From: Spirochaetota bacterium
GTDB lineage: Bacteria; Spirochaetota; UBA4802; UB4802
DNA length: 60,089 nt
Direction of reading: 5' to 3'
Assembly: GCA_029907515.1 (NCBI GenBank)
Contig: JARYLT010000007.1
Location: forward strand, 1 to 60,089
Made by a program: the position numbers and the translations under genes. Below, piece after piece: positions 1-60,089 of the stretch. Each line of letters opens with the position of its first letter. The first letter of the stretch is position 1. The notes below the pieces were generated by a model, which worked only from the letters and a program-made list of their open reading frames with translations, made no database searches and was not told the DNA's origin.

Positions 1-447
1 CAGCTTGACATCACCTGGGTAAATCACAGCTTTACTCATTTTTATTCGCGGAAGCTGCCAGTGCGAAAAAACTTTATGCTGAAAGAAGATACCAGTGTGG
101 CACGCGAAGTATTTCAGAACGAGATATGCATGCTGGAACATGATATTATTCCTTCAATTTTTTTCAGATTTCCGGGTCTTATTTCCAATCAAAAAATCTA
201 TGAAAAGGTAATGGGGTATGGACTCATCCCTTTAGGTGCAGATGCATGGCTTGCAAAAGGCAAAAAGCCTGTGACTGGCAGTATTATTCTGGTACATCCC
301 AATGGCAATGAAAAGAAAGGCACCTACATTTTGATCCAACTTGCCCGTAGAGGAGCAATTAATATAACAAATATTGTATCATTGACAGCAACATGTACAA
401 ATAGATCACAAACTGCTTCAATACATAAAAAACAGGTTAAGCTATAA
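1..447 (+). CDS. Polysaccharide-deacetylase-like protein, C-terminal part (5' end outside window)
   Basis: The reading frame is open from the first base, so the GTG at 61 is not necessarily the start and the gene is 5'-truncated by the window edge. The visible part contains FRFPGL followed about 25 residues later by LGADAWL and then GSIILVHPNGNE. The RFPG stretch followed by a late His-containing LVHPNGNE strand resembles the C-terminal catalytic motifs of NodB-type (CE4) polysaccharide deacetylases. The N-terminal metal-binding Asp and His motifs would lie upstream of the window. The last 30 residues are Thr/Lys rich without recognisable structure. No terminator is visible before the convergent TetR gene. 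The family call is by recall of motif style and is moderate. Confidence 0.5.
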   Translation, partial: QLDITWVNHSFTHFYSRKLPVRKNFMLKEDTSVAREVFQNEICMLEHDIIPSIFFRFPGLISNQKIYEKVMGYGLIPLGADAWLAKGKKPVTGSIILVHPNGNEKKGTYILIQLARRGAINITNIVSLTATCTNRSQTASIHKKQVKL

Positions 448-481
448 TCATACGAACCATTGCTACCAGAAACTTTTGTCA

Positions 482-1081
482 CTATAAATTTTTTTTGTTT
501 ATCACTGATTCAATCTTTTTCTCAAACGAATTCAGTATATCCTTAATGGGATATATGTCAGACAGCATTATATGAAACAGTGAAATGCCTTCAAGAAAAG
601 CTATGGTTGCAACTGACAGCGTTGTTGCACTTTTTTTAGTTGTTTCCTTGCCTATGATAGCAACAAGTTGCTCAATCCATTCTTGATATACATACTGTAG
701 TTTTGTTCGTACTTTTTTATGATACAGTGCTATTTCCCAAACTTCAATGAATATCTTTGCCAGTTCTTCATTCAATGTAATTTTATTCTTTGCATAATCC
801 AGCGCCAGTGACAGAGCTTCATTGAAACTCCGTGATCCAAGTTTTTGCTTTTGTGCCCAATTTTTGAAATCATCTAAATGCAATACAACAATCCAGTCTA
901 AAAAATACAGTAATATTTCTTCTTTATCTTTAAAATAGTAATGTAGCATCCCGTGGTTAAGTTTGGCTTCTTTTGCTATATCCTTTATTGTTGTTCGAGC
1001 AAATGGCTTTCGTAACAGGCAGCGATATAACGCCTGTGCTATCTCTTCTCTGCGTGTGTCTTTTAAAATGCGTCTGCCCAT
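482..1081 (-). CDS. TetR/AcrR-family transcriptional regulator
   Basis: A 199-residue protein with the typical TetR N-terminal helix-turn-helix. The segment TTIKDIAKEAKLNHGMLHYY at about residues 30-49 is the recognition-helix region, followed by FKDKEEIL. The remaining 140 residues are helical and variable, as expected for the ligand-binding and dimer domain. The gene is divergent from the aminotransferase pair at 1277. The 195-bp gap between them contains two short inverted repeats that share an AGTCAA half-site. This arrangement suggests a local repressor of the aminotransferase operon and of itself. The inducer cannot be read from sequence. The start at 1081 has only a weak ribosome-binding site. 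Confidence 0.85.
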   Translation of the reverse strand: MGRRILKDTRREEIAQALYRCLLRKPFARTTIKDIAKEAKLNHGMLHYYFKDKEEILLYFLDWIVVLHLDDFKNWAQKQKLGSRSFNEALSLALDYAKNKITLNEELAKIFIEVWEIALYHKKVRTKLQYVYQEWIEQLVAIIGKETTKKSATTLSVATIAFLEGISLFHIMLSDIYPIKDILNSFEKKIESVINKKNL

Positions 1082-1201
1082 TACACCATGATTTCCATTT
1101 TATATTTTTTATCACTACCTGATAGTGTACACACAGGCGCAAGTGACATGCGTGTACACTTTTTTTGCAATACTCCATTGTTCAAAAATAATTGCCAGCC
1201 A

Positions 1202-1254
1202 GTCAATATTAATTTATTGACAAAATAAATATTTTATGTTAGTCAACCAACTAA
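1202..1254. promoter_or_regulatory. Candidate TetR operator region between divergent genes
   Basis: Two inverted repeats lie just upstream of the aminotransferase gene: GTCAAT-8 bp-ATTGAC at 1202-1221, and TTAGT-6 bp-ACTAA at 1239-1254. Both carry an AGTCAA half-site on the plus strand. A TTGACA at 1217-1222 overlaps the first repeat and could be a -35 box, but no convincing -10 lies at the right distance. Farther upstream, AGTGTACAC (1124-1132) pairs with GTGTACACT (1152-1160). Binding by the adjacent TetR protein is inferred from position only. Confidence 0.4.
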
Positions 1255-1276
1255 TATATACTAAAAGGAGGTTCGT

Positions 1277-2689
1277 ATGGCTTTATGGAAAGATACACTC
1301 ACTGATAATGATAAAAAACTTATCTTTTCACTATTTTCACGGCACATTTCTAAAGGGCAAACCAAGACAATGCGTGCTGCACATTTAGATTTTATTGAGA
1401 CCCGGCGCAAAGGTATTGGTTTTACTGATGGACTATTTGGGCGAAAGATCATTGATTGCTTCACATCAGCTGGCTGCTTCAACGTGGGGAGAGGAAATCC
1501 TGAAATTATCAAAGCACTTAACGAAGCACTGAAAACGTATGATATTGGCACAAACCTTTTGCAATCAAACGTTAAAAAAGAGTTTATAAAAAAATTAGCG
1601 TCAGTTGCTCCGGGAGATTGCAATCAGGTTATCTTTGCTTCTGGTGGCGGTGATGCAATTGACTGTGCAATAAAGTTAGCTCGTGGTGCAACGGGAAGAA
1701 AGAAAATCATAGCAATGAAAAAAGCATACCATGGCCACACGGGGTATTCACTTTCAGCAAATGGTAAGGATTACTATCGCCACCTTTTTGAACCACTTGA
1801 ACCCAATTTTGTCTTTGTACAATTTGGCGACTTAGATGCAATACGGCAGGTTGCCGGCATTGATACTGCCGCCATCATACTTGAACCAGTTCAGGGTGAA
1901 GGTGGCATCTTTGTGGGTGATGACTATTACCTGAAAAGTTTACGAACTATATGCAACCAGTTTGGCATCATGCTCATCTTTGATGAAATCCAGACAGGCT
2001 TTGGGCGCACAGGCAGGATGTTTGCCAGCCAGCACAGTGGTGTTGTGCCCGATATCATGACCCTTGCCAAATCTATAAGTGGTGGCCTTTTCCCCAATGC
2101 TGTGGTGATGTACCGCAACATTCCGCTTCTTACACAGTATGTCAAAAGCAATCCGGAATTTCATCAATCAATAACCGGTGGAAGTGACATTGGGTGTGCC
2201 GTTGGCATTGCCGTGATCGACTATATTGTAAAAAACCGCCTGTGGGAAAATGCAGAATCAATGGGTAACATCATTATGGAAGGACTTCTTTCCATTCAGC
2301 ATGAAAATCCTGACATCATAAAAGAAATCCGGGGCAGAGGACTTATGATTGGGGTTGAATATACTCATGAATACATGGGGGCGCTTATGGCCGATTCACT
2401 GGCACGGCATGGCATCTTTGCTGTATACTCAGGCAATCAGCCACAGGTAATGCGCTTCATGGTTCCCATCACCATACATGAACAGGAAGTACAAACAATG
2501 TTAAACATCATACGCAAAGCGATAGTTACCATGAGGATGTACATGCCGCTTACCAAACCATTATCAAAAATTCCACTGCTCAAAAAACTGCTAGACGATA
2601 TCCATGTACAGATAGCTGTATTTGATATTATCCGCTACTTTGAGGATATCCTTGGCATAACAAAAAGAAACTACAGTAAGGAGGCATAA
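1277..2689 (+). CDS. Class III PLP-dependent aminotransferase
   Basis: A 470-residue fold-type I aminotransferase of class III, the family of ornithine/acetylornithine, GABA and putrescine aminotransferases. Visible landmarks are FASGGGDAIDCAIKLARG (phosphate-binding region), AYHGHT (aromatic residue that stacks on PLP), LEPVQGEGG, and FDEIQTGFGRTG, which contains the Asp that contacts the PLP ring nitrogen. TLAKSISGG holds the Schiff-base lysine, K265. A C-terminal extension of roughly 50 residues goes beyond the usual family length. A strong AAAGGAGG ribosome-binding site lies 6 bases before the ATG. The stop is followed after one base by a second aminotransferase-like gene, so the two are surely co-transcribed and possibly co-assembled. 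Substrate is unknown. Confidence 0.9.
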   Translation: MALWKDTLTDNDKKLIFSLFSRHISKGQTKTMRAAHLDFIETRRKGIGFTDGLFGRKIIDCFTSAGCFNVGRGNPEIIKALNEALKTYDIGTNLLQSNVKKEFIKKLASVAPGDCNQVIFASGGGDAIDCAIKLARGATGRKKIIAMKKAYHGHTGYSLSANGKDYYRHLFEPLEPNFVFVQFGDLDAIRQVAGIDTAAIILEPVQGEGGIFVGDDYYLKSLRTICNQFGIMLIFDEIQTGFGRTGRMFASQHSGVVPDIMTLAKSISGGLFPNAVVMYRNIPLLTQYVKSNPEFHQSITGGSDIGCAVGIAVIDYIVKNRLWENAESMGNIIMEGLLSIQHENPDIIKEIRGRGLMIGVEYTHEYMGALMADSLARHGIFAVYSGNQPQVMRFMVPITIHEQEVQTMLNIIRKAIVTMRMYMPLTKPLSKIPLLKKLLDDIHVQIAVFDIIRYFEDILGITKRNYSKEA

Positions 2690-2690
2690 C

Positions 2691-3845
2691 ATGGATTTGC
2701 AATCATTATATACAATTGTTGAAGGAAGACGAAATGGTGAATTTTTCTATGATACTAAAGGCAAGCGCTATATTGACTGCTACTGTGGTGCTGGCACGTT
2801 CAACTTAGGTCGACATGTTCAGGAACTATCGAACACATTACAACAGCAGGCAGATAAAAGCGATCAGGGTAATTTTGTTTTAATATCACAGGAAAAGGCG
2901 CTTTTAGCTTCAAAGCTTATTTCATTCATTCCAGCCAGACTCAATGGTGTATTCTTTTCAGCAGGCCGTGGTGAGGCAATGGACTTTGCCTGTAAACTGG
3001 CTCGCGGATTTACCGGCCAAACACAACTGGTAACCGTTGATGGTGGCTATTACGGTGAAACCGGTTTTTCCGTATCACTATCGGATGGGGATAAAAAGAA
3101 AAGTTTTGGGCAGATACCCGATATTGTCTCCATACCATTCGGTAATATACAGGCTCTTGAAGAAAGAATAACAGCAAAAACTGCGGCCGTTATCACCGAA
3201 ACTATACAGGTTGAAAATGCATGCCGCAGTGCCAGTGAAGGCTTTTTTAAGATTATGCGCACAGTGTGCAACAGGACAGGCGCACTTATGATACTTGATG
3301 AGACGCAAACCGGCATGGGCCGTACCGGCAAAAAATTTGCTTTTGAACATTATGGTGTAGAACCTGACATTCTTGTTATTGGTGAAGCACTGGGTGCTGG
3401 CATATTCCCCATAGCAGCCACAGCATTTACCAGGAAGGTACAGAAGTTCATGAATCAGCATCCACTTATTCATCTGTCAACGTTTGGCGGGCATGATCTT
3501 GGATGCAGGGTTGCCTATGAAGCACTTGAACTATATGAAAAAACAAAGCCATGGGAAAATGCAGGGAATGTTGGGCAAAAGCTCCTGGAAGAACTTGCTG
3601 CCTTACAAAAACAATATCCTGGAAAAATTTTATCAGTACATGGTAGAGGACTTGTTATTGCTATTACAGTACACAGTGATGTGATGGCACAGAAAGCCGT
3701 TACAAAACTTGTGAAAGAAGGCATTTTTACAGCAACTGGCAAAGTAGCTCGCGATGCAGTCATCATACGACCGGCGTTAACAATTTCCGAAGAGACAGCA
3801 AAGACAATTGCACGGAGTATACGTAAAGTATTTAAAACATTATAG
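2691..3845 (+). CDS. Class III aminotransferase paralogue lacking the PLP lysine (possible pseudoenzyme)
   Basis: A 384-residue protein with the class III aminotransferase layout: SAGRGEAMDFACKLARG, LDETQTGMGRTG, then PDILVIGEALGAGIFP. At the position where its neighbour has the catalytic lysine (TLAKSISGG, K265), this protein has Glu (E232, codon GAA at 3384-3386). The YHG motif is changed to YYG. The ring-nitrogen Asp (LDE) and overall length are retained and the frame is intact, so it is not simply a decayed gene. Class III enzymes are dimers with active sites at the interface. A non-catalytic subunit pairing with the upstream protein is therefore plausible, but this is inference. Confidence 0.8.
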   Translation: MDLQSLYTIVEGRRNGEFFYDTKGKRYIDCYCGAGTFNLGRHVQELSNTLQQQADKSDQGNFVLISQEKALLASKLISFIPARLNGVFFSAGRGEAMDFACKLARGFTGQTQLVTVDGGYYGETGFSVSLSDGDKKKSFGQIPDIVSIPFGNIQALEERITAKTAAVITETIQVENACRSASEGFFKIMRTVCNRTGALMILDETQTGMGRTGKKFAFEHYGVEPDILVIGEALGAGIFPIAATAFTRKVQKFMNQHPLIHLSTFGGHDLGCRVAYEALELYEKTKPWENAGNVGQKLLEELAALQKQYPGKILSVHGRGLVIAITVHSDVMAQKAVTKLVKEGIFTATGKVARDAVIIRPALTISEETAKTIARSIRKVFKTL

Positions 3846-4165
3846 ATGAGACATATTTTTCTCATTAAAAAATACATATTGCGCCAGAGTGGTCTTTCCT
3901 GACTGGCGAGGACATGTGATTGCTACCACAGGGAACTGTTTTGATAATTTTTTAATGTTTGTTCAGCTTCACGTTTTATCATATGGTTTCTTTTGTAACA
4001 CTATGGATAGGTAATAATATATGCACATCAGTTATTATGGAATACTATATAACTTGCAAATTGTTAATACAAATTACAATTTGTAAGGTAAAATATTGAA
4101 CTATGGGATTATATAAGATCGGTATTGTAATATGTTATATTTTACAAAAAATTTTTGGGAAGTTA

Positions 4166-4194
4166 TTGACTATAAATTCCGTGTAAAGTAATAG
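4166..4194 (+). promoter_or_regulatory. Candidate sigma-70 promoter for rho
   Basis: TTGACT at 4166-4171 and TAATAG at 4189-4194 are separated by 17 bp. This is the best -35/-10 pair seen in the 800-bp region. It would give a leader of about 450 nt ahead of rho. Confidence 0.35.
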
Positions 4195-4533
4195 CAAGAA
4201 TTCATGAAGATAAACACCATTTAATTTTGCATTTTTTCTTGACGAAATTTGAGTATGATGTACTCTTGTAAAAAATAAAAAAAGATAGTATTTTTTTGTG
4301 ACATAAATGATTTTTTATAGTATATTTTATGAAAAGAACATATGTTAAACGAGTTGCCTTCCTGCTGAAAGAGTTTTTATATAACCTTTTGTAGATTATG
4401 ATATATGTATTAAATAATTACAGCAAAAATAAATCATCATGGGAAAATCCTCTTAACAATAAAGTAATAAGGTACTGTTCAATATCGTTAACATAATGTT
4501 ATTTGTTATTTTAAACTATTACCATACATTTTC

Positions 4534-4548
4534 GTGTAAATTTTACAC
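4534..4548. promoter_or_regulatory. Perfect 15-bp palindrome upstream of rho
   Basis: GTGTAAA-T-TTTACAC is a perfect palindrome about 100 bp before the rho start. A one-mismatch copy (GTATAAA-T-TTTACAC) lies at 6436-6450 upstream of the sigma factor gene. The shared motif suggests a common DNA-binding regulator, of unknown identity. Confidence 0.4.
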
Positions 4549-4649
4549 AATCCATACGGTTTAACCAGTTATTGTATAGCAGAGATAATTCTTGTTTTTA
4601 AAGAAGCTGTTCATATAAATTCCAAACTTAAATATTCTAAAGGTGTGCT

Positions 4650-6011
4650 ATGACAAAAGTATCAAATGAAACCGTTGAAAAGAACAACAATAATAACAGA
4701 AAAAACGGGAACGGAAACGGAGATTATGCAAAAAAAGGCAATGGAACCATTCAGGAAGGCCGTTTAGATTTAGCTGAACTCAAATCAAAAACCATCAGTT
4801 CCCTTATGGAAATTGCACGTTCCATGGGAATAGAGGGAGTTTCAGGACTTAAAAAACAGGATCTTATATTCGAAATATTAAAAGCTCAAACTGAGCGCAG
4901 CGGTTTAATCTTCTCAAGCGGTGTACTGGAAGTTCTTAACGATGGATACGGGTTCCTTCGCTCACCCAACTACAGTTATCTGCCCGGCCCTGATGATATC
5001 TATGTATCGCCTTCACAGATAAGGCTTTTTGGCTTACGGACAGGGGATACCGTTGCAGGGCAAATTCGGCCACCCAAGGATAATGAGCGCTTTTTTGCCC
5101 TTCTTCGTATTGAAGCGGTCAATTATGAAAACCCAGAAAAACTGCAAAACCGTGTATTATTTGATAACCTCACACCTCTGTATCCTGAAACACGCATAAA
5201 TTTGGAAACATCACCCGATGAAATAGATATGCGCATTCTTAACATAATTGCACCCATAGGGATGGGACAGCGCGCACTGATTGTTGCTCCTCCCCGTACC
5301 GGTAAAACCATAATCTTACAGAAGATAGCTAATGCTATCACCACAAATCACCCTGATATTATACTTATAGTATTGCTCATTGATGAGCGGCCCGAAGAAG
5401 TTACCGATATGGAGCGTTCGGTTAAGGGTGAGGTTATTTCATCAACATTTGATGAACCGGCTTCCCGCCATGTCCAGGTAAGCGAAATGGTACTTGAAAA
5501 AGCAAAAAGGCTTGTAGAGCATAAAAAAGATGTCGTTATTCTTCTTGATTCAATCACCCGTCTGGCACGCGCATATAATCAGGTGGTGCCAACAAGTGGC
5601 AAGATCTTATCCGGTGGTGTTGACTCAAACGCACTGCATAAACCTAAACGTTTCTTTGGTGCAGCCCGAAACATTGAAGGTGGTGGCAGCCTGACCATTA
5701 TAGCAACTGCCCTCATTGAAACGGGAAGCCGCATGGATGAAGTTATCTTTGAAGAATTCAAAGGTACAGGAAATTGTGAAATCGTACTTGACAGAAAATT
5801 AGCCGATAGAAGAATATTCCCCGCAATTGATATCAACAAATCAGGCACCCGAAAAGAAGAGCTTCTGGTTGATGCTGAAGAGCTTAATAAAATATGGATT
5901 TTACGGAAGGTCCTGTCTTCAATGAGTTCAACTGAAGCAATGGAATTTTTAATTGAAAAAATGCGTGGAACAAAGAATAATAAAGCATTTTTCAAAGCAA
6001 TGCAGGGATAA
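4650..6011 (+). CDS. rho: Transcription termination factor Rho
   Basis: A 453-residue hexameric RNA-dependent ATPase that terminates transcription. The N-terminus begins with about 35 low-complexity residues rich in Asn, Gly and Lys. The Rho N-domain follows ([20 protein letters not shown]), then the cold-shock-like RNA-binding fold ([20 protein letters not shown]). The ATPase core has a Walker A APPRTGKT and a Walker [17 protein letters not shown]. The Q-loop and R-loop region, [20 protein letters not shown], is complete. The ribosome-binding site AAAGGTG precedes the ATG. rpmE follows 39 bp downstream, a common rho neighbour, and a strong terminator closes the pair. Confidence 0.98.
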
Positions 6012-6050
6012 TTGTGATATATTTATTTCTATAAGGATAAGGAGATAGTT

Positions 6051-6251
6051 ATGAAAAAAGGAATACATCCTGAATATTATGATACCGTGATAAAATGCGC
6101 ATGCGGTAATGAGATCCCAACACGTTCAACAGTTAAAGATCTTCATGTTGAAATATGCTCAAACTGTCATCCGTTTTATACCAAGAAGCAGAAGATTGTG
6201 GACACAACCGGACGTGTAGAAAAATTTAAGAAGAAATACAATATCAAGTAA
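6051..6251 (+). CDS. rpmE: 50S ribosomal protein L31 (zinc-binding type)
   Basis: A 66-residue L31 of the zinc (C+) class, with the C16-x-C18 and C36-x-x-C39 ligand pairs in the same places as the E. coli protein. The MKKGIHPEY start and [13 protein letters not shown] end are typical. It has an AAGGAG ribosome-binding site. The zinc-binding form is normally replaced by a Cys-less paralogue when zinc is scarce. No such paralogue is in this window. Confidence 0.97.
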
Positions 6252-6307
6252 TTTTTAGTAACATTTATTACTGATTATTTACGATATAGTATGAGTACGT
6301 AAACATG

Positions 6308-6338
6308 CGTCACCTTGAAAAAGGTGGCGAAGTTTTTT
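6308..6338 (+). terminator. Rho-independent terminator after rpmE
   Basis: The hairpin CGTCACCTT-gaaa-AAGGTGGCG has a 9-bp stem with one G-T pair. It is followed by AAG and seven Ts. It ends the rho-rpmE transcript. Confidence 0.85.
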
Positions 6339-6435
6339 TATAAAGTTTACCTTATTTCTCCTTAATACAATATACGAACAAGCTTTTAATGCATTATTAA
6401 CTATTTATCTAACCCATAAAAAGCAAGTTTACGTT

Positions 6436-6450
6436 GTATAAATTTTACAC
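6436..6450. promoter_or_regulatory. Near-perfect palindrome matching the one upstream of rho
   Basis: GTATAAA-T-TTTACAC differs at one base from the GTGTAAA-T-TTTACAC palindrome at 4534-4548. It sits about 330 bp upstream of the sigma factor gene in a 430-bp AT-rich gap that otherwise holds only the two promoter candidates listed below. Confidence 0.35.
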
Positions 6451-6517
6451 AGTATAGCGTGGTATTGTATATTTTTTATACATTTGTTACTTTTTTAAAA
6501 ATTTTATGGGTAAATCA

Positions 6518-6546
6518 TTGACGCCTTGAGATAGTATTTGTATATT
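6518..6546 (+). promoter_or_regulatory. Candidate sigma-70 promoter, distal, for the sigma factor gene
   Basis: TTGACG (6518-6523) and TATATT (6541-6546) are spaced by exactly 17 bp. A transcript from here would carry a leader of about 220 nt. Confidence 0.45.
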
Positions 6547-6713
6547 TGTGTAAGTATTTTAGCAGCTAATTATTTTATTTTTTACTATTTTAGCTGTAAA
6601 ATCTGATTTTTCAAATTATTTTAATAAACAATTTAAAAAAATTACTCAGAAATAGCTGTTTTTATAGTATTTATAAAGAATTATTTTAAATATTTATAAG
6701 TTTACGAAAATTT

Positions 6714-6729
6714 TGGCACACATATTGCT
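6714..6729 (+). promoter_or_regulatory. Sigma-54 (RpoN) promoter for the sigma factor gene
   Basis: TGGCAC-ACATA-TTGCT matches the -24/-12 sigma-54 consensus. The invariant GG (6715-6716) and GC (6727-6728) are 12 bases apart, the required spacing. Transcription would start near 6740, about 30 bases before the ATG, leaving room for the GAGAGGAGG ribosome-binding site. In Borrelia burgdorferi, rpoS is transcribed from a sigma-54 promoter in just this way. Confidence 0.7.
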
Positions 6730-6771
6730 TTATACTATAGGTGAAGCGAAATTCATGGAGAGGAGGCAGCC

Positions 6772-7608
6772 ATGAAAAAATACAATGACTTTGAAGATTT
6801 GTCAATCAATCAGTACTTTAACGCAATTAATCAGGTAGAACTTCTTACACCAGAAGAAGAGATTGAACTTGCAAAGAAAAAATGCAAAGGTGATGAGAAG
6901 GCTAAAGAAGCTCTGATTAATGCCAATTTGCGGCTTGTAGTAAAGATTGCAAAAAATTATACCAATTTAGAATCCTCATTGATTGACCTTATCCAGGAAG
7001 GTAATCTGGGATTGATCAGAGCAGCAGAGAAGTTTGATTACAAGATGGGCTGCCGATTCTCAACCTATGCTTCATACTGGATTAAACACTATATAACACG
7101 ATTTATTGCAAAGCGAAGCCGTACTATTCGTGTTCCAATACGAAAAGGTGATCTTTTCAAGAAGATTAAAAGGGCTCAGGATGAGCTTACCAATGAATTA
7201 GGTAAAGAGCCTTCATATAAAGATATTGCCGATATGTTAGGTATTGATGAACGTAGTGTAAGCGATATCTTAGAGGTGTTCCAGCCAACAGTATCACTGG
7301 AGTATCCACTTAATGATGAAGAGTTCAATCTTTACGAAGTGGTAAGCGATGAAAAGTTTCTGTCGCCTGATACCAGCATTTCACGCCGCGATCTCAAGAA
7401 AGAGTTAGAGATAGCAATGGAATCGCTGATGGAAAATGAACGGCTTATATTAACAAAACGGTTTGGCCTTGATGGCAATGAGCCGGTGACATTGAAAGAT
7501 GTTGGTAACGAATTTGGAATCTCTGCAGAAACTGTACGCCAGATAGAAGCCCGTGCAATGCAGAAGATAAAACAACGATTTGCATACTTAGCAGATTACA
7601 TTGAATAG
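6772..7608 (+). CDS. Alternative sigma-70 family factor (RpoS-like, group 2)
   Basis: A 278-residue sigma factor with regions 1.2, 2, 3 and 4 but no region 1.1, and far shorter than a primary SigA. Region 2 reads [18 protein letters not shown], then [14 protein letters not shown], followed by the region 3 start RTIRVPIRK. Region 4 carries [20 protein letters not shown] as its helix-turn-helix, then RAMQKIKQR. Size and domain content fit group 2 (RpoS-type) factors. The sequence does not prove orthology to RpoS. A strong ribosome-binding site (GAGAGGAGG) precedes the ATG. A sigma-54 promoter about 45 bp upstream suggests it is the lower step of an RpoN-driven cascade. A terminator directly follows, so the gene is monocistronic. 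Confidence 0.9.
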
Positions 7609-7625
7609 AATATATGTTACGTTGT

Positions 7626-7657
7626 TAAAAAAACCCTGCTGAATGCAGGGTTTTTTT
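7626..7657 (+). terminator. Rho-independent terminator after the sigma factor gene
   Basis: ACCCTGC-tgaat-GCAGGGT flanked by an A-run on the left and seven Ts on the right. The A and T tracts make it able to work in both directions. Confidence 0.9.
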
Positions 7658-7822
7658 ATTTATTTTTGCCACAAAAAAATAAGATTATATTATCCCATAC
7701 CCTATCCCTTTCTCCATAAGTAAGGCAAGAAAAGTAATTTTATCTAAATTTTTATTTACAATTTAACTGTTTTATTATATTAACATCCGTAGTATTATTA
7801 TCATCTTTTTCCAGGGGGCTTT

Positions 7823-9517
7823 ATGAAAAATTATAAAAAGCTGATTATATTTTCCATACTTCTGGTACTGTGTATTGCCATTATAGCATATTTAACTGAT
7901 GGGTATCAAGAAAATGATAATACCAGTATACTGTTATTCAATGGCAATATCATAACCGTTGACAGTACCACATCCAAACCTGAAGCAGTTTTTATAAAGG
8001 GAAGCAGGATCTATTTTACCGGTACATTGCAGGATGCACGCAAACTAACAGATGCCAGTACTATAACAATAAATCTTAAAGGACGCACACTTATTCCTGG
8101 TTTTAACGATAATCACACACATACATTAGCTGCTGGCTCATTTTATTCTGAAGCAATATTGTGGAACAAAACCTGCGAAGAAATAGCGGTTATTATATCA
8201 CAGGAAGCAAAAACAAAAAAACCTGGTGAACTTATCTCTGGTAATTCATGGGATTATACCACGTGCCCAAAGCCTCATAAGTCACTACTTGATAAAGCAG
8301 CCCCCAACAATCCAGTATTTTTAACGCAATATTCCGGACATGCTGCATGGGTTAACTCACGAATGCTGGAAGAAATGGGTATAGACAAAAACACGCCTGA
8401 CCCCAAAGGTGGTCAGATTGTACGTGATGAAAAGGGAGAACCAACAGGGATTCTACGTGATACTGCTATGGGAACATCTGAATACGGTAAATTCATTAAA
8501 CAGATACTATCGCCAAGCTTACATAAAAAACTCATTACTAAGGCTCTGACCCTTTACAAAGAAGCTGGTATCACATCGGTTCAGGACAACACGTGGGAAC
8601 CCTTCACAGTGCGATTACTAAAAAAATATCGTAATTCACAGGAACTATCGACCAGATTTACCTGCTGGCCCATGGGCAACTCACCCCTGTACTATGCCTT
8701 CACCTGGTTTGCATCATTTGATAAAAACGATTACTGGGTCAGGAAAGGATTAGTTAAATATTTTGCCGATGGTGCATTTTCAACACGTACTGCATGGCTT
8801 TCACAGGAATATGCTGATGAACCGGGGAATTTTGGCTCACCGCGATATACCACTCAGGAATTAGAAACAATTGTTATGGAAGCTGCCAAAGAAAAACAAC
8901 AGATCACCTTTCATGCCATTGGTGACAGGGCAGTAACTGAAGTACTCAATGCGGTTGAAAAAGCACAGGCTGTATACCCATGGACAAATACTTTGCGATT
9001 CAGGATTGAACACATTCAAATAATTAATCCCAATGATATTCAGCGAATGAAAAACTTAGGAATCGTTGCATGTGTTCAACCGTTTACTCTGTGCAACCCA
9101 AAAAAAGATGAAACGCTATTAGGGAAAGCACGAGCAAAAAAAGCATATATGTTTTATTCAATATATAAAGCGGGAATCCCTGTGGCATTTGGCTCAGATA
9201 TACCTGCCGAAGTTGATTATCAGCCTCTTCTGGGCATCTATTATGCTGTAACCCGTAAAAGCAAAGACGGGACCATGGGGCCTCTTAACAAAGATGAATG
9301 TTTTTCTCCGTATGAGGCACTGTACTGCTACACAATGGGATCAGCGTATGCTGAATTTATGGAAAACGAGAAAGGCTCCATTACTAAAGGCAAACTGGCT
9401 GATTTCGTTGTTCTTTCGGATAACCTTATAACGGTGCCAGTTCATACTATCAAGGATATCAAGGTATTGATGACAATAACAGGTGGAAGGATAGTGTACA
9501 AACATAATGATTTTTGA
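7823..9517 (+). CDS. YtcJ-type metal-dependent amidohydrolase, membrane-anchored or exported
   Basis: A 564-residue amidohydrolase-superfamily protein of the YtcJ / N-substituted-formamide-deformylase type. An N-terminal hydrophobic segment (KLIIFSILLVLCIAIIAYL, residues about 6-24) would be a signal anchor placing the enzyme outside the inner membrane. The metal site is recognisable in GFNDNHTHTLAAG, HAIGDRAV, RIEHIQIINP and FGSDIPAEVDYQPL. KGKLADFVVLSDNL near the C-terminus is the usual return to the small beta-sandwich domain. CAGGGGG lies before the ATG. The gene stands alone between the sigma factor terminator and a small mobile element. The substrate is unknown. Confidence 0.88.
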   Translation: MKNYKKLIIFSILLVLCIAIIAYLTDGYQENDNTSILLFNGNIITVDSTTSKPEAVFIKGSRIYFTGTLQDARKLTDASTITINLKGRTLIPGFNDNHTHTLAAGSFYSEAILWNKTCEEIAVIISQEAKTKKPGELISGNSWDYTTCPKPHKSLLDKAAPNNPVFLTQYSGHAAWVNSRMLEEMGIDKNTPDPKGGQIVRDEKGEPTGILRDTAMGTSEYGKFIKQILSPSLHKKLITKALTLYKEAGITSVQDNTWEPFTVRLLKKYRNSQELSTRFTCWPMGNSPLYYAFTWFASFDKNDYWVRKGLVKYFADGAFSTRTAWLSQEYADEPGNFGSPRYTTQELETIVMEAAKEKQQITFHAIGDRAVTEVLNAVEKAQAVYPWTNTLRFRIEHIQIINPNDIQRMKNLGIVACVQPFTLCNPKKDETLLGKARAKKAYMFYSIYKAGIPVAFGSDIPAEVDYQPLLGIYYAVTRKSKDGTMGPLNKDECFSPYEALYCYTMGSAYAEFMENEKGSITKGKLADFVVLSDNLITVPVHTIKDIKVLMTITGGRIVYKHNDF

Positions 9518-9530
9518 TTATTGAATAAAC

Positions 9531-9684
9531 AAGGGGGTGTCCCAAAAGTCGTTTCGATACAAATTTCGCAACGCTCATTGAGTAATTTTGCCAGATTTTG
9601 TGGCAAAATTGTATCGAAATGAGCGAGTATTACGATATAATGTTTGCAAAATTTACTCAACGACCTCTTTTTGGACACCCCCTA
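9531..9684. mobile_element. MITE-like palindromic element
   Basis: A non-coding element of about 150 bp with perfect 10-bp terminal inverted repeats, GGGGGTGTCC (9533-9542) and GGACACCCCC (9673-9682). Imperfect pairing continues inward through a TCGTT/AACGA stretch. Nested complementary segments lie inside: TTTCGATACAA with TTGTATCGAAA, GCTCATT with AATGAGC, and AATTTTGCC with GGCAAAATT. The whole can fold on itself. It encodes no protein. It sits 13 bp after the amidohydrolase stop. No target-site duplication is evident. The parent transposase family is not assigned. Confidence 0.65.
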
Positions 9685-9693
9685 TCTTATTGT

Positions 9694-10069
9694 ATATTAC
9701 CCCTTCAGATTGATTAATTCCTGATACATCTAAATAATCAAATGGGGTTTTGCTAAAAACCCCATCTATCTTAATTTATATCGCATCTTCAAATTAATTA
9801 ATTCCTGAAGCATCTGATTACAACAGTGGGGTTTTGAAAAAACCCCACCTCTTACTATTTATAGTACCGCTTCAGATTAATTAATTCCTGAAGCATCTGA
9901 TTACAACAGTGGGGTTTTGAAAAAACCCCACCCCTTACTATTTATATTACCGCTTCAGATTAATCAATTCCTGAAGCATCTGAATAAATAAGGTGGGGTT
10001 TTGAAAAAACCCCACCCCTTACTATTTATATTACCGCTTCAAATTAATTAATTCCTGAAGCATCTGGTC
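9694..10069 (-). repeat. Tandem array of flgE 3' ends, period 83-84 bp
   Basis: Five copies of a unit of 83-84 bp are present, anchored at 9706, 9790, 9873, 9956 and 10040 (last base of the CTTC block). The rightmost copy is the true end of flgE, coding for QMLQELINLKR and stop. The other four repeat that coding tail almost exactly, downstream of the gene. Between copies sit hairpins of 9-11 bp stem: 9742-9764, 9826-9848, 9909-9931 and 9992-10016, each of the form GTGGGGTTTT/AAAACCCCAC. The copy farthest from flgE is the most diverged. The hairpins are strong, but only the one nearest flgE has a T-rich tail on the minus strand, so terminator function is likely only there. Confidence 0.9.
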
Positions 10070-11401
10070 AGATGTTGTGATAGTTCGGGAATTTGCCTGG
10101 AATCCTCTCTGGGTAATTATCATATCAGTGAACTGCTCAGAAAGGTCAACGTTTGACATTTCAAGTGTACCGGCCACAATTTTCCCTCTGCCTGCCTCAC
10201 CTGCTGGTCCTATTAACGGTAGCCCTGAGTTATTGGATACCTCAAACATATTATCGCCCGTTGCAATTAACCCCTGAGGATTGGTAAACACTGCAGTGGC
10301 AACCTGCCCTATCATCTGCTTGGTGCCATTAGAATACACAGCAGTGATGATGCCCGAGTTATCCACAGTAAATGATTCCATATAGCCCATAGCATACCCA
10401 TCCTGTTCAACCGCCTTGGTGGTTGATGGGGATGAGAACTGGGTTATACCTTCAACAAGCCCAGAACTGCCAAAATCAAGCCTGATATTACGTAGTGTGG
10501 GGTCACCTGCTACACGATAGCTCAAATTAACTTCAAGTTTGCCCTGATTAATCTCATCGGGACTGTTTGCGTCAGCAACAGATACAATGCGGCCTTCGGG
10601 GGAAAATTTTAGCACTACCCTGGTTGACCCGTTTATTTGATTTGGCTGATTGCCACCATTGGGCACATCGAGTGTTACCAGTTCGGTATCCGTGATAGCA
10701 GCAGAAGCCGTCCACTCATTCACTCCACTCTTCCAGAAATTGAGCGTCATACGGTGTGGATTACCCAACTTATCATAGATATCAATATTAGTTGTCACTC
10801 CAGCAGATGTTCTCATTATTGCATTGGCATCATTGGGGACTACCTGCAGCTTTGAGTCCAGATTACATTTATATTTTACATAATTGGTTTCTTTTGCAGG
10901 CACTTTCCCATAAATAGGAACAATGATATCCTCAACCGTACCGGATGTATTGATAACCTTTTCCCCGGCAGCATTTGTTGTAGCCATCCATCCCTGCACT
11001 TTAAGTCCGTTTGCAGGATTTACCAGCGTCCCATCCTTATCAAGTGCAAATGTGCCAGCACGTGTATACAGGTGCTTTTGTCCATCAGCAACAATAAAGA
11101 ATCCGTCACCGGATATTGCCATGTCCGTATTGACACCAGTTGTTTGCAAGCTGCCCTGAGTAAATATCTTGTCAATAGCAGCAATATTCATACCCAGACC
11201 AACCTGCCGGGGATTAATCCCGCCACGGTTTTCTTCAGGCTTAGCAGCACCTGAAATAGTCTGCGACAGCATATCCTGAAAGGTAACCCTGCTGTACTTG
11301 AAGCCATAGGTATTAACGTTGGAAATATTGTTGCCAATGACATCCATCCGTGTCTGATGGTTTTTAAGTCCTGAAACACCTGCAAAAAGTGATCGCATCA
11401 T
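10031..11401 (-). CDS. flgE: Flagellar hook protein FlgE
   Basis: A 456-residue hook protein. The N-terminus MRSLFAGVSGLKNHQTRMDV and the C-terminus SNVDLSEQFTDMIITQRGFQ are the conserved rod/hook/filament-family helices that build the D0/D1 core. Residue C179, with K166 thirteen positions before it, reproduces the pair that forms the lysinoalanine cross-link between hook subunits in spirochaetes (Treponema K165/C178). This is the strongest lineage clue in the window. It is the last gene of fliK-flgD-flgE, with 20 bp after flgD. In characterised spirochaetes the operon usually continues with flbD and motAB. Here it stops at the repeat array. Confidence 0.97.
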   Translation of the reverse strand: MMRSLFAGVSGLKNHQTRMDVIGNNISNVNTYGFKYSRVTFQDMLSQTISGAAKPEENRGGINPRQVGLGMNIAAIDKIFTQGSLQTTGVNTDMAISGDGFFIVADGQKHLYTRAGTFALDKDGTLVNPANGLKVQGWMATTNAAGEKVINTSGTVEDIIVPIYGKVPAKETNYVKYKCNLDSKLQVVPNDANAIMRTSAGVTTNIDIYDKLGNPHRMTLNFWKSGVNEWTASAAITDTELVTLDVPNGGNQPNQINGSTRVVLKFSPEGRIVSVADANSPDEINQGKLEVNLSYRVAGDPTLRNIRLDFGSSGLVEGITQFSSPSTTKAVEQDGYAMGYMESFTVDNSGIITAVYSNGTKQMIGQVATAVFTNPQGLIATGDNMFEVSNNSGLPLIGPAGEAGRGKIVAGTLEMSNVDLSEQFTDMIITQRGFQANSRTITTSDQMLQELINLKR

Positions 11402-11421
11402 ATCGCAAAACTCCTGTTAAT

Positions 11422-12036
11422 CTAATTTCTAACTGGTTCTATATGTGATGAACTGCCTTTACTGAAGGCGTTCGTTGAATATGCTTCCACGGCGTTTTGT
11501 TTTTCCTGTGCCACGTTTTCCTTTATTTCCTGTTTTACTGTAACATCAGTGTTTGCGGCAGCATCATTTTTTTCTGTGCGATAGTTACCGGGTAAATAGA
11601 CCGCATGGATATCATTGAGCGAAACCTCAGCAGAACCAATAATCACCTTGACTCCATCCTGCCTGTACACAACACCGCTTACCAACCCGCGTACAATCTG
11701 CTGGCTTGCAAAATCAACCGCTTCAACCTCTTTGCCAATAAGTGAAAATGCATCACTGGACTGGGAACGTAGCACCAGCTTTTCAATTGACTGATTCATA
11801 TTGCTCATCTGTTCAAGCGAAGAGAATTGTGCCATCTGACTTATGAATTCGCGGTCATTCATGGGCTGTGTAGGATCCTGATGGCGCAGTTCAGCCACTA
11901 AAAGCTTCAAGAAAGAGTCCTTATCAAGCTCTGATGGCAATTTACCCTTCTTAGCTTTCAATTTGGCATTAACTTCATTTGCCTGAAATTGTGCTTTTGC
12001 TACATCTTCGCCTGACATTTTTAATGCATCTGGCAT
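11422..12036 (-). CDS. flgD: Flagellar hook assembly (capping) protein FlgD
   Basis: A 204-residue protein with the FlgD N-terminal signature DSFLKLLVAELRHQDPTQPM followed by EFISQMAQFSSLEQMSNMN. FlgD caps the growing hook and lets FlgE assemble, then is discarded. The middle (LIGKEVEAVDF...VYRQDGVKVIIGSAEVSLNDI) is the small beta domain. The last 45 residues are a variable Lys/Glu/Asn-rich tail. It starts 10 bp after fliK and ends 20 bp before flgE. Confidence 0.93.
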   Translation of the reverse strand: MPDALKMSGEDVAKAQFQANEVNAKLKAKKGKLPSELDKDSFLKLLVAELRHQDPTQPMNDREFISQMAQFSSLEQMSNMNQSIEKLVLRSQSSDAFSLIGKEVEAVDFASQQIVRGLVSGVVYRQDGVKVIIGSAEVSLNDIHAVYLPGNYRTEKNDAAANTDVTVKQEIKENVAQEKQNAVEAYSTNAFSKGSSSHIEPVRN

Positions 12037-12046
12037 TGTATGCTCC

Positions 12047-13381
12047 TTATATTATAACATCCAGTAATCCGTCATGGTATATATATCGGTTGCTTGCCAC
12101 TTCATATTCAGTATTTTCAATAGTTTGTTTGTGTGACAATCCTGGCATTTCAGTAAATTCACGCTGCCTGTGTTCTTTAACATTGACTTCAAATTCGCCC
12201 ACATGAACACCATTATGTTCAAGCTCCCAGCGAATTGATTCCAGTTGTTGAAGCAGCAGCTCTTTTGCCTCCTGGCTTTCAACAATAAAACGACCACTTA
12301 AAATACCATGTTCCAGCCCCAGGTTTACAGAAAGTTTACCTAAACTTTCTGGATATAATTTCAATGAAAGGCTTGTTTTTTCACCTTCCTGCATTACTTT
12401 AGCTTTGCTTAAAAGCTGCATCAGTTGGTCATGTACCACAGGTTTTGTAGCAGTAGCGCTGGTACTCAAATTTTGCTTTGCATTTACCTGAATAAATGAG
12501 TCATGATGGTCAGTTGCCTGCCCTGCTTTTTTGTCCAGCTTTGGGCTATCTTCTGTTCTCCCTTTCTGTTTCACTGCATCAAGAAGTGTAGTTTCACTGT
12601 TTTTTACTGTTTTATGAGTTTTGCCATCAGCATGAAGGGGCTCTACATCATTACCGCTTTTTCGTACCATTTTTTTATTTTTGTTGTCCGATAGCTCCTT
12701 GTAATGAATTACTGGCTGATTCATTACCACACTGTGCAAATCCTTCTTACTCATTTGCTGCATTGTAGTAAGCTGTGCTATCAGTTGTTTTAAGTCACTT
12801 TTCTTTACATCCTTTGCATGATTCTGCCCATCAACAATTTTCTGCAATTGATTAATGGCATCATGAAGTGTTTCTTTCCCTGACTTTTTTACAATGGTTT
12901 CGTTTGCAAATAATTTTTGCTCTTTATTATTGTTTATAGTATGGAGTTTCAAAGTGCGATATGAATCTTTTTTGTATACACTATGTTTTTCAGTAAGGGC
13001 ATTTTTATCAGTAACTATCGCCCTGTTATTATTTGTATGTAATGAAGAACCTGCCAATGATTGCATGACATCCTGATTTTCCCCATACACTTCATTATTT
13101 TGTTCATTCCGCCTGTCAGCAAAGGTTCTTTCTACATTCTTTGATTTATCCTGCACCCTATCATAATCTTTTTCTTTAGTATCCTTCACCTGCACTGTTG
13201 CACCATTTGAATAATGGTTCGCAGAATCATCTGTCTGGTTACATTCAGGATTCGTTGCTTCACTGGTATTTTGCATTGCATCCTTCAATATAGAACTGAA
13301 CGACAACTCCGGTACATTATTTTTGATATTCTGCGTACTCTGTACGCTATACTCAAAATCCAGCACAACAGGTTTTATCAT
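12047..13381 (-). CDS. fliK: Flagellar hook-length control protein (FliK-like)
   Basis: A 444-residue protein. Residues 1 to about 330 are low-complexity, rich in Lys, Asn, Asp and Thr, as expected of the poorly conserved ruler part. The conserved C-terminal Flg_hook domain follows: SLKLYPESLGKLSVNLGLEH, then LLLQQLESIRWELEHNGVHV. FliK-type proteins are secreted through the flagellar export gate, measure hook length and switch export to late substrates. Position directly upstream of flgD and flgE supports the call. An ACAGGG ribosome-binding site precedes the ATG. No sigma-28 box was found in the upstream gap. Confidence 0.85.
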   Translation of the reverse strand: MIKPVVLDFEYSVQSTQNIKNNVPELSFSSILKDAMQNTSEATNPECNQTDDSANHYSNGATVQVKDTKEKDYDRVQDKSKNVERTFADRRNEQNNEVYGENQDVMQSLAGSSLHTNNNRAIVTDKNALTEKHSVYKKDSYRTLKLHTINNNKEQKLFANETIVKKSGKETLHDAINQLQKIVDGQNHAKDVKKSDLKQLIAQLTTMQQMSKKDLHSVVMNQPVIHYKELSDNKNKKMVRKSGNDVEPLHADGKTHKTVKNSETTLLDAVKQKGRTEDSPKLDKKAGQATDHHDSFIQVNAKQNLSTSATATKPVVHDQLMQLLSKAKVMQEGEKTSLSLKLYPESLGKLSVNLGLEHGILSGRFIVESQEAKELLLQQLESIRWELEHNGVHVGEFEVNVKEHRQREFTEMPGLSHKQTIENTEYEVASNRYIYHDGLLDVII

Positions 13382-13729
13382 ATTTATACCCTGTAATAAG
13401 ATGAAGTCTCACCATTAATATCGAATGACCCGTTTTTTTTAATGAATTAATTAAGCAATTATTACAAAAAAATATTTTTATTAACGAAAGAACAACATTT
13501 TTGCATTATGTCATATTAGCTGTTATTTTTAATCTTAATTTCAAGAGGACTTAAAATCCTAATATAACACGTTGTATCAAGAGTTTTACTTTCTTTGTTT
13601 TTTAAAACTGACATTGCAAAAAATGTTATTCTAAATGACATCAAGATGACCGCTTGTGGCTATCAAATACACAAAATTAGCCAAAATAAAAATATTAAAA
13701 TTTTAATATAAAAATATAAAAATTTTTAG
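13382..13729. other. AT-rich gap upstream of fliK
   Basis: No gene is seen. The fliK promoter must lie here but I could not pick a convincing one. The right end (about 13660-13730) is almost pure A/T with phased A- and T-tracts, directly upstream of the candidate RNA promoter, and could act as an UP element for it. Confidence 0.4.
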
Positions 13730-13759
13730 TTGCAATACTATACGTGTGATATATATGGT
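13730..13759 (+). promoter_or_regulatory. Candidate promoter of a structured RNA
   Basis: TTGCAA (13730-13735) and TATGGT (13754-13759) are 18 bp apart, preceded by about 70 bp of nearly pure A/T. Transcription would begin near 13766. Confidence 0.35.
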
Positions 13760-13765
13760 ACTGTA

Positions 13766-13936
13766 ACTTCTGCGCTATTACCTGCAATGTTTAACGCAGG
13801 TTTATAGCGGCGTTATTTGGAATAGAACTTTCCATAATTGCCGATCCTCCATTTTTTATGGATCCCAGACTCACGTCCCCAAAATGGGAGACCTCTTGGA
13901 CACTCATCCCTGTCAAAAGCAGGGATGCTTTTTTTT
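13766..13936 (+). ncRNA. Candidate structured non-coding RNA
   Basis: A stretch of about 170 nt shows successive hairpins. The first is CGCTAT-t-ACCTGC paired with GCAGGT-tt-ATAGCG (13773-13809). The second is TGGAA/TTCCA (13818-13834) and the third GATCC/GGATC (13843-13864). A weak GTCCCC/GGGAGAC pairing follows, and the stretch ends in a strong intrinsic terminator. It has its own possible promoter and a stop well before the next gene (230 bp). I compared it from memory with 6S, SRP, tmRNA, lysine, SAM, TPP and T-box RNAs and found no match. It could be a trans-acting RNA or an attenuating leader for the aminomutase operon. The short ORF overlapping it looks spurious. Confidence 0.35.
13905..13936 (+). 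terminator. Intrinsic terminator closing the candidate RNA
   Basis: CATCCCTG-tcaaaag-CAGGGATG, an 8-bp stem, followed by C and eight Ts. No protein gene on the plus strand ends nearby, so it must end a non-coding transcript or attenuate the downstream operon. Confidence 0.85.
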
Positions 13937-14167
13937 ATATTTTTTTATTTTTTTTCTTTACATGCTGTATATTTGTTTTTAATTGCATTTTAGTTTTTAG
14001 TATGTATGCCGATTCAAATACTATAAATTTTATAGTAGAAAAATGTAATTTTTTTGCGACATAATACGGTATTTTTCTTGACAAAATACTTTTTTTATAT
14101 TTGGAAGAATTAGATTATACATTGTGATTTAAAAATCTTTTTTTGATAAAGTGAGGTACACAAATAG

Positions 14168-15436
14168 ATGGAAGCAATTGAATCACTGCAAAATACAGAA
14201 ATACAGGAGCCTCCGGATTTTTCCACCTCAAACGCTGATGAGCCTCCCTCGGCGTGTAATACGCAATCAAATGTGATAACAATCCTGCCTTCACGGCATG
14301 TTGTTCATAAACCTTCCACAAGCAATAAAACAAAGATTTTCAGAAAGCTTTTTTATCCTGATATCATTGATTCACAATGGAATGACTGGCGGTGGCAGAT
14401 TGCCAACAGAATACGTACATATGAAGAACTATCTGCAATTCTTGAACTCACTGAAAATGAAAAGAATGCGTTAATCAGCCACACGCAGTTACCCATGTCA
14501 ATAACACCCTATTATGCCAGTCTTATTGACCGCACCAATCCTCTGGATCCCATTCGCCGCTGTGTTGTTCCAACAATTCATGAACTAAAACATAATCACG
14601 GCGAATCTGAGGACCCGCTTTCAGAAGATGACGATAGCCCGGTCCCGGGATTAGTGCATCGCTATCCCGATAGAGTCTTATTTTTAGCAACTGATTTCTG
14701 CTCAACATATTGCCGGTACTGCACCCGTTCACGCATTGTTGGTCGCTCAAACTGTACACTACCAGGTAAAAACTGGGACATGGCATTACGCTATATTGCT
14801 GAACATACCGAAGTCCGTGATGTACTTATTTCTGGGGGCGACCCTCTGACAATGAATGAATCCATGATAGAGTACCTTCTTAACCGTCTCAGGGCCATTC
14901 CACACGTTGAAATTATCCGCATTGGTACTAAAGTTCCAGCGGTGTTGCCGCAGCGCATCACCCATTCACTGGTAAGCATGTTACGGAAATATCATCCATT
15001 ATGGATAAACATCCACTTTACGCATCCTGATGAGATAACCCCTGAAACCATGAAGGCTTGTAACAGGCTTGCAAATGCAGGTATTCCTTTAGGAAGCCAG
15101 ACAGTGCTGCTAAAGGGGATTAATGATAATGTTGAAACTCTGAAAAAACTGTACCACCTGCTTTTGCAATGCAGGGTGCGCCCCTATTACCTGTATCAGT
15201 GTGACCCCATAGTAGGTTCACAGCATTTCCGCACTTCAGTTGCAAAAGGTCTTGAAATGATTGAAGGGCTCAGGGGACATACAACCGGGCTTGCAGTTCC
15301 TCACTATGTTATAGATGCACCGGGAGGTGGAGGTAAAGTACCACTGTTGCCCACATACTATCAGGGTATGGAAGGGAATTCTGTGGTCCTTAAAAATTAC
15401 GAACATAAATATTTCTACTATCCCGAAACAACATGA
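14168..15436 (+). CDS. kamA: Lysine 2,3-aminomutase family radical SAM enzyme
   Basis: A 422-residue PLP- and SAM-dependent aminomutase. The radical SAM cluster motif is C178-x3-C182-x2-C185 (CSTYCRYC). PLP attaches to K390 in VIDAPGGGGK. D346 (in YQCDP) and D383 (in VIDAPG) keep the spacing of the clostridial residues D293, D330 and K337. Those two Asp hold the side-chain ammonium of lysine, and glutamate 2,3-aminomutases replace them, so L-beta-lysine is the likely product. The N-terminal 70 residues are variable. The stop overlaps the next start (ATGA). It heads a four-gene operon with two ATP-grasp ligases and an acetyltransferase. Confidence 0.9.
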   Translation: MEAIESLQNTEIQEPPDFSTSNADEPPSACNTQSNVITILPSRHVVHKPSTSNKTKIFRKLFYPDIIDSQWNDWRWQIANRIRTYEELSAILELTENEKNALISHTQLPMSITPYYASLIDRTNPLDPIRRCVVPTIHELKHNHGESEDPLSEDDDSPVPGLVHRYPDRVLFLATDFCSTYCRYCTRSRIVGRSNCTLPGKNWDMALRYIAEHTEVRDVLISGGDPLTMNESMIEYLLNRLRAIPHVEIIRIGTKVPAVLPQRITHSLVSMLRKYHPLWINIHFTHPDEITPETMKACNRLANAGIPLGSQTVLLKGINDNVETLKKLYHLLLQCRVRPYYLYQCDPIVGSQHFRTSVAKGLEMIEGLRGHTTGLAVPHYVIDAPGGGGKVPLLPTYYQGMEGNSVVLKNYEHKYFYYPETT

Positions 15437-16467
15437 CAAGCAAAGCCATGCGTGTTGGCATTACCTATGACTTACGAGACGATTACCGGGCAATGGGCTA
15501 TGATGAGGAAGCTATTGCCGAATTTGACAGTATAGAAACAATTAATGCCATAGATACCACCCTTCAGCAATTAGGTTTTATTACCGAAAGAATTGGCCAT
15601 ATTAAACATCTTGTTTCACGCCTTGCCAGCGGTCAGCGCTGGGATATAGTATTCAATATAGCTGAAGGCATGCACGGTATTGGACGTGAAGCGCAGATTC
15701 CAGCACTACTTGATGCCTACACCATTCCCTATACCTTTTCCAACCCACTTGTGCTAGCACTTACATTAAATAAAGCCATGACAAAACAGGTAATTCGCGA
15801 TAGCAATATACCTACTCCCCCATTTATGCTTGTTACCGGTATTGATGACATACAACGCTGCTCCCTGGCATACCCTCTATTTGCAAAACCATATGCCGAG
15901 GGAACCGGTAAAGGTATTACTGCTTCTTCGGTCATTCGTGATGCAGGCGAGCTTGAATCAACCTGTACACAATTGCTTAAAAAATATAAACAACCAGTAC
16001 TGGTGGAGGAGTACCTCCCGGGAAGAGAATTTACTGTAGGGATAGTTGGTAGCGGCAATAACGCAAAAACTATTGGAACTATTGAAATCATATTACTGGA
16101 TAATGCCGAAAAAGATGTGTATTCATTCATCAATAAGGAACAATGTGAAGAACGGGTAGAATACAGGCTTGCAGGTGATATTACAGCACAGAAGTCAGCG
16201 GATGTTGCACTTGAGGCATGGAGAGCACTTGGATGTCTTGATGCAGGCCGTGTGGATATTAAATGCGATAGCTCCGGTAATCCACATTTTCTTGAAGTAA
16301 ACCCTCTTGCCGGGCTTCATCCCACACATTCCGACCTGCCAATAATTTGCTCTAAAGCTGGCATATCGTATCAGCAGTTACTGGCAACCATCATGTACAA
16401 TGCATTAGCACGTTATAACCTGCTTGATAACGCTCCACAAAAATTATCTTCATTTACAATAAAATAG
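15433..16467 (+). CDS. ATP-grasp ligase, D-Ala-D-Ala-ligase-like (first of two)
   Basis: A 344-residue ATP-grasp protein. It has the D-alanine-D-alanine ligase pattern: an N-terminal alpha/beta domain (DIVFNIAEGMHG), LNKAMTKQVIRDSNIPTPPF, and the nucleotide-binding YPLFAKPYAEGTGKGI. VLVEEYLPGREFTVGI and the metal-binding FLEVNPLAGLHPTHSDLP complete it. True Ddl enzymes have EINT.PG near the end, so EVNPLAG indicates a related but distinct ligase. Such enzymes join an amine to an acyl-phosphate. Start overlaps the kamA stop by 4 bases, so the two are translationally coupled. Beta-lysine is the obvious candidate substrate by context only. Confidence 0.85.
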   Translation: MTSKAMRVGITYDLRDDYRAMGYDEEAIAEFDSIETINAIDTTLQQLGFITERIGHIKHLVSRLASGQRWDIVFNIAEGMHGIGREAQIPALLDAYTIPYTFSNPLVLALTLNKAMTKQVIRDSNIPTPPFMLVTGIDDIQRCSLAYPLFAKPYAEGTGKGITASSVIRDAGELESTCTQLLKKYKQPVLVEEYLPGREFTVGIVGSGNNAKTIGTIEIILLDNAEKDVYSFINKEQCEERVEYRLAGDITAQKSADVALEAWRALGCLDAGRVDIKCDSSGNPHFLEVNPLAGLHPTHSDLPIICSKAGISYQQLLATIMYNALARYNLLDNAPQKLSSFTIK

Positions 16468-16576
16468 TAGTTGCACAAATACAATAACATAAAAAATTTG
16501 TAATAAGTGCTTTAAACACACCAACCCTGGATCACCGGTGTGCAATTGTAAATTCCATTTCAATAAAGTTGGAATC

Positions 16577-17584
16577 ATGGATATAATCTTTATTCACCAG
16601 TATGTACCTGATAATGCTCCGCTGGATGAAAAGGATGTCCTGGAACAGAAAGATGAACTTTCTGAAATATTCATCCAGATGGGTTACACTGTACGTTCAC
16701 GGGCAATACAATCGCACATAGACCTTTTGGCATTGCAGGAACTTACAAATATCGACTGCATTGTGTTTAATCTGTGTGAAAGCCTTTTTGGACGTGATGA
16801 CCTGATGTTTCTTGCACCTTTTATGCTTGAGCAGTATGGCATTCCGTTTACCGGTTCAGGGTCACATGCTGTTGCACTAAGCTGCCATAAGCTTGAAAGC
16901 AAAAAACTCATGATGCAGCACAACATTCCCACCCCGGCATACATTACAGGCGATAGTGAGTATCATTACAGCCTGATTGGCACCTATATTATCAAACCGT
17001 ACAACACTCATGCATCCATCAATATTACCCAGGATTCAATTGTACAGATACAATCCAAAAGTGATTTCAATGTGCTAAAAGAAAAGCTTATGGCTTCACC
17101 CAATCTTTTTGCAGAAGAATATATCGATGGAAGGGAATTGAATATTTCACTTCTTCTCACTGATGATGGAGTACAGATACTCCCCCATGCCGAAATACAT
17201 TTTGATAATTATCCGCCTGATAAATATAAAATTGTTGATTATGAAGCAAAATGGGTTCATAACTCATTTGCCTTTGAAAATACAAACCGAAGCTTTTCCT
17301 TTACCGAAGAAGACAGGCCAATGTTACATGAAATTGATAGAATATCCTTACAATTATGGGATATCTTCAAATTAAATGGCTATGCACGTATTGATTTCAG
17401 GGTAAAAGATAAAGAAGTCTATGTGCTTGAGGTTAACGCTAACCCCTGCATATCAATTTACAGTGGATTTATGGCTGCGGTGAAGGAATATGGATTAACC
17501 TTTGCACAGGCACTTGACATAATTATTAAACATCCTGTTATTCCAAAAAAACATCTTTGCAAAGCAGATGAAGCATGTAATTAA
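16577..17584 (+). CDS. ATP-grasp ligase, D-Ala-D-Ala-ligase-like (second of two)
   Basis: A 335-residue ATP-grasp protein, different from the preceding one. Landmarks are FTGSGSHAVALSCHKLESKK, YIIKPYNTHASINI, FAEEYIDGRELNISLL and YVLEVNANPCIS. I chose the ATG at 16577 (MDIIFIHQYVP), which begins at the expected first beta strand. An in-frame GTG at 16538 would add a Cys-rich stretch of 13 residues unlike the family. It lies 109 bp after the first ligase with no terminator between, and its end overlaps the next gene by 17 bp. Two non-identical ligases in a row suggest two successive amide-bond steps. Confidence 0.83.
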   Translation: MDIIFIHQYVPDNAPLDEKDVLEQKDELSEIFIQMGYTVRSRAIQSHIDLLALQELTNIDCIVFNLCESLFGRDDLMFLAPFMLEQYGIPFTGSGSHAVALSCHKLESKKLMMQHNIPTPAYITGDSEYHYSLIGTYIIKPYNTHASINITQDSIVQIQSKSDFNVLKEKLMASPNLFAEEYIDGRELNISLLLTDDGVQILPHAEIHFDNYPPDKYKIVDYEAKWVHNSFAFENTNRSFSFTEEDRPMLHEIDRISLQLWDIFKLNGYARIDFRVKDKEVYVLEVNANPCISIYSGFMAAVKEYGLTFAQALDIIIKHPVIPKKHLCKADEACN

Positions 17585-18068
17585 AAACCTTATCCAGTAC
17601 AGAGATTTCCCTGTCCACACCGATTGCGAGGCAATTGTATCAATTCTTGATGCTACCGGTTTTTTTTACCCAGAAGAGATAGATATAGCCTTAGAACTCA
17701 TTACAGAAAAAATAAATTATCCTGACACTTCCACGTACGAATTTATTTTTGCCGAATACCAAACCACTGTCATTGGATATATATGCTATGGTAGAATACC
17801 ATTGACAAAAGCCTCATGGGATGTGTACTGGATTGCAGTACATCCTGATTTTCAGGGCAACGGTATTGGTTATACATTGCTTTCAAAGGCAGAAGAAAAA
17901 ATTAAATTACATGATGGTAAACATTTTTATATAGAAACATCCGGCAGAAAACTGTATGAACCAACTCACACATTTTATCTTAAAGCAGGATATACTATTA
18001 GCGCAGTATTTAAGGATTTTTATGCTGACGGTGATGATAAACTGGTATTTTATAAAAACATAACATAG
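17568..18068 (+). CDS. GNAT-family acetyltransferase
   Basis: A 166-residue N-acetyltransferase. The acetyl-CoA site is clear in VHPDFQGNGIGYTLLSKAEE (motif A, Q-x-x-G-x-G), preceded by WDVYWIAV. The C-terminal FYLKAGYTISAVFKDFY is the usual motif B. It overlaps the preceding ligase by 17 bp and so belongs to the operon. In organisms that make the osmolyte N-epsilon-acetyl-beta-lysine, kamA-type ablA is paired with the acetyltransferase ablB. This protein is shorter than AblB and has the two ligases beside it, so an acetylated beta-lysyl conjugate is an alternative. Confidence 0.85.
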   Translation: MKHVIKNLIQYRDFPVHTDCEAIVSILDATGFFYPEEIDIALELITEKINYPDTSTYEFIFAEYQTTVIGYICYGRIPLTKASWDVYWIAVHPDFQGNGIGYTLLSKAEEKIKLHDGKHFYIETSGRKLYEPTHTFYLKAGYTISAVFKDFYADGDDKLVFYKNIT

Positions 18069-18227
18069 TATGTGTACCCGCCGTCAGCAGGTGTACATCC
18101 TTATTTTCCTTAAAATTTTTTCACAGTAACTATCGCCCATTTTAATATTTTCTTTGCTTTTTTATAATTTCCATTAGAATCTTGACAAATAGAGTGTTAC
18201 ATTGATGTATATTACTGTGAGGTACCT

Positions 18228-18461
18228 ATGGAATGCTCATGCGGTGGTATATTAACAGAAGGACGAAGCTCGTATAGTGTTAGTGGGCAGCATTTTTATT
18301 TAGTCATAGAAGATATCCCGGCATATAAATGCAACCGGTGCGGTAAAATATTATTTGAAGATGATGTTGTGGATAAAATAAAGGCGTTACTGAAACGAGT
18401 TGAACGAGACACAAAAGAAATTGTTACTGGCACACCTTCAGTACATACATACGATTATTAA
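18228..18461 (+). CDS. YgiT-type zinc-finger protein (MqsA N-terminal-like)
   Basis: A 77-residue protein with a C-x-C (CSCGG at the N-terminus) and a C-x-x-C (YKCNRCGKILFEDD), the zinc site of YgiT/MqsA-type proteins. The middle strand YLVIEDIPAY is typical. Many such proteins are antitoxins or part of toxin-antitoxin pairs. Here there is no adjacent toxin, since the preceding gene is a GNAT of the aminomutase operon and the following one is gltX. It lacks the helix-turn-helix half of full MqsA. The ATG is preceded by GTGAGG. It may be a solitary relic or a free-standing regulator. Confidence 0.75.
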   Translation: MECSCGGILTEGRSSYSVSGQHFYLVIEDIPAYKCNRCGKILFEDDVVDKIKALLKRVERDTKEIVTGTPSVHTYDY

Positions 18462-18490
18462 TTTTTTTACACATACAGGAGAACATAACC

Positions 18491-19927
18491 ATGCGCGTAC
18501 GATTTGCACCAAGCCCAACAGGCTTCTTACATGTAGGTAATGCTCGAACTGCTGTGCTGAACTTTCTATTCAAGAAAAAATATAATGCCACGTATATTTT
18601 AAGAATTGAAGATACTGACATGGAACGCAGCACTAAGGAATCTGAAGAGTCCATTCTCAATGACTTAAAGTGGCTTGGCATTCAGTGGGATGAAGGCCCT
18701 GATTGTGGCGGAAATTACGGCCCCTACAGGCAATCCGAACGTTTTGACATTTACCGTGAATATACTGAGAAGCTACTGCACGGCGGCCATGCATATCATT
18801 GCTACTGCACCCAGGAAGAACTTGATGCGCAGCGTCAGAAAGCAGCAGCGGCAAATAAACCATTTGTATATCCCGGAACATGCAGAAATCTTACCCTTGA
18901 ACAAAAAAAGGCTTTTGAAAGCCAGGGAAGAAAACCCACAGTGCGGTTCAAGGTTAAGGATGGAATTACTCTTTCAATAAATGACCAGATTAAAGGCAAC
19001 GTTGTTTTCAACAGTGAAAATATTGGTGGTGATTTCATCATAGTCCGTTCTGATGGTGTTCCTGTATACAATTACATTGTCATCATTGATGATACCTTAA
19101 TGAATGTGACTCATGTTATCCGCGGCGAAGACCATTTGCCCAATACACCAAAGCAGATGCTGATTGCCATGGCATTAGGGCTTCCGGTACCTGTTTATGC
19201 GCACATGCCACTTTTACTTGGACCTGACCGCACAAAACTATCAAAGCGCCATGGAATTACATCAGTTGCAGTGTACCGGGAACAGGGATATTTACCCCAG
19301 GCTTTATTCAATTATTTAGCTTTACTGGGCTGGACGTTAGAATCAGGTGAGGAGATAGTTCCTGTTGAAAAGCTTGTTGCCGAGTTTGAGTTACCAAAGA
19401 TTGGAAAAAGTTCCGCTATTTTTGATTTTCAGAAACTCAAATGGATGAATTCAGTATATTTGCGTAATCTTCCTTTTGACAAAGCATTTGAGCTGTTTTA
19501 TCCCTATATTGAAAAAGCATATCCTACTGTAAGCAACAACGAATGGCTTACTCAAGTAGTTGATACGGTACGGGGTAATTGTGAGATAGCTTCAGATATT
19601 GTTAAAGAGATTTCTATCTTCTTTGGCGACACAGCTGAATTTGAAGAAGATGCCGAAAACATGTTAGCAACACCGGAAGGCAAGACAATCATTCAGACTG
19701 CATATGAACTTATTCACTCAACTATCAATGAGAGCAATTACAGTACTGAAACACTCAACACTATAAAGCAAAAAACAGGGCTAAAGGGGAAGATGCTTTT
19801 TATGCCGTTCAGAGCAATGGTAACCGGCAGATTACATGGTCCTGAGCTAGATAAAATACTACCACTGTTAGGGTATGAAAGGTTTACAAAGCGTATTGAA
19901 TATTGTCATCAACGCTTTGTTAAATAA
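18491..19927 (+). CDS. gltX: Glutamyl-tRNA synthetase
   Basis: A 478-residue class I synthetase charging tRNA-Glu. The HIGH-type motif is in FAPSPTGFLHVGNARTAV. The KMSKS-type motif is KLSKRHG. The insertion between them has CYCTQEELDAQR. The C-terminal helical anticodon-binding domain is complete and ends near FVK. AGGAG precedes the ATG. It starts 29 bp after the zinc-finger gene. Whether it acts only on tRNA-Glu or also on tRNA-Gln cannot be read here. Confidence 0.97.
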   Translation: MRVRFAPSPTGFLHVGNARTAVLNFLFKKKYNATYILRIEDTDMERSTKESEESILNDLKWLGIQWDEGPDCGGNYGPYRQSERFDIYREYTEKLLHGGHAYHCYCTQEELDAQRQKAAAANKPFVYPGTCRNLTLEQKKAFESQGRKPTVRFKVKDGITLSINDQIKGNVVFNSENIGGDFIIVRSDGVPVYNYIVIIDDTLMNVTHVIRGEDHLPNTPKQMLIAMALGLPVPVYAHMPLLLGPDRTKLSKRHGITSVAVYREQGYLPQALFNYLALLGWTLESGEEIVPVEKLVAEFELPKIGKSSAIFDFQKLKWMNSVYLRNLPFDKAFELFYPYIEKAYPTVSNNEWLTQVVDTVRGNCEIASDIVKEISIFFGDTAEFEEDAENMLATPEGKTIIQTAYELIHSTINESNYSTETLNTIKQKTGLKGKMLFMPFRAMVTGRLHGPELDKILPLLGYERFTKRIEYCHQRFVK

Positions 19928-20084
19928 ATTAAACAGAGTATGTTACACAAAGTACTCAAAGTATAAATTTTTATTCAAAGGCCGTGTTGAATCATAATAA
20001 ATGTATTGACAATATCTGTGCTATAGGCGCCCACAATGATAGAAATGGTATTGAGAATGACCATGTGTGGTAAAAAGATTTCTC

Positions 20085-20140
20085 ACCCCGAAAAGTCGGG
20101 GTTCGAAATGACAGGTTAAGATTTCTCATCCTGATAGATA
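20085..20140. repeat. Short interspersed palindromic repeat remnant
   Basis: ACCCCGA-aaag-TCGGGGT (20085-20102) is a 7-bp stem, followed by TTCGAAATGACAGG. The words AGATTTCTCACCC and AGATTTCTCATCC flank it as direct repeats about 34 bp apart. Its look is that of a multi-copy intergenic repeat, but only one instance is present in this window. It sits in the 250-bp gap between gltX and the lipoprotein gene, where no promoter was clear. Confidence 0.4.
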
Positions 20141-20178
20141 GGGCTGATATAATTAAATCGTATTTCCCAGGGGAACAT

Positions 20179-20877
20179 ATGCAATTCATGAAAAAGTTAG
20201 CATCTACAATAATTGTTTTTACGCTTCTAACCGTTTGTGCGTGTTCTGCACATGCACCCGGTACAATCCCTGTAGGCACATGGCAGTACGATCTTCTTGT
20301 CAACGGCGTTGAAATGGGGAAAGCCACTATCCAGAATAGCATTGAAGACAACCAGTATGTATATCGCTTTGATTTGACAATGGGAAATGGTACCACACGG
20401 TCACAGGATACTATAGTTGAAACTTTAGAGTGCAAACCGGTAAAACTTGAAAAGCATACCTATATTAAACAAACAACCACTGAACAAAAAATGGATATTA
20501 TTGCACAGTGTAATGGCCGCACCATTAACTTAATAGAAAATAATATGAAGAGTATCATAACATTGGACCAGGATTATGTTCTTGATGGTAATTATTTTCT
20601 GTATATGTTGATACAGAATAAATTCAAAAAAGGTTTACAGATCACACATAACGTCTATGACCCATCAATAGAACGAGAATCAGCAATTCCTGTAACCATA
20701 AAACTTATAGGAACTGAAACAATTTCAGTTAATAGCGTTCTATATAAAGCCTGGAAAATTGAGCAGAGCATTGGTAAAATTAAAAATATTATTGTATATC
20801 TTGATCAACATGGCGTTGTGTTAAAAAGTTCTATAAAAATGTTGAATATGCAGCTTGATATCATCCGTAAGGACTGA
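20179..20877 (+). CDS. Predicted lipoprotein of unknown function
   Basis: A 232-residue protein with an N-terminal hydrophobic stretch ending in LLTVCACSAH, which fits a lipobox with Cys near residue 19-21. The remainder is beta-rich. It reads as an all-beta periplasmic fold: GTWQYDLLVNGVEMGKATIQ, then several strands, ending with IIVYLDQHGVVLKSS. This layout resembles DUF3108-like proteins that ask for an unsaturated substrate, but the match is weak. ATG at 20179 follows CAGGGGA by 4 bases, and Met-4 is an alternative. The transglutaminase-like gene begins 2 bp after its stop, so the two probably act together in the cell envelope. Confidence 0.7.
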   Translation: MQFMKKLASTIIVFTLLTVCACSAHAPGTIPVGTWQYDLLVNGVEMGKATIQNSIEDNQYVYRFDLTMGNGTTRSQDTIVETLECKPVKLEKHTYIKQTTTEQKMDIIAQCNGRTINLIENNMKSIITLDQDYVLDGNYFLYMLIQNKFKKGLQITHNVYDPSIERESAIPVTIKLIGTETISVNSVLYKAWKIEQSIGKIKNIIVYLDQHGVVLKSSIKMLNMQLDIIRKD

Positions 20878-20879
20878 TC

Positions 20880-21659
20880 ATGAAAAAAATATATGCTATT
20901 GTTATTTCTGCCATTGTTGGTGGATATTTACTATACCTGTATTCGCAACCATTGCCTGCCAGTCTTTCAACAGTTCCCATTGCCAATATAACCAGTAAAT
21001 TATGGGAAGAGAATATATCCCTTTTCATGGTATCATCCGATGAAGCATTTTCCATAACCCAGACACCATTTCAAAAAATTCTTTCGTCACGGAACAAAAA
21101 TACTTCGTATGCATACATCATTGCATCAGGAAAAAATAAAGAGTATCATCAAAATCCTGTAGAAAAAGATTTAAAAGACACGCGATTATTGCAAATACAT
21201 AACCCTGTAATTGTACAGCATGCAAAAACAATTGCCTCAAGCTCCAATCCCATTGAAGAAGCTGAAGAGTTAGTTTATAACACAATAGAAACCAAAACTG
21301 AAGGGATTCCCATCATACCTGCACCTGCAATTTTTGAATTAAAAAAAGGTGACTGTACCGAGCATGCAATAGCAACAATTGCACTGCTGAGGGCACTGCA
21401 CATTCCAGCACGAGCAGTGGTTGGCATGATAGCAGCAAAAGAATATGCAGGCAAAAAAAATGTATTTGTGTTTCACATGTGGGCTGAAGCCTTTTATAAC
21501 AACGCGTGGCTGCTTGTTGATGCCACTCGTCCGCGAAAAAAGAAAACAAACATCTACATTGCATTGGCATATCATTCACTTGAAACGGAAATGCCTCTAG
21601 AATTTTTAGAAGCTATGGCCAACATTCAGAATCTAAAAGTTACGTATCTTTCCGAATAG
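20880..21659 (+). CDS. Transglutaminase-like cysteine protein, membrane-anchored
   Basis: A 259-residue protein with an N-terminal signal anchor (YAIVISAIVGGYLLYLY). Its transglutaminase-core triad is Cys C159 in KGDCTEHA, His H199 in FHMWAEAF and Asp D214 in LLVDATRP. Bacterial members are often peptidases, amidases or cross-linking enzymes in the periplasm rather than true transglutaminases. It is coupled to the lipoprotein just upstream. Its last 20 bp overlap the end of the convergent murJ gene. Confidence 0.85.
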   Translation: MKKIYAIVISAIVGGYLLYLYSQPLPASLSTVPIANITSKLWEENISLFMVSSDEAFSITQTPFQKILSSRNKNTSYAYIIASGKNKEYHQNPVEKDLKDTRLLQIHNPVIVQHAKTIASSSNPIEEAEELVYNTIETKTEGIPIIPAPAIFELKKGDCTEHAIATIALLRALHIPARAVVGMIAAKEYAGKKNVFVFHMWAEAFYNNAWLLVDATRPRKKKTNIYIALAYHSLETEMPLEFLEAMANIQNLKVTYLSE

Positions 21660-23148
21660 CATCTAACAATGTACGTAATGTCATACCGGGGTTAATAAGT
21701 TTACATAGTATGGCATATAACACCACGCCCAGTGTAACAAGCACCACTGTATATACAAGACCTTTCTCATACGGGAAAAACAATTGCAGAAAATACAGTG
21801 AAATTCCCATAATACCTGAAGCAATGAAATACTGCAGCAGAGTAACAGTAAACCTTTTATCCACTTTCACTTTTATTGAATGAAAAAGTTTTATAGCAAG
21901 AGCTATCGCCACACAATATAATGAAATGCTGTTAGCAAGTGCCAGCCCACCATGCAAAAGGTGTGTACGCATAAGCACAAAGCCTAGCACTGCATTCAGG
22001 ATAATTGCAACTGTTGAAATTACATTAATAAATACGGACGACCTCATACTGAGAAAGAGCGGCATGAGAATCCGCACCACTGCAAACGCAGGAATACCAA
22101 CCGCTGCACATGCAAGTGCCTTATAGGTCATGGCTGTTTCAAAACTGTAGAAATTTCCATGCTCAAAGAATGTAGCCAGTATAACCTTCCCCGTTGCAAT
22201 AAGCCCAGCACTGGCAGGAAGTGCAATAAATAGTGATGCTTGCAGCATTGATGTCATTGTTGCCTGCAGACGCGCAGCATCCCTGGTAGCCCACAACCGT
22301 GAAACCTCAGGATGAAATGCATTGCTCATTGAAATGATAAAAACTCCACTTACAATCTCAATGAATCTATCAGCATAATACAGGTAGCTAACACTACCCT
22401 GCTTGAGCGTTGATGCCATCATGGTGTTGACTAGCACATTGATATGATACACAGCAACACCCATCACTGAGGCTACAATCATACGCAGCACTTTAGTGTG
22501 TGCTGTCTGCATATGACCAACTGTCAAGCGTACACCTGTTTTGTATAATGGGATAATAACAACCATACATTGTAAAATGCCACCTGCCACAACACCCGCT
22601 GCAAGCCACATGACACTGGAATACAGATATGCAATAAAGCAAAAAAGAATAATGCCCACGTTAAGCAACAGTGGTGATAATGCAGGCATGAAAAAAACTC
22701 CTTCAGTGTTTAACACACCCATGGCATATGCAACAATGCTTGCACACAGGCAATAGACAAACATGATACGGAGCAATACGACAGAAAGACTATATACGCT
22801 TCCAGTAAATCCAAAACCAAGAATTTTTGCAATGGCAGGTGCGGCAACAATACCTGCAACAGAAATGAGAAACCCCGACATGATGTATAATGAAAATAAA
22901 TCCTTAGCTATTATTTTTCTTTCTTCTTTGTGGCGATAGCTCATGATAACAGACACAAGCGGCAATGATAATGTCCCTTCAGCAACCAGCCTTCGCACCA
23001 GATTAGGTATCCTGAATGCAACAAAGAATGCATCAATCTGCCAGGATGCACCAAACATCCAGGCAATAAGCATATCGCGTACAAAGCCCAGTAGCCTGCT
23101 CAATGCCGTTGCTATTGCTATATGTGTTGTTGACCTGACAGAGTTCAT
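21640..23148 (-). CDS. murJ: Lipid II flippase MurJ
   Basis: A 502-residue integral membrane protein of the MATE/MOP superfamily. The start (ATALSRLLGFVRDMLIAWMF) and FRIPNLVRRLVAEGTLSLPL are the MurJ signature, with about 14 membrane segments following. It moves lipid-linked peptidoglycan precursor across the inner membrane. There is no clear ribosome-binding site before the start. It converges with the transglutaminase-like gene with a 20-bp overlap of the two 3' ends. Confidence 0.95.
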   Translation of the reverse strand: MNSVRSTTHIAIATALSRLLGFVRDMLIAWMFGASWQIDAFFVAFRIPNLVRRLVAEGTLSLPLVSVIMSYRHKEERKIIAKDLFSLYIMSGFLISVAGIVAAPAIAKILGFGFTGSVYSLSVVLLRIMFVYCLCASIVAYAMGVLNTEGVFFMPALSPLLLNVGIILFCFIAYLYSSVMWLAAGVVAGGILQCMVVIIPLYKTGVRLTVGHMQTAHTKVLRMIVASVMGVAVYHINVLVNTMMASTLKQGSVSYLYYADRFIEIVSGVFIISMSNAFHPEVSRLWATRDAARLQATMTSMLQASLFIALPASAGLIATGKVILATFFEHGNFYSFETAMTYKALACAAVGIPAFAVVRILMPLFLSMRSSVFINVISTVAIILNAVLGFVLMRTHLLHGGLALANSISLYCVAIALAIKLFHSIKVKVDKRFTVTLLQYFIASGIMGISLYFLQLFFPYEKGLVYTVVLVTLGVVLYAILCKLINPGMTLRTLLDAIRKDT

Positions 23149-23318
23149 ATAAAATTAATGTATTGACATATTTTATAACTATCAGCAGTAATTATTAGCA
23201 TACATCATTAAGAAATGAATAGAAGTATTATTCATTGTAGCCAGAGTTGCACGTGTAAATACTGTACATAACATTTTACAACATTGCCATAACACTAGCT
23301 ATTTCAAGGATATTTGAC

Positions 23319-24857
23319 ATGAAACATGCTTTTGTATATACTGTATGTTCCTGCATTTTGTTATCCGTAATTATTGCGTTTGCTACACCTGCACGTGCTG
23401 GTAGTTACTATGAAGCTGGTTGTCGCTATTATGTCCATAAAAATTGGGAAAAAGCAAAAGAAAATTTTTTAAAGGATATTGAAACAACTGACCGGGGCGA
23501 TTCCTATTACTTTGTTGGCGAAATTGAAAAAAACAATGGGAATCTTACAACTGCTCTGGAATATTTTGAAAAGGCAGTTGAACGCAAGATGACACCAAAA
23601 TATCGTAATTTAGCATACTGGAACCTTATTGTCATCTACGAATCCAGATCTGATTTTCCAAAAACCATTAAAACCTGCAAATATTTTTATGAGGTGCTGG
23701 GAGAAGCATCTGCAAAAACTAAAGCGGAAAATCTGATTAATAAACTCATGTGGACCGAAAACGAAGATGCAAAAAAAGAATATGAGGAGGGGATCAATAG
23801 TAAATCAAAGGATTATTCGTTAGCATTACAACATTTCAGACAGGCCATTATGCTTGATAGCGCTTTTCTTTCCCCGGTATTTGAGATAGGCATGTATTAT
23901 TACACGCAAAACCAGTACCGTGATGCGCTGTCATATTTCAACCAGATTTTGTACCGCATACCGTTTTACGGTGAACTCCAGTTGCTTGTAGGCGAAATAT
24001 ATTTTCAGGAAAAACGATACAGTGAAGCTGCAACAGCATTTGAGGCAGCACTGGAATATGCGTTTATTGATAAAGATATGAAATATTCAAGCCAGCTTAA
24101 AGTTGCTACTGCATATTATAACATTGGCCAGTATACAAAAGCCGAAACTTTTTTACAGCAGGCCATATCTACAAAAAAAGGAAACCTTTCACCATATTTA
24201 TTGCTATCAGCCATCCAGATGCAAAAGAATGATTATGATGGTGCTCTGCAAACACTGCAGGCTGCATATAAAATTGACTCCAATAACCCTGAAGTACTGT
24301 ACCAGCTAGGGCTTGTTTTTTACAACAAAAATGACAACAAAGCGTATGAATATTTTGAGAAAGTATACATGCAATATCGACAGAAGCATAAAGAAATCCC
24401 TGCCAAATATATTAAGGCATTCATTATAACAGCTCAGTATTATTACACAACAAAGCAATATTCCAAGGTTGTAGAACTTACCACAATTGTACCTGAAAAC
24501 CTTCGTGATGAATCGTTATTATTAAATTTTGCGCGCTCACTGTATATGCTTGCTCAATACAATGAGGCGATAGTTCATTTTAATAAGTTCAAGTTATCTG
24601 ATAACGACTTATTTATACTCTGCAAATGCTACGCTTTTATAAACGACACCTCAAAAGTTAAAGAGATACTGTCCAGTAACTACTACAACACAAATTTTAT
24701 TAATAAAGTTAAAGAAGATAAATTGCTAAAACCCATTTACACAGAAGTTCAAAAACAACGCGAAACTCCCGCAACTGTTCAACCACAACATCAGGAAGAA
24801 CAAAAGGACCTGCCCACAACCCATGAAACTACTACAGAACCCATACATCCGCAATAA
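23319..24857 (+). CDS. Secreted TPR-repeat protein
   Basis: A 512-residue protein with a classical signal peptide ending in ATPARAG (about residue 28) followed by many tetratricopeptide repeats through most of its length. Examples are ALEYFEKAVERKMTP, ALQHFRQAIMLDSAF and EAATAFEAALEYAF. The last 35 residues are Gln/Glu/Thr/Pro rich. TPR arrays bind other proteins or peptides. Its 3' end overlaps the permease gene by 35 bp, so it is translationally linked to an ABC transporter and may take the place of a periplasmic partner. That is inference. Confidence 0.88.
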   Translation: MKHAFVYTVCSCILLSVIIAFATPARAGSYYEAGCRYYVHKNWEKAKENFLKDIETTDRGDSYYFVGEIEKNNGNLTTALEYFEKAVERKMTPKYRNLAYWNLIVIYESRSDFPKTIKTCKYFYEVLGEASAKTKAENLINKLMWTENEDAKKEYEEGINSKSKDYSLALQHFRQAIMLDSAFLSPVFEIGMYYYTQNQYRDALSYFNQILYRIPFYGELQLLVGEIYFQEKRYSEAATAFEAALEYAFIDKDMKYSSQLKVATAYYNIGQYTKAETFLQQAISTKKGNLSPYLLLSAIQMQKNDYDGALQTLQAAYKIDSNNPEVLYQLGLVFYNKNDNKAYEYFEKVYMQYRQKHKEIPAKYIKAFIITAQYYYTTKQYSKVVELTTIVPENLRDESLLLNFARSLYMLAQYNEAIVHFNKFKLSDNDLFILCKCYAFINDTSKVKEILSSNYYNTNFINKVKEDKLLKPIYTEVQKQRETPATVQPQHQEEQKDLPTTHETTTEPIHPQ

Positions 24858-25671
24858 TAGTATTACTATAATACAGGCGCTGATTATTGCTGCCAGCTTA
24901 ATTGCTCTATTCCATGTATTCCATTTCCTTCATATCATTATTATTGCATTCATTGTATCACTTGGATTACAAGTATGGTGTCAGCTCAATCCCTGTTATG
25001 CTGATTACATTACCAGTGCCGAAGCACCTATTGCTTCATTAGCGTTACTTATTACTATGCTCATTTCACATTCCATGTCATTATCAATTGTTGTTACTTT
25101 TATTGTTCTTTTTATATATCACTATTTTTTTTCATCATATGAATTATACCATGATATATACTTTACTGCATTACTGTTTTCTATAATTCTGATGTTTGTT
25201 AGTTTGTACCTGAACAACATAGGTGTTTTTAATGAGTATACTATCAAAATTTTCACTGGTGTCCAGAGTAATACGTCATCATCAATAGCTATCATTTCAA
25301 TATTGGTGAGTATACTATACACGTACCTTTCAAAATTAAAATACGAATTTAGAATTATCAGTTTAGGGCATAACTATATAAATCTACTGGGAATAGATGA
25401 AAACATTATTCATGGTATTTCAAGCATTGCAAAGGCTTTTATCTCTACTATTATATTCATCCTTATAGGATGGATGGGATCTTTACTTACAACCATACCA
25501 CTTTTACGCAAATCCAGTCAGCTTTTGTATATTATGATATTTACAGCAATGTTATCATTACTGTTATATGCAATACATTTCATACACCCATTTTATATAA
25601 TTATTCCTGTAGTAATAATTGACTTTGTTTATGTGTTTTTTCTTGGCAAGAGGTTACCATGCTCACGTTAA
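24823..25671 (+). CDS. Diverged FecCD-like ABC transporter permease
   Basis: A 282-residue protein that is almost wholly hydrophobic, with eight or more membrane segments. The segment RIISLGHNYINLLGIDE, followed by a hydrophobic helix and GWMGSLLTTIPLLRK, matches the cytoplasmic coupling region of FecCD/BtuC-type permeases that import siderophores and cobalamin. Other regions are strongly diverged and shorter than the usual 320-350 residues. It overlaps the TPR gene by 35 bp and the ATPase gene by 13 bp. No substrate-binding protein gene is adjacent. Confidence 0.7.
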   Translation: MKLLQNPYIRNNSITIIQALIIAASLIALFHVFHFLHIIIIAFIVSLGLQVWCQLNPCYADYITSAEAPIASLALLITMLISHSMSLSIVVTFIVLFIYHYFFSSYELYHDIYFTALLFSIILMFVSLYLNNIGVFNEYTIKIFTGVQSNTSSSIAIISILVSILYTYLSKLKYEFRIISLGHNYINLLGIDENIIHGISSIAKAFISTIIFILIGWMGSLLTTIPLLRKSSQLLYIMIFTAMLSLLLYAIHFIHPFYIIIPVVIIDFVYVFFLGKRLPCSR

Positions 25672-26432
25672 ACAATCTTTCATTAACAATTACCAATAAT
25701 CATATTCTTAAAAATATTACAGTTGAATTCTTTGAAGGTGAAATTATTGGTATAATTGGCAAACCTGGCTGCGGCAAATCTGTTCTTTTGCAAACGATTG
25801 CACAGTATTATACACACTACAATGGCGAAATTTTATTAAACACAAAACCAATACGTTTAATCAAAAAAAGAGAGCTATCTCAAAAAATTTCTTATCAGCC
25901 TGCAGGTTATTTTTATAACCATTACATCACCCTTTATGATTACCTTGTATCAAGCAGAATACCGTATAAAACTTTTCTTTCACCTTTCCAATCTTTTGAT
26001 TATGAGATTGTCGATAAATATATGCATCATTTTGAATTACAGCAATATAAATTTAAACCACTGGTGCTTCTTTCTTCTGATATTCAGGCACGAGCTCTTT
26101 TAGCATTTCATTTCATACGACAGGCACAGATAGTACTACTTGATAATCCAACACACAATCTTTCTTTACCATCATATAATCAGCTTCATGATGCTATTAT
26201 ACGATATTGTTCAACCGGGAAAAATTGCTGTATCATTGCTTCACATGACATTAATTTCCTTGCTCAAACAGTGGACAAATTGTATATTATGGAAAATGGC
26301 TCTATAGTTGATTCATGTATTCCTGCTGATTTAACTGAAGATTTAATAAAAAACATATTTGGAGTGGATGTTTTTATTACACGAAATATTTATAATGGCA
26401 AGCCAAATATACATCTCTATTTTGCATATTAA
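25659..26432 (+). CDS. ABC transporter ATP-binding protein with degenerate catalytic motifs
   Basis: A 257-residue ABC ATPase. Walker A is intact (GKPGCGKS, residues 34-41), as are the Q-loop (KISYQPAG) and the H-loop (IASHDINFL). The signature LSGGQ is replaced by LSSDIQAR, and Walker B reads VLLDNPT with Asn (N163) where the catalytic Glu is expected. Loss of that Glu usually slows or blocks hydrolysis in this family. The frame is intact and the permease overlap is kept, so it is likely a functional but diverged component rather than a pseudogene. Its last 4 bases overlap the convergent STAS gene. Confidence 0.85.
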   Translation: MLTLNNLSLTITNNHILKNITVEFFEGEIIGIIGKPGCGKSVLLQTIAQYYTHYNGEILLNTKPIRLIKKRELSQKISYQPAGYFYNHYITLYDYLVSSRIPYKTFLSPFQSFDYEIVDKYMHHFELQQYKFKPLVLLSSDIQARALLAFHFIRQAQIVLLDNPTHNLSLPSYNQLHDAIIRYCSTGKNCCIIASHDINFLAQTVDKLYIMENGSIVDSCIPADLTEDLIKNIFGVDVFITRNIYNGKPNIHLYFAY

Positions 26433-26776
26433 ATGTAATATTCTAATTTCCTTATCCCTTCTTCTACGCTATTGATTAAAAGCAGATCATATGACTCTGT
26501 TGCATTAATTAAACTTTGAAGATTATCTGAAGCTCCCAAAATCATAATCCTGCGTTTCTTTTGTTTAGCAAAGTGTGACAGATCAATTAATGCCCTGAGC
26601 CCCGATGAGGTTACCATCGATACACCTGAAATATTTATTATAACATTATTTGTAGCCACCAAACTTTCAATTAAACTAATAAATTCCCTTTCAGTGGCTG
26701 AACACAGGACACCGGCTAAGTTAACTATTTTTGCCCCTTCACGTTCTTCTATTGAATAATTTATTTCAGCCGCCAT
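26429..26776 (-). CDS. STAS-domain anti-sigma factor antagonist
   Basis: A 115-residue SpoIIAA/RsbV-like protein. The phosphoacceptor loop reads VSMVTSSGLRALIDL, placing Ser-58 at the position phosphorylated in SpoIIAA. Such proteins free a sigma factor or another target when dephosphorylated by a SpoIIE/RsbU-type phosphatase. One phosphatase of that type is at 57243-59378 in this window, though nothing links the two directly. It is the last gene of the acpP-rnc-Nudix-aroB-STAS run and shares one base with the aroB stop. Confidence 0.9.
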   Translation of the reverse strand: MAAEINYSIEEREGAKIVNLAGVLCSATEREFISLIESLVATNNVIINISGVSMVTSSGLRALIDLSHFAKQKKRRIMILGASDNLQSLINATESYDLLLINSVEEGIRKLEYYI

Positions 26777-27870
26777 TATTTTTTAATCATTGTTAAATAA
26801 AAATTTAACGCTTCCTTTACCAATGAATCATTTACTTCACAACCAATTCGTGGTTTACCAATTGATTCCAGAAGAACAAAGCGTGTTTTGCCTTTTATAT
26901 TTTTTTTGTCGTACATCATATGATTAACTATCTTGTTAGGGTCAAATGAAATATTTGGCAATAGGTTATATGCAGATATAATATCCCTTACACAATCAAA
27001 ATCAGCTTTTGGCATGCCCTCCTTCATGGATATATACGATTCAATCAATATACCAGCAGCAACAGCATCACCATGGCTTACAGTATATTCAAGTAATGAT
27101 TCTATAGCATGTCCAACTGTATGCCCAAAATTTAAAATGGCTCTAATATTTTTTTCAAATTCATCCTTTTCAACCACAGAAGCTTTGAATCGTACTGAAC
27201 TATTAATACAGCTATATAACGAATTGTCAATATAACCATATTGTATTTCTTTATTCATCAATAATGTTAATGTTGAACTATCTCCAATTAATGCATGTTT
27301 TACAACTTCTGACATGCCACAACGCCATTCTGATAGGGGCAATGTTTGTAAAAAATCAATATCAATAATTATATAATCAGGCTGATGAAAATGGCCCACT
27401 ATGTTTTTGCCTGCTTTAATATTAACTGCAACCTTGCCGCCTATACTGGCATCTACCATCGCTAGAAGCGTCGTTGGGACATATACTACATCTATACCAC
27501 GCATATATGCTGATGCAACATATCCGGCAAAATCCGTGGTAACACCACCACCTATCCCTATTACCAGTGAATTCCGTGTACACTGGTTTTCAAGTAACAG
27601 GTTGAAATATTGTTCAGCATATGCATATGATTTATTTTGTTCGCTGTCATTATATTGTATTATGATAGCATCAATTAATGACAGGCTTTGGTCAATAACC
27701 TCTTTATGCAATGCATAAACTGTTTCACTTACAATTGCAATGATAACATCCCACTTTTTATAAGTGATTAGTGAGGATAGTGAAGCAAATATTCCCCTAC
27801 CAATTATTATTGAGGATTTTTTTGAATCTAATTGTAAAACAAGAGTATCACTATTTGTTATGGGATCCAC
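26776..27870 (-). CDS. aroB: 3-Dehydroquinate synthase
   Basis: A 364-residue NAD- and metal-dependent enzyme for step two of the shikimate pathway. Motifs are GIGGGVTTDFAGYVASAYMR, VPTTLLAMVDASIGGKVAVN and the metal ligands in ILNFGHTVGHAIE and SHGDAVAAGI. It overlaps the Nudix gene by 13 bp and abuts the STAS gene. Other aromatic-pathway genes (aroF, tyrA, pheA) lie in the neighbouring operon at 33-36 kb. Confidence 0.96.
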   Translation of the reverse strand: MDPITNSDTLVLQLDSKKSSIIIGRGIFASLSSLITYKKWDVIIAIVSETVYALHKEVIDQSLSLIDAIIIQYNDSEQNKSYAYAEQYFNLLLENQCTRNSLVIGIGGGVTTDFAGYVASAYMRGIDVVYVPTTLLAMVDASIGGKVAVNIKAGKNIVGHFHQPDYIIIDIDFLQTLPLSEWRCGMSEVVKHALIGDSSTLTLLMNKEIQYGYIDNSLYSCINSSVRFKASVVEKDEFEKNIRAILNFGHTVGHAIESLLEYTVSHGDAVAAGILIESYISMKEGMPKADFDCVRDIISAYNLLPNISFDPNKIVNHMMYDKKNIKGKTRFVLLESIGKPRIGCEVNDSLVKEALNFYLTMIKK

Positions 27871-28313
27871 AGTGAACCTTTATATATCCGTTCGTTTTTA
27901 TTCTGTAATAATTGAATAATATACCCATTAAGTGGCGGGTACATAACAATATCAACCAATTCACTGACAGGTTTGAAACTGAAATCATATAAAATTTTTT
28001 CATCTCCCAAACGTATTGACTTATTATTCAAATAGCACCAAAATGCTATATTAACAATATGACGTTTACCATTAGGTTCTATTGAATCAGCTATTAATGC
28101 AATATCACCAACTTCTACTGTAAGCCCCAATTCTTCAAAAAACTCCCTCTTTAATGCTTCATCAAGTGATTCCTGATACTCAACGCCACCACCAGGTAAC
28201 AACCAGTAGATTTCATTTCCTTTTTTATGAGCTATTAATAATATTTTGTTTTCTTCAACAACTAATCCAGCTACGCGGATCCTGATCTTTTTATTTGATA
28301 ACCCAAACTTCAT
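27858..28313 (-). CDS. Nudix hydrolase
   Basis: A 151-residue protein with a complete Nudix box, beginning GGGVEYQ and ending REFFEELGL (G-x5-E-x7-RE-x2-EE-x-G). The enzyme hydrolyses a nucleoside diphosphate linked to another group. The substrate is not predictable. It overlaps rnc by 4 bases (ATGA) and aroB by 13. Confidence 0.92.
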   Translation of the reverse strand: MKFGLSNKKIRIRVAGLVVEENKILLIAHKKGNEIYWLLPGGGVEYQESLDEALKREFFEELGLTVEVGDIALIADSIEPNGKRHIVNIAFWCYLNNKSIRLGDEKILYDFSFKPVSELVDIVMYPPLNGYIIQLLQNKNERIYKGSLWIP

Positions 28314-29053
28314 ATAGTTATCCTGTTAGAGTAGATAAGTTCCAGAGCTTTTTTTGCAGCATCCGACTCTGCTTTTCGCTTACTACTTCCTGTTCCAACT
28401 GTAATATCACGATTGTTTATAGTTAATTTAATAGTATACATTTTACTATGATCAGGACCAGATTCATGGATTACTGTATACAAGGGTCTGCTTTTATATT
28501 TCTTCTGAACTAATTCCTGTAATGTTGTTTTTGGATCACGTAAATATGAAAGTTTATCAATACGCTGAATATCCTTTTTTAATAATCTTAATACCAACTT
28601 TTTTGATTTTGTTAAACCCGCATCCAGATATACCGCGCCAATAATCGCTTCCAATGCATCTGCAAGTATTGATTGTCGATATCTACCACCTGTCAGCTCT
28701 TCACCCCTGCCCATTATAATGTAATCACCAAGATTCAACTGATTGGCAACTTTAGCTAGTGTTTCTTCTGAAACAACAGCAGATTTTATTTTTGCAAGAT
28801 CACCTTCAGGATAATCTTCAAATGATTTAAAAAGATATTCATTTACTATTAAACCCAATACAGAATCACCTAAATACTCCAAACGCTCATTATCTTTTAC
28901 GGGAATAGATGATTCGTTAACATAGGATCGGTGGGTTAAAGCACGTTTTAATAATGATTTGTTTGAAAAGGTAAAGTGTAAGCGTTTTTCAAGCTGTTGC
29001 AATTTGCGATTTTGCCTTTTTATATCTAAACCCTTCTTATTTTCATCATCCAT
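28310..29053 (-). CDS. rnc: Ribonuclease III
   Basis: A 247-residue double-strand-specific endoribonuclease. The catalytic signature is NERLEYLGDSVLGLIVNEYL, with the second acidic cluster in LADALEAIIGAVYLD. A C-terminal double-stranded-RNA-binding domain (DPKTTLQELVQKK through SDAAKKALELI) is present. It lies 27 bp after acpP, a widespread gene order. Confidence 0.97.
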   Translation of the reverse strand: MDDENKKGLDIKRQNRKLQQLEKRLHFTFSNKSLLKRALTHRSYVNESSIPVKDNERLEYLGDSVLGLIVNEYLFKSFEDYPEGDLAKIKSAVVSEETLAKVANQLNLGDYIIMGRGEELTGGRYRQSILADALEAIIGAVYLDAGLTKSKKLVLRLLKKDIQRIDKLSYLRDPKTTLQELVQKKYKSRPLYTVIHESGPDHSKMYTIKLTINNRDITVGTGSSKRKAESDAAKKALELIYSNRITI

Positions 29054-29080
29054 TGCTCATCACAAAAAAACAAAATTCAA

Positions 29081-29317
29081 TTACTGCAATTTTGCTTCAA
29101 TATATTTAACAACATCTTCAACGGTTAATAATTTCTCGGCATCTTCATCGGGTATTTCTATTCCAAACTCTTCTTCCAGCGCCATAACCAGTTCTACAGT
29201 GTCAAGGGAATCCGCTCCTAAATCATCAACAAATGATGCCTCTAGTGTAACTTCAGACTCATCAACCCCTAATTGATCAATAATTATTTTTTTTATTTTT
29301 TCAAAATCGACTGTCAT
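29081..29317 (-). CDS. acpP: Acyl carrier protein
   Basis: A 78-residue acidic carrier. The phosphopantetheine attachment site is Ser-37 in [19 protein letters not shown]. It carries growing acyl chains in fatty acid synthesis. GGAGG precedes the ATG. It heads the acpP-rnc operon and has a good sigma-70 promoter at 29385-29414. Confidence 0.98.
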
Positions 29318-29384
29318 TACCTATGGCCTCCTTACCTAACTTGGCTTGTATAGTAAACCCCTCACAACAAAAGCACGTACATGA

Positions 29385-29414
29385 ATAATAGTAAAAATAT
29401 TGATATTTTGTCAA
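29385..29414 (-). promoter_or_regulatory. Sigma-70 promoter for acpP-rnc-Nudix-aroB-STAS
   Basis: Read on the minus strand, TTGACA (29414-29409) and TATTAT (29390-29385) are 18 bp apart. The start point falls about 60 bases before acpP. Confidence 0.65.
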
Positions 29415-29421
29415 GATTAAT

Positions 29422-29446
29422 ATAAAAGGAGCGTCTTAAACGCTCC
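29422..29446 (-). terminator. Intrinsic terminator after rpmF
   Basis: On the minus strand GGAGCGT-ttaag-ACGCTCC is followed by TTTTAT. It separates rpmF from the acpP promoter just beyond. Confidence 0.75.
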
Positions 29447-29463
29447 ATACACATACACAATCA

Positions 29464-29658
29464 TTAACCTTTGTTAACCTTTACAACAGGTTCCACAATA
29501 AGTTTTCCCTTATAATGACCACATTCGGGGCATACTCTATGAGGCAGAACGTACGCACCACAAGTTGGGCATGGTCTTAAATTTGGTGCTCCAATTGCAT
29601 CATGCGAACGACGCATCCTTGATTTTGCTTTTGATTTTCGCCTTTTTGGTACTGCCAC
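29464..29658 (-). CDS. rpmF: 50S ribosomal protein L32
   Basis: A 64-residue protein starting [20 protein letters not shown], typical of L32. It carries two C-x-x-C pairs (CPTCGAY and CPECGHYKG) that bind zinc. AAGGAG lies before the ATG. A palindromic terminator upstream (29703-29722) suggests it is transcribed separately from the TPR gene. Confidence 0.97.
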
Positions 29659-29702
29659 TTTTTTTCTCCTTATACTATAATCAAAAAAAGTTATTATAAC
29701 TT

Positions 29703-29722
29703 CAAAAATAGCACGGTGCTAT
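29703..29722 (-). terminator. Candidate terminator after the rpsA-TPR genes
   Basis: ATAGCAC-g-GTGCTAT (29708-29722) is a perfect palindrome. On the minus strand it is followed by TTTTTG. The T-run is short. Confidence 0.5.
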
Positions 29723-29754
29723 GTCAATGCTTTTTTAATCTAAGATTGAGAATA

Positions 29755-30459
29755 TTAATTTTTCTTTTCGTTTTCAAGAGCTCCTAAAAAAATACTGTGC
29801 TGGGTTGCTTTTTTTGCAAAAAATGACTGGGGAAACTCAGTAGATACTCTGCTAAAATATTCCCGAGCTTTATAATACTCACCTTTCAGAGCATACATCC
29901 TTCCAATATTATATAGTATCTGATCAATATTATAGCCATCTTTATATTTTGATTCGCAAAGGAGATAATACCGTAAAGCCTCGTCAATATTATTGAGATA
30001 TTCTGATGACATGCCTGCCTGCTGTAATGCCAGTGAAGCAAACAACGGCGATGCATATTGTGCAGCTTTTTCATAGTATCTGGCAGCATTGGCATAGTCT
30101 TTTTCATTAAAATAAAGGCTTGCAATAATATAATAGCCATTGCGGTGAACATACCCAAAATAAGAGCTGTCAGCAATTGTCTGTAACCTTTTAACAGTGC
30201 GCAAAAACTTTTCATTATGTTCTTGTATATCGGTTGTATACGTTGTTCTATATTCATCAAGAATTGCTTCAAAATCAGCAGTATCTTTTTTTATTTTATA
30301 ATCAGCATACACAATAGCTGCAATACCAAGAACTAAAACCACTGACACACCAATAGCCACTTTAATTGCCACAGAACGGTGAGCGCGAATATAATCGCGG
30401 ACATCCATCAGCATTTGCTCAACAATATTGCGGTGAACAGTAACTTCCCTGTCTATCAT
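29755..30459 (-). CDS. Membrane-anchored TPR protein
   Basis: A 234-residue protein. A short cytoplasmic N-terminus is followed by one membrane helix (VAIGVSVVLVLGIAAIVYA, about residues 34-53). A periplasmic part then carries tetratricopeptide repeats, including YANAARYYEKAAQYAS and YKAREYFSRVSTEFP. Topology and size resemble YfgM/AncA-type periplasmic chaperone partners, a comparison by layout only. It starts 3 bp after rpsA. Confidence 0.8.
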   Translation of the reverse strand: MIDREVTVHRNIVEQMLMDVRDYIRAHRSVAIKVAIGVSVVLVLGIAAIVYADYKIKKDTADFEAILDEYRTTYTTDIQEHNEKFLRTVKRLQTIADSSYFGYVHRNGYYIIASLYFNEKDYANAARYYEKAAQYASPLFASLALQQAGMSSEYLNNIDEALRYYLLCESKYKDGYNIDQILYNIGRMYALKGEYYKAREYFSRVSTEFPQSFFAKKATQHSIFLGALENEKKN

Positions 30460-30462
30460 GTG

Positions 30463-32130
30463 TTATTCCTTATCCAGTTTATTTTTTAAAAGTTCACCCA
30501 GTGTAACGGTACCAGACGTTGATGTGTTTAAAATCTTCTTGATTTCTTCTTTTTCGGACATAATTTCATAATGCTTGATACTGAGTGACAGTCGCTTCTT
30601 ATCAACATCAACACCCAATACAACAGCATTCACTTTATCCCCAACTTTATAGATAGTATCAACTGATTCAATTTTTTTTCTTGATACTTCTGATATATGA
30701 ACAAGCCCTTCAACGGTATCGCCATCAATCTTAACGAACATACCAAAAGGTACAATCCCGGTGACAATTCCTGAAACAATAGTTCTGGGAGGATATTTTT
30801 CAGCAATTACTTCCCATGGTGATTTGGTCAGCTGCTTGATACCACAGGCAATCTTCTGTTCCTCTTTATTAATTTCAAGAATAATAAACTGTATTTCCTG
30901 ACCTTCTTTATACTGTGATTGAATATCTTTAAAATTTTCATCCCACGAAATATCCGATATATGGATCAAACCATCGATATCAGGCTCAAGCTCCACAAAC
31001 ATACCAAAATTAACAATCTTTTTAATTGGACGCGTATGAATACTCTTCACAGGGAAACGCTCTTCAATAGTCTCCCAGGGATTTGGCTGTAATTGCTTTA
31101 TTCCCAGTAATAACTTTCTGTTTTCATCATCTACACTTAAAACAACTGATTGAATTCTGTCGCCTTTTTTATACAGTTCTTTTGGATTTACTGTTCGCTT
31201 TGCCCATGAAATGTCCGATGCCGAACAATACCCTTCAACACCAGGCTCAATTTCAATAAACATACCAAAATTGGTAATGGTGACAATTTTTCCTTCGATT
31301 GTGTTCCCAGGCTGATATTTTTCAGGAACCGACAACCATGGATCAGGAACAAGTTGCTTTAAACCCAATGCAATTTTTCCTTCTGCTCTGTTAATAGCAA
31401 GAAGCACAAAGTCACGTTCTTCGCCAATCTTTAAAATTTTCTTTTTCTTAAATACTTTGCGCCATGAAATATCGTTACGGTGAAGAAGAGCTTCAATACC
31501 ACCAATATCGACAAAAGCCCCAAAGTCCACAAATTTTGTTACCTTACCGCGTATGACATCTCCGGGCCTGTAATTTGCTTCTAAATTATCCCATATCTTT
31601 TTTTGTTCTTCATCAAGAAAATCTTTTCGCGACAAAAGCACTGACCGCTTTTTTCTATCAATAGTTTTAATCTTAAAATAAACTGTAGAATGCCCATTCT
31701 GAGATTTTCCCTTAACATCGGCTGCCAGCGTCAGAGGCAGAAAAGCCTGAACACCATTACAATCAACAACAAACCCATTCTTCGATTTCTGCTTTACAGT
31801 TCCCTGTATGATATTTGACCCTTCAATAGCTTTTAAGAATTGCTGCCAGCTTTTTTCCTTCTTTGCTGCTTTAATGGAAAATACATACATCCCATCAAGA
31901 AGGCGTTTATTCATGAGCATTACTTCAACCATATCACCTACTTTGGGAGCATTCTCAAACTCTTCCAGGCTGACCCTGCCATCAGTTTTTGTGCCAATAT
32001 TGACATAGGCAAAATCATTATCAACAGTAACTATCTCACCTGTATAGATAGTTTTGGGCTGAATGGAATCATTTGAAAGGTTTGAAACATGATCCATATA
32101 TAGCTGGCTATCATTTCTATCTACTTCCAT
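30463..32130 (-). CDS. rpsA: 30S ribosomal protein S1
   Basis: A 555-residue protein with six tandem S1 (OB-fold) RNA-binding domains, seen as repeats such as VTKFVDFGAFVDIGGIEALL, VTITNFGMFIEIEPGVEGYC and GIVPFGMFVKIDGDTVEGLV. It binds mRNA during initiation. It lies downstream of cmk, the classic cmk-rpsA order of many bacteria. Confidence 0.95.
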   Translation of the reverse strand: MEVDRNDSQLYMDHVSNLSNDSIQPKTIYTGEIVTVDNDFAYVNIGTKTDGRVSLEEFENAPKVGDMVEVMLMNKRLLDGMYVFSIKAAKKEKSWQQFLKAIEGSNIIQGTVKQKSKNGFVVDCNGVQAFLPLTLAADVKGKSQNGHSTVYFKIKTIDRKKRSVLLSRKDFLDEEQKKIWDNLEANYRPGDVIRGKVTKFVDFGAFVDIGGIEALLHRNDISWRKVFKKKKILKIGEERDFVLLAINRAEGKIALGLKQLVPDPWLSVPEKYQPGNTIEGKIVTITNFGMFIEIEPGVEGYCSASDISWAKRTVNPKELYKKGDRIQSVVLSVDDENRKLLLGIKQLQPNPWETIEERFPVKSIHTRPIKKIVNFGMFVELEPDIDGLIHISDISWDENFKDIQSQYKEGQEIQFIILEINKEEQKIACGIKQLTKSPWEVIAEKYPPRTIVSGIVTGIVPFGMFVKIDGDTVEGLVHISEVSRKKIESVDTIYKVGDKVNAVVLGVDVDKKRLSLSIKHYEIMSEKEEIKKILNTSTSGTVTLGELLKNKLDKE

Positions 32131-32252
32131 ACCACTTCACCTTATTGTCATAACGTTAATACAATCAAAAGAAAAACCGTGTATAAGTCAATTTTATTTT
32201 AGCAATTATTCACAGGTATATCTAAAAATAAAATTTTTATATGCGATAGTTA

Positions 32253-32930
32253 CTATACCATTAAATCCCTAACCAATGAATATATATGATCAATCACTTC
32301 CTGCTGTGTCATTGCGCTGGTGTCAATATAAACAGCATCACGTGCTTTTTTCAGCGCGCCGAAGGGGCGATTCATATCCTGCTCGTCACGACGAGCAATG
32401 TGCACCTTTAACTCATTTACGTCAATATTTTTTCCTTTTTGCGCATATTCTCTGGCACGCCGCAATGCACGTTCTTCAACTGTTGCATCTAAATATATCT
32501 TTATATCTGCATCAGGAAACACAACAGTACCAATATCCCTTCCATCCACAATGATTGAATGGTCTTTAGCCCACATGCGCATGAGCATATTGACATATTC
32601 TCGTACTGCAACGATATCTGAAATTTTGCCAATATGTGTGGCTACGGTTTCATTGCGTATGTTTTCACCAACATCAACCCCATTACAATACGTTGTGCAG
32701 CTTCCATCATTATTAAAAACCTGTTTAAGCTGGATTTTATCAAGCATCTTGCGCACATCATCCTGTGTAAACTGTTCACCACAATGCTCCAGCACATACA
32801 GAGTTATTGCCCTGTACAATGCTCCCGAATCGATATATTGCAAGCCTGCTCGTTTAGCCACCTCTTTTGATACAGAACTTTTCCCGGAACCTGCAGGTCC
32901 ATCAACAGCCACAACAATATTCTTACGCAT
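32253..32930 (-). CDS. cmk: Cytidylate kinase
   Basis: A 225-residue CMP/dCMP kinase starting MRKNIVVAVDGPAGSGKSS, with the P-loop at residues 10-18. Further motifs are YIDSGALYRAI, IIVDGRDIGTVVFPDADIKI and RRDEQDMNRPFGALKKARDA. A longer reading from 32990 would add 20 residues lying inside tyrA and unlike the family. The start at 32930 overlaps the tyrA stop by 8 bp and is preferred. Confidence 0.95.
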   Translation of the reverse strand: MRKNIVVAVDGPAGSGKSSVSKEVAKRAGLQYIDSGALYRAITLYVLEHCGEQFTQDDVRKMLDKIQLKQVFNNDGSCTTYCNGVDVGENIRNETVATHIGKISDIVAVREYVNMLMRMWAKDHSIIVDGRDIGTVVFPDADIKIYLDATVEERALRRAREYAQKGKNIDVNELKVHIARRDEQDMNRPFGALKKARDAVYIDTSAMTQQEVIDHIYSLVRDLMV

Positions 32931-33801
32931 GATACTTAATCCATTTCTTCTGAACTTCTTCAAAATACCGGCATAGTGCATTCCGGTCATTATGAAGCGA
33001 TGCTTGCTGTATTTTATGTTTAACTTTAATCAATGATTGTATATATTCTTCAAGCACTGCAATGATATTGGTATTATTTAACAACACAATATCAGACCAC
33101 ATGTCAGGACTACCACCAGCAAGCCGCGTCATATCTTTGAATCCTTTGCCAATAAATGGCTGGATGTCTGATGGGTTATTTTCTTTATTAATAGCAAAAA
33201 AACTTTCCATTAATACTGTTGATACTATATGAGGGAAATGGCTGGTACTTGCAACCATTCGGTCATGTGTTACAGCATCGGTAATATGAATTTTGCATTC
33301 CAACAATTCCCAGAATTTTTTAATAATAGCAATATCATCATCGTTGTTTTTTTTGTGTGGTGTAATAATTACCCATGCACCGGTAAGGATTGAGTGGGTA
33401 CTGAATGTATATCCGGACTTTTCAGAACCTGCCATTGGATGGCATCCAACAAACTGATGTGCCTTCTGGTGTTCTATTACCGAATCTATGATAGATTGCT
33501 TTACACTACCAGCATCTATGATTAATGCACTGGATTTAAGATGGGGATCATCCAGCAAGGATTTAATAATTGCGATAGACGATAGCACGGGTGTTGCTAC
33601 AATAAAAAGATCAACATCATTGCAATCAATTGCATCAATAGAAGCAACATCATCAATAAATCCTTCTTTAAGAGCATTGTGCAGATTTTCTGGTTTACGG
33701 CCATACGCGGTAATATGCACCGATTGATGCTTTTTTTTAAGCATGCGTGCAATTGATCCGCCAATAAGACCCAAACCTATAATAGCAACCTTATTGAACA
33801 T
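32923..33801 (-). CDS. tyrA: Prephenate dehydrogenase
   Basis: A 292-residue NAD(P)-dependent enzyme of tyrosine synthesis. A Rossmann nucleotide site opens the protein (VAIIGLGLIGGSIARML). The catalytic region has VGCHPMAGSEKSGY and VASTSHFPHIVS. It lacks an ACT domain. It shares one base with the aroF stop (TAATG-type junction) and overlaps cmk by 8 bp. Confidence 0.94.
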   Translation of the reverse strand: MFNKVAIIGLGLIGGSIARMLKKKHQSVHITAYGRKPENLHNALKEGFIDDVASIDAIDCNDVDLFIVATPVLSSIAIIKSLLDDPHLKSSALIIDAGSVKQSIIDSVIEHQKAHQFVGCHPMAGSEKSGYTFSTHSILTGAWVIITPHKKNNDDDIAIIKKFWELLECKIHITDAVTHDRMVASTSHFPHIVSTVLMESFFAINKENNPSDIQPFIGKGFKDMTRLAGGSPDMWSDIVLLNNTNIIAVLEEYIQSLIKVKHKIQQASLHNDRNALCRYFEEVQKKWIKYHA

Positions 33802-34817
33802 TAATAAATTCCCCTGCCCAGTGCCAGTGCCACACTGGCAAGTTTCTTTTTGAGTTCAACTAACTGTTCAAAATTTATTGTCTGCTGACCATCAGACATT
33901 GCTTCTTCAGGGTTTGGGTGTGCTTCAACCATGATGCCATCAGCGCCTGCAGCCACATAAGCAAGTGCTGCTGAAGTCACATAATCTTTTAGTCCCATTG
34001 CATGGCTTGGGTCACACACAACAGGTAAATGTGAAAAATCTTTTAACACCGGTACTGCACCAACATCAAGAGTATTGCGGGTAATATCCTCAAATGTCCG
34101 TATTCCACGTGGGCATAGTATTACCTGTTTGTTGCCCTGTGAAAGTATATACTCTGCTGACATCAGGAATTCATTTATGGTTGCACTCATCCCTCGCTTT
34201 AACAAAATTGGCTTATTTATTTTTCCCAGTTCCTTTAAAAGGTTAAAATTCTGCATATTGCGGGTACCAACCTGCAATACATCAGCATACTGCGCAACAA
34301 GTTCTACATCACGGGGGTCCATCACCTCGGTAACTATCGGTAACCCTGTTTCCTCTTTTGCCTTTGCTAAATACTTTAAGCCCAGCGCACCATACCCTTG
34401 AAACGTGTACGGCGATGATCGAGGCTTGTATGCGCCTGCCCGCAACATGGATGCACCAGCCTGCTTAACCATCTTTGCATGCTCAATAATTTCCCTTTCA
34501 CCTTCAACAGCACAGGGACCGGCCACCAGTACAATTTTATCACCACCAATCTCAATATCACCCACACGAATAATGGTTCTGTCGGGATGAGTTTCTTTGC
34601 TTGCTAACTTGTACGGTTTTAAGATTGGCTTGACCGATTCAACACCTGATATTGCTTCAAGTGGCTGTTCACGGATGATGTCCTCATCGCCTATAACCGT
34701 AATAATTGTCCTGTACTGTCCCTTTGAGACATGTGGCTGCAAGTTTAGCGACTTTATTTTACCAACTATATGATCGATTTCATCCTGTGTAACATTGGGT
34801 TTTAGTACTATAATCAT
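33801..34817 (-). CDS. aroF: 3-Deoxy-7-phosphoheptulonate (DAHP) synthase
   Basis: A 338-residue type I-beta DAHP synthase, the first step of the shikimate pathway. It opens with an N-terminal ferredoxin-like regulatory domain (MIIVLKPNVTQDEIDHIVGK) as in Thermotoga, followed by the barrel. Active-site stretches include GPCAVEGEREI, LRAGAYKPRSSPYTFQG, LLKRGMSAT, ILCPRGIRTF and CDPSHAMG. The small N-terminal domain confers Tyr/Phe feedback inhibition in characterised members. It is 30 bp after pheA. Confidence 0.95.
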   Translation of the reverse strand: MIIVLKPNVTQDEIDHIVGKIKSLNLQPHVSKGQYRTIITVIGDEDIIREQPLEAISGVESVKPILKPYKLASKETHPDRTIIRVGDIEIGGDKIVLVAGPCAVEGEREIIEHAKMVKQAGASMLRAGAYKPRSSPYTFQGYGALGLKYLAKAKEETGLPIVTEVMDPRDVELVAQYADVLQVGTRNMQNFNLLKELGKINKPILLKRGMSATINEFLMSAEYILSQGNKQVILCPRGIRTFEDITRNTLDVGAVPVLKDFSHLPVVCDPSHAMGLKDYVTSAALAYVAAGADGIMVEAHPNPEEAMSDGQQTINFEQLVELKKKLASVALALGRGIY

Positions 34818-34847
34818 AATGCCGCGCTCCTTATTTATGTTAAATCT

Positions 34848-35894
34848 TTAATCATGCTTTTCAGCCTGATATGATCCCAGAACCTTTAAGAATATAGTTT
34901 CCTGTTTCATGGCCTCCAGCGCCTTCTGGACAGCAGGATCAGTTCTATGGCCATTAAAATCAATAAAAAAGTTATATGCCCACATCTTCTTCTTATCAGG
35001 GCGGGACTCTATCATGGTCATATTTATACCATGTTCACTGAACGGTTTTAGAAGCTTATACAGTGCACCAGGCTGATCTTTCACAGCACACACTATTGAA
35101 GTTTTGTCATTACCTGTTGGCGGGTTATCATGCTTCCCTAAAACAAGAAACCGTGTATAGTTTTGACGTGAATCTTCAATACCATCAGCAATGATGTTAA
35201 GATTATATATTTTAGCTGAAATATTTGAAGCAATAGCGGCTGAGTATTTATCCCATGATGCAGTTTCAGCAGCTTTTGCAGTTGAATTCACCTGATTTAT
35301 TTCCACATTGGGCAAATTTGCTTTAAGCCAATTTTTACACTGAGCAAGCGATTGGGGATGGGAATATATTTTTTTAATCTTTTCGATACTGTCACATACT
35401 GATAGCAGGCTATAAGTAATCCTGAGCGATTTTTCGGATACAATTTTTAAATCAGTATCAAGAAATTCATCCATGGTGTAGGTGACCGCACCTTCGGTAC
35501 TGTTTTCAATTGGAACTACACCAAATGTTGCCCTACCTGTCTCAACTTCATCAAAGACATCCGAAATAGTCCTGTGCGGTACAGCCTCTATAACATCACC
35601 AAAAATTTCCAGCAGAGCAATATGAGTAAATGTTCCAACTGGACCTAAATATGCAACCTTAAGAGGGCGAGCTGCTGAAAGAGCCACAGAAAAAATTTCC
35701 GTTGCAATTTTTTCTATTAATTCAGGGGTAAGTGGTGGCCGGGCATATTGCTGCAAATGCGAAATTATTTTTGCTTTAACCGGGAAAATCCCCTGCTCAC
35801 CTTCTTTCATGATGTTCTGCAACTCTTTGCTGTATAGTTCCGTTAACTGAGACAACGATTCAATTATGTTTTTTTCAAAACTGGCAGTATCCAT
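34848..35894 (-). CDS. pheA: Prephenate dehydratase with ACT domain and degenerate N-terminal chorismate-mutase-like region
   Basis: A 348-residue protein of phenylalanine synthesis. The dehydratase domain starts at VAYLGPVGTFTHIALL and contains VPIENSTEGAVTYTMDEFL and NYTRFLVLG. An ACT domain follows (CAVKDQPGALYKLLKPFSEH, then NMTMIESRPDK). The first 80 residues are helical and occupy the place of chorismate mutase in P-proteins. However, the conserved Arg/Lys/Asp pattern of AroQ mutases is not evident. I chose ATG at 35894, which has GAGGAA just before it. A TTG at 35909 is the alternative and would overlap scpB. Confidence 0.9.
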   Translation of the reverse strand: MDTASFEKNIIESLSQLTELYSKELQNIMKEGEQGIFPVKAKIISHLQQYARPPLTPELIEKIATEIFSVALSAARPLKVAYLGPVGTFTHIALLEIFGDVIEAVPHRTISDVFDEVETGRATFGVVPIENSTEGAVTYTMDEFLDTDLKIVSEKSLRITYSLLSVCDSIEKIKKIYSHPQSLAQCKNWLKANLPNVEINQVNSTAKAAETASWDKYSAAIASNISAKIYNLNIIADGIEDSRQNYTRFLVLGKHDNPPTGNDKTSIVCAVKDQPGALYKLLKPFSEHGINMTMIESRPDKKKMWAYNFFIDFNGHRTDPAVQKALEAMKQETIFLKVLGSYQAEKHD

Positions 35895-35895
35895 A

Positions 35896-36528
35896 TTATT
35901 CCTCTTCAAAGTTGAATTCTTTAATTTCGGAAAGTTTTGGCAAATCAGATAGTTTATTTAATCCAAAATAGCGCAAAAACTCATCTGTTGTGCCATATAA
36001 TAACGGCCTTCCGGGAACATCTTTTCTGCCAACAGGCTTTATAAGATTTTTTCGCATAAGTGCTGCAACCATCATTCGTGATGACACACCTCGCAATTCT
36101 TCAATCTCTGCAAGCATTATTGGCTGTTTGTAAGCAATGATTGCTAATGTCTCCAGCATCCCTTTAGACAATGTCTCTTTTTTCTTATATCCCATCACCT
36201 GACGCAACTGGCTTGCAAATTTAGGATTGGTAACAAATTGATACCCACCAGATATCTCAATAATCTTTATTCCTTTATCACGGTCTTCATATTCATCTAT
36301 AAGCGAATCAATAATAATCTTTGCCCGGGTAGCATCTATACCCAGCTGCCTGGTAAAAAACTGCAATGGGACAGGTTCAGCTGATACAAACAGTATAGCT
36401 TCTACTATGCCAAAGAGATCATCACTATCGCCCATTTCAAATAGTTCCTCATTGCCTGCCTCATCATCCAGGCTGTCCTTGGGATCAGATTTTATTTCAA
36501 TATCTTCATTCATGATGTCGTCACTCAT
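35896..36528 (-). CDS. scpB: Segregation and condensation protein B
   Basis: A 210-residue winged-helix protein: VEAILFVSAEPVPLQFFTRQ, then KGMLETLAIIAYKQPIMLAE, EIEELRGVSSRMMVAALM and PGRPLLYGTTDEFLRYFGL. It works with ScpA and SMC in chromosome condensation. It has an acidic N-terminus. It is 24 bp after scpA and 1 bp before pheA. Confidence 0.96.
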   Translation of the reverse strand: MSDDIMNEDIEIKSDPKDSLDDEAGNEELFEMGDSDDLFGIVEAILFVSAEPVPLQFFTRQLGIDATRAKIIIDSLIDEYEDRDKGIKIIEISGGYQFVTNPKFASQLRQVMGYKKKETLSKGMLETLAIIAYKQPIMLAEIEELRGVSSRMMVAALMRKNLIKPVGRKDVPGRPLLYGTTDEFLRYFGLNKLSDLPKLSEIKEFNFEEE

Positions 36529-36552
36529 ACTATTTACCTGATTGTGGATTTT

Positions 36553-37302
36553 TTAATGCAATGTATCCACTTTGTTTAAATCCTTTTTAAATATATATAT
36601 ATTGCCAAATTGCGCATGCTGCAACACAGCGATAGCTCCTATACGGGTCATTTCCAGTAAAGCCAGTAATGTAACAACCACTTCCATTCTTCCCGGATTC
36701 TGCGTAAACATATCGTGAAATTCTATTTTGTCCTTATCTTGCAACATACTAACCAGTAACATTATCCGGTCACTCACAAGGATTTCATCAAAAACTATTC
36801 GTTGCTGCTCAGTTTCCTTTTCTGCTTCCAGCACATCAACAAACGCATTCAAAAGGTCAAAAAGATTTACTTCAATATATACATCCTCCTCAAAAGATAA
36901 AGGGGGAATCTGCCTTGTAAATACATCTGATTGCATTTCATGCAATTTCAATAAATTTTTAGATGCAATCTGGTATTTTTTATATTCCAGAAGCTTTTGT
37001 ATAAGTTCCGGGGGAAGCGGTGGAACAAAAAATTCATCTCCTATATCAGCACCCGGCAACAATGCTTTTGATTTATAATATAACAATTCACTGGCCATTA
37101 CAATAAATTCCATGGCAACAGGAATATTAATGCTTTCCATTAGCTTTAAATACTCCAGATATTGCTCCGTAATATCAGCAATAGAAACCTGGGTTATTTC
37201 TATCTTTGACTTTTTTATAAGATCCCATAATAAATCAAGCGGACCGTCAAAATTTTCAATGTGTAAAATACATTGAACATCATTGTTGTCTGGTGTTATC
37301 AT
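36553..37302 (-). CDS. scpA: Segregation and condensation protein A
   Basis: A 249-residue kleisin subunit of the SMC complex. It opens with FDGPLDLLWDLIKKSKIEIT and EFIVMASELLYYKSKALLP. The C-terminal SMC-binding helix and winged helix include RMEVVVTLLALLEMTRIGAI. It heads the operon scpA-scpB-pheA-aroF-tyrA-cmk-rpsA-TPR. Confidence 0.95.
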   Translation of the reverse strand: MITPDNNDVQCILHIENFDGPLDLLWDLIKKSKIEITQVSIADITEQYLEYLKLMESINIPVAMEFIVMASELLYYKSKALLPGADIGDEFFVPPLPPELIQKLLEYKKYQIASKNLLKLHEMQSDVFTRQIPPLSFEEDVYIEVNLFDLLNAFVDVLEAEKETEQQRIVFDEILVSDRIMLLVSMLQDKDKIEFHDMFTQNPGRMEVVVTLLALLEMTRIGAIAVLQHAQFGNIYIFKKDLNKVDTLH

Positions 37303-37457
37303 AACTCAAATAGTGTTACCGCTTATTGTTATAATTTGATATATAAATGTACAAAAACAGACAATTAATGATAATTGGTATATTTATGCAACGATAATTA
37401 ATATTTTTGAAATAGTAAAAAAGTAAAAAATATTACGATAAAACATTAATGATTGTA

Positions 37458-37817
37458 TTATGCTAATGCTTTTTCAGCAGCTTTCTGAAGTCTTTCCGGA
37501 GGGAATGGTTTAACGACAAAATCCTTTACACCTATTTTTATAGCCCGTGTTAACAAATTTTCCTGCCCTAATGCGGTCACCATAATTATTCTTGCATTGG
37601 GATCAAACTGTAAAATTTCTTCTGCTGCTTCAATTCCATCTTTCTCACGCATGGTAATATCCATTGTTACAAGGTCAGGTCGCAACTTTTTATAAAGCTG
37701 TACTGCTTCCAGTCCATTTTCGGCTTCTCCGATTATCTCATGGCCTTTGGGCACCAGTGCATCCTTCACAAGGGTCCGCATGAACTTAGCATCATCAACT
37801 ATCAGTATTTTAGCCAT
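37458..37817 (-). CDS. cheY: Chemotaxis response regulator CheY
   Basis: A 119-residue single receiver domain. Acidic pocket D8/D9, phosphoacceptor D53 (LVTMDITM), T81 and K103 (VVKPF) are all in place. Phospho-CheY would act on the flagellar switch. It follows cheB by 219 bp, a gap with no visible terminator, so it may be part of the che operon or have its own promoter. Confidence 0.92.
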   Translation of the reverse strand: MAKILIVDDAKFMRTLVKDALVPKGHEIIGEAENGLEAVQLYKKLRPDLVTMDITMREKDGIEAAEEILQFDPNARIIMVTALGQENLLTRAIKIGVKDFVVKPFPPERLQKAAEKALA

Positions 37818-38036
37818 AGAATTACCCCGCAGTATAAAATATCCCTATTCCAAAATCCAGTACATAACCTTAAATACATAATACCGATATCCCTTTATCA
37901 TTCAAGAAAAAATTTTTATTAATTACAAAATTTTGCAAATTAATTTAACAGATAAATATTCACTTCCTAAACACATTGAACATTGTATAATTCCACCATT
38001 ATTTGTGGTGATTATACATTATTCAATTTTTATACA

Positions 38037-39083
38037 CTAAATATGAGAAATTATCTCATCGGGTATTGAATCTACATCCACAACAGCATCCACTCCCCCC
38101 ATCTCAACTGCAACCCTGTTCATCCCATACACAACAGACGTGGATTCATCCTGAGCAATGGTGTAACCTCCGTTATCATGAATTTCCTTTATCCCTCTGG
38201 CACCATCACGTCCCATACCTGTCATGATGACACCTATAACATTATGCGAATCTTCCTTTGCCAGAGAATGAAACAGCACATCTGCTGAAGGTCTATGACC
38301 GGAAACTTTCTCTGCCTGTGACAGGCGTATAACACGGGTATCACCTGTTTTTTCAACCACAATATGAGCATCGCCAGGAGCTATATACACACAACCGTTC
38401 AATACTTTTTCACCATCCTCAGCTTCTTTTACAGATACATCGCATAAACTATCCAATCGTTCAGCAAACGCTTTCGTAAAACCCGGAGGCATGTGCTGTA
38501 CCACGAGTATTGGTGAAGGGAAATTTTTAGGCAACTTTTGTAATACTCTCTGTAAAGCTGAAGGACCACCAGTTGAAGTGCCAATACCAACAATCTTTTT
38601 TTTATCTTCATGCCTTGCAATAATAGATACTTTATTAGTTTCTGAAACATGTTCACTCTTTGTTACATGTAAATTAAGCGAAGCCTTTGCTACTGCTTTA
38701 ACTTTAGTAATAAGCAGTTCTGCAATATCATCCATGCTCATAGCCAGAACAGTTGAAGGTTTCGGGATAAAATCAACCGCACCATATTCCAGTGCCTTGA
38801 AAGTTGCTTCAGCACCATATTGTGTCAATACACTCATCATGATAACAGGCTTGGGATTTGTTTTGATAATTTCCTGCAAAGCCTCAAGCCCATTCATAAT
38901 GGGCATTTCAATATCCATGGTTATGACATCAGGATTTAAAGTAAGATTTTTAAATACAGCCGATTTGCCATTATTTGCAGTACCAATAACTTCTATTTCT
39001 TTATCACTTTCAAGAATATCAGAAATTACTTTTCTGACCAGAGCAGAATCATCAACTACCAGAACCTTTATTTTTTCTGACAT
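38037..39083 (-). CDS. cheB: Chemotaxis protein-glutamate methylesterase CheB
   Basis: A 348-residue receiver-methylesterase. The receiver phosphoacceptor is D57 (VITMDIEMP). The esterase domain has its Ser in GIGTSTGGPSAL, its His in VVQHMPPGFTKAFAERL and its Asp in MTGMGRDGARG. It removes methyl groups from chemoreceptors. It starts 5 bp after cheA. No cheR is in the window. Confidence 0.96.
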   Translation of the reverse strand: MSEKIKVLVVDDSALVRKVISDILESDKEIEVIGTANNGKSAVFKNLTLNPDVITMDIEMPIMNGLEALQEIIKTNPKPVIMMSVLTQYGAEATFKALEYGAVDFIPKPSTVLAMSMDDIAELLITKVKAVAKASLNLHVTKSEHVSETNKVSIIARHEDKKKIVGIGTSTGGPSALQRVLQKLPKNFPSPILVVQHMPPGFTKAFAERLDSLCDVSVKEAEDGEKVLNGCVYIAPGDAHIVVEKTGDTRVIRLSQAEKVSGHRPSADVLFHSLAKEDSHNVIGVIMTGMGRDGARGIKEIHDNGGYTIAQDESTSVVYGMNRVAVEMGGVDAVVDVDSIPDEIISHI

Positions 39084-39088
39084 ACAAT

Positions 39089-42000
39089 TTAATTTCGCAA
39101 CCTTTCCACTATGGTAGCTAACGAAGACGTCGTCGGCATAATCAGAAGCTTCCCAATTACCCTGTCGTCCTGATGGAAAAATTCAGTATCCATCACAAGC
39201 GCATATTCATTTTCTGCCGTGTGGAAGGCCAGTATAGAATCTAGAATTGATTGCATATAATCGTGCACCACTGAAGGCACGGTGGGTTTTATAGCCATTT
39301 CAATCTTATCAGCAAAGGCATTGACCACTGCTGACCCTACAATATTGGTTACTTCTTTTAATACTGACTCACCATCTTCGGTCAGGGTATCTGTTGTTCC
39401 CTGAGGCAAACCCAAAAGCATATCCACCAGTTCATACCCCGAGTCTTCTCGTAAACTGAACAAAATTGTTCCATTGATCTGCCCTACTATGGGCATATAT
39501 ACACCTAAATACACACTGTCAACATCACCAAAAGATTGTGGTATAGACTCAATAGCAAGAACCGAAACATCAGGTATAGACAAATCCACTCTTCTGTTAA
39601 TTATTTTTGATAGCGATTCGGCAGCATCTGTAATGCCAACATTTGCAAGGACCTGTACTTTTCCCAGATCTTCATCTGATATGCCTAACTTCTGATATAT
39701 CTCATCTTTTTTATCCAGTGTATCCTTAATTTTTTCTTTTAATTCTGTTTTGAATTCTTCCAAAACATTATGAACTTTTTCCTCAATGACAGTATCTTTC
39801 CCTCTTTTTAATTCGTAGTTTTTTTCTGGTTCTTTATATTCTTCAACTTCAACTATTTCTTCAGGTTCTTTTTTAAATACAATATCTTCTTTGATAGGCA
39901 TTTCTTTTGCAAGAAGCGTTTCTCCAATTTCCTTTTTTGATTGCATATCGACAGTTTCTTTTACAGGCTGTTCCTTTGTAGCAACTTCAGTTTTTACAAC
40001 TTCTACTGATGCCTGTTTTGCTCCCAACACCCGCTGTTTTTCTTTGAATGAAAAAGTATCCTGCTGCATTATAACTTTATTAATCATTGAAGAAATATCA
40101 AGTATCAAGCATATACTTCCATCACCCAATATTGAAGCACCAGCCAAGCCTGCAACTGTCCTATAATTCTGTTCCAGTGATTTTATAACTATTTCCTGCT
40201 TCCCTTCCAATAGATCCACAACTATCCCAATTTTTCTGTTCCCATAACCAACAACAACCACTGGCATACGTTCATTGCCTTTCAATCCGCTTTCAATGCC
40301 TACAAAATTGTTCAAGCGTATAAGTGATAAAATTTCACCTCTAAGATTAATCACTTCATGGCCTTCTATAGTTGTAATCTCTTCAGGCAAAATTTTGATT
40401 GTTTCTATAACATCTGAAAGTGGTATGGCATACAATTCTCGTTGTACCCTGACCATTATTGCAGGTATAATTGCCAGCGTTAATGGAAAACTCAAAATAA
40501 ACCTTGTGCCCATACCGGGTTCACTTTCAATGGCAACACTACCATTGAGCTCATTAACAGTTTCCTGAACAACATTCATCCCAACACCTCTCCCGGAGAT
40601 ATCAGTAACAACATCAGAAGTGGAAAATCCGGGAGTAAATATAAAATTATATATTTCTTCTTTATCCATATTAGCTATCATCTCGGGTGATGCTAATCCT
40701 TTCTCTATTGCTTTTGCCTTAATTTTCTTAAGATCCAACCCTTTCCCATCATCACTTACTTCAACAAATATCTGATTGCCACCCTGATAGGCATTCAGTG
40801 TTATTGTTGCAATTTCAGGTTTCTTTTGCTGCCGCCTTTCTTCAACGGATTCAACACCATGATCAACAGCATTTCTAATCAAATGCATCAGTGGTTCACC
40901 AATAACATCAATTACCTTTTTATCCAGTTCTGTTTCTTCACCCTTAATTTCCAGAACAACCTTTTTATCAAATTCTTTTGCAAGGTCACGAACCAGTCGG
41001 TTAAACCTTGAAAAAACCTGTCCAATAGGGACCATCCTGGTTTTCATTATGCCACTCTGTAAATCCTTGGCAATACGTGACATTTGCTCCATGCGGTTTT
41101 TAAATTCATTTATTATACTCTTTTCAATATTCAGACGCCGCATTTCCTCATACAATTTATAAAAGCCTGAATTTGCTATAACAAGTTCCCCAACATTGTT
41201 TAATAGCTGATCAAGTTTTTCTACTGAGACCTTTACCGTCCTGAGTTGCAAAGTCTTCTTATCATCTTTTGACCTGATTATTATTTCATCTTTTTCTTCT
41301 TCATCAGGTATTACATCTTCCTCAACATCCCTTGCCCTGGTACCTGCCTCGGGTTTTTCCTCAAAAAGTGTTTCTTGCTCATGGTATTTAAGAGCAACCT
41401 TATTATCTTTTTTTACCAGTTCAATTTTTCTGAGGTCTATTCTTGTAACCTGATCGACCTCACATGCTTTCTTTAGTTCCTCAACTGTAGCACTGGTTAA
41501 TAAAATAATCTGCACCCTGTTATCAAATTCTGGCATGGAAACTTCTTCAATTGAAGGTATAGTAACCAGAATATCAGCAATCTTTTCCAGATTGGTTAAG
41601 ACCAGTTGTACTTTTAATGATTTCATTGCAGCATCGGGATCAAGGGTTATGGCAATTTCACAGCACGACAAACCATTGTTAATCCCGTCTCGTATATCTT
41701 TAATAATATTAGTTGATAATTGTATCCTTTTGGGGGCTGGAGCTTCTTTCTTTTCTTCCTGAATGTTCCCTTGCTTCCCAACTGATTCAATTTTTTTTAT
41801 TAAAGATGAAAAATCTTTCGATGGAGGATTCCCGGATGAAACTTCTCGTATTACATCATTAATAACATCAAAACACTGAAATAACACATCTACAATAGCA
41901 GGTGTTACTTTCATAACCTTGTCACGAATACCCTGGAGGAGATTTTCCATCTTATGAGCCAGATCGCCCAGATCAGTTAAACCTACAAAGGCTGCAGAAC

Positions 42001-42154
42001 TTTTAAGTGAATGTGCGGCCCTGAAAATATTATTTATAATCTCATCATCAGAAGGATTTTTTTCAAGTTTTAGTAAATTCTGATTGAGTTCCTGCAAAAG
42101 CTCATCAGCTTCTTCCAGAAACATATCCTGATATTCACCTAAGGAAAAGCCCAT
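39089..42154 (-). CDS. cheA: Chemotaxis histidine kinase CheA fused to a CheC-like phosphatase domain
   Basis: A 1021-residue protein, much longer than the usual 650-700. In order: HPt domain with H48 (FRAAHSLKSSAAF); a linker/P2 region to about 300; dimerisation helices with LDQLLNNVGELVIANSG; the HATPase domain (HLIRNAVDHGVES, DDGKGLDLKKI, GRGVGMNVVQETVNELNG); and a CheW-like domain. A charged Lys/Glu linker of about 130 residues follows. The last 200 residues form a CheC/CheX-type domain. Its second active-site helix is intact (ESVLKEVTNIVG, E-x2-N), whereas the first (LANVGITDAAESLSKI) lacks the Glu. The kinase thus carries a possible CheY-P phosphatase. Confidence 0.93.
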   Translation of the reverse strand: MGFSLGEYQDMFLEEADELLQELNQNLLKLEKNPSDDEIINNIFRAAHSLKSSAAFVGLTDLGDLAHKMENLLQGIRDKVMKVTPAIVDVLFQCFDVINDVIREVSSGNPPSKDFSSLIKKIESVGKQGNIQEEKKEAPAPKRIQLSTNIIKDIRDGINNGLSCCEIAITLDPDAAMKSLKVQLVLTNLEKIADILVTIPSIEEVSMPEFDNRVQIILLTSATVEELKKACEVDQVTRIDLRKIELVKKDNKVALKYHEQETLFEEKPEAGTRARDVEEDVIPDEEEKDEIIIRSKDDKKTLQLRTVKVSVEKLDQLLNNVGELVIANSGFYKLYEEMRRLNIEKSIINEFKNRMEQMSRIAKDLQSGIMKTRMVPIGQVFSRFNRLVRDLAKEFDKKVVLEIKGEETELDKKVIDVIGEPLMHLIRNAVDHGVESVEERRQQKKPEIATITLNAYQGGNQIFVEVSDDGKGLDLKKIKAKAIEKGLASPEMIANMDKEEIYNFIFTPGFSTSDVVTDISGRGVGMNVVQETVNELNGSVAIESEPGMGTRFILSFPLTLAIIPAIMVRVQRELYAIPLSDVIETIKILPEEITTIEGHEVINLRGEILSLIRLNNFVGIESGLKGNERMPVVVVGYGNRKIGIVVDLLEGKQEIVIKSLEQNYRTVAGLAGASILGDGSICLILDISSMINKVIMQQDTFSFKEKQRVLGAKQASVEVVKTEVATKEQPVKETVDMQSKKEIGETLLAKEMPIKEDIVFKKEPEEIVEVEEYKEPEKNYELKRGKDTVIEEKVHNVLEEFKTELKEKIKDTLDKKDEIYQKLGISDEDLGKVQVLANVGITDAAESLSKIINRRVDLSIPDVSVLAIESIPQSFGDVDSVYLGVYMPIVGQINGTILFSLREDSGYELVDMLLGLPQGTTDTLTEDGESVLKEVTNIVGSAVVNAFADKIEMAIKPTVPSVVHDYMQSILDSILAFHTAENEYALVMDTEFFHQDDRVIGKLLIMPTTSSLATIVERLRN

Positions 42155-42177
42155 TTTATCACCTCAAATATAAAAAA

Positions 42178-42675
42178 TCATTGCTCATCGCTGAATAGAA
42201 TATTATCAAGACGAAGGATTACAATAAGCCTGTCCTGCAACCGGCCAATACCACTTATAAATTCTGTTGAAATGCCTTCAATCAAATCATGAGGCTCATC
42301 AATTCTTGAGCGTGACAATCGTATCACCTGATGTACATTATCTACCAAAAGACCTACTAATTTTTCGCCTATCTCCACAACAATGATCCTGCTTAGTTCA
42401 GTTAATGCAACCTGTTGCATGCCAAACCGCAAGCGTATATCAACCACAGGGATAACATTACCACGCAGATTAATAACTCCTCTGATGTATTCAGGTGTAT
42501 TGGGAAGACGTGTAATTTCCGGTATTCGCAGTATTTCATGCACGGATAATATATCAATTCCATATTCAATTTCATCAAGCTTAAAGCTTACCAGCTGAAG
42601 TATATCAAGGGAATCAGTGTCATCTATTACAGATTCTGCTGTTTTTGCAGCAATGTTCAATAATTCATTATTCAT
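42178..42675 (-). CDS. cheW: Chemotaxis coupling protein CheW
   Basis: A 165-residue protein: LQLVSFKLDEIEYGIDILSV, IPEITRLPNTPEYIRGVINL and RGNVIPVVDIRLRFG are the CheW signature. It bridges chemoreceptors and CheA. It is the first gene of cheW-cheA-cheB(-cheY), with AAGGGTGG before the ATG. Confidence 0.95.
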   Translation of the reverse strand: MNNELLNIAAKTAESVIDDTDSLDILQLVSFKLDEIEYGIDILSVHEILRIPEITRLPNTPEYIRGVINLRGNVIPVVDIRLRFGMQQVALTELSRIIVVEIGEKLVGLLVDNVHQVIRLSRSRIDEPHDLIEGISTEFISGIGRLQDRLIVILRLDNILFSDEQ

Positions 42676-42700
42676 AATCCACCCTTATAGTATACCTGAT

Positions 42701-42718
42701 TATATACAATTGTATATA
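42701..42718. promoter_or_regulatory. Perfect 18-bp palindrome upstream of cheW
   Basis: TATATACAATTGTATATA is fully self-complementary and lies 26 bp upstream of the cheW start. It could be an operator, or its TATATAC part could be a -10 element. No convincing -35 was found. Confidence 0.35.
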
Positions 42719-42913
42719 CTATGCTATATATTCAATATAATTTCAACACAAAATTATTCAACTTTTAAAAAAGTTTAGTATCATTGTTATAGGATCTTTG
42801 AGCCTTTTATTATGAATTATTATGTAAAGATATTCAATAAAAAAATGATTTTTTCTAAAATGCCTATCATTTCTGTTAGCAGAAATGTGCGGTTTGACAA
42901 GTTTTTTTGTAAT

Positions 42914-44719
42914 TTATAGCCGCAAGGCAAGAAAGCTGTTTCCCAGGCGAATATAAACTGTTTTAGGAGTTACTGATAGTATTTCAGAATTTAGGGCAGG
43001 TAATGTATATGACCATAATACTTCACCGGCATCCGAAATTTGATAAAAAACATTCTCTGCTATACATACTATCCCTTTTGGAGTATATTGTAATGAACGT
43101 ATTTCTTTGCCTGGGTTTATCTGCCATTCTAACGTTCCATTAGCAGCTATTTTACCTAATGTACCATTAGCAGTAGCGAATAGTATCCCCTGAGGATGTT
43201 CTACTGCTGTTACTATACCACTGTTATCATACTTCCATATAATTTCATCCCGTAAAAGATGAATCTTCTGGATAGAAGCAGGTGTTACTATATACATTTC
43301 AGGGTAATTGGCAAAAATACCATTATCCAGCACCTTACCTATATATTTCCTGTAGATACTGACACCTAACACAACATCTATAGCATACAGATATCCATCA
43401 GCAGTAACAACACATACCATCTGACCAAATGAAACAGGCCTTGTAACAAAAGGAGCATCGCAATTAACCTTATGCAGTATTGTGCCATTTTTACTAATAA
43501 AATAAATTATGCCTTTTGTTGTTGGAACTACCAGTTTATCACGTATCGGGACAATATTATCACCAATAATACTCCCTTCAATTTCTATCTCCCATTTACT
43601 GTTGCCTTTTGTATCAAGAGCCTGCAGCATTTTGCTCTGAAAAACAATAAAATTATCCCATACATATGGTTTGGATACAGGATTATATTCGTGCATCCAT
43701 TGTATACGATCATTTTCACAATAATAGATGCTGTCATTTGTTGTTACAACAATATCATTCCTGTATGGTGTAATAGAAGTAATGGGGTAAAGATCATTAA
43801 TACTTGAAGGTTTGTCCTCATTGATGACAACCTGTGCACTCACATCCTGATTGAGTGCATGAAGGACTTTCATCGTTTTGTCATCTGCTATAGATACAGA
43901 AATTGATTGCTGAATTGCTTCATGCAGTGGCATCTTTTTTTCTGTAATGGCTTTTTGTATGTTCCTCAGTGTGCGCGTATCTATAACACATGATTTTCCT
44001 CCATCAACCACCACACCTGTAATATCTTCCTGCTTGCTATCCTGTAAGCGTGGTGAAAGAAGCACCTTGCCATCAATCACAAACAGTCTGGTTGATTTGC
44101 TATCGGATTTTACCAGAAAAGAAGTCCCACGAATACCTGCAACAGCAGTTTTTGTTTTTACTAAAATACTATCTCCTTTTTGCAATTTTTGCACTGTTGC
44201 ATAGAGTATACCTTTATCCATTGAAGCAGCAAGCGATAGCGCCTGCGTTTTTTGCAAAGAATCAATTGAAACTTTAGAATTCTCGTCAATACGCAATGTT
44301 GCAGATCCAATCTCTATTACAGCCATTGACCCTTTATCACATACAATAGTATCAGATTGTAACACTTCCATACCGTTGGTAAGATTAATAAATTCATGCC
44401 CCCTTTGTACCAGGACATTGCCAATAGCAGCTTTACATATTGCAGGTGCTTGAGAAGGTTTTTCTACAAAGCGGTTAAAAAGCACAATACCAATTACAAT
44501 CACAGCAGCTATACCCGTGGCAACAATCGAAAGCCACTGTTTTGAATATGATCTTGATTTTCTTGACTGTTCAATGATATCTTTATACGTACACGTGTCA
44601 CGCAAAGAAGGTAATGATGATTGCCAGTTATGCAGTAATGAGAACAGCGCATCTGCAGAATCACCTGCATACTCAGCTATTTCTGAATACAGTTCTTTAT
44701 CATCAGCCCATCTATTCAT
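42914..44719 (-). CDS. FecR-domain membrane protein with PQQ-like beta-propeller
   Basis: A 601-residue protein. Residues 1-60 would be cytoplasmic. One membrane helix follows (LSIVATGIAAVIVIGIVLF, about 63-82), then a FecR domain (about 90-230, with TKTAVAGIRGTSFLVKSDS). The remaining 300 residues read as a PQQ-type beta-propeller with repeated Trp/Gly blades (KGIIYFISKNGTILHKVNCD, DGYLYAIDVVLGVSIYRKYI). FecR proteins transmit outside signals to an ECF sigma factor. One is encoded 56 bp upstream, so the pair probably forms a sensing unit. The propeller in place of a TonB-receptor partner is unusual. A hairpin at 42869-42886 lies just past the stop but lacks a T-run. Confidence 0.8.
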   Translation of the reverse strand: MNRWADDKELYSEIAEYAGDSADALFSLLHNWQSSLPSLRDTCTYKDIIEQSRKSRSYSKQWLSIVATGIAAVIVIGIVLFNRFVEKPSQAPAICKAAIGNVLVQRGHEFINLTNGMEVLQSDTIVCDKGSMAVIEIGSATLRIDENSKVSIDSLQKTQALSLAASMDKGILYATVQKLQKGDSILVKTKTAVAGIRGTSFLVKSDSKSTRLFVIDGKVLLSPRLQDSKQEDITGVVVDGGKSCVIDTRTLRNIQKAITEKKMPLHEAIQQSISVSIADDKTMKVLHALNQDVSAQVVINEDKPSSINDLYPITSITPYRNDIVVTTNDSIYYCENDRIQWMHEYNPVSKPYVWDNFIVFQSKMLQALDTKGNSKWEIEIEGSIIGDNIVPIRDKLVVPTTKGIIYFISKNGTILHKVNCDAPFVTRPVSFGQMVCVVTADGYLYAIDVVLGVSIYRKYIGKVLDNGIFANYPEMYIVTPASIQKIHLLRDEIIWKYDNSGIVTAVEHPQGILFATANGTLGKIAANGTLEWQINPGKEIRSLQYTPKGIVCIAENVFYQISDAGEVLWSYTLPALNSEILSVTPKTVYIRLGNSFLALRL

Positions 44720-44775
44720 AACAATCCTAGATTCACAGTATATGTATCTATTAGTACCCAGCCGTACATGAAATT

Positions 44776-45345
44776 TTATATGGCTCCCCTTTTTTTAAGA
44801 AAGTCAGTGATATACATGATGGCCCTTTCCATACGCCACTTTGCAGTGCGTTCTGAAATATTTAAAATTGTTGCAATATCACTGTACTGTAATTGCTGCC
44901 CAAACCGTAACAGGAATACTTCTCTAAATTTATCCGTTAATGTATCAACAGCCAGTGAAAATTCCTGAGTCAGCTCATTATCAATTATATAATCTTCAGG
45001 TGTTTTTACACCTTCTGCCTGTATCAAACGCTGTTCTTCTCTTTCAATCATGGTATCAGTTTTACGTACTTTATACCTGTGATTCTTGGCACAATTAATT
45101 GCAATCTTATAGATCCACGAAGAAAATGTACGCTTTATGTCAAACTTATGTAAATGCCTGTAAGCCCTGATAAACACATCGTGCATGAGATCTATTGCAT
45201 CTTCCTCATTGTAAACATAGCTATACAGAAGCTTGAAAATACGTTCAGAATAACGCTGGTAAAGCTCTTCAAATGCCTGGTCATTGCCGTCAATCACACA
45301 CTTAACTAATTCTTCATCTGTCAGAGCTTTAAAAGTTTGACTCAT
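44776..45345 (-). CDS. ECF-type RNA polymerase sigma factor
   Basis: A 189-residue sigma factor with only regions 2 and 4. Region 2 includes DQAFEELYQRYSERIFKLLY, DAIDLMHDVFIRAYRHLHKF and FSSWIYKIAINCAKNHRY. Region 4 includes FREVFLLRFGQQLQYSDIAT and LNISERTAKWRMERA. It sits directly upstream of a FecR-domain membrane protein that likely controls it. Its regulon is unknown. Confidence 0.93.
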   Translation of the reverse strand: MSQTFKALTDEELVKCVIDGNDQAFEELYQRYSERIFKLLYSYVYNEEDAIDLMHDVFIRAYRHLHKFDIKRTFSSWIYKIAINCAKNHRYKVRKTDTMIEREEQRLIQAEGVKTPEDYIIDNELTQEFSLAVDTLTDKFREVFLLRFGQQLQYSDIATILNISERTAKWRMERAIMYITDFLKKRGAI

Positions 45346-45435
45346 TGTTATTAGTATATATCACTGGAATGTATTAAAAGTGCAATGCAGGTAAAAAATT
45401 TTTTGGATATTTATTATTTCTTTCATACTATCTAT

Positions 45436-45777
45436 TTATAGATGCTGACGGGATTTTCCCGATACACTGAAAACATCTCCAATCAATCCTTCATCAAGCA
45501 TTGAAATGAGCATATTGGTTTTTTCGCGGATTTCATCAGTTGCCATATATTCAGATTCTTTAATCTGAAAGAGCTCATCCGCAATATTCAGCGCAGCAAG
45601 GATTGCAATCTGCAGTGGGCTTGCATTCGTTATATTGCTTGCAACATCTTCCATCTTTGCGTTAACAAAATCAGCAACTCTTGCTATATAATCAGCTGAT
45701 GCATCTCCTTCGATAGTATAAACCTGACCCAGTATGGTTACTTTAACTTTATTGGGATTATGCACACCTGATATCAT
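45436..45777 (-). CDS. zapA: Cell division protein ZapA
   Basis: A 113-residue FtsZ-associated protein. KVTILGQVYTIEGDASADYI, VADFVNAKMEDVASNI and PLQIAILAALNIADELFQIK are the ZapA pattern. It bundles FtsZ filaments. Its start overlaps the stop of the preceding acidic coiled-coil gene by 4 bases, so the two are coupled. Confidence 0.88.
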   Translation of the reverse strand: MISGVHNPNKVKVTILGQVYTIEGDASADYIARVADFVNAKMEDVASNITNASPLQIAILAALNIADELFQIKESEYMATDEIREKTNMLISMLDEGLIGDVFSVSGKSRQHL

Positions 45778-46412
45778 TTTTCATCATCCTCAATAATTAT
45801 AAAATCTTCATCATCAGAAATTTTATCTTTTGCTTCCTTCTTTTCGGTAGTTTCTTCATCAATTATTATCAAATCCCCATCAACATCATCAATAACTATC
45901 TCTTCATCTGTATCATCCAGTAATACTATTTCATCTTCTTCTGTTGGGAGGGTGTCAACTTCCACATCGCCCTTTGAGCTTTGCGTATCATCAATGATGA
46001 TAATATCCTCTTCATCTGCTGGTTTCTCTTCCAGAAATTCTTCTACAGGTTTTGGTTCAGGGCGTTGTGGTTTTGGCTGCACTGGCTGCGGTTGTGGTTT
46101 TGCTTCAAATGCAGGAGCTTTACCTGATTTTAATGTATCAAGTTTACCCAGCATTTCAATAATCTTCTTTTCCAGTACTTCCTCGCGCTGTTTAATCTGA
46201 GCAAGTTCATTGGTGGCATTCTCAATTTCTTTTTTAAGCCGTGCTATTTCCTGCTCCTTTTCTTCCAGGCTCAATCTCGCTTCCTCAGCCTGTACTTTTA
46301 GCGATTCATTATCTGATTCTAACTTGGCATTTTCTGCTCTAAGATCTCCAATAAGCTGTAATGCTTTTATAATCCTGCTTTCAAGCTCCTCTAATTGCTG
46401 CATTGTAATCAT
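45774..46412 (-). CDS. Coiled-coil protein with acidic/hydrophobic repeat tail, zapA partner
   Basis: A 212-residue protein not assigned to a known family. Residues 5-95 form a continuous coiled coil with heptads (LEELESRIIKALQLIGDL and onward), like ZapB in style. A Pro/Gln/Lys-rich linker follows (about 100-125). The tail holds five blocks of branched hydrophobics fenced by acids: EEDIIIIDD, EDEIVLLDD, DEEIVIDD, DGDLIIIDE and DEDFIIIEDD. Such blocks could be linear binding motifs. The 4-base overlap with zapA implies a division-site role. This is inference. Confidence 0.8.
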   Translation of the reverse strand: MITMQQLEELESRIIKALQLIGDLRAENAKLESDNESLKVQAEEARLSLEEKEQEIARLKKEIENATNELAQIKQREEVLEKKIIEMLGKLDTLKSGKAPAFEAKPQPQPVQPKPQRPEPKPVEEFLEEKPADEEDIIIIDDTQSSKGDVEVDTLPTEEDEIVLLDDTDEEIVIDDVDGDLIIIDEETTEKKEAKDKISDDEDFIIIEDDEK

Positions 46413-46674
46413 GAGAAAATCCTCCCGAATTAATCATTTTTAAAAAGTTTTACTGTATTAAATGTCGGCATAAAAAAAACTTCAATAAACTAAAATATTA
46501 TTCCCTTAAACCCAAAAATAACTTCAGGATCATATGAAAACACTCAACATATGTGATCGCCATTTAATGTACTGGCAATCAATGCGCCAAACTATTCTTT
46601 AATTCAGTAACAATAAAGTATAATTATCACAGTATAAAATCAAGAGAAATTTTTTAATTTTTTATTATAAAAAA

Positions 46675-47607
46675 TTACCATACAGATGATGCTTCTATTC
46701 CAACTGCATAGTGCAGTGAATAGTCATAGTCCCGTAATACATTGTATACTAATCCGGTACCAATGTACGTTTTTTCACTAAAGAAATACCGAACACCCAG
46801 AGCAGTAACCAGAAAGAGTGTATCATTATACCCTTTATACAATACAGGCAGTCCATGCTCCCCATATACAGGGTTGTTATTAATCCTATCCCCTAAACAA
46901 AAAGACAGGTATGGAATTACAGGGAACATCTCATAAACTGCAGTTAAAGAAAAAGAGGCAATGTCATCCTTTAATCTCCTGTAATAAAGCATACTGTCTT
47001 TTCTCAATGGGTTTAACCCAAAAAGACTTCTCCAGGTGCTTGAACGTGTTACATTAAACGATAGTCCTTCAAATACCGATTCACCTGGCTCTGGTATAAA
47101 TGTATAACAGCCGGAAAATAGCAGTGTCATTGAATGGTTATTATATGCAGCCACAAAATGTAATGAAAATGTTGTAAATCCCAACTCGGTAGGGAAGGTT
47201 TTTTCATTATAATATGCATCAGGAGCGGTTGGTAATCCCAATTCAATGAGCAAGCCACCAGCTACAATATTACATAATAGCCCAAAACTGTGCCAAATAC
47301 TAATTGCGCAATCTCCTATAGTATTGTTCGATAGTTCATGTACATTGGACTGTAACAGTGAAGCAGAAAACCTGATATCAGACCCGGGCAATATGCCTGT
47401 TTGCACGTGCATGTTTTCTTTACTATATGTTGATTTTGTTTGAATTACATCTATACCTGAATACCCTTCAATTGAACCTTCATCAACAGTGTACATGGGA
47501 GGAGTTAATGGCCTGCCTGTAGCCTGGCGGCTGGAGATAGTAACCATAAAAACAAAAAGCGCCATGATAATGGCGCTTATAATTTCTTGTTTAAACAGCA
47601 TAATCAA
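46675..47607 (-). CDS. Predicted outer-membrane beta-barrel protein of unknown function
   Basis: A 310-residue protein with an N-terminal hydrophobic export signal (IISAIIMALFVFMVTIS) and a long run of alternating beta strands. It ends in an aromatic residue (GIEASSVW) after a strand, as many outer-membrane barrels do. Strand examples are MTLLFSGCYTFIPEP and FLVTALGVRYFFSEKTYIGT. No family is recognised. It begins 8 bp after rplT, so it rides on the ribosomal-protein operon. The 260-bp gap on its far side contains only a GATCATATG/CATATGTGATC inverted repeat (46528-46558). Confidence 0.65.
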   Translation of the reverse strand: MIMLFKQEIISAIIMALFVFMVTISSRQATGRPLTPPMYTVDEGSIEGYSGIDVIQTKSTYSKENMHVQTGILPGSDIRFSASLLQSNVHELSNNTIGDCAISIWHSFGLLCNIVAGGLLIELGLPTAPDAYYNEKTFPTELGFTTFSLHFVAAYNNHSMTLLFSGCYTFIPEPGESVFEGLSFNVTRSSTWRSLFGLNPLRKDSMLYYRRLKDDIASFSLTAVYEMFPVIPYLSFCLGDRINNNPVYGEHGLPVLYKGYNDTLFLVTALGVRYFFSEKTYIGTGLVYNVLRDYDYSLHYAVGIEASSVW

Positions 47608-47615
47608 CTACATCA

Positions 47616-47972
47616 CTATGCAGCTTTGTTATTTACCTTTTCAACAATTGCCTTGAAAGCATTGGTATCGCTTACTGCAAGTTCAGCCAGCATCTTACGA
47701 TCAATAAGTATATTGGCTTTCTTCATACCGTCAACGAGACGGCTGTATGAAATACCGTAAAGCCGTGCAGCTGCATTAATACGCATAATCCATAATGCCC
47801 TGAAATCGCGTTTTTTACGCCTTCTATCCTTATACGAATTCTGCAACTTTTTCCTACGGGCATCTTTTGCTGTTCGCCACAGGTTTTTACGTGCACCGTA
47901 AAAACCCTTAACATCTTTTAATATCTTTTCTCTTCTTTTATGATGAACCTTACCTGTTGTTGCTCGTGGCAT
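47616..47972 (-). CDS. rplT: 50S ribosomal protein L20
   Basis: A 118-residue protein: MPRATTGKVHHKRREKILKD, KGFYGARKNLWRTAKDA and FRALWIMRINAAARLYGISY are typical L20. It is early-assembling on 23S rRNA and autoregulates this operon in several bacteria. It is 18 bp after rpmI. Confidence 0.98.
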   Translation of the reverse strand: MPRATTGKVHHKRREKILKDVKGFYGARKNLWRTAKDARRKKLQNSYKDRRRKKRDFRALWIMRINAAARLYGISYSRLVDGMKKANILIDRKMLAELAVSDTNAFKAIVEKVNNKAA

Positions 47973-47990
47973 AATGTGTACCTCACTGTA

Positions 47991-48188
47991 TTATGAATAT
48001 GGCAGTAACCGTGCAAAGCGCTTTGCATCTGAATCAGATACATATGAAGCCTTTCTCAATGCACGTTTGCGCTTTGGGCTTTTTGATTCCAGAAGATGGC
48101 TTTTCCATCCTTTTGCACGTTTTATCTTGCCAGTAGCTGTCACTTTAAAACGCTTCTTTGCTCCACTGCTGGTTTTTAACTTGGGCAT
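47991..48188 (-). CDS. rpmI: 50S ribosomal protein L35
   Basis: A 65-residue, very basic protein starting [20 protein letters not shown], with [20 protein letters not shown]. It is classic L35 between infC and rplT. Confidence 0.97.
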
Positions 48189-48205
48189 CGTATACCTCTC
48201 TTCAC

Positions 48206-48763
48206 TTATTGATTATTGTGCTCCTGAATCCGCTTCTTCTGTGCAGCTGACATTGGAGCCATTATCATGGTTATATTCCTGCCTTCTTTTGAAGGATTAG
48301 TTTCTACCAACGCAACATCTTCTAAAGCCTGTTTAACATCTTCCAGTACCTTGAATCCTAAATCGCTGTGCACCACTTCTCTTCCTCTGAACATGACAGT
48401 AAATTTTACTTTATTGCCTTCCTCAATGAATTCCCGTGCGTGGCGCACCTTATGTTGAAAATCATGCAAATCAATAGAAGGTCTTAATTTAATCTCTTTT
48501 ACCTGAATGACCTTCTGTTTCTTTTTGGCTTCTTTGGCTTTTTTGATTTGCTCAAATTTGAATTTGCTGTAATCTATTATTTTTACAACTGGTGGATCCT
48601 GATTAGGTGATATTTCAACCAGATCTAAGCCTTTATCCTGTGCTTTTTGTAATGCTTCCTGTAACGGAATTACCTGCGGACCACCATCTTCGCCAACTAA
48701 ACGAACCATAGAGGCTCGTATCTCCTCATTTACCCTGAAACGCTTGGTATCAACCCGGTCTAT
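48206..48763 (-). CDS. infC: Translation initiation factor IF-3, starting at a rare AUA codon
   Basis: A 185-residue IF-3. The first ATG (48709) would cut off the conserved N-terminal strand. In the same frame upstream the sequence reads [10 protein letters not shown], which joins directly to [10 protein letters not shown]. The frame goes back to an ATA at 48763 with AAGGAGGG four bases before it, and no ATG, GTG or TTG is as well placed. In many bacteria infC starts at AUU, AUA or AUC, so IF-3, which rejects such starts, limits its own synthesis. The rest has [20 protein letters not shown] and [13 protein letters not shown]. The 217-bp gap back to thrS holds no clear terminator. Confidence 0.93.
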
Positions 48764-48767
48764 GTTA

Positions 48768-48775
48768 CCCTCCTT
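48768..48775 (-). promoter_or_regulatory. Ribosome-binding site fixing the AUA start of infC
   Basis: On the minus strand AAGGAGGG lies four bases before the ATA at 48763-48761. It is the strongest Shine-Dalgarno in the area and decides the start. Confidence 0.85.
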
Positions 48776-48980
48776 ACACTTTTTCTATACACAAAATTTA
48801 TAAACTAATTGATATACTATATACCGTATTATAGAAAATATTTCAACGAAAAAATTTTCCACATCTTATCACTGTTATATATTAATCAACAATAATTCTT
48901 ATTAAAATATAAAAAATGTTACTCACGACTCTGTACACCCTTACATTACTGAAAGCAGAGTAAATGCACATATCACACAT

Positions 48981-50885
48981 CTATTGTTTATTGGCTATCT
49001 GCCGCTGAATAAATGCAACGAACTCATCAACCTTCATTGTTTCAGGCTTCTGCTCGCCCCGTTTACGGACGGCAATAGTATTTTCCTGCATTTCCCTGCC
49101 ACCAATAACACCAATATAGGGGACTCGTTGTTCAATAGCATCTCGTATCTTATATTTTATTGTTTCATCACGTAAATCAGTTTTTACCCGTATTCCCTGT
49201 AAACGCAATTTCAGGGCTAAATCTTTGGTATACTCAGCCTGTTCAGTGCCCACATTGACCAGTATAATCTGTACTGGCGACAACCATACAGGGAATCTTC
49301 CTGCGTAATGTTCGGTTAATATGCCTATGAATCGTTCAATTGATCCTAACAGCGCCCTGTGTATCATATATGGCCTGTGCTTCTGGCCATCGCATCCAAT
49401 ATAGTAAAGGTCAAAGCGGTCAGGAAGATTGAAATCAAACTGAATGGTGGTCATTTGCCATTCACGGCCCAACGCATCCTTTACTTTAAGGTCAATTTTT
49501 GGCCCATAGAATGCTCCGCCACCTTCATCAACTTCTATATCCAGCTTTTCAGCCTGAACAGCTTTTTTCAGTGATTCCTGTGCATCAATCCACCGCTTTT
49601 CTTCGCCTACTGATTTTTGAGGCCTTGTTGCCAGATATGCCTTGATATTGGAAAATCCAAGTACCTTCCACATATACAGTGAAAAACGCAACACCTCACG
49701 TACTTCATCTTCCATCTGTTCAGGAGTGCAGAATATATGTGCATCATCCTGAGTAAACCCACGGACACGGAGCAACCCGTGTAACACGCCCGATTTTTCA
49801 TACCGATAAACGGTACCAAGCTCTGCCCACCGTAGCGGCAAATCTCTATAAGAGTGCAGACTGGTCTGGTAAATCTTGATATGGAAGGGGCAGTTCATGG
49901 GCTTTATGTAATAGTCATTACCATCAATATCCATGGGCGAATACATGTTTTCTTTGTAAAAGTCTAAATGCCCTGAGGTTTCCCACAACGTTGCACGACC
50001 AATATGCGGTGTATACAGTATTTCATAGCCATTGTTAAAGTGTTCTTCACGCCACCACTGTTCTAAGATTGCTCTGAGCCTGCCCCCTTTTGGATGCCAG
50101 TATATAAGGCCACCACCTGCGTCCTCGTGAATGCTGAATAAATCTAACTCCTTCCCCAATACTCTGTGGTCTCGCTTTTTCACTTCTTCTAAAAAAGCTA
50201 AATGTTCCTGCAGCATTTTTTCGTCCGGGAAGGCAACACCATAAATGCGCTGTAGCATCTTGTTTTTTTCATCTCCACGCCAGTATGCACCAGCAATACT
50301 TAATAGCTTGAATGCCTTTATGTAGCCAGTACTGGGAAGATGCGGTCCACGGCATAGATCAACAAAATCGCCCTGTTCATATAATGAAACGATATCGTCC
50401 GATAGTTCCTGTAACAGTTCAACTTTATAGATTTCACCCAATGTTGAAAATAAATCTATGGCATCCTTACGCAGTAATTCTTTGCGGATAATGGGTATAT
50501 CCTCAGTAACTATCTTACGCATTTCCTCTTCTATTTTTTCCAGATCTTCCTGAGTAAAACCACCGGGTTTATCGAAATCATAGTAAAATCCTGTATCAAT
50601 GGCAGGACCTATAGATACTTTAACTTCAGGGAAAAGCCGTTTTACTGCCTGTGCCATAAGGTGCGATGCAGAGTGCCAGAATACATCCCTTCCTTCAACA
50701 CTGTCAAAGGATATGAGTTCAACCTGTGTCGTTCCGGTAACTACTGTACGCAAATCCTTAAGTGCTCCGTTTATTCTGGCTGCAACAGGTTTACTTTTTC
50801 CATTAAGCTTTGCAATAACGTCAAGCAGCGTTTTGCCATCCTGTATTTCCAGTGTTTTCCCGTTGTTCAATTGTACCATTGCCAT
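48981..50885 (-). CDS. thrS: Threonyl-tRNA synthetase
   Basis: A 634-residue class II synthetase. An N-terminal TGS domain (VQLNNGKTLEIQDGKTLLDV) is followed by the editing domain (HSASHLMAQAVKRLFPEV, with C/H pattern DLCRGPHLPSTG). The catalytic domain includes MNCPFHIKIYQ, RGFTQDDAHIFC and YGPKIDLKVKDALGREWQ. The C-terminal anticodon-binding domain is complete. It heads thrS-infC-rpmI-rplT. Confidence 0.98.
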   Translation of the reverse strand: MAMVQLNNGKTLEIQDGKTLLDVIAKLNGKSKPVAARINGALKDLRTVVTGTTQVELISFDSVEGRDVFWHSASHLMAQAVKRLFPEVKVSIGPAIDTGFYYDFDKPGGFTQEDLEKIEEEMRKIVTEDIPIIRKELLRKDAIDLFSTLGEIYKVELLQELSDDIVSLYEQGDFVDLCRGPHLPSTGYIKAFKLLSIAGAYWRGDEKNKMLQRIYGVAFPDEKMLQEHLAFLEEVKKRDHRVLGKELDLFSIHEDAGGGLIYWHPKGGRLRAILEQWWREEHFNNGYEILYTPHIGRATLWETSGHLDFYKENMYSPMDIDGNDYYIKPMNCPFHIKIYQTSLHSYRDLPLRWAELGTVYRYEKSGVLHGLLRVRGFTQDDAHIFCTPEQMEDEVREVLRFSLYMWKVLGFSNIKAYLATRPQKSVGEEKRWIDAQESLKKAVQAEKLDIEVDEGGGAFYGPKIDLKVKDALGREWQMTTIQFDFNLPDRFDLYYIGCDGQKHRPYMIHRALLGSIERFIGILTEHYAGRFPVWLSPVQIILVNVGTEQAEYTKDLALKLRLQGIRVKTDLRDETIKYKIRDAIEQRVPYIGVIGGREMQENTIAVRKRGEQKPETMKVDEFVAFIQRQIANKQ

Positions 50886-50983
50886 TGTAAAAGCCTTTAT
50901 AATGAAATCATAGATGAGATAGCGTTACGTCCCTTATCCTTGTAACACTATTGTTTTTTTTACATCCTTTGATAACAAAAAAT

Positions 50984-51058
50984 TGGGCGATACTGGAGTT
51001 GAACCAGTGACCTCCTGCGTGTCGAGCAGGCGCTCTAACCAGGCTGAGCTAATCGCCC
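50984..51058 (-). tRNA. tRNA-Val (anticodon GAC), with C at position 33
   Basis: A full cloverleaf of 75 nt: acceptor GGGCGAT/ATCGCCC with discriminator A, D-stem GCTC/GAGC, anticodon stem CCTGC/GCAGG, T-stem ACTGG/CCAGT with loop TTCAACT. The anticodon loop is TCGACAC, so the anticodon is GAC (Val). Position 33, almost always U, is C here. CCA is not encoded. A sigma-70 promoter lies about 35 bp upstream. Confidence 0.92.
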
Positions 51059-51090
51059 ATAAAAATAGTGATTACGTTCAGGATGAAATG

Positions 51091-51119
51091 TAAATACGAA
51101 AGAGCTTATTGCCTGTCAA
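51091..51119 (-). promoter_or_regulatory. Sigma-70 promoter for the tRNA gene
   Basis: On the minus strand TTGACA (51119-51114) and TATTTA (51096-51091) are 17 bp apart. The -35 overlaps the stop codon of the upstream membrane-protein gene. Confidence 0.6.
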
Positions 51120-51520
51120 GACTTTTTCACAAATTCACGCTGTAGTGACAGTATAGCACACAATCCAAAAACCACACACCAAATATTAATAAACGCATTG
51201 AGTACGCCATCCATAACGGTGATTGTGTACATGCCATTCTGCCAGTTAAACGCCATATCAAGTAACCCCAAGAAAATTAAACCACCCGATGCAGGCAAAA
51301 GCAGATACAAAGCTCTGTCACGTTGTTTTATTGCCAGGATTCCTCCAATAATAAGAGCTATCGCTAACACTGTATCTGGCAGGGGAAAGGAATGTTCATA
51401 GGCAAAATAGCATGCCGGCGGATTTTCCGGGGCAAGCCCTACTGTGAAAAAGGCAATCCAGAATAAAAGGATTCCTATCCCGGTAACTATCGCCAAATAT
51501 GCTGTTGTTTTTAATGACAT
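51116..51520 (-). CDS. Four-helix membrane protein of unknown function
   Basis: A 134-residue protein with four predicted membrane helices: YLAIVTGIGILLFWIAFFTV, TVLAIALIIGGILAI, YLLLPASGGLIFLGLLDMAF and FINIWCVVFGLCAIL. No family is recognised. It follows the SDR gene by 30 bp in the same direction, so it is probably the last gene of the lipid-enzyme-like operon. Confidence 0.7.
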   Translation of the reverse strand: MSLKTTAYLAIVTGIGILLFWIAFFTVGLAPENPPACYFAYEHSFPLPDTVLAIALIIGGILAIKQRDRALYLLLPASGGLIFLGLLDMAFNWQNGMYTITVMDGVLNAFINIWCVVFGLCAILSLQREFVKKS

Positions 51521-51550
51521 AAAACCTCCTAATTATTATTTTGATGTTCC

Positions 51551-52366
51551 CTATTTCTTTTGAACCTTTTTTATCTGAGAAAGCATCACTGCTTCAACAA
51601 GCCATGGAGCATACCGTTTGGCAATCCAGGTGAGTTTACTGTCAAAGTTTGCAAGGATTATAAACTTCTTCTTTTTCATTCCTTTAAGCAGGGCCTGTGC
51701 CACTTCATCAGGTGACATCACCCTGGCTGACTTTGATATCTCTTTGGTTTCATCGGGCTTTGTTCTGTTTTCAACTTCAAAGCCGGGAGTATCAGTGTCA
51801 GGGGGACAGAGCACCGACACAGTAATATTATACCGTTTGAGCTCGCTTCGTAATACTTCCGAAAACCCAACTATGGCAAATTTTGATGCGCTGTAATCAC
51901 TATACCCGAATACACCTACCAGCCCTGCCAGCGATGATGTATTGACAATGTAGCCGCCTTTTTGCTTCATATGTGGCACTAAAAAAGAACAGGTATTCCA
52001 TATACCAAACAAATTTATTTTCATAGTTTCTTCAAACTGCTTATAGCTTATATCTTCAAAATATTTGGGATAGGCCCTGCCAGCACAATTGATGAGAATA
52101 TCACAGGAGTCAAACTGACGTAAGGCTTGAGTAAAAACTTTTTTAACCTGTGCGTTGTCCGATACATCGCACTGATACCATGCAAATCGCTGGCCATGGC
52201 GCTTTTTTGCCTGTTCAATTTCTTTCATTGCTTCTTCAAGGCGTGCTCTATTGCGGGCAAATATGGCAACATTGGCTCCCTCCTGTGAAAGAAGCTTTGC
52301 TACCGATAATCCAATGCCACTGGAACCCCCAGGGATGAAGACTGTTTTACCTGCAAAATTTTCCAT
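51551..52366 (-). CDS. Short-chain dehydrogenase, 3-ketosphinganine-reductase-like
   Basis: A 271-residue SDR. The cofactor site is PGGSSGIGLSVAKLL, the NAG-type motif is NCAGRAYPKYFEDI, and the catalytic Ser/Tyr/Lys are in NTSSLAGLVGVFGYSDYSASK. After the active site it reads CPPDTDTPGFEVENRTKPDE. From memory this closely follows eukaryotic 3-ketodihydrosphingosine reductase (PPDTDTPGF.EENRTKP.ET). That makes a 3-keto-long-chain-base substrate likely, though generic SDR activity cannot be excluded. It is 15 bp downstream of an NAD-dependent epimerase/dehydratase gene. Confidence 0.88.
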   Translation of the reverse strand: MENFAGKTVFIPGGSSGIGLSVAKLLSQEGANVAIFARNRARLEEAMKEIEQAKKRHGQRFAWYQCDVSDNAQVKKVFTQALRQFDSCDILINCAGRAYPKYFEDISYKQFEETMKINLFGIWNTCSFLVPHMKQKGGYIVNTSSLAGLVGVFGYSDYSASKFAIVGFSEVLRSELKRYNITVSVLCPPDTDTPGFEVENRTKPDETKEISKSARVMSPDEVAQALLKGMKKKKFIILANFDSKLTWIAKRYAPWLVEAVMLSQIKKVQKK

Positions 52367-52381
52367 AGTTACTATCTCCTT

Positions 52382-53386
52382 TTATTTTGTTTTCAACGAT
52401 TCAAGATCAAGTGTTTTTAGCCACTGCATTGTGCGCTCAAATCCTTCTTTAAATGATATTTTAGGTACCCAGCCCAATTCACGTTTTGCTTTATCAATGC
52501 TGAATTGCAGGCGTGACCCTAAATTTTTTACAGTATATGTTGTAAGCAGTGGACGTTTTTCAATATTAAACAATTTCCATAAAAATTCCATTATCACTGC
52601 TGCTGTGTATGCCGTCCAGTAGGGTATATGGGTTTTTATTGGTTTTACACCTAATGCATTGGCTATGCCTTCGCAAAATTTTTGCAATGTAACGCTTTCA
52701 CCATCATGCACCAGATAGCCATTACCAACAGCCCGTTTATCAACTGCAATTAACAATAGTAAATCTACCAGATTTTCAACATAGGTTGGCCACACCAGTA
52801 CATCCTTGCGCCAGAAAATGAGTTCACGTTTGACAATTGCATCAGCTAACAGTGGGACAAATGTCTGATCCCCCGGGCCATACACCCAGCAAGGGTATAC
52901 CATAGTAACCGGAAGCCTTTTTTCACGATGGTAGCGCCACATCACCTCTTCAGCTTTTATTTTATAATCTGGATATGGCTCGCCCCAGGGTTCAAGTGGA
53001 AATGATTCATCCATTACCACGTCTTCCCTTAAGCCAAATACATCATTTGTGGAGATATCAACAACCCTCTTAACCTTTGCCCACACGGCAGCCTCACAAA
53101 CATTTTTTGCTCCACCAACGGTAACCTCTTCAAATAGTTTTTGCGGTGCCCAGTCAGTTACCACCGCAGCACAGTTAAATACCACATCGCATCCTTTCAC
53201 TGCTTTTTTAACACTTTCAAGATCTCTGATATCGCCCTGTATAACCTCTACGTTATTCTTTTTTAGTTCCGGTATTTTGGGGTCATTGGGTAATACCAGC
53301 GCCTTTATAGAATGTTTTTTTTGAAGCAATGCTTTAACTAAATTTCCTCCAATAAAGCCAGTTGCACCAGTAACACATGCTTTCAT
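52382..53386 (-). CDS. NAD-dependent epimerase/dehydratase (extended SDR, 3-beta-HSD-like)
   Basis: A 334-residue extended SDR. The Rossmann motif is VTGATGFIGGNLVKALL. The usual catalytic YxxxK is PDYKIKAEEVMW (Y..K), and VYPCWVYGPGD follows. The C-terminal half contains a hydrophobic stretch (YWTAYTAAVIMEFLWKLF), as in membrane-associated 3-beta-hydroxysteroid-dehydrogenase-like proteins. Some bacterial ceramide pathways use an enzyme of this class with a keto-reductase. Pairing with the neighbouring KDSR-like SDR fits but is not proof. It is the first gene of the three-gene operon. Confidence 0.87.
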   Translation of the reverse strand: MKACVTGATGFIGGNLVKALLQKKHSIKALVLPNDPKIPELKKNNVEVIQGDIRDLESVKKAVKGCDVVFNCAAVVTDWAPQKLFEEVTVGGAKNVCEAAVWAKVKRVVDISTNDVFGLREDVVMDESFPLEPWGEPYPDYKIKAEEVMWRYHREKRLPVTMVYPCWVYGPGDQTFVPLLADAIVKRELIFWRKDVLVWPTYVENLVDLLLLIAVDKRAVGNGYLVHDGESVTLQKFCEGIANALGVKPIKTHIPYWTAYTAAVIMEFLWKLFNIEKRPLLTTYTVKNLGSRLQFSIDKAKRELGWVPKISFKEGFERTMQWLKTLDLESLKTK

Positions 53387-53572
53387 TGCAAACCTCCTAT
53401 TTATTTATCATTGTTGGGGTATCTTTTATCATAAGATTTGATGGTATGCTTAATCATGGCTAACATACTGTTTTTTCAATTTTTAAACTATCAATATTTC
53501 TATGCAAAATTTCAAGTAAAATATATGCTTTTTACCTGCATTTGTTCAATTTATGGAAGTATCCAGGGTATA

Positions 53573-53619
53573 ATGCTCTGACCCCATTTTTTGGTATTAC
53601 ACAGGCGCTCTTGCGCCTG
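53573..53619. repeat. ATGCTCTGACCCC motif plus GC-rich hairpin (REP-like)
   Basis: ATGCTCTGACCCC (53573-53585) is followed 16 bp later by CAGGCGC-tctt-GCGCCTG (53602-53619). The same motif occurs four times near the transposase at 59.4-59.7 kb. The hairpin lies 17 bp beyond the stop of the radical SAM gene and could also act as its transcript end, but it lacks a T-run. The remaining bases of the gap back to 53387 show nothing else. Confidence 0.55.
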
Positions 53620-53635
53620 AGCGCGTGCAGTCTCT

Positions 53636-54679
53636 TTATAATAGACTATCTAATACACGTTTACAATAGGGAATAGTTTCTTGCATATCCCTGAAAGGCT
53701 CTGATGGGCGCTGCATCCCTGCTTTACGACATACTGCCATGTGTTTGCAGGAAGCACAGGTGTTACAGTCATCTTCAATCCCATGCAAATAAACTTCGGA
53801 TGTGAGGATACGATGGAGTTTACCACGACTATAGGTACCTAACGATTGACAGGATGAATGGGCAATTGTTATACTTTTATCAGCCTTTATGGTAAGTCTT
53901 CCAGGCCGTATAAGATGCGGTGAACTGGAAAACCATGGTAGTTCCAACATTTGAGCTACTACTGCTGCAAGAGGATTTTCAAGTAATGAAACCGAAAATC
54001 CATATACATTAAGCAAAGAAATTATGCGTACCAGAGATACAAAATCATCAGGTGTTAACAATTCGTTGAATACTTTATCTGCATTCCCTGAAACACGAAT
54101 AAGCTGTATTAATGTAATTTCCTTTATTCCTGGAAATTTTTGAAATGCCCATTGAACAAAATGTGGCAGATGAGCTAAAAGGCTTTTCCCAACCACGCAA
54201 AAAAGGTATAGTGGGATATTGTGGTTAAGTGCCATTTCAATTGCCTGTGCTGTTTTTATAAATGAATTATAACCACGGAACGTATCATGAATATCTGGAA
54301 ATCCCAGTAAGCTGATTGAAAGATTCAGCCCTTTTATTGATTTAAGCTTCTTTAATGTGTTACTATCGAACAAAAAGCCATTTGTATTTAAAAAGATTGA
54401 CTCATACCCCATTACAATAGCATTATCACATATATCAAAAAGATGCCCCCACAATAATGGTTCACCACCTGTTATGTGGAGATGCCGATAGCCAATTTCA
54501 TAACCTTCCTTGATTATGGACAATACTGTTCTATAATCAAGATCATGATATTCACTACTACCAGATCGTACAAAGCAATAGGTACAGTTACTGGTACATC
54601 GTGTTGTAACTTCTATTGAAAGGTTTTCTTTTTTTATTGCTTCATGAATTTTTGATGGCATAGCATTAATCACTACCAT
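53636..54679 (-). CDS. Radical SAM protein with SPASM-like C-terminus
   Basis: A 347-residue radical SAM enzyme. The cluster motif is CTSNCTYC. SAM-binding HITGGEPLLW and SLLGFPDIHDTFRGY follow. The C-terminal Cys cluster (DDCNTCASCKHMAVCRKAG) resembles a SPASM/twitch auxiliary iron-sulfur site found in peptide-modifying enzymes. I chose ATG at 54679, which has GGGGA before it. Starts at 54715 or 54661 are possible. It overlaps the prenyl-synthase-like gene by 14 bp. A Nif11-like peptide gene lies divergently about 1.2 kb away, beyond the synthase gene, which supports a peptide-maturase role. The substrate is unproven. Confidence 0.85.
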   Translation of the reverse strand: MVVINAMPSKIHEAIKKENLSIEVTTRCTSNCTYCFVRSGSSEYHDLDYRTVLSIIKEGYEIGYRHLHITGGEPLLWGHLFDICDNAIVMGYESIFLNTNGFLFDSNTLKKLKSIKGLNLSISLLGFPDIHDTFRGYNSFIKTAQAIEMALNHNIPLYLFCVVGKSLLAHLPHFVQWAFQKFPGIKEITLIQLIRVSGNADKVFNELLTPDDFVSLVRIISLLNVYGFSVSLLENPLAAVVAQMLELPWFSSSPHLIRPGRLTIKADKSITIAHSSCQSLGTYSRGKLHRILTSEVYLHGIEDDCNTCASCKHMAVCRKAGMQRPSEPFRDMQETIPYCKRVLDSLL

Positions 54680-55700
54680 TGCATTCCCCATCATCAACTT
54701 CCATCCCCTGAACAAAATGAATGCAAACTTTCATTATTTCATCTGAAAGACCACATAAGCCAATATCTTCTGCATGTTTTGCTGCAGCTTGTAATTCTTT
54801 AATAATCCTTTTTGTAAGAACAGGGATGACACCCGAAGCCAGTATCATTTCTTCAAGCATATTTAAACTATTATTTTTATGCTCCTGTATATTTTCCTTT
54901 TCAATTATGGTAGTTCCTATTTTTAGAAGTTCATTCCAGTGATGACGAACATCTATGGGGAGGCTAAGAGTTACTGCAGTATCCCGTCCACAATTCAGAT
55001 CATATTTCATGTCCTGTATATCATCATATATACGCCAGGCTAAACCAAAATGCTCCAGTGAATACCGTACACCTTCTTCTAAAGACATATCCTTAACATA
55101 CTGTACCGTGAGGAGGGGAACAATGAGAGCTGTAGCCATTTGATCTTTGAAAGTATGTAGATATTCTTCCAGGTTATCAATACGCTTATTTATTATTATA
55201 CTTGCATAATATCCATCCAGATAGCTATTGACTATATCCTTCCCTTTATGAACCAATGAGCATAGCATTGCGATAGAATCCCAGAATAGTTTCCATGCCT
55301 GACTTCGGATCAGAAGAGTCAAATGATCTGGTGCAATCTGACTATCGTTAATATGATTATCTAAAGAATGAAGAAGCATAACCATTGCATGAGCTATTGC
55401 AGCATGATACATAAAATCCTGTTTAACCTGTACACCTGTACTCCTTGTTATGATATGAGGTATAACTGACCATATGGGCGAATAATAATTCCTGAAAAAA
55501 TCCACATTGTAACCTGGCTCAATACCAGAATGTTGTATAAAGAAGATCATTGCATTAGTTTGAGTTGAACGGGGAAGAGAACGCACAAGAGTAAGTATTG
55601 CATCGTTTAAAAGTGCATAGAAAGAAGCTTTATATTCATTACCAGCTGTGCTCCTATTTGTGGCAAAAGCATATAAATGTTCATGATCCCACGACTTCAT
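54666..55700 (-). CDS. Class I isoprenyl-diphosphate-synthase-like protein
   Basis: A protein of about 344 residues, nearly all helical. The second Asp-rich motif of trans-isoprenyl synthases is recognisable in WRIYDDIQDMKYDLNCGRDT. At the place of the first motif there is LLHSLDNHINDSQ, where D-N-H-x-N-D is a variant of DDxxD. These motifs bind Mg and the diphosphate of an allylic substrate. Variation in the first motif suggests a specialised or non-chain-elongating enzyme. I placed the start at 55700 (MKSWDHEHLY, weak AGG before it). The frame stays open upstream to 55778. It overlaps the radical SAM gene, so the two form an operon. Confidence 0.7.
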   Translation of the reverse strand: MKSWDHEHLYAFATNRSTAGNEYKASFYALLNDAILTLVRSLPRSTQTNAMIFFIQHSGIEPGYNVDFFRNYYSPIWSVIPHIITRSTGVQVKQDFMYHAAIAHAMVMLLHSLDNHINDSQIAPDHLTLLIRSQAWKLFWDSIAMLCSLVHKGKDIVNSYLDGYYASIIINKRIDNLEEYLHTFKDQMATALIVPLLTVQYVKDMSLEEGVRYSLEHFGLAWRIYDDIQDMKYDLNCGRDTAVTLSLPIDVRHHWNELLKIGTTIIEKENIQEHKNNSLNMLEEMILASGVIPVLTKRIIKELQAAAKHAEDIGLCGLSDEIMKVCIHFVQGMEVDDGECNGSD

Positions 55701-55809
55701 GAATAACCTGCATAATAAATTTGGGAAATAGCAACCTTTGGTATTAAAAACCATATATGTTTTTATGATAATCAACAATTATATTTTTATCAGGTTTAAA
55801 AATTTTTGA

Positions 55810-55839
55810 TTGAAAATTTTAATGTATACCCACTATGTT
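55810..55839 (+). promoter_or_regulatory. Candidate promoter for the Nif11-like peptide gene
   Basis: TTGAAA (55810-55815) and TATGTT (55834-55839) are 18 bp apart, about 40 bp upstream of the peptide ATG, in the short divergent gap. Confidence 0.4.
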
Positions 55840-55877
55840 AGGACATAAAAATTATATTTATCAGGAGGAAAGCAATC

Positions 55878-56093
55878 ATGGCAGATTTTATTGACTTTAT
55901 TGCAAAAGAAGCAGGAAATCGCGAAGTTGGGAAAAAATTCATTGAATTGCTTAAAAAAGGGGATGCAGCAGAATTAAAAAATTTTTTTGATTCAAATGGT
56001 TACTCAGACGTGTCGCTTGATGATTGTAAAAAACTTATACAAAACAAGCAAAATATTATTAATTCAGCTGAAACAAACCTTAAGGACTATTAA
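55878..56093 (+). CDS. Nif11-like small peptide (possible RiPP precursor or leader-like protein)
   Basis: A 71-residue protein with a very strong ribosome-binding site (AGGAGG). The pattern FIDFIAKEAGNREVGKKFIE, then ELKNFFDSNGYSDVSLDD, follows the Nif11 leader layout: helix, short helix, G-Y/F turn, final helix. Nif11-type leaders guide modification enzymes to natural-product peptides. The tail after the domain is about 20 residues (KLIQNKQNIINSAETNLKDY) with a single Cys just before it and no Gly-Gly cleavage site. If it is a precursor, its core is short and atypical. It is divergent from the prenyl-synthase-like/radical SAM operon and 3 bp upstream of a sensor kinase gene. Confidence 0.6.
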   Translation: MADFIDFIAKEAGNREVGKKFIELLKKGDAAELKNFFDSNGYSDVSLDDCKKLIQNKQNIINSAETNLKDY

Positions 56094-56096
56094 ATT

Positions 56097-57155
56097 GTGA
56101 ACATTTTTTACAGAATATTCCTATCATTATCATTTTTGCTTTTTATATTTCACACCCCGGTTTTATCTTCTGATCTTAAAGAACATTATGTTTTTACTCT
56201 TTCTGAAACAATTATGCCTTTACCAAAATTATGGTATTTCCAGGCTGAGGATTTATATATTTATAAAGAAAAAAATATTGATCATTCTAACTGGCAGATC
56301 AGGGCTATAAATCAACCATGGCATACTCAAAAAGAATTTCGAAATTATAAGGGAAATGTTTGGTACAGGCTTGTTTTCAACTGCAATCTTTGTAATGACT
56401 ATAAAGGTGACCTTGCCCTGTTGGTGCCAATTCATTATCGAGGAGCTCAATTTTATTTCAATGGGGTATTGGTTAAAGAAACACGTCCCTTTATTAATGG
56501 CATTTCCCCACTGAAGCTTGGTAAACCTGATATTATTATTCTCCCCAGTAATTTAATAAAAAATGAACACAATCTAATCGCTATTCGAATAGGATCTTTT
56601 GATTATAATTCTGGTTTTGAAGGCATACTGCATATAGGGACTTTGCCCGAAATAACAAAAAAATTTATTCAAAATACTCTGTATTATGGGCTTTTAATAG
56701 GTATTACTTTATTTTTATCCTTATATTTTATTATTCTTTATTACTACCGGAAAAAAGAGCGTTTTTATCTTTATTTCTCTGGTATGGCTTTTTCATTTGC
56801 GTTATGGGCAGCAGGATATGTTGGTATCATATTCTGGATTTTTGACAATAGAATAGCCTATCTTGTTGCAGCATATTGTGGTTCTGTAAGTATTGTTATC
56901 TGTGCGATCTTCTTTATCCACTCCTTTTTAGATTTACGATATAACCTGTTTTCAAAAATTCTTCTTTCACTATTACTATTCTTACTAATCTACTGTACTA
57001 CAGAAATCATTACTACTGGATTAGTTGAATCATACCGTATGTATCTATTCAAGATTTTCCTGTTAACCTGCCTGATATACATGATTTATTCTGCAATCCT
57101 ATGTATATATGCAATCAGAATACACAGACCTCATGCTGGGAAAATATTGATATGA
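56097..57155 (+). CDS. 7TM sensor part of a hybrid histidine kinase, ended by an in-frame TGA
   Basis: A 352-residue product starting at GTG 56097, 3 bp after the Nif11-like gene. A signal peptide (residues 1-25) is followed by an extracellular all-beta domain (about 30-190, with NVWYRLVF). Then come membrane helices of the 7TMR-DISM type (TLYYGLLIGITLFLSLYFII onward). The frame stops at TGA 57153-57155 after GKILI. In the same frame it continues without another stop as IGTAYFFIFLSILTWLHIID into the kinase. The last two or three of the seven membrane helices therefore lie beyond the stop. The two pieces were clearly one gene of 1093 codons. TGA serves as a normal stop elsewhere in the window, for example at the ends of kamA and the lipoprotein gene. 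Confidence 0.75.
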   Translation: MNIFYRIFLSLSFLLFIFHTPVLSSDLKEHYVFTLSETIMPLPKLWYFQAEDLYIYKEKNIDHSNWQIRAINQPWHTQKEFRNYKGNVWYRLVFNCNLCNDYKGDLALLVPIHYRGAQFYFNGVLVKETRPFINGISPLKLGKPDIIILPSNLIKNEHNLIAIRIGSFDYNSGFEGILHIGTLPEITKKFIQNTLYYGLLIGITLFLSLYFIILYYYRKKERFYLYFSGMAFSFALWAAGYVGIIFWIFDNRIAYLVAAYCGSVSIVICAIFFIHSFLDLRYNLFSKILLSLLLFLLIYCTTEIITTGLVESYRMYLFKIFLLTCLIYMIYSAILCIYAIRIHRPHAGKILI

Positions 57156-57242
57156 ATTGGAACAGCTTATTTCTTTATATTCTTATCAATTCTTACATGG
57201 CTTCATATTATTGACTATACCCCTTCATCAATTGAACCATTT

Positions 57243-59378
57243 ATGGCAATGATATTTGTTTTTTCACTTGTCCTTGCTTCGCGGTATGCACAGGTTTTTT
57301 CAGATCTTGAAAAAGCCCATGCAAAACTTATTGTCCTTGATAAGATGAAAGATGACTTTCTTGCTACCACAAGCCATGAACTTAAAACCCCTCTTCATGG
57401 AATAATGGGCATTGCCGAATCTATTATGGATGGCTCCTGTGGACCAGTGACCGAAAAACAAATGCAAAATCTGGCTCTTATACGTGATGAGGCATCACAT
57501 CTTAACACAATGGTAAGTGACATCCTTGACTTCAGCAAGCTTCGTGCCGGTAAGGTTGATCTATTCTTAGAGCATATCCTGGTTGATCAGGTTGCAGCAA
57601 CGGTTGTATCGCTTTTAACACCTGAAGCTCATAAAAAGGGACTATCGCTTACATTAAAATCTTCAGGACCCTGTGAGATAGTTGCTGATCGTAACCGCCT
57701 TAGACAGATTATTATTAATCTTGTGGGCAATGCAATTAAATTTTCAGATAAAGGCACCATTACAGTAGATGTCCAATCCTCATTTGAAGGTGTAACAATT
57801 ACCGTGAGCGACGAAGGCCCAGGTATTGATGAAGCTGATAGGGAACGGATATGGAATCCATTTGTACAGGCGGAAAGTTCTGATAGTCGTCATTACGGCG
57901 GGGCAGGCCTTGGGCTTCCCATAACAAAATATTTAGTTGAACTTCATGGTGGGTTTATTCATGTTGAAAGCCAAAAAGGTAAAGGGACATCCTTTATTGT
58001 TACACTTCCAAAAGAGCCCAGAACTCCCGGGATACCAAAAATCAAGCAAATCGAAGTTACCAGTGATGCCCTTGTGTTGCCTCAGGAAATTGCTCATTCA
58101 TCTACGGAACAGGATGAAGCGCTTGCAAAAATCCCGTTTTACACAAAAGCCCGAATACTGGTTGTTGATGATGATGAGGTTAACCGTAAAGTAATTGAGG
58201 GTTTCTGCACAATTGCTGGATATGAACTCATACATGCACATGATGGGCCAACAGCACTACAAGTTCTGGAGACACACAATATTGATCTTGTGCTTCTTGA
58301 TCTTATGCTTCCCGGGATGAGCGGGTATGAGGTTTGCCAGAAAATACGCCAGTCAGAAAAATTTTCAACCATACCCGTTATTATGGTAACAGCACGCGAC
58401 AGTGCATCAGACATGGTGCGGGGATTTGTTTCCGGTGCCAATGATTACATTACCAAGCCCTTTACAAGAAGTGAGCTTCTTATCAGAATTGAAAATCAAT
58501 TAGCTATTAAACAAATGCTGGAGCTAGAGCATTCAATTGTGCACGAATTAAACAAAGAGATGGGATTGGACAGGAGTCTTTATCAAAGAAGCATTGAGTT
58601 AAAGCAAATGGCAACACAGATACTTGCCTGGGAACGAGTAATCAAGGAAGATATGGAAGTTGCCAGAGCCTTTCAAAAACGCCTCATGGCTTGCCCCACA
58701 CACATACCAGGTGTCAATTTCCATATTTTGTATCAACCACTAGCAGACCTCAGCGGTGATGTGTATGATATTATTAAACTCACGCCAGACATCATCAGGG
58801 TATTTATAGCTGATGCTACAGGACACGGGATTACTGCTTCCCTCAATACTGTAAAAATTCTTTCAGAATACTCATCTGTTAAGGAAACAATGCATTCTCC
58901 TCAGGATTTGCTCACCTTTTTAAACCAGCGATTCATGCAATTATTCAAGGATTACGGAATAATTTTTACATGCCTTATTGCTGATATTCATCTGAAGGAA
59001 GAAAAGATTTCAATAGTGTCAGCAGGGCATCCTCCTGCATGCGTTATCTCTAATGGTACTGTTAACTCTATTAAACCCCATGGACCAATCATTGGGTTAG
59101 CTTCCAATTATCAATATCAACCTACAATAGTGCCCTTTAAAAATAATGATATATTCCTTCTGTATACTGATGGTCTGCCAGAATCTATATATGCTCAGAA
59201 TAAATATTCAAATGATTCTTTAGAGAATGAGTATGATAAACTTAAAGAAATAATTGAAAAGAACTATGATAGCGGTTCATTGGAAAATCTTTGTACATCG
59301 CTTCTGCGATTAGATTCTTTTGAATCCAACACTTTTATCACTGACGATATAACTATTATTGCTTTTCAGAAAGAATAA
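57243..59378 (+). CDS. Hybrid histidine kinase with receiver and SpoIIE-type phosphatase domains (downstream part of the interrupted gene)
   Basis: 711 residues from the first ATG after the TGA; that ATG has no ribosome-binding site. Domains in order: HisKA (FLATTSHELKTPLHGI); HATPase (NLVGNAIKFSDKG, SDEGPGIDE, GGAGLGLPITKYLVELHGG); receiver (ILVVDDDEVNRKV, phosphoacceptor Asp in LVLLDLMLPGMSG, ITKPF); a short coiled coil; and a PP2C/SpoIIE phosphatase (DLSGDVYD, IADATGHGITASL, LLYTDGLPES). The output would be dephosphorylation of an anti-sigma antagonist such as a STAS protein. All catalytic motifs are intact, so any inactivation by the TGA is recent, or the stop is read through. Confidence 0.85.
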   Translation: MAMIFVFSLVLASRYAQVFSDLEKAHAKLIVLDKMKDDFLATTSHELKTPLHGIMGIAESIMDGSCGPVTEKQMQNLALIRDEASHLNTMVSDILDFSKLRAGKVDLFLEHILVDQVAATVVSLLTPEAHKKGLSLTLKSSGPCEIVADRNRLRQIIINLVGNAIKFSDKGTITVDVQSSFEGVTITVSDEGPGIDEADRERIWNPFVQAESSDSRHYGGAGLGLPITKYLVELHGGFIHVESQKGKGTSFIVTLPKEPRTPGIPKIKQIEVTSDALVLPQEIAHSSTEQDEALAKIPFYTKARILVVDDDEVNRKVIEGFCTIAGYELIHAHDGPTALQVLETHNIDLVLLDLMLPGMSGYEVCQKIRQSEKFSTIPVIMVTARDSASDMVRGFVSGANDYITKPFTRSELLIRIENQLAIKQMLELEHSIVHELNKEMGLDRSLYQRSIELKQMATQILAWERVIKEDMEVARAFQKRLMACPTHIPGVNFHILYQPLADLSGDVYDIIKLTPDIIRVFIADATGHGITASLNTVKILSEYSSVKETMHSPQDLLTFLNQRFMQLFKDYGIIFTCLIADIHLKEEKISIVSAGHPPACVISNGTVNSIKPHGPIIGLASNYQYQPTIVPFKNNDIFLLYTDGLPESIYAQNKYSNDSLENEYDKLKEIIEKNYDSGSLENLCTSLLRLDSFESNTFITDDITIIAFQKE

Positions 59379-59821
59379 GAGTTTTAAGGCTCTGACCCTA
59401 TTTGAATTCTCCTGCACCTATTTTTTTCGTGTACGCTGTAATATATGCGTTTTCTGCAAGATTCATCATTCTTTTAGTTCACGCAGAAGGACTGGTTATG
59501 ATGCTCTGACCCTATTTCCCGAGAATTCAGCTTACTCTGCGTATTCTGAGTGATAAGTTATGTTGCCTCACGCTGAGTGTACCGAGGATCCGGAGTGTAA
59601 TGATGCTCTGACCCTTTTTAGATAGCATTTACTTTTTCTATTTTCTTCTGTGTATTCCGCGTTCTCTGCGTGCGTTTCCATGCTCTGACCCCTTGTTTTG
59701 CAAATTTTTTTATGAAAAATGCAAAAATTTTCCACTATTCTTTTTAATTTTTTCCACCAGAAACGTTATATACAGTAAAAGCTTCATTTTTCATCTTACT
59801 ATATATACTTGGAGGAATATC
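59379..59821. repeat. Repeat-rich non-coding region with four ATGCTCTGACCC-type motifs
   Basis: The motif occurs at 59389-59400 (GCTCTGACCCTA), 59501-59517 (ATGCTCTGACCCTATTT), 59603-59619 (ATGCTCTGACCCTTTTT) and 59680-59692 (ATGCTCTGACCCC), all in one orientation. Between them lie patchy words such as TTCTCTGCGT, AATTCTCC and CTGAGTGTACCGAGGATCC that look like fragments of dispersed repeats. No gene is seen. The region borders a REP-associated transposase gene, the usual partner of such repeats. Confidence 0.65.
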
Positions 59822-60089
59822 ATGGCTCGGAAATTGCGTGTACAGCTACCAGGATTAACCTACCACATCACGTCCCGCTGCATCGAATGGAAATCCATGC
59901 TACAGGAAGACTACTGTAAAGCGTGCTTTGTAGAAATACTCAACAAAGCGAAAGCTAAATATCACTTTAAACTCATTGCCTTCTGTATTATGGATAACCA
60001 TATTCACCTGGTCATTCATACCCTGGACGATGGTGCTCCGATATCCCGTATTGTGCAGTATATTAAGGCACGGTTTGCTGAAGTGTATA
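59822..60089 (+). CDS. REP-associated tyrosine transposase (RAYT, Y1 family), 3' end outside window
   Basis: The first 89 residues of a transposase cut by the window edge. GGAGG precedes the ATG. LPGLTYHITSRCIEWKSML is the usual opening, and CIMDNHIHLVIH holds the HUH metal-binding motif (His-x-His). SRIVQYIKARFAEVY approaches the catalytic-Tyr region seen in TnpA_REP proteins. These single-copy domesticated relatives of IS200/IS605 transposases nick at REP-type hairpins. The motif repeats just upstream and at 53.6 kb are candidate substrates. Confidence 0.88.
   Translation, partial: MARKLRVQLPGLTYHITSRCIEWKSMLQEDYCKACFVEILNKAKAKYHFKLIAFCIMDNHIHLVIHTLDDGAPISRIVQYIKARFAEVY

Follow-up and report, generated by a model that had tools for sequence, protein, structure and literature searches.

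The divergent pairing of two enzyme genes with genes for a small peptide and a sensor kinase in a Spirochaetota bacterium (GenBank assembly GCA_029907515.1, contig JARYLT010000007.1) raises the question of what the enzymes make and whether the kinase perceives it. We addressed this question in a stretch of DNA of 60,089 nucleotides, hereafter the window. The original prediction for this stretch, made from the sequence alone, held that a radical SAM protein and an isoprenyl-synthase-like enzyme act on a Nif11-like peptide or make a prenylated signal that a 7TM hybrid kinase senses.

Layout, conservation and decay of the locus

All four genes were found where they had been predicted, within positions 53636-59378 of the window, and the arrangement claimed for them was borne out (Table 1). 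The radical SAM and synthase-like open reading frames overlap on the (-) strand, and the peptide and kinase genes diverge from them on the (+) strand, the kinase starting 4 bp past the peptide. The true start of the radical SAM gene is probably an ATG located about 8-13 codons inside the listed TTG, and the ATG chosen for the synthase agrees better with its homologues than the open end of the ORF at 55778. A promoter scan of the intergenic region performed no better than on shuffled sequences. The scan of viral contigs with the radical SAM protein gave no match, and thus there is no sign of a phage origin. An IS200-like Y1 transposase gene (PF01797; 59693-60089) lies just past the kinase at the end of the contig.

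Table 1. Coordinates of the features of the locus within the window.
Feature	Position	Strand	Remarks
Radical SAM enzyme	53636-54715	(-)	359 aa from listed TTG
Trans-prenyl-diphosphate-synthase-like protein	ORF 54666-55778; gene 54666-55700	(-)	Homology begins near ATG 55698-55700
Second Asp-rich motif of synthase preceded by Arg, RIYDDIQD	55011-55034	(-)	Family pattern [RK]xxDDxxD
First Asp-rich motif of synthase, DNHIND	55344-55361	(-)	Family pattern D[DN]Hxx[DE]
Divergent intergenic region, 177 bp	55701-55877		Synthase ATG to peptide ATG
Ribosome-binding site of peptide, AGGAGGA	55863-55869		8 bp upstream of ATG
Putative precursor peptide, 71 aa	55878-56093	(+)	Remote Nif11-type leader (by profile), short variable tail, C-terminal Tyr
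C-terminal Tyr codon	56088-56090	(+)	Proposed modification site; stop TAA directly after
Kinase gene, 5' part	56097-57155	(+)	Signal-peptide-like start, extracytoplasmic sensor region, most of 7TMR-DISM 7TM domain; ends at in-frame TGA
Kinase gene, 3' part	57156-59378	(+)	Same frame; internal ATG 57243; rest of 7TM, HisKA, HATPase, REC, SpoIIE phosphatase

The whole set (peptide, 7TM histidine kinase, synthase and radical SAM enzyme) was detected in about 16-18 of the 46 genomes of the host's order within the Spirochaetota. Searching with a single synthase sequence gave hits in 17 of 98 relatives, and an alignment search recovered the synthase from 18 of the 46 order genomes; the scan of genome contigs with the single synthase sequence gave no match, whereas the alignment scan did. 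The radical SAM family was present in 18 of the 46 order genomes, in a single copy each, and 17 genomes carried both enzymes, the two mismatches being a synthase fragment of 47 residues and a radical SAM gene at a contig edge. The peptide was recovered from 19 of the 46 genomes (E < 1e-8), 16 of which also had the synthase. Outside the host's order only two matches were obtained among 393 sampled Spirochaetota genomes. A genome from a distant spirochaete family (G605) contained all four genes, likewise in the divergent arrangement, and another outside the order (G073) gave a weak match. In the phylum around locus L051, 6 of 395 sampled genomes matched. The named relatives are metagenome-assembled genomes of Spirochaetes and Deltaproteobacteria. 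The Firmicutes label of L048 may be wrong, because its fused synthase and its kinase are of the spirochaete type, like those of L045. In the Deltaproteobacteria the three-gene core adjoins a nucleotide-cyclase/AAA protein and no kinase. Since the same neighbourhood is seen in several families and also outside the phylum, and since the dN/dS of the peptide is 0.06, the locus is beyond chance, and a lack of conservation in relatives, which would have refuted the original prediction, can be ruled out.

Measured against the locus of a congener (L020), the peptide had a dN/dS of 0.06, similar to the housekeeping genes on either side; the values were higher for the kinase (0.14), the radical SAM gene (0.30) and the synthase (0.40). 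All genes are thus under purifying selection, the enzymes evolving faster than their neighbours yet remaining constrained. Within the genus the locus occupies one syntenic site: G003 has it intact, in G004 it is truncated by the end of the contig, in G002 it is largely deprived of its enzyme genes, and in G001 other genes have taken its place. The locus therefore decays within the genus, as seen from the nonsense codon in the window, the deletion in the G002 locus (L022) and the absence in G001. In L022 (9471-10582) a large internal deletion has joined the synthase to the radical SAM gene, whereas the peptide and the kinase are kept, which possibly represents a receiver without a maker.

The 7TM hybrid kinase described by the original prediction is present directly after the peptide and its domains fit, but its reading frame is interrupted by a TGA at 57153-57155, which divides it into the ORFs 56097-57155 and 57243-59378 (HisKA-HATPase-REC-SpoIIE). 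In L020 this site encodes Gly (GGA), and the kinase is one intact ORF of 1,093 aa with 7TMR-DISM, HisKA, HATPase, REC and SpoIIE domains. We rejected recoding of the TGA because TGA terminates 7 of the 46 long ORFs of the window and because the site is Gly in L020. The codon reflects either a nonsense mutation of recent origin or an error of assembly and, unless the latter applies, the kinase copy of the window may be impaired. The TGA, the partial deletion of the enzyme genes in one congener and the absence of the locus from another would also suit a decaying remnant without function in the window strain. However, dN/dS against L020 is low for both kinase halves, the peptide and the enzymes, and one wrong base in a draft assembly would give an identical picture. 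We regard such a remnant as somewhat unlikely; it would be compatible with our main explanation for the relatives.

The peptide, its terminal tyrosine and its kinase

Among the 36 peptide homologues, which are all that were collected, 33 end exactly in Tyr, as compared to 20 of 540 ORFs (3.7%) of the same loci. The 36 include near-identical sequences, and the independent cases are fewer. The aligned peptides have a common leader (DFI near the start, then VS..DC..LI.NK) followed by a tail that varies in length and sequence, and the tails that end in Tyr are highly unlike one another (VKFAY, VQPLY, RDDGY, GKHCY, HNRDY and PLKGY). Three homologues depart from the terminal Tyr: L130, where the frame extends 14 residues beyond the Tyr, L124 and L125:10668-10892. 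The peptides at L124 5550-5843 and L125 10668-10892 are paralogous, end in EEAIP[YF]LFLT[HR] and have no kinase or enzymes adjoining.

Resemblance to Nif11, suggested for the window peptide by the original prediction together with its strong ribosome-binding site, is found at the profile level but is only remote. The peptide remained below the Pfam and NCBIfam cut-offs for the Nif11 family, with sub-threshold matches only. When the peptide profile was compared with a profile of 12 Nif11 proteins from the Deltaproteobacteria-side phylum, the match had a probability of 93.7% and a score of 38.1, and the best of 100 column-shuffled controls scored 13.7. Because this score lies far above the controls, the peptide is, as judged from profiles, a distant relative of Nif11-type leaders whose core is very short, and not a member of an unrelated housekeeping family, an outcome that would have counted against the prediction. 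Foldseek searches with the peptide model (pLDDT 69) gave no usable matches, and the peptide profile matched PDB sequences at chance level only.

In the Spirochaetota, whenever the contig extends far enough past a Tyr-ended peptide, a 7TM kinase follows on the same strand, in some loci after two peptides in tandem. The only Spirochaetota peptides that have room downstream and lack an adjoining 7TM kinase are the two differently ended homologues. Paralogous peptide-kinase pairs also occur away from the enzymes in L123, L125 and L126. A ketoacyl-ACP-synthase-III-like gene lies just upstream of the orphan pairs in L125 (6229-7840, PF08545) and L126 (828-2299).

The peptide and the kinase stay together where the enzymes are lost or located elsewhere (L022, L123, L125 and L126), as an unmodified adaptor or regulator of the kinase might. 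However, the near-perfect co-inheritance of the peptide with the enzymes, its terminal Tyr and its remote similarity to Nif11 leaders speak against this role, which we consider highly improbable. The original prediction had left undecided whether the peptide is a substrate or an adaptor. Because the terminal Tyr is kept in 33 of 36 homologues despite the varying tail, and because of the pairing with the kinase, a substrate is now strongly favoured, with the chemistry remaining inferred.

The two enzymes and their companion genes

The synthase-like protein is barely recognisable by sequence: the window protein scored 12.2 bits against PF00348 (cut-off 27 bits, E = 0.1), and the best family member reached E = 0.0012. 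Its AlphaFold2 model is all-helical and confident (pLDDT 81), and the best 50 PDB matches in Foldseek were all prenyl synthases or prenyltransferases, although with moderate TM-scores (about 0.5-0.7). They included Ord1, which farnesylates free tryptophan (PMC13290415). The first Asp-rich motif was present in 27 of 27 synthases examined and the second, AW[RK]xxDDxxDxxxD, in 26, the remaining one being unresolved at that site. The assignment to the trans-prenyl-synthase superfamily is therefore supported by the predicted fold and both motifs, and the isoprenyl-synthase-like enzyme of the original prediction can be retained on these grounds. In L045 and L048 the synthase is fused to the radical SAM enzyme.

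The residue before the second Asp-rich motif is basic, Arg and in one case Lys, whereas prenyl synthases usually have Gln there; in two PDB prenyl synthases FQ aligned over the WR of the family. In PalQ, Gln197, three residues before the first Asp of the second motif, was proposed to recognise the indole of the C-terminal Trp (PMC10853753), and this position is Arg/Lys in the present synthases. We infer that the basic residue might bind the carboxylate or the phenol of the terminal Tyr, and we propose that the synthase is a Tyr prenyltransferase.

Isopentenyl-diphosphate isomerase genes above the curated cut-off were found in L026 and L031. Geranylgeranyl-reductase-family genes occur in L021, L024, L084, L127 and L132, and L028 has one that forms a fusion with the synthase; the L021 gene exceeded the NCBIfam cut-off, and the others were below it or detected by BLAST only. 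The link to prenyl chemistry is strengthened by the fold, the motifs and these neighbouring isoprenoid genes. The isoprenoid genes would equally suit a synthase that makes only a prenyl diphosphate or a terpene sensed by the kinase, with the peptide as an enzyme carrier or regulator, and so would the retention of both Asp-rich motifs, the second of which is degenerate in ComQ. However, the usual Gln is replaced by Arg/Lys in all resolved family members, and a carrier role leaves the kept terminal Tyr amid a varying tail unexplained. We find this explanation quite improbable.

The radical SAM enzyme of the window matched PF04055 with E = 1.5e-20, and the CxxxCxxC motif (C40, C44 and C47) is invariant in its family. 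Four C-terminal Cys (C320, C323, C329 and C351) are also invariant and are consistent with a SPASM-like region, probably with one auxiliary cluster. They are compatible with the SPASM-like cluster noted earlier, but the invariant C-terminal Cys number only four, against seven in the SPASM pattern. The protein belongs to none of the named NCBIfam families (best score 65 bits against a cut-off of 268), and its score against MftC (TIGR03962) was 53.4 bits with a cut-off of 265. The matches to AhbC, AhbD, NirJ, MftC, PqqE and others reflect the common core only and do not identify a reaction. By analogy with MftC, and because the C-terminal carboxylate is free, our guess is that the terminal Tyr undergoes oxidative decarboxylation.

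These observations also bear on a route like that of mycofactocin, in which the radical SAM enzyme and its partners would convert the C-terminal Tyr to a small molecule that is cut off, with prenylation late or part of it and the tail uninformative. An invariant terminal Tyr without conserved neighbours would fit, as would the relatives of the radical SAM enzyme (MftC, PqqE, AhbC and AhbD) and the varied tailoring genes (B12-type radical SAM, methyltransferase and geranylgeranyl-reductase-like). However, the dehydrogenase partners are absent. Moreover, wherever there is room downstream, the Tyr-ended peptides of spirochaetes each have a kinase of their own, including the paralogous pairs in L123, L125 and L126, which fits sequence-specific signals. 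We consider the small-molecule route improbable.

Further companion genes vary among the loci. Genes for B12-type or other radical SAM proteins and a methyltransferase were found in several of them. A C25-family (gingipain-type) peptidase gene lies on the opposite strand about 100 bp from the peptide in three deltaproteobacterial loci, L038 (7935-10058), L041 (12475-14622) and L133, and could possibly encode the leader protease. The genes have no conserved exporter in their vicinity, and the spirochaete loci lack a conserved protease as well. In L084 (10976-12031), a protein of 351 aa without a Pfam match is encoded between geranylgeranyl-reductase-like and thioesterase-like genes near the peptide; it contains a NEGCLYQCPY stretch, which we take to resemble peptidase U32.

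The partner in the Spirochaetota is a 7TMR-DISM kinase, usually of the HisKA-REC-SpoIIE type. A HisKA_3 kinase with an adjoining LuxR-type regulator occurs in L031 and L125, the regulator being identified by Pfam in the former and by sequence resemblance only in the latter. In the deltaproteobacterial L038 the synthase is preceded by a gene for a protein with zinc-ribbon, nucleotide-cyclase, AAA and TPR domains. Homologues are present in the other deltaproteobacterial loci, the L040 copy as called containing the AAA domain only. From its position we infer that this cyclase/AAA protein may be the receiver in Deltaproteobacteria.

A proposed signalling system and its known counterparts

The explanation that we prefer, and hold to be somewhat more probable than not, is that the locus is a peptide signalling system like PalPXQ and ComQXP, moved from Trp to a C-terminal Tyr and with an added radical SAM step. 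The 71-aa precursor with its Nif11-like leader would present a short, fast-varying tail ending in Tyr, which the trans-prenyl-synthase-like protein would prenylate from a prenyl diphosphate. The radical SAM enzyme would alter the same end, possibly by the decarboxylation guessed at above. Once freed, the short modified tail would be perceived at the cell exterior by its partner, the 7TMR-DISM hybrid kinase, and this kinase would relay the signal through its REC and SpoIIE phosphatase domains. The conserved gene set, the terminal Tyr, the predicted fold with its motifs and the peptide-kinase pairing are observed. Prenylation and the radical step are inferred, and so are export, cleavage and sensing. 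The idea that the enzymes act on the peptide or make a prenylated signal is thus supported by co-inheritance and the terminal Tyr, although not at the level of chemistry. Against the preferred explanation, no product is known, a receiver on the outside is not universal (deltaproteobacterial loci have the cyclase/AAA protein), and the three homologues named above depart from the terminal Tyr.

No paper on the present gene set was found among the open-licence papers searched, which agrees with the claim that no described system has this set, but PalPXQ is a partial precedent (PMC10853753). Nif11 leaders (PF07862, TIGR03798) resemble the peptide over the leader domain at the profile level, whereas the peptide has no Gly-Gly cleavage site and a very short tail. 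The MftA precursor of mycofactocin ends in Tyr. Mycofactocin (MftA/MftC) thus shares a radical SAM enzyme and a Tyr-ended precursor with the present locus, but it has another gene set, no prenyl enzyme and a redox cofactor as its product. We rejected membership because the radical SAM enzyme falls far below the MftC cut-off.

ComQXPA of Bacillus likewise has a prenyl-synthase-like enzyme, a precursor of 52-73 residues with a variable tail and a multi-pass membrane kinase (PMC4008528, PMC5331326). However, ComX carries its Trp close to the end and not as the last residue, the second Asp-rich motif of ComQ is incomplete and there is no radical SAM enzyme. The HisKA_3 kinase and LuxR-type response regulator of L031 reproduce the ComP/ComA layout, and in L125 only the kinase part does so by Pfam; the window kinase is HisKA-REC-SpoIIE instead. 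Membership in ComQXPA, for which a census found no case outside Firmicutes (PMC4008528), was rejected because the window peptide contains no Trp, expected within the last ~10 residues, and because the window lacks the HisKA_3 and LuxR layout.

The closest likeness is to PalP-PalX-PalQ of Paenibacillus alvei (PMC10853753). The three genes described there encode a histidine kinase, a precursor of the leader type (NHLP) whose last residue is a conserved aromatic one, and a prenyltransferase that resembles trans-prenyl synthases and contains Asp-rich motifs; a radical SAM enzyme is not among them. The adjacency of a kinase, a leader-type precursor and a trans-IDS-like enzyme is met in the present locus, whereas the C-terminal Trp, a defining feature, and the Gln before the second motif are absent. 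The present family has Tyr and Arg/Lys instead, includes the radical SAM gene in its core and occurs in Spirochaetota and Deltaproteobacteria rather than in Paenibacillus. According to a 2026 review (PMC13290415), every trans-IDS-like peptide prenyltransferase characterised so far has Trp as its target. Both precedents, ComQXPA and PalPXQ, concern Trp and belong to Firmicutes, and in the papers found this kind of signalling is known only on Trp in Gram-positive bacteria. We tentatively suggest, without yet being able to call it probable, that a Tyr-directed trans-prenyl-synthase-like family and a radical SAM enzyme acting on the same residue make pheromones that are received by 7TM kinases in Spirochaetota and by cyclase/AAA proteins in Deltaproteobacteria. 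If true, prenylation and radical SAM chemistry would meet on a single residue, 7TMR-DISM kinases would gain a proposed ligand, and acceptor choice could be tested, the hypothesis being that it depends on the replacement of Gln by Arg ahead of the second Asp-rich motif. It would also provide a counterpart of ComQ and PalQ outside Firmicutes and extend prenylated-peptide signalling to two diderm groups.
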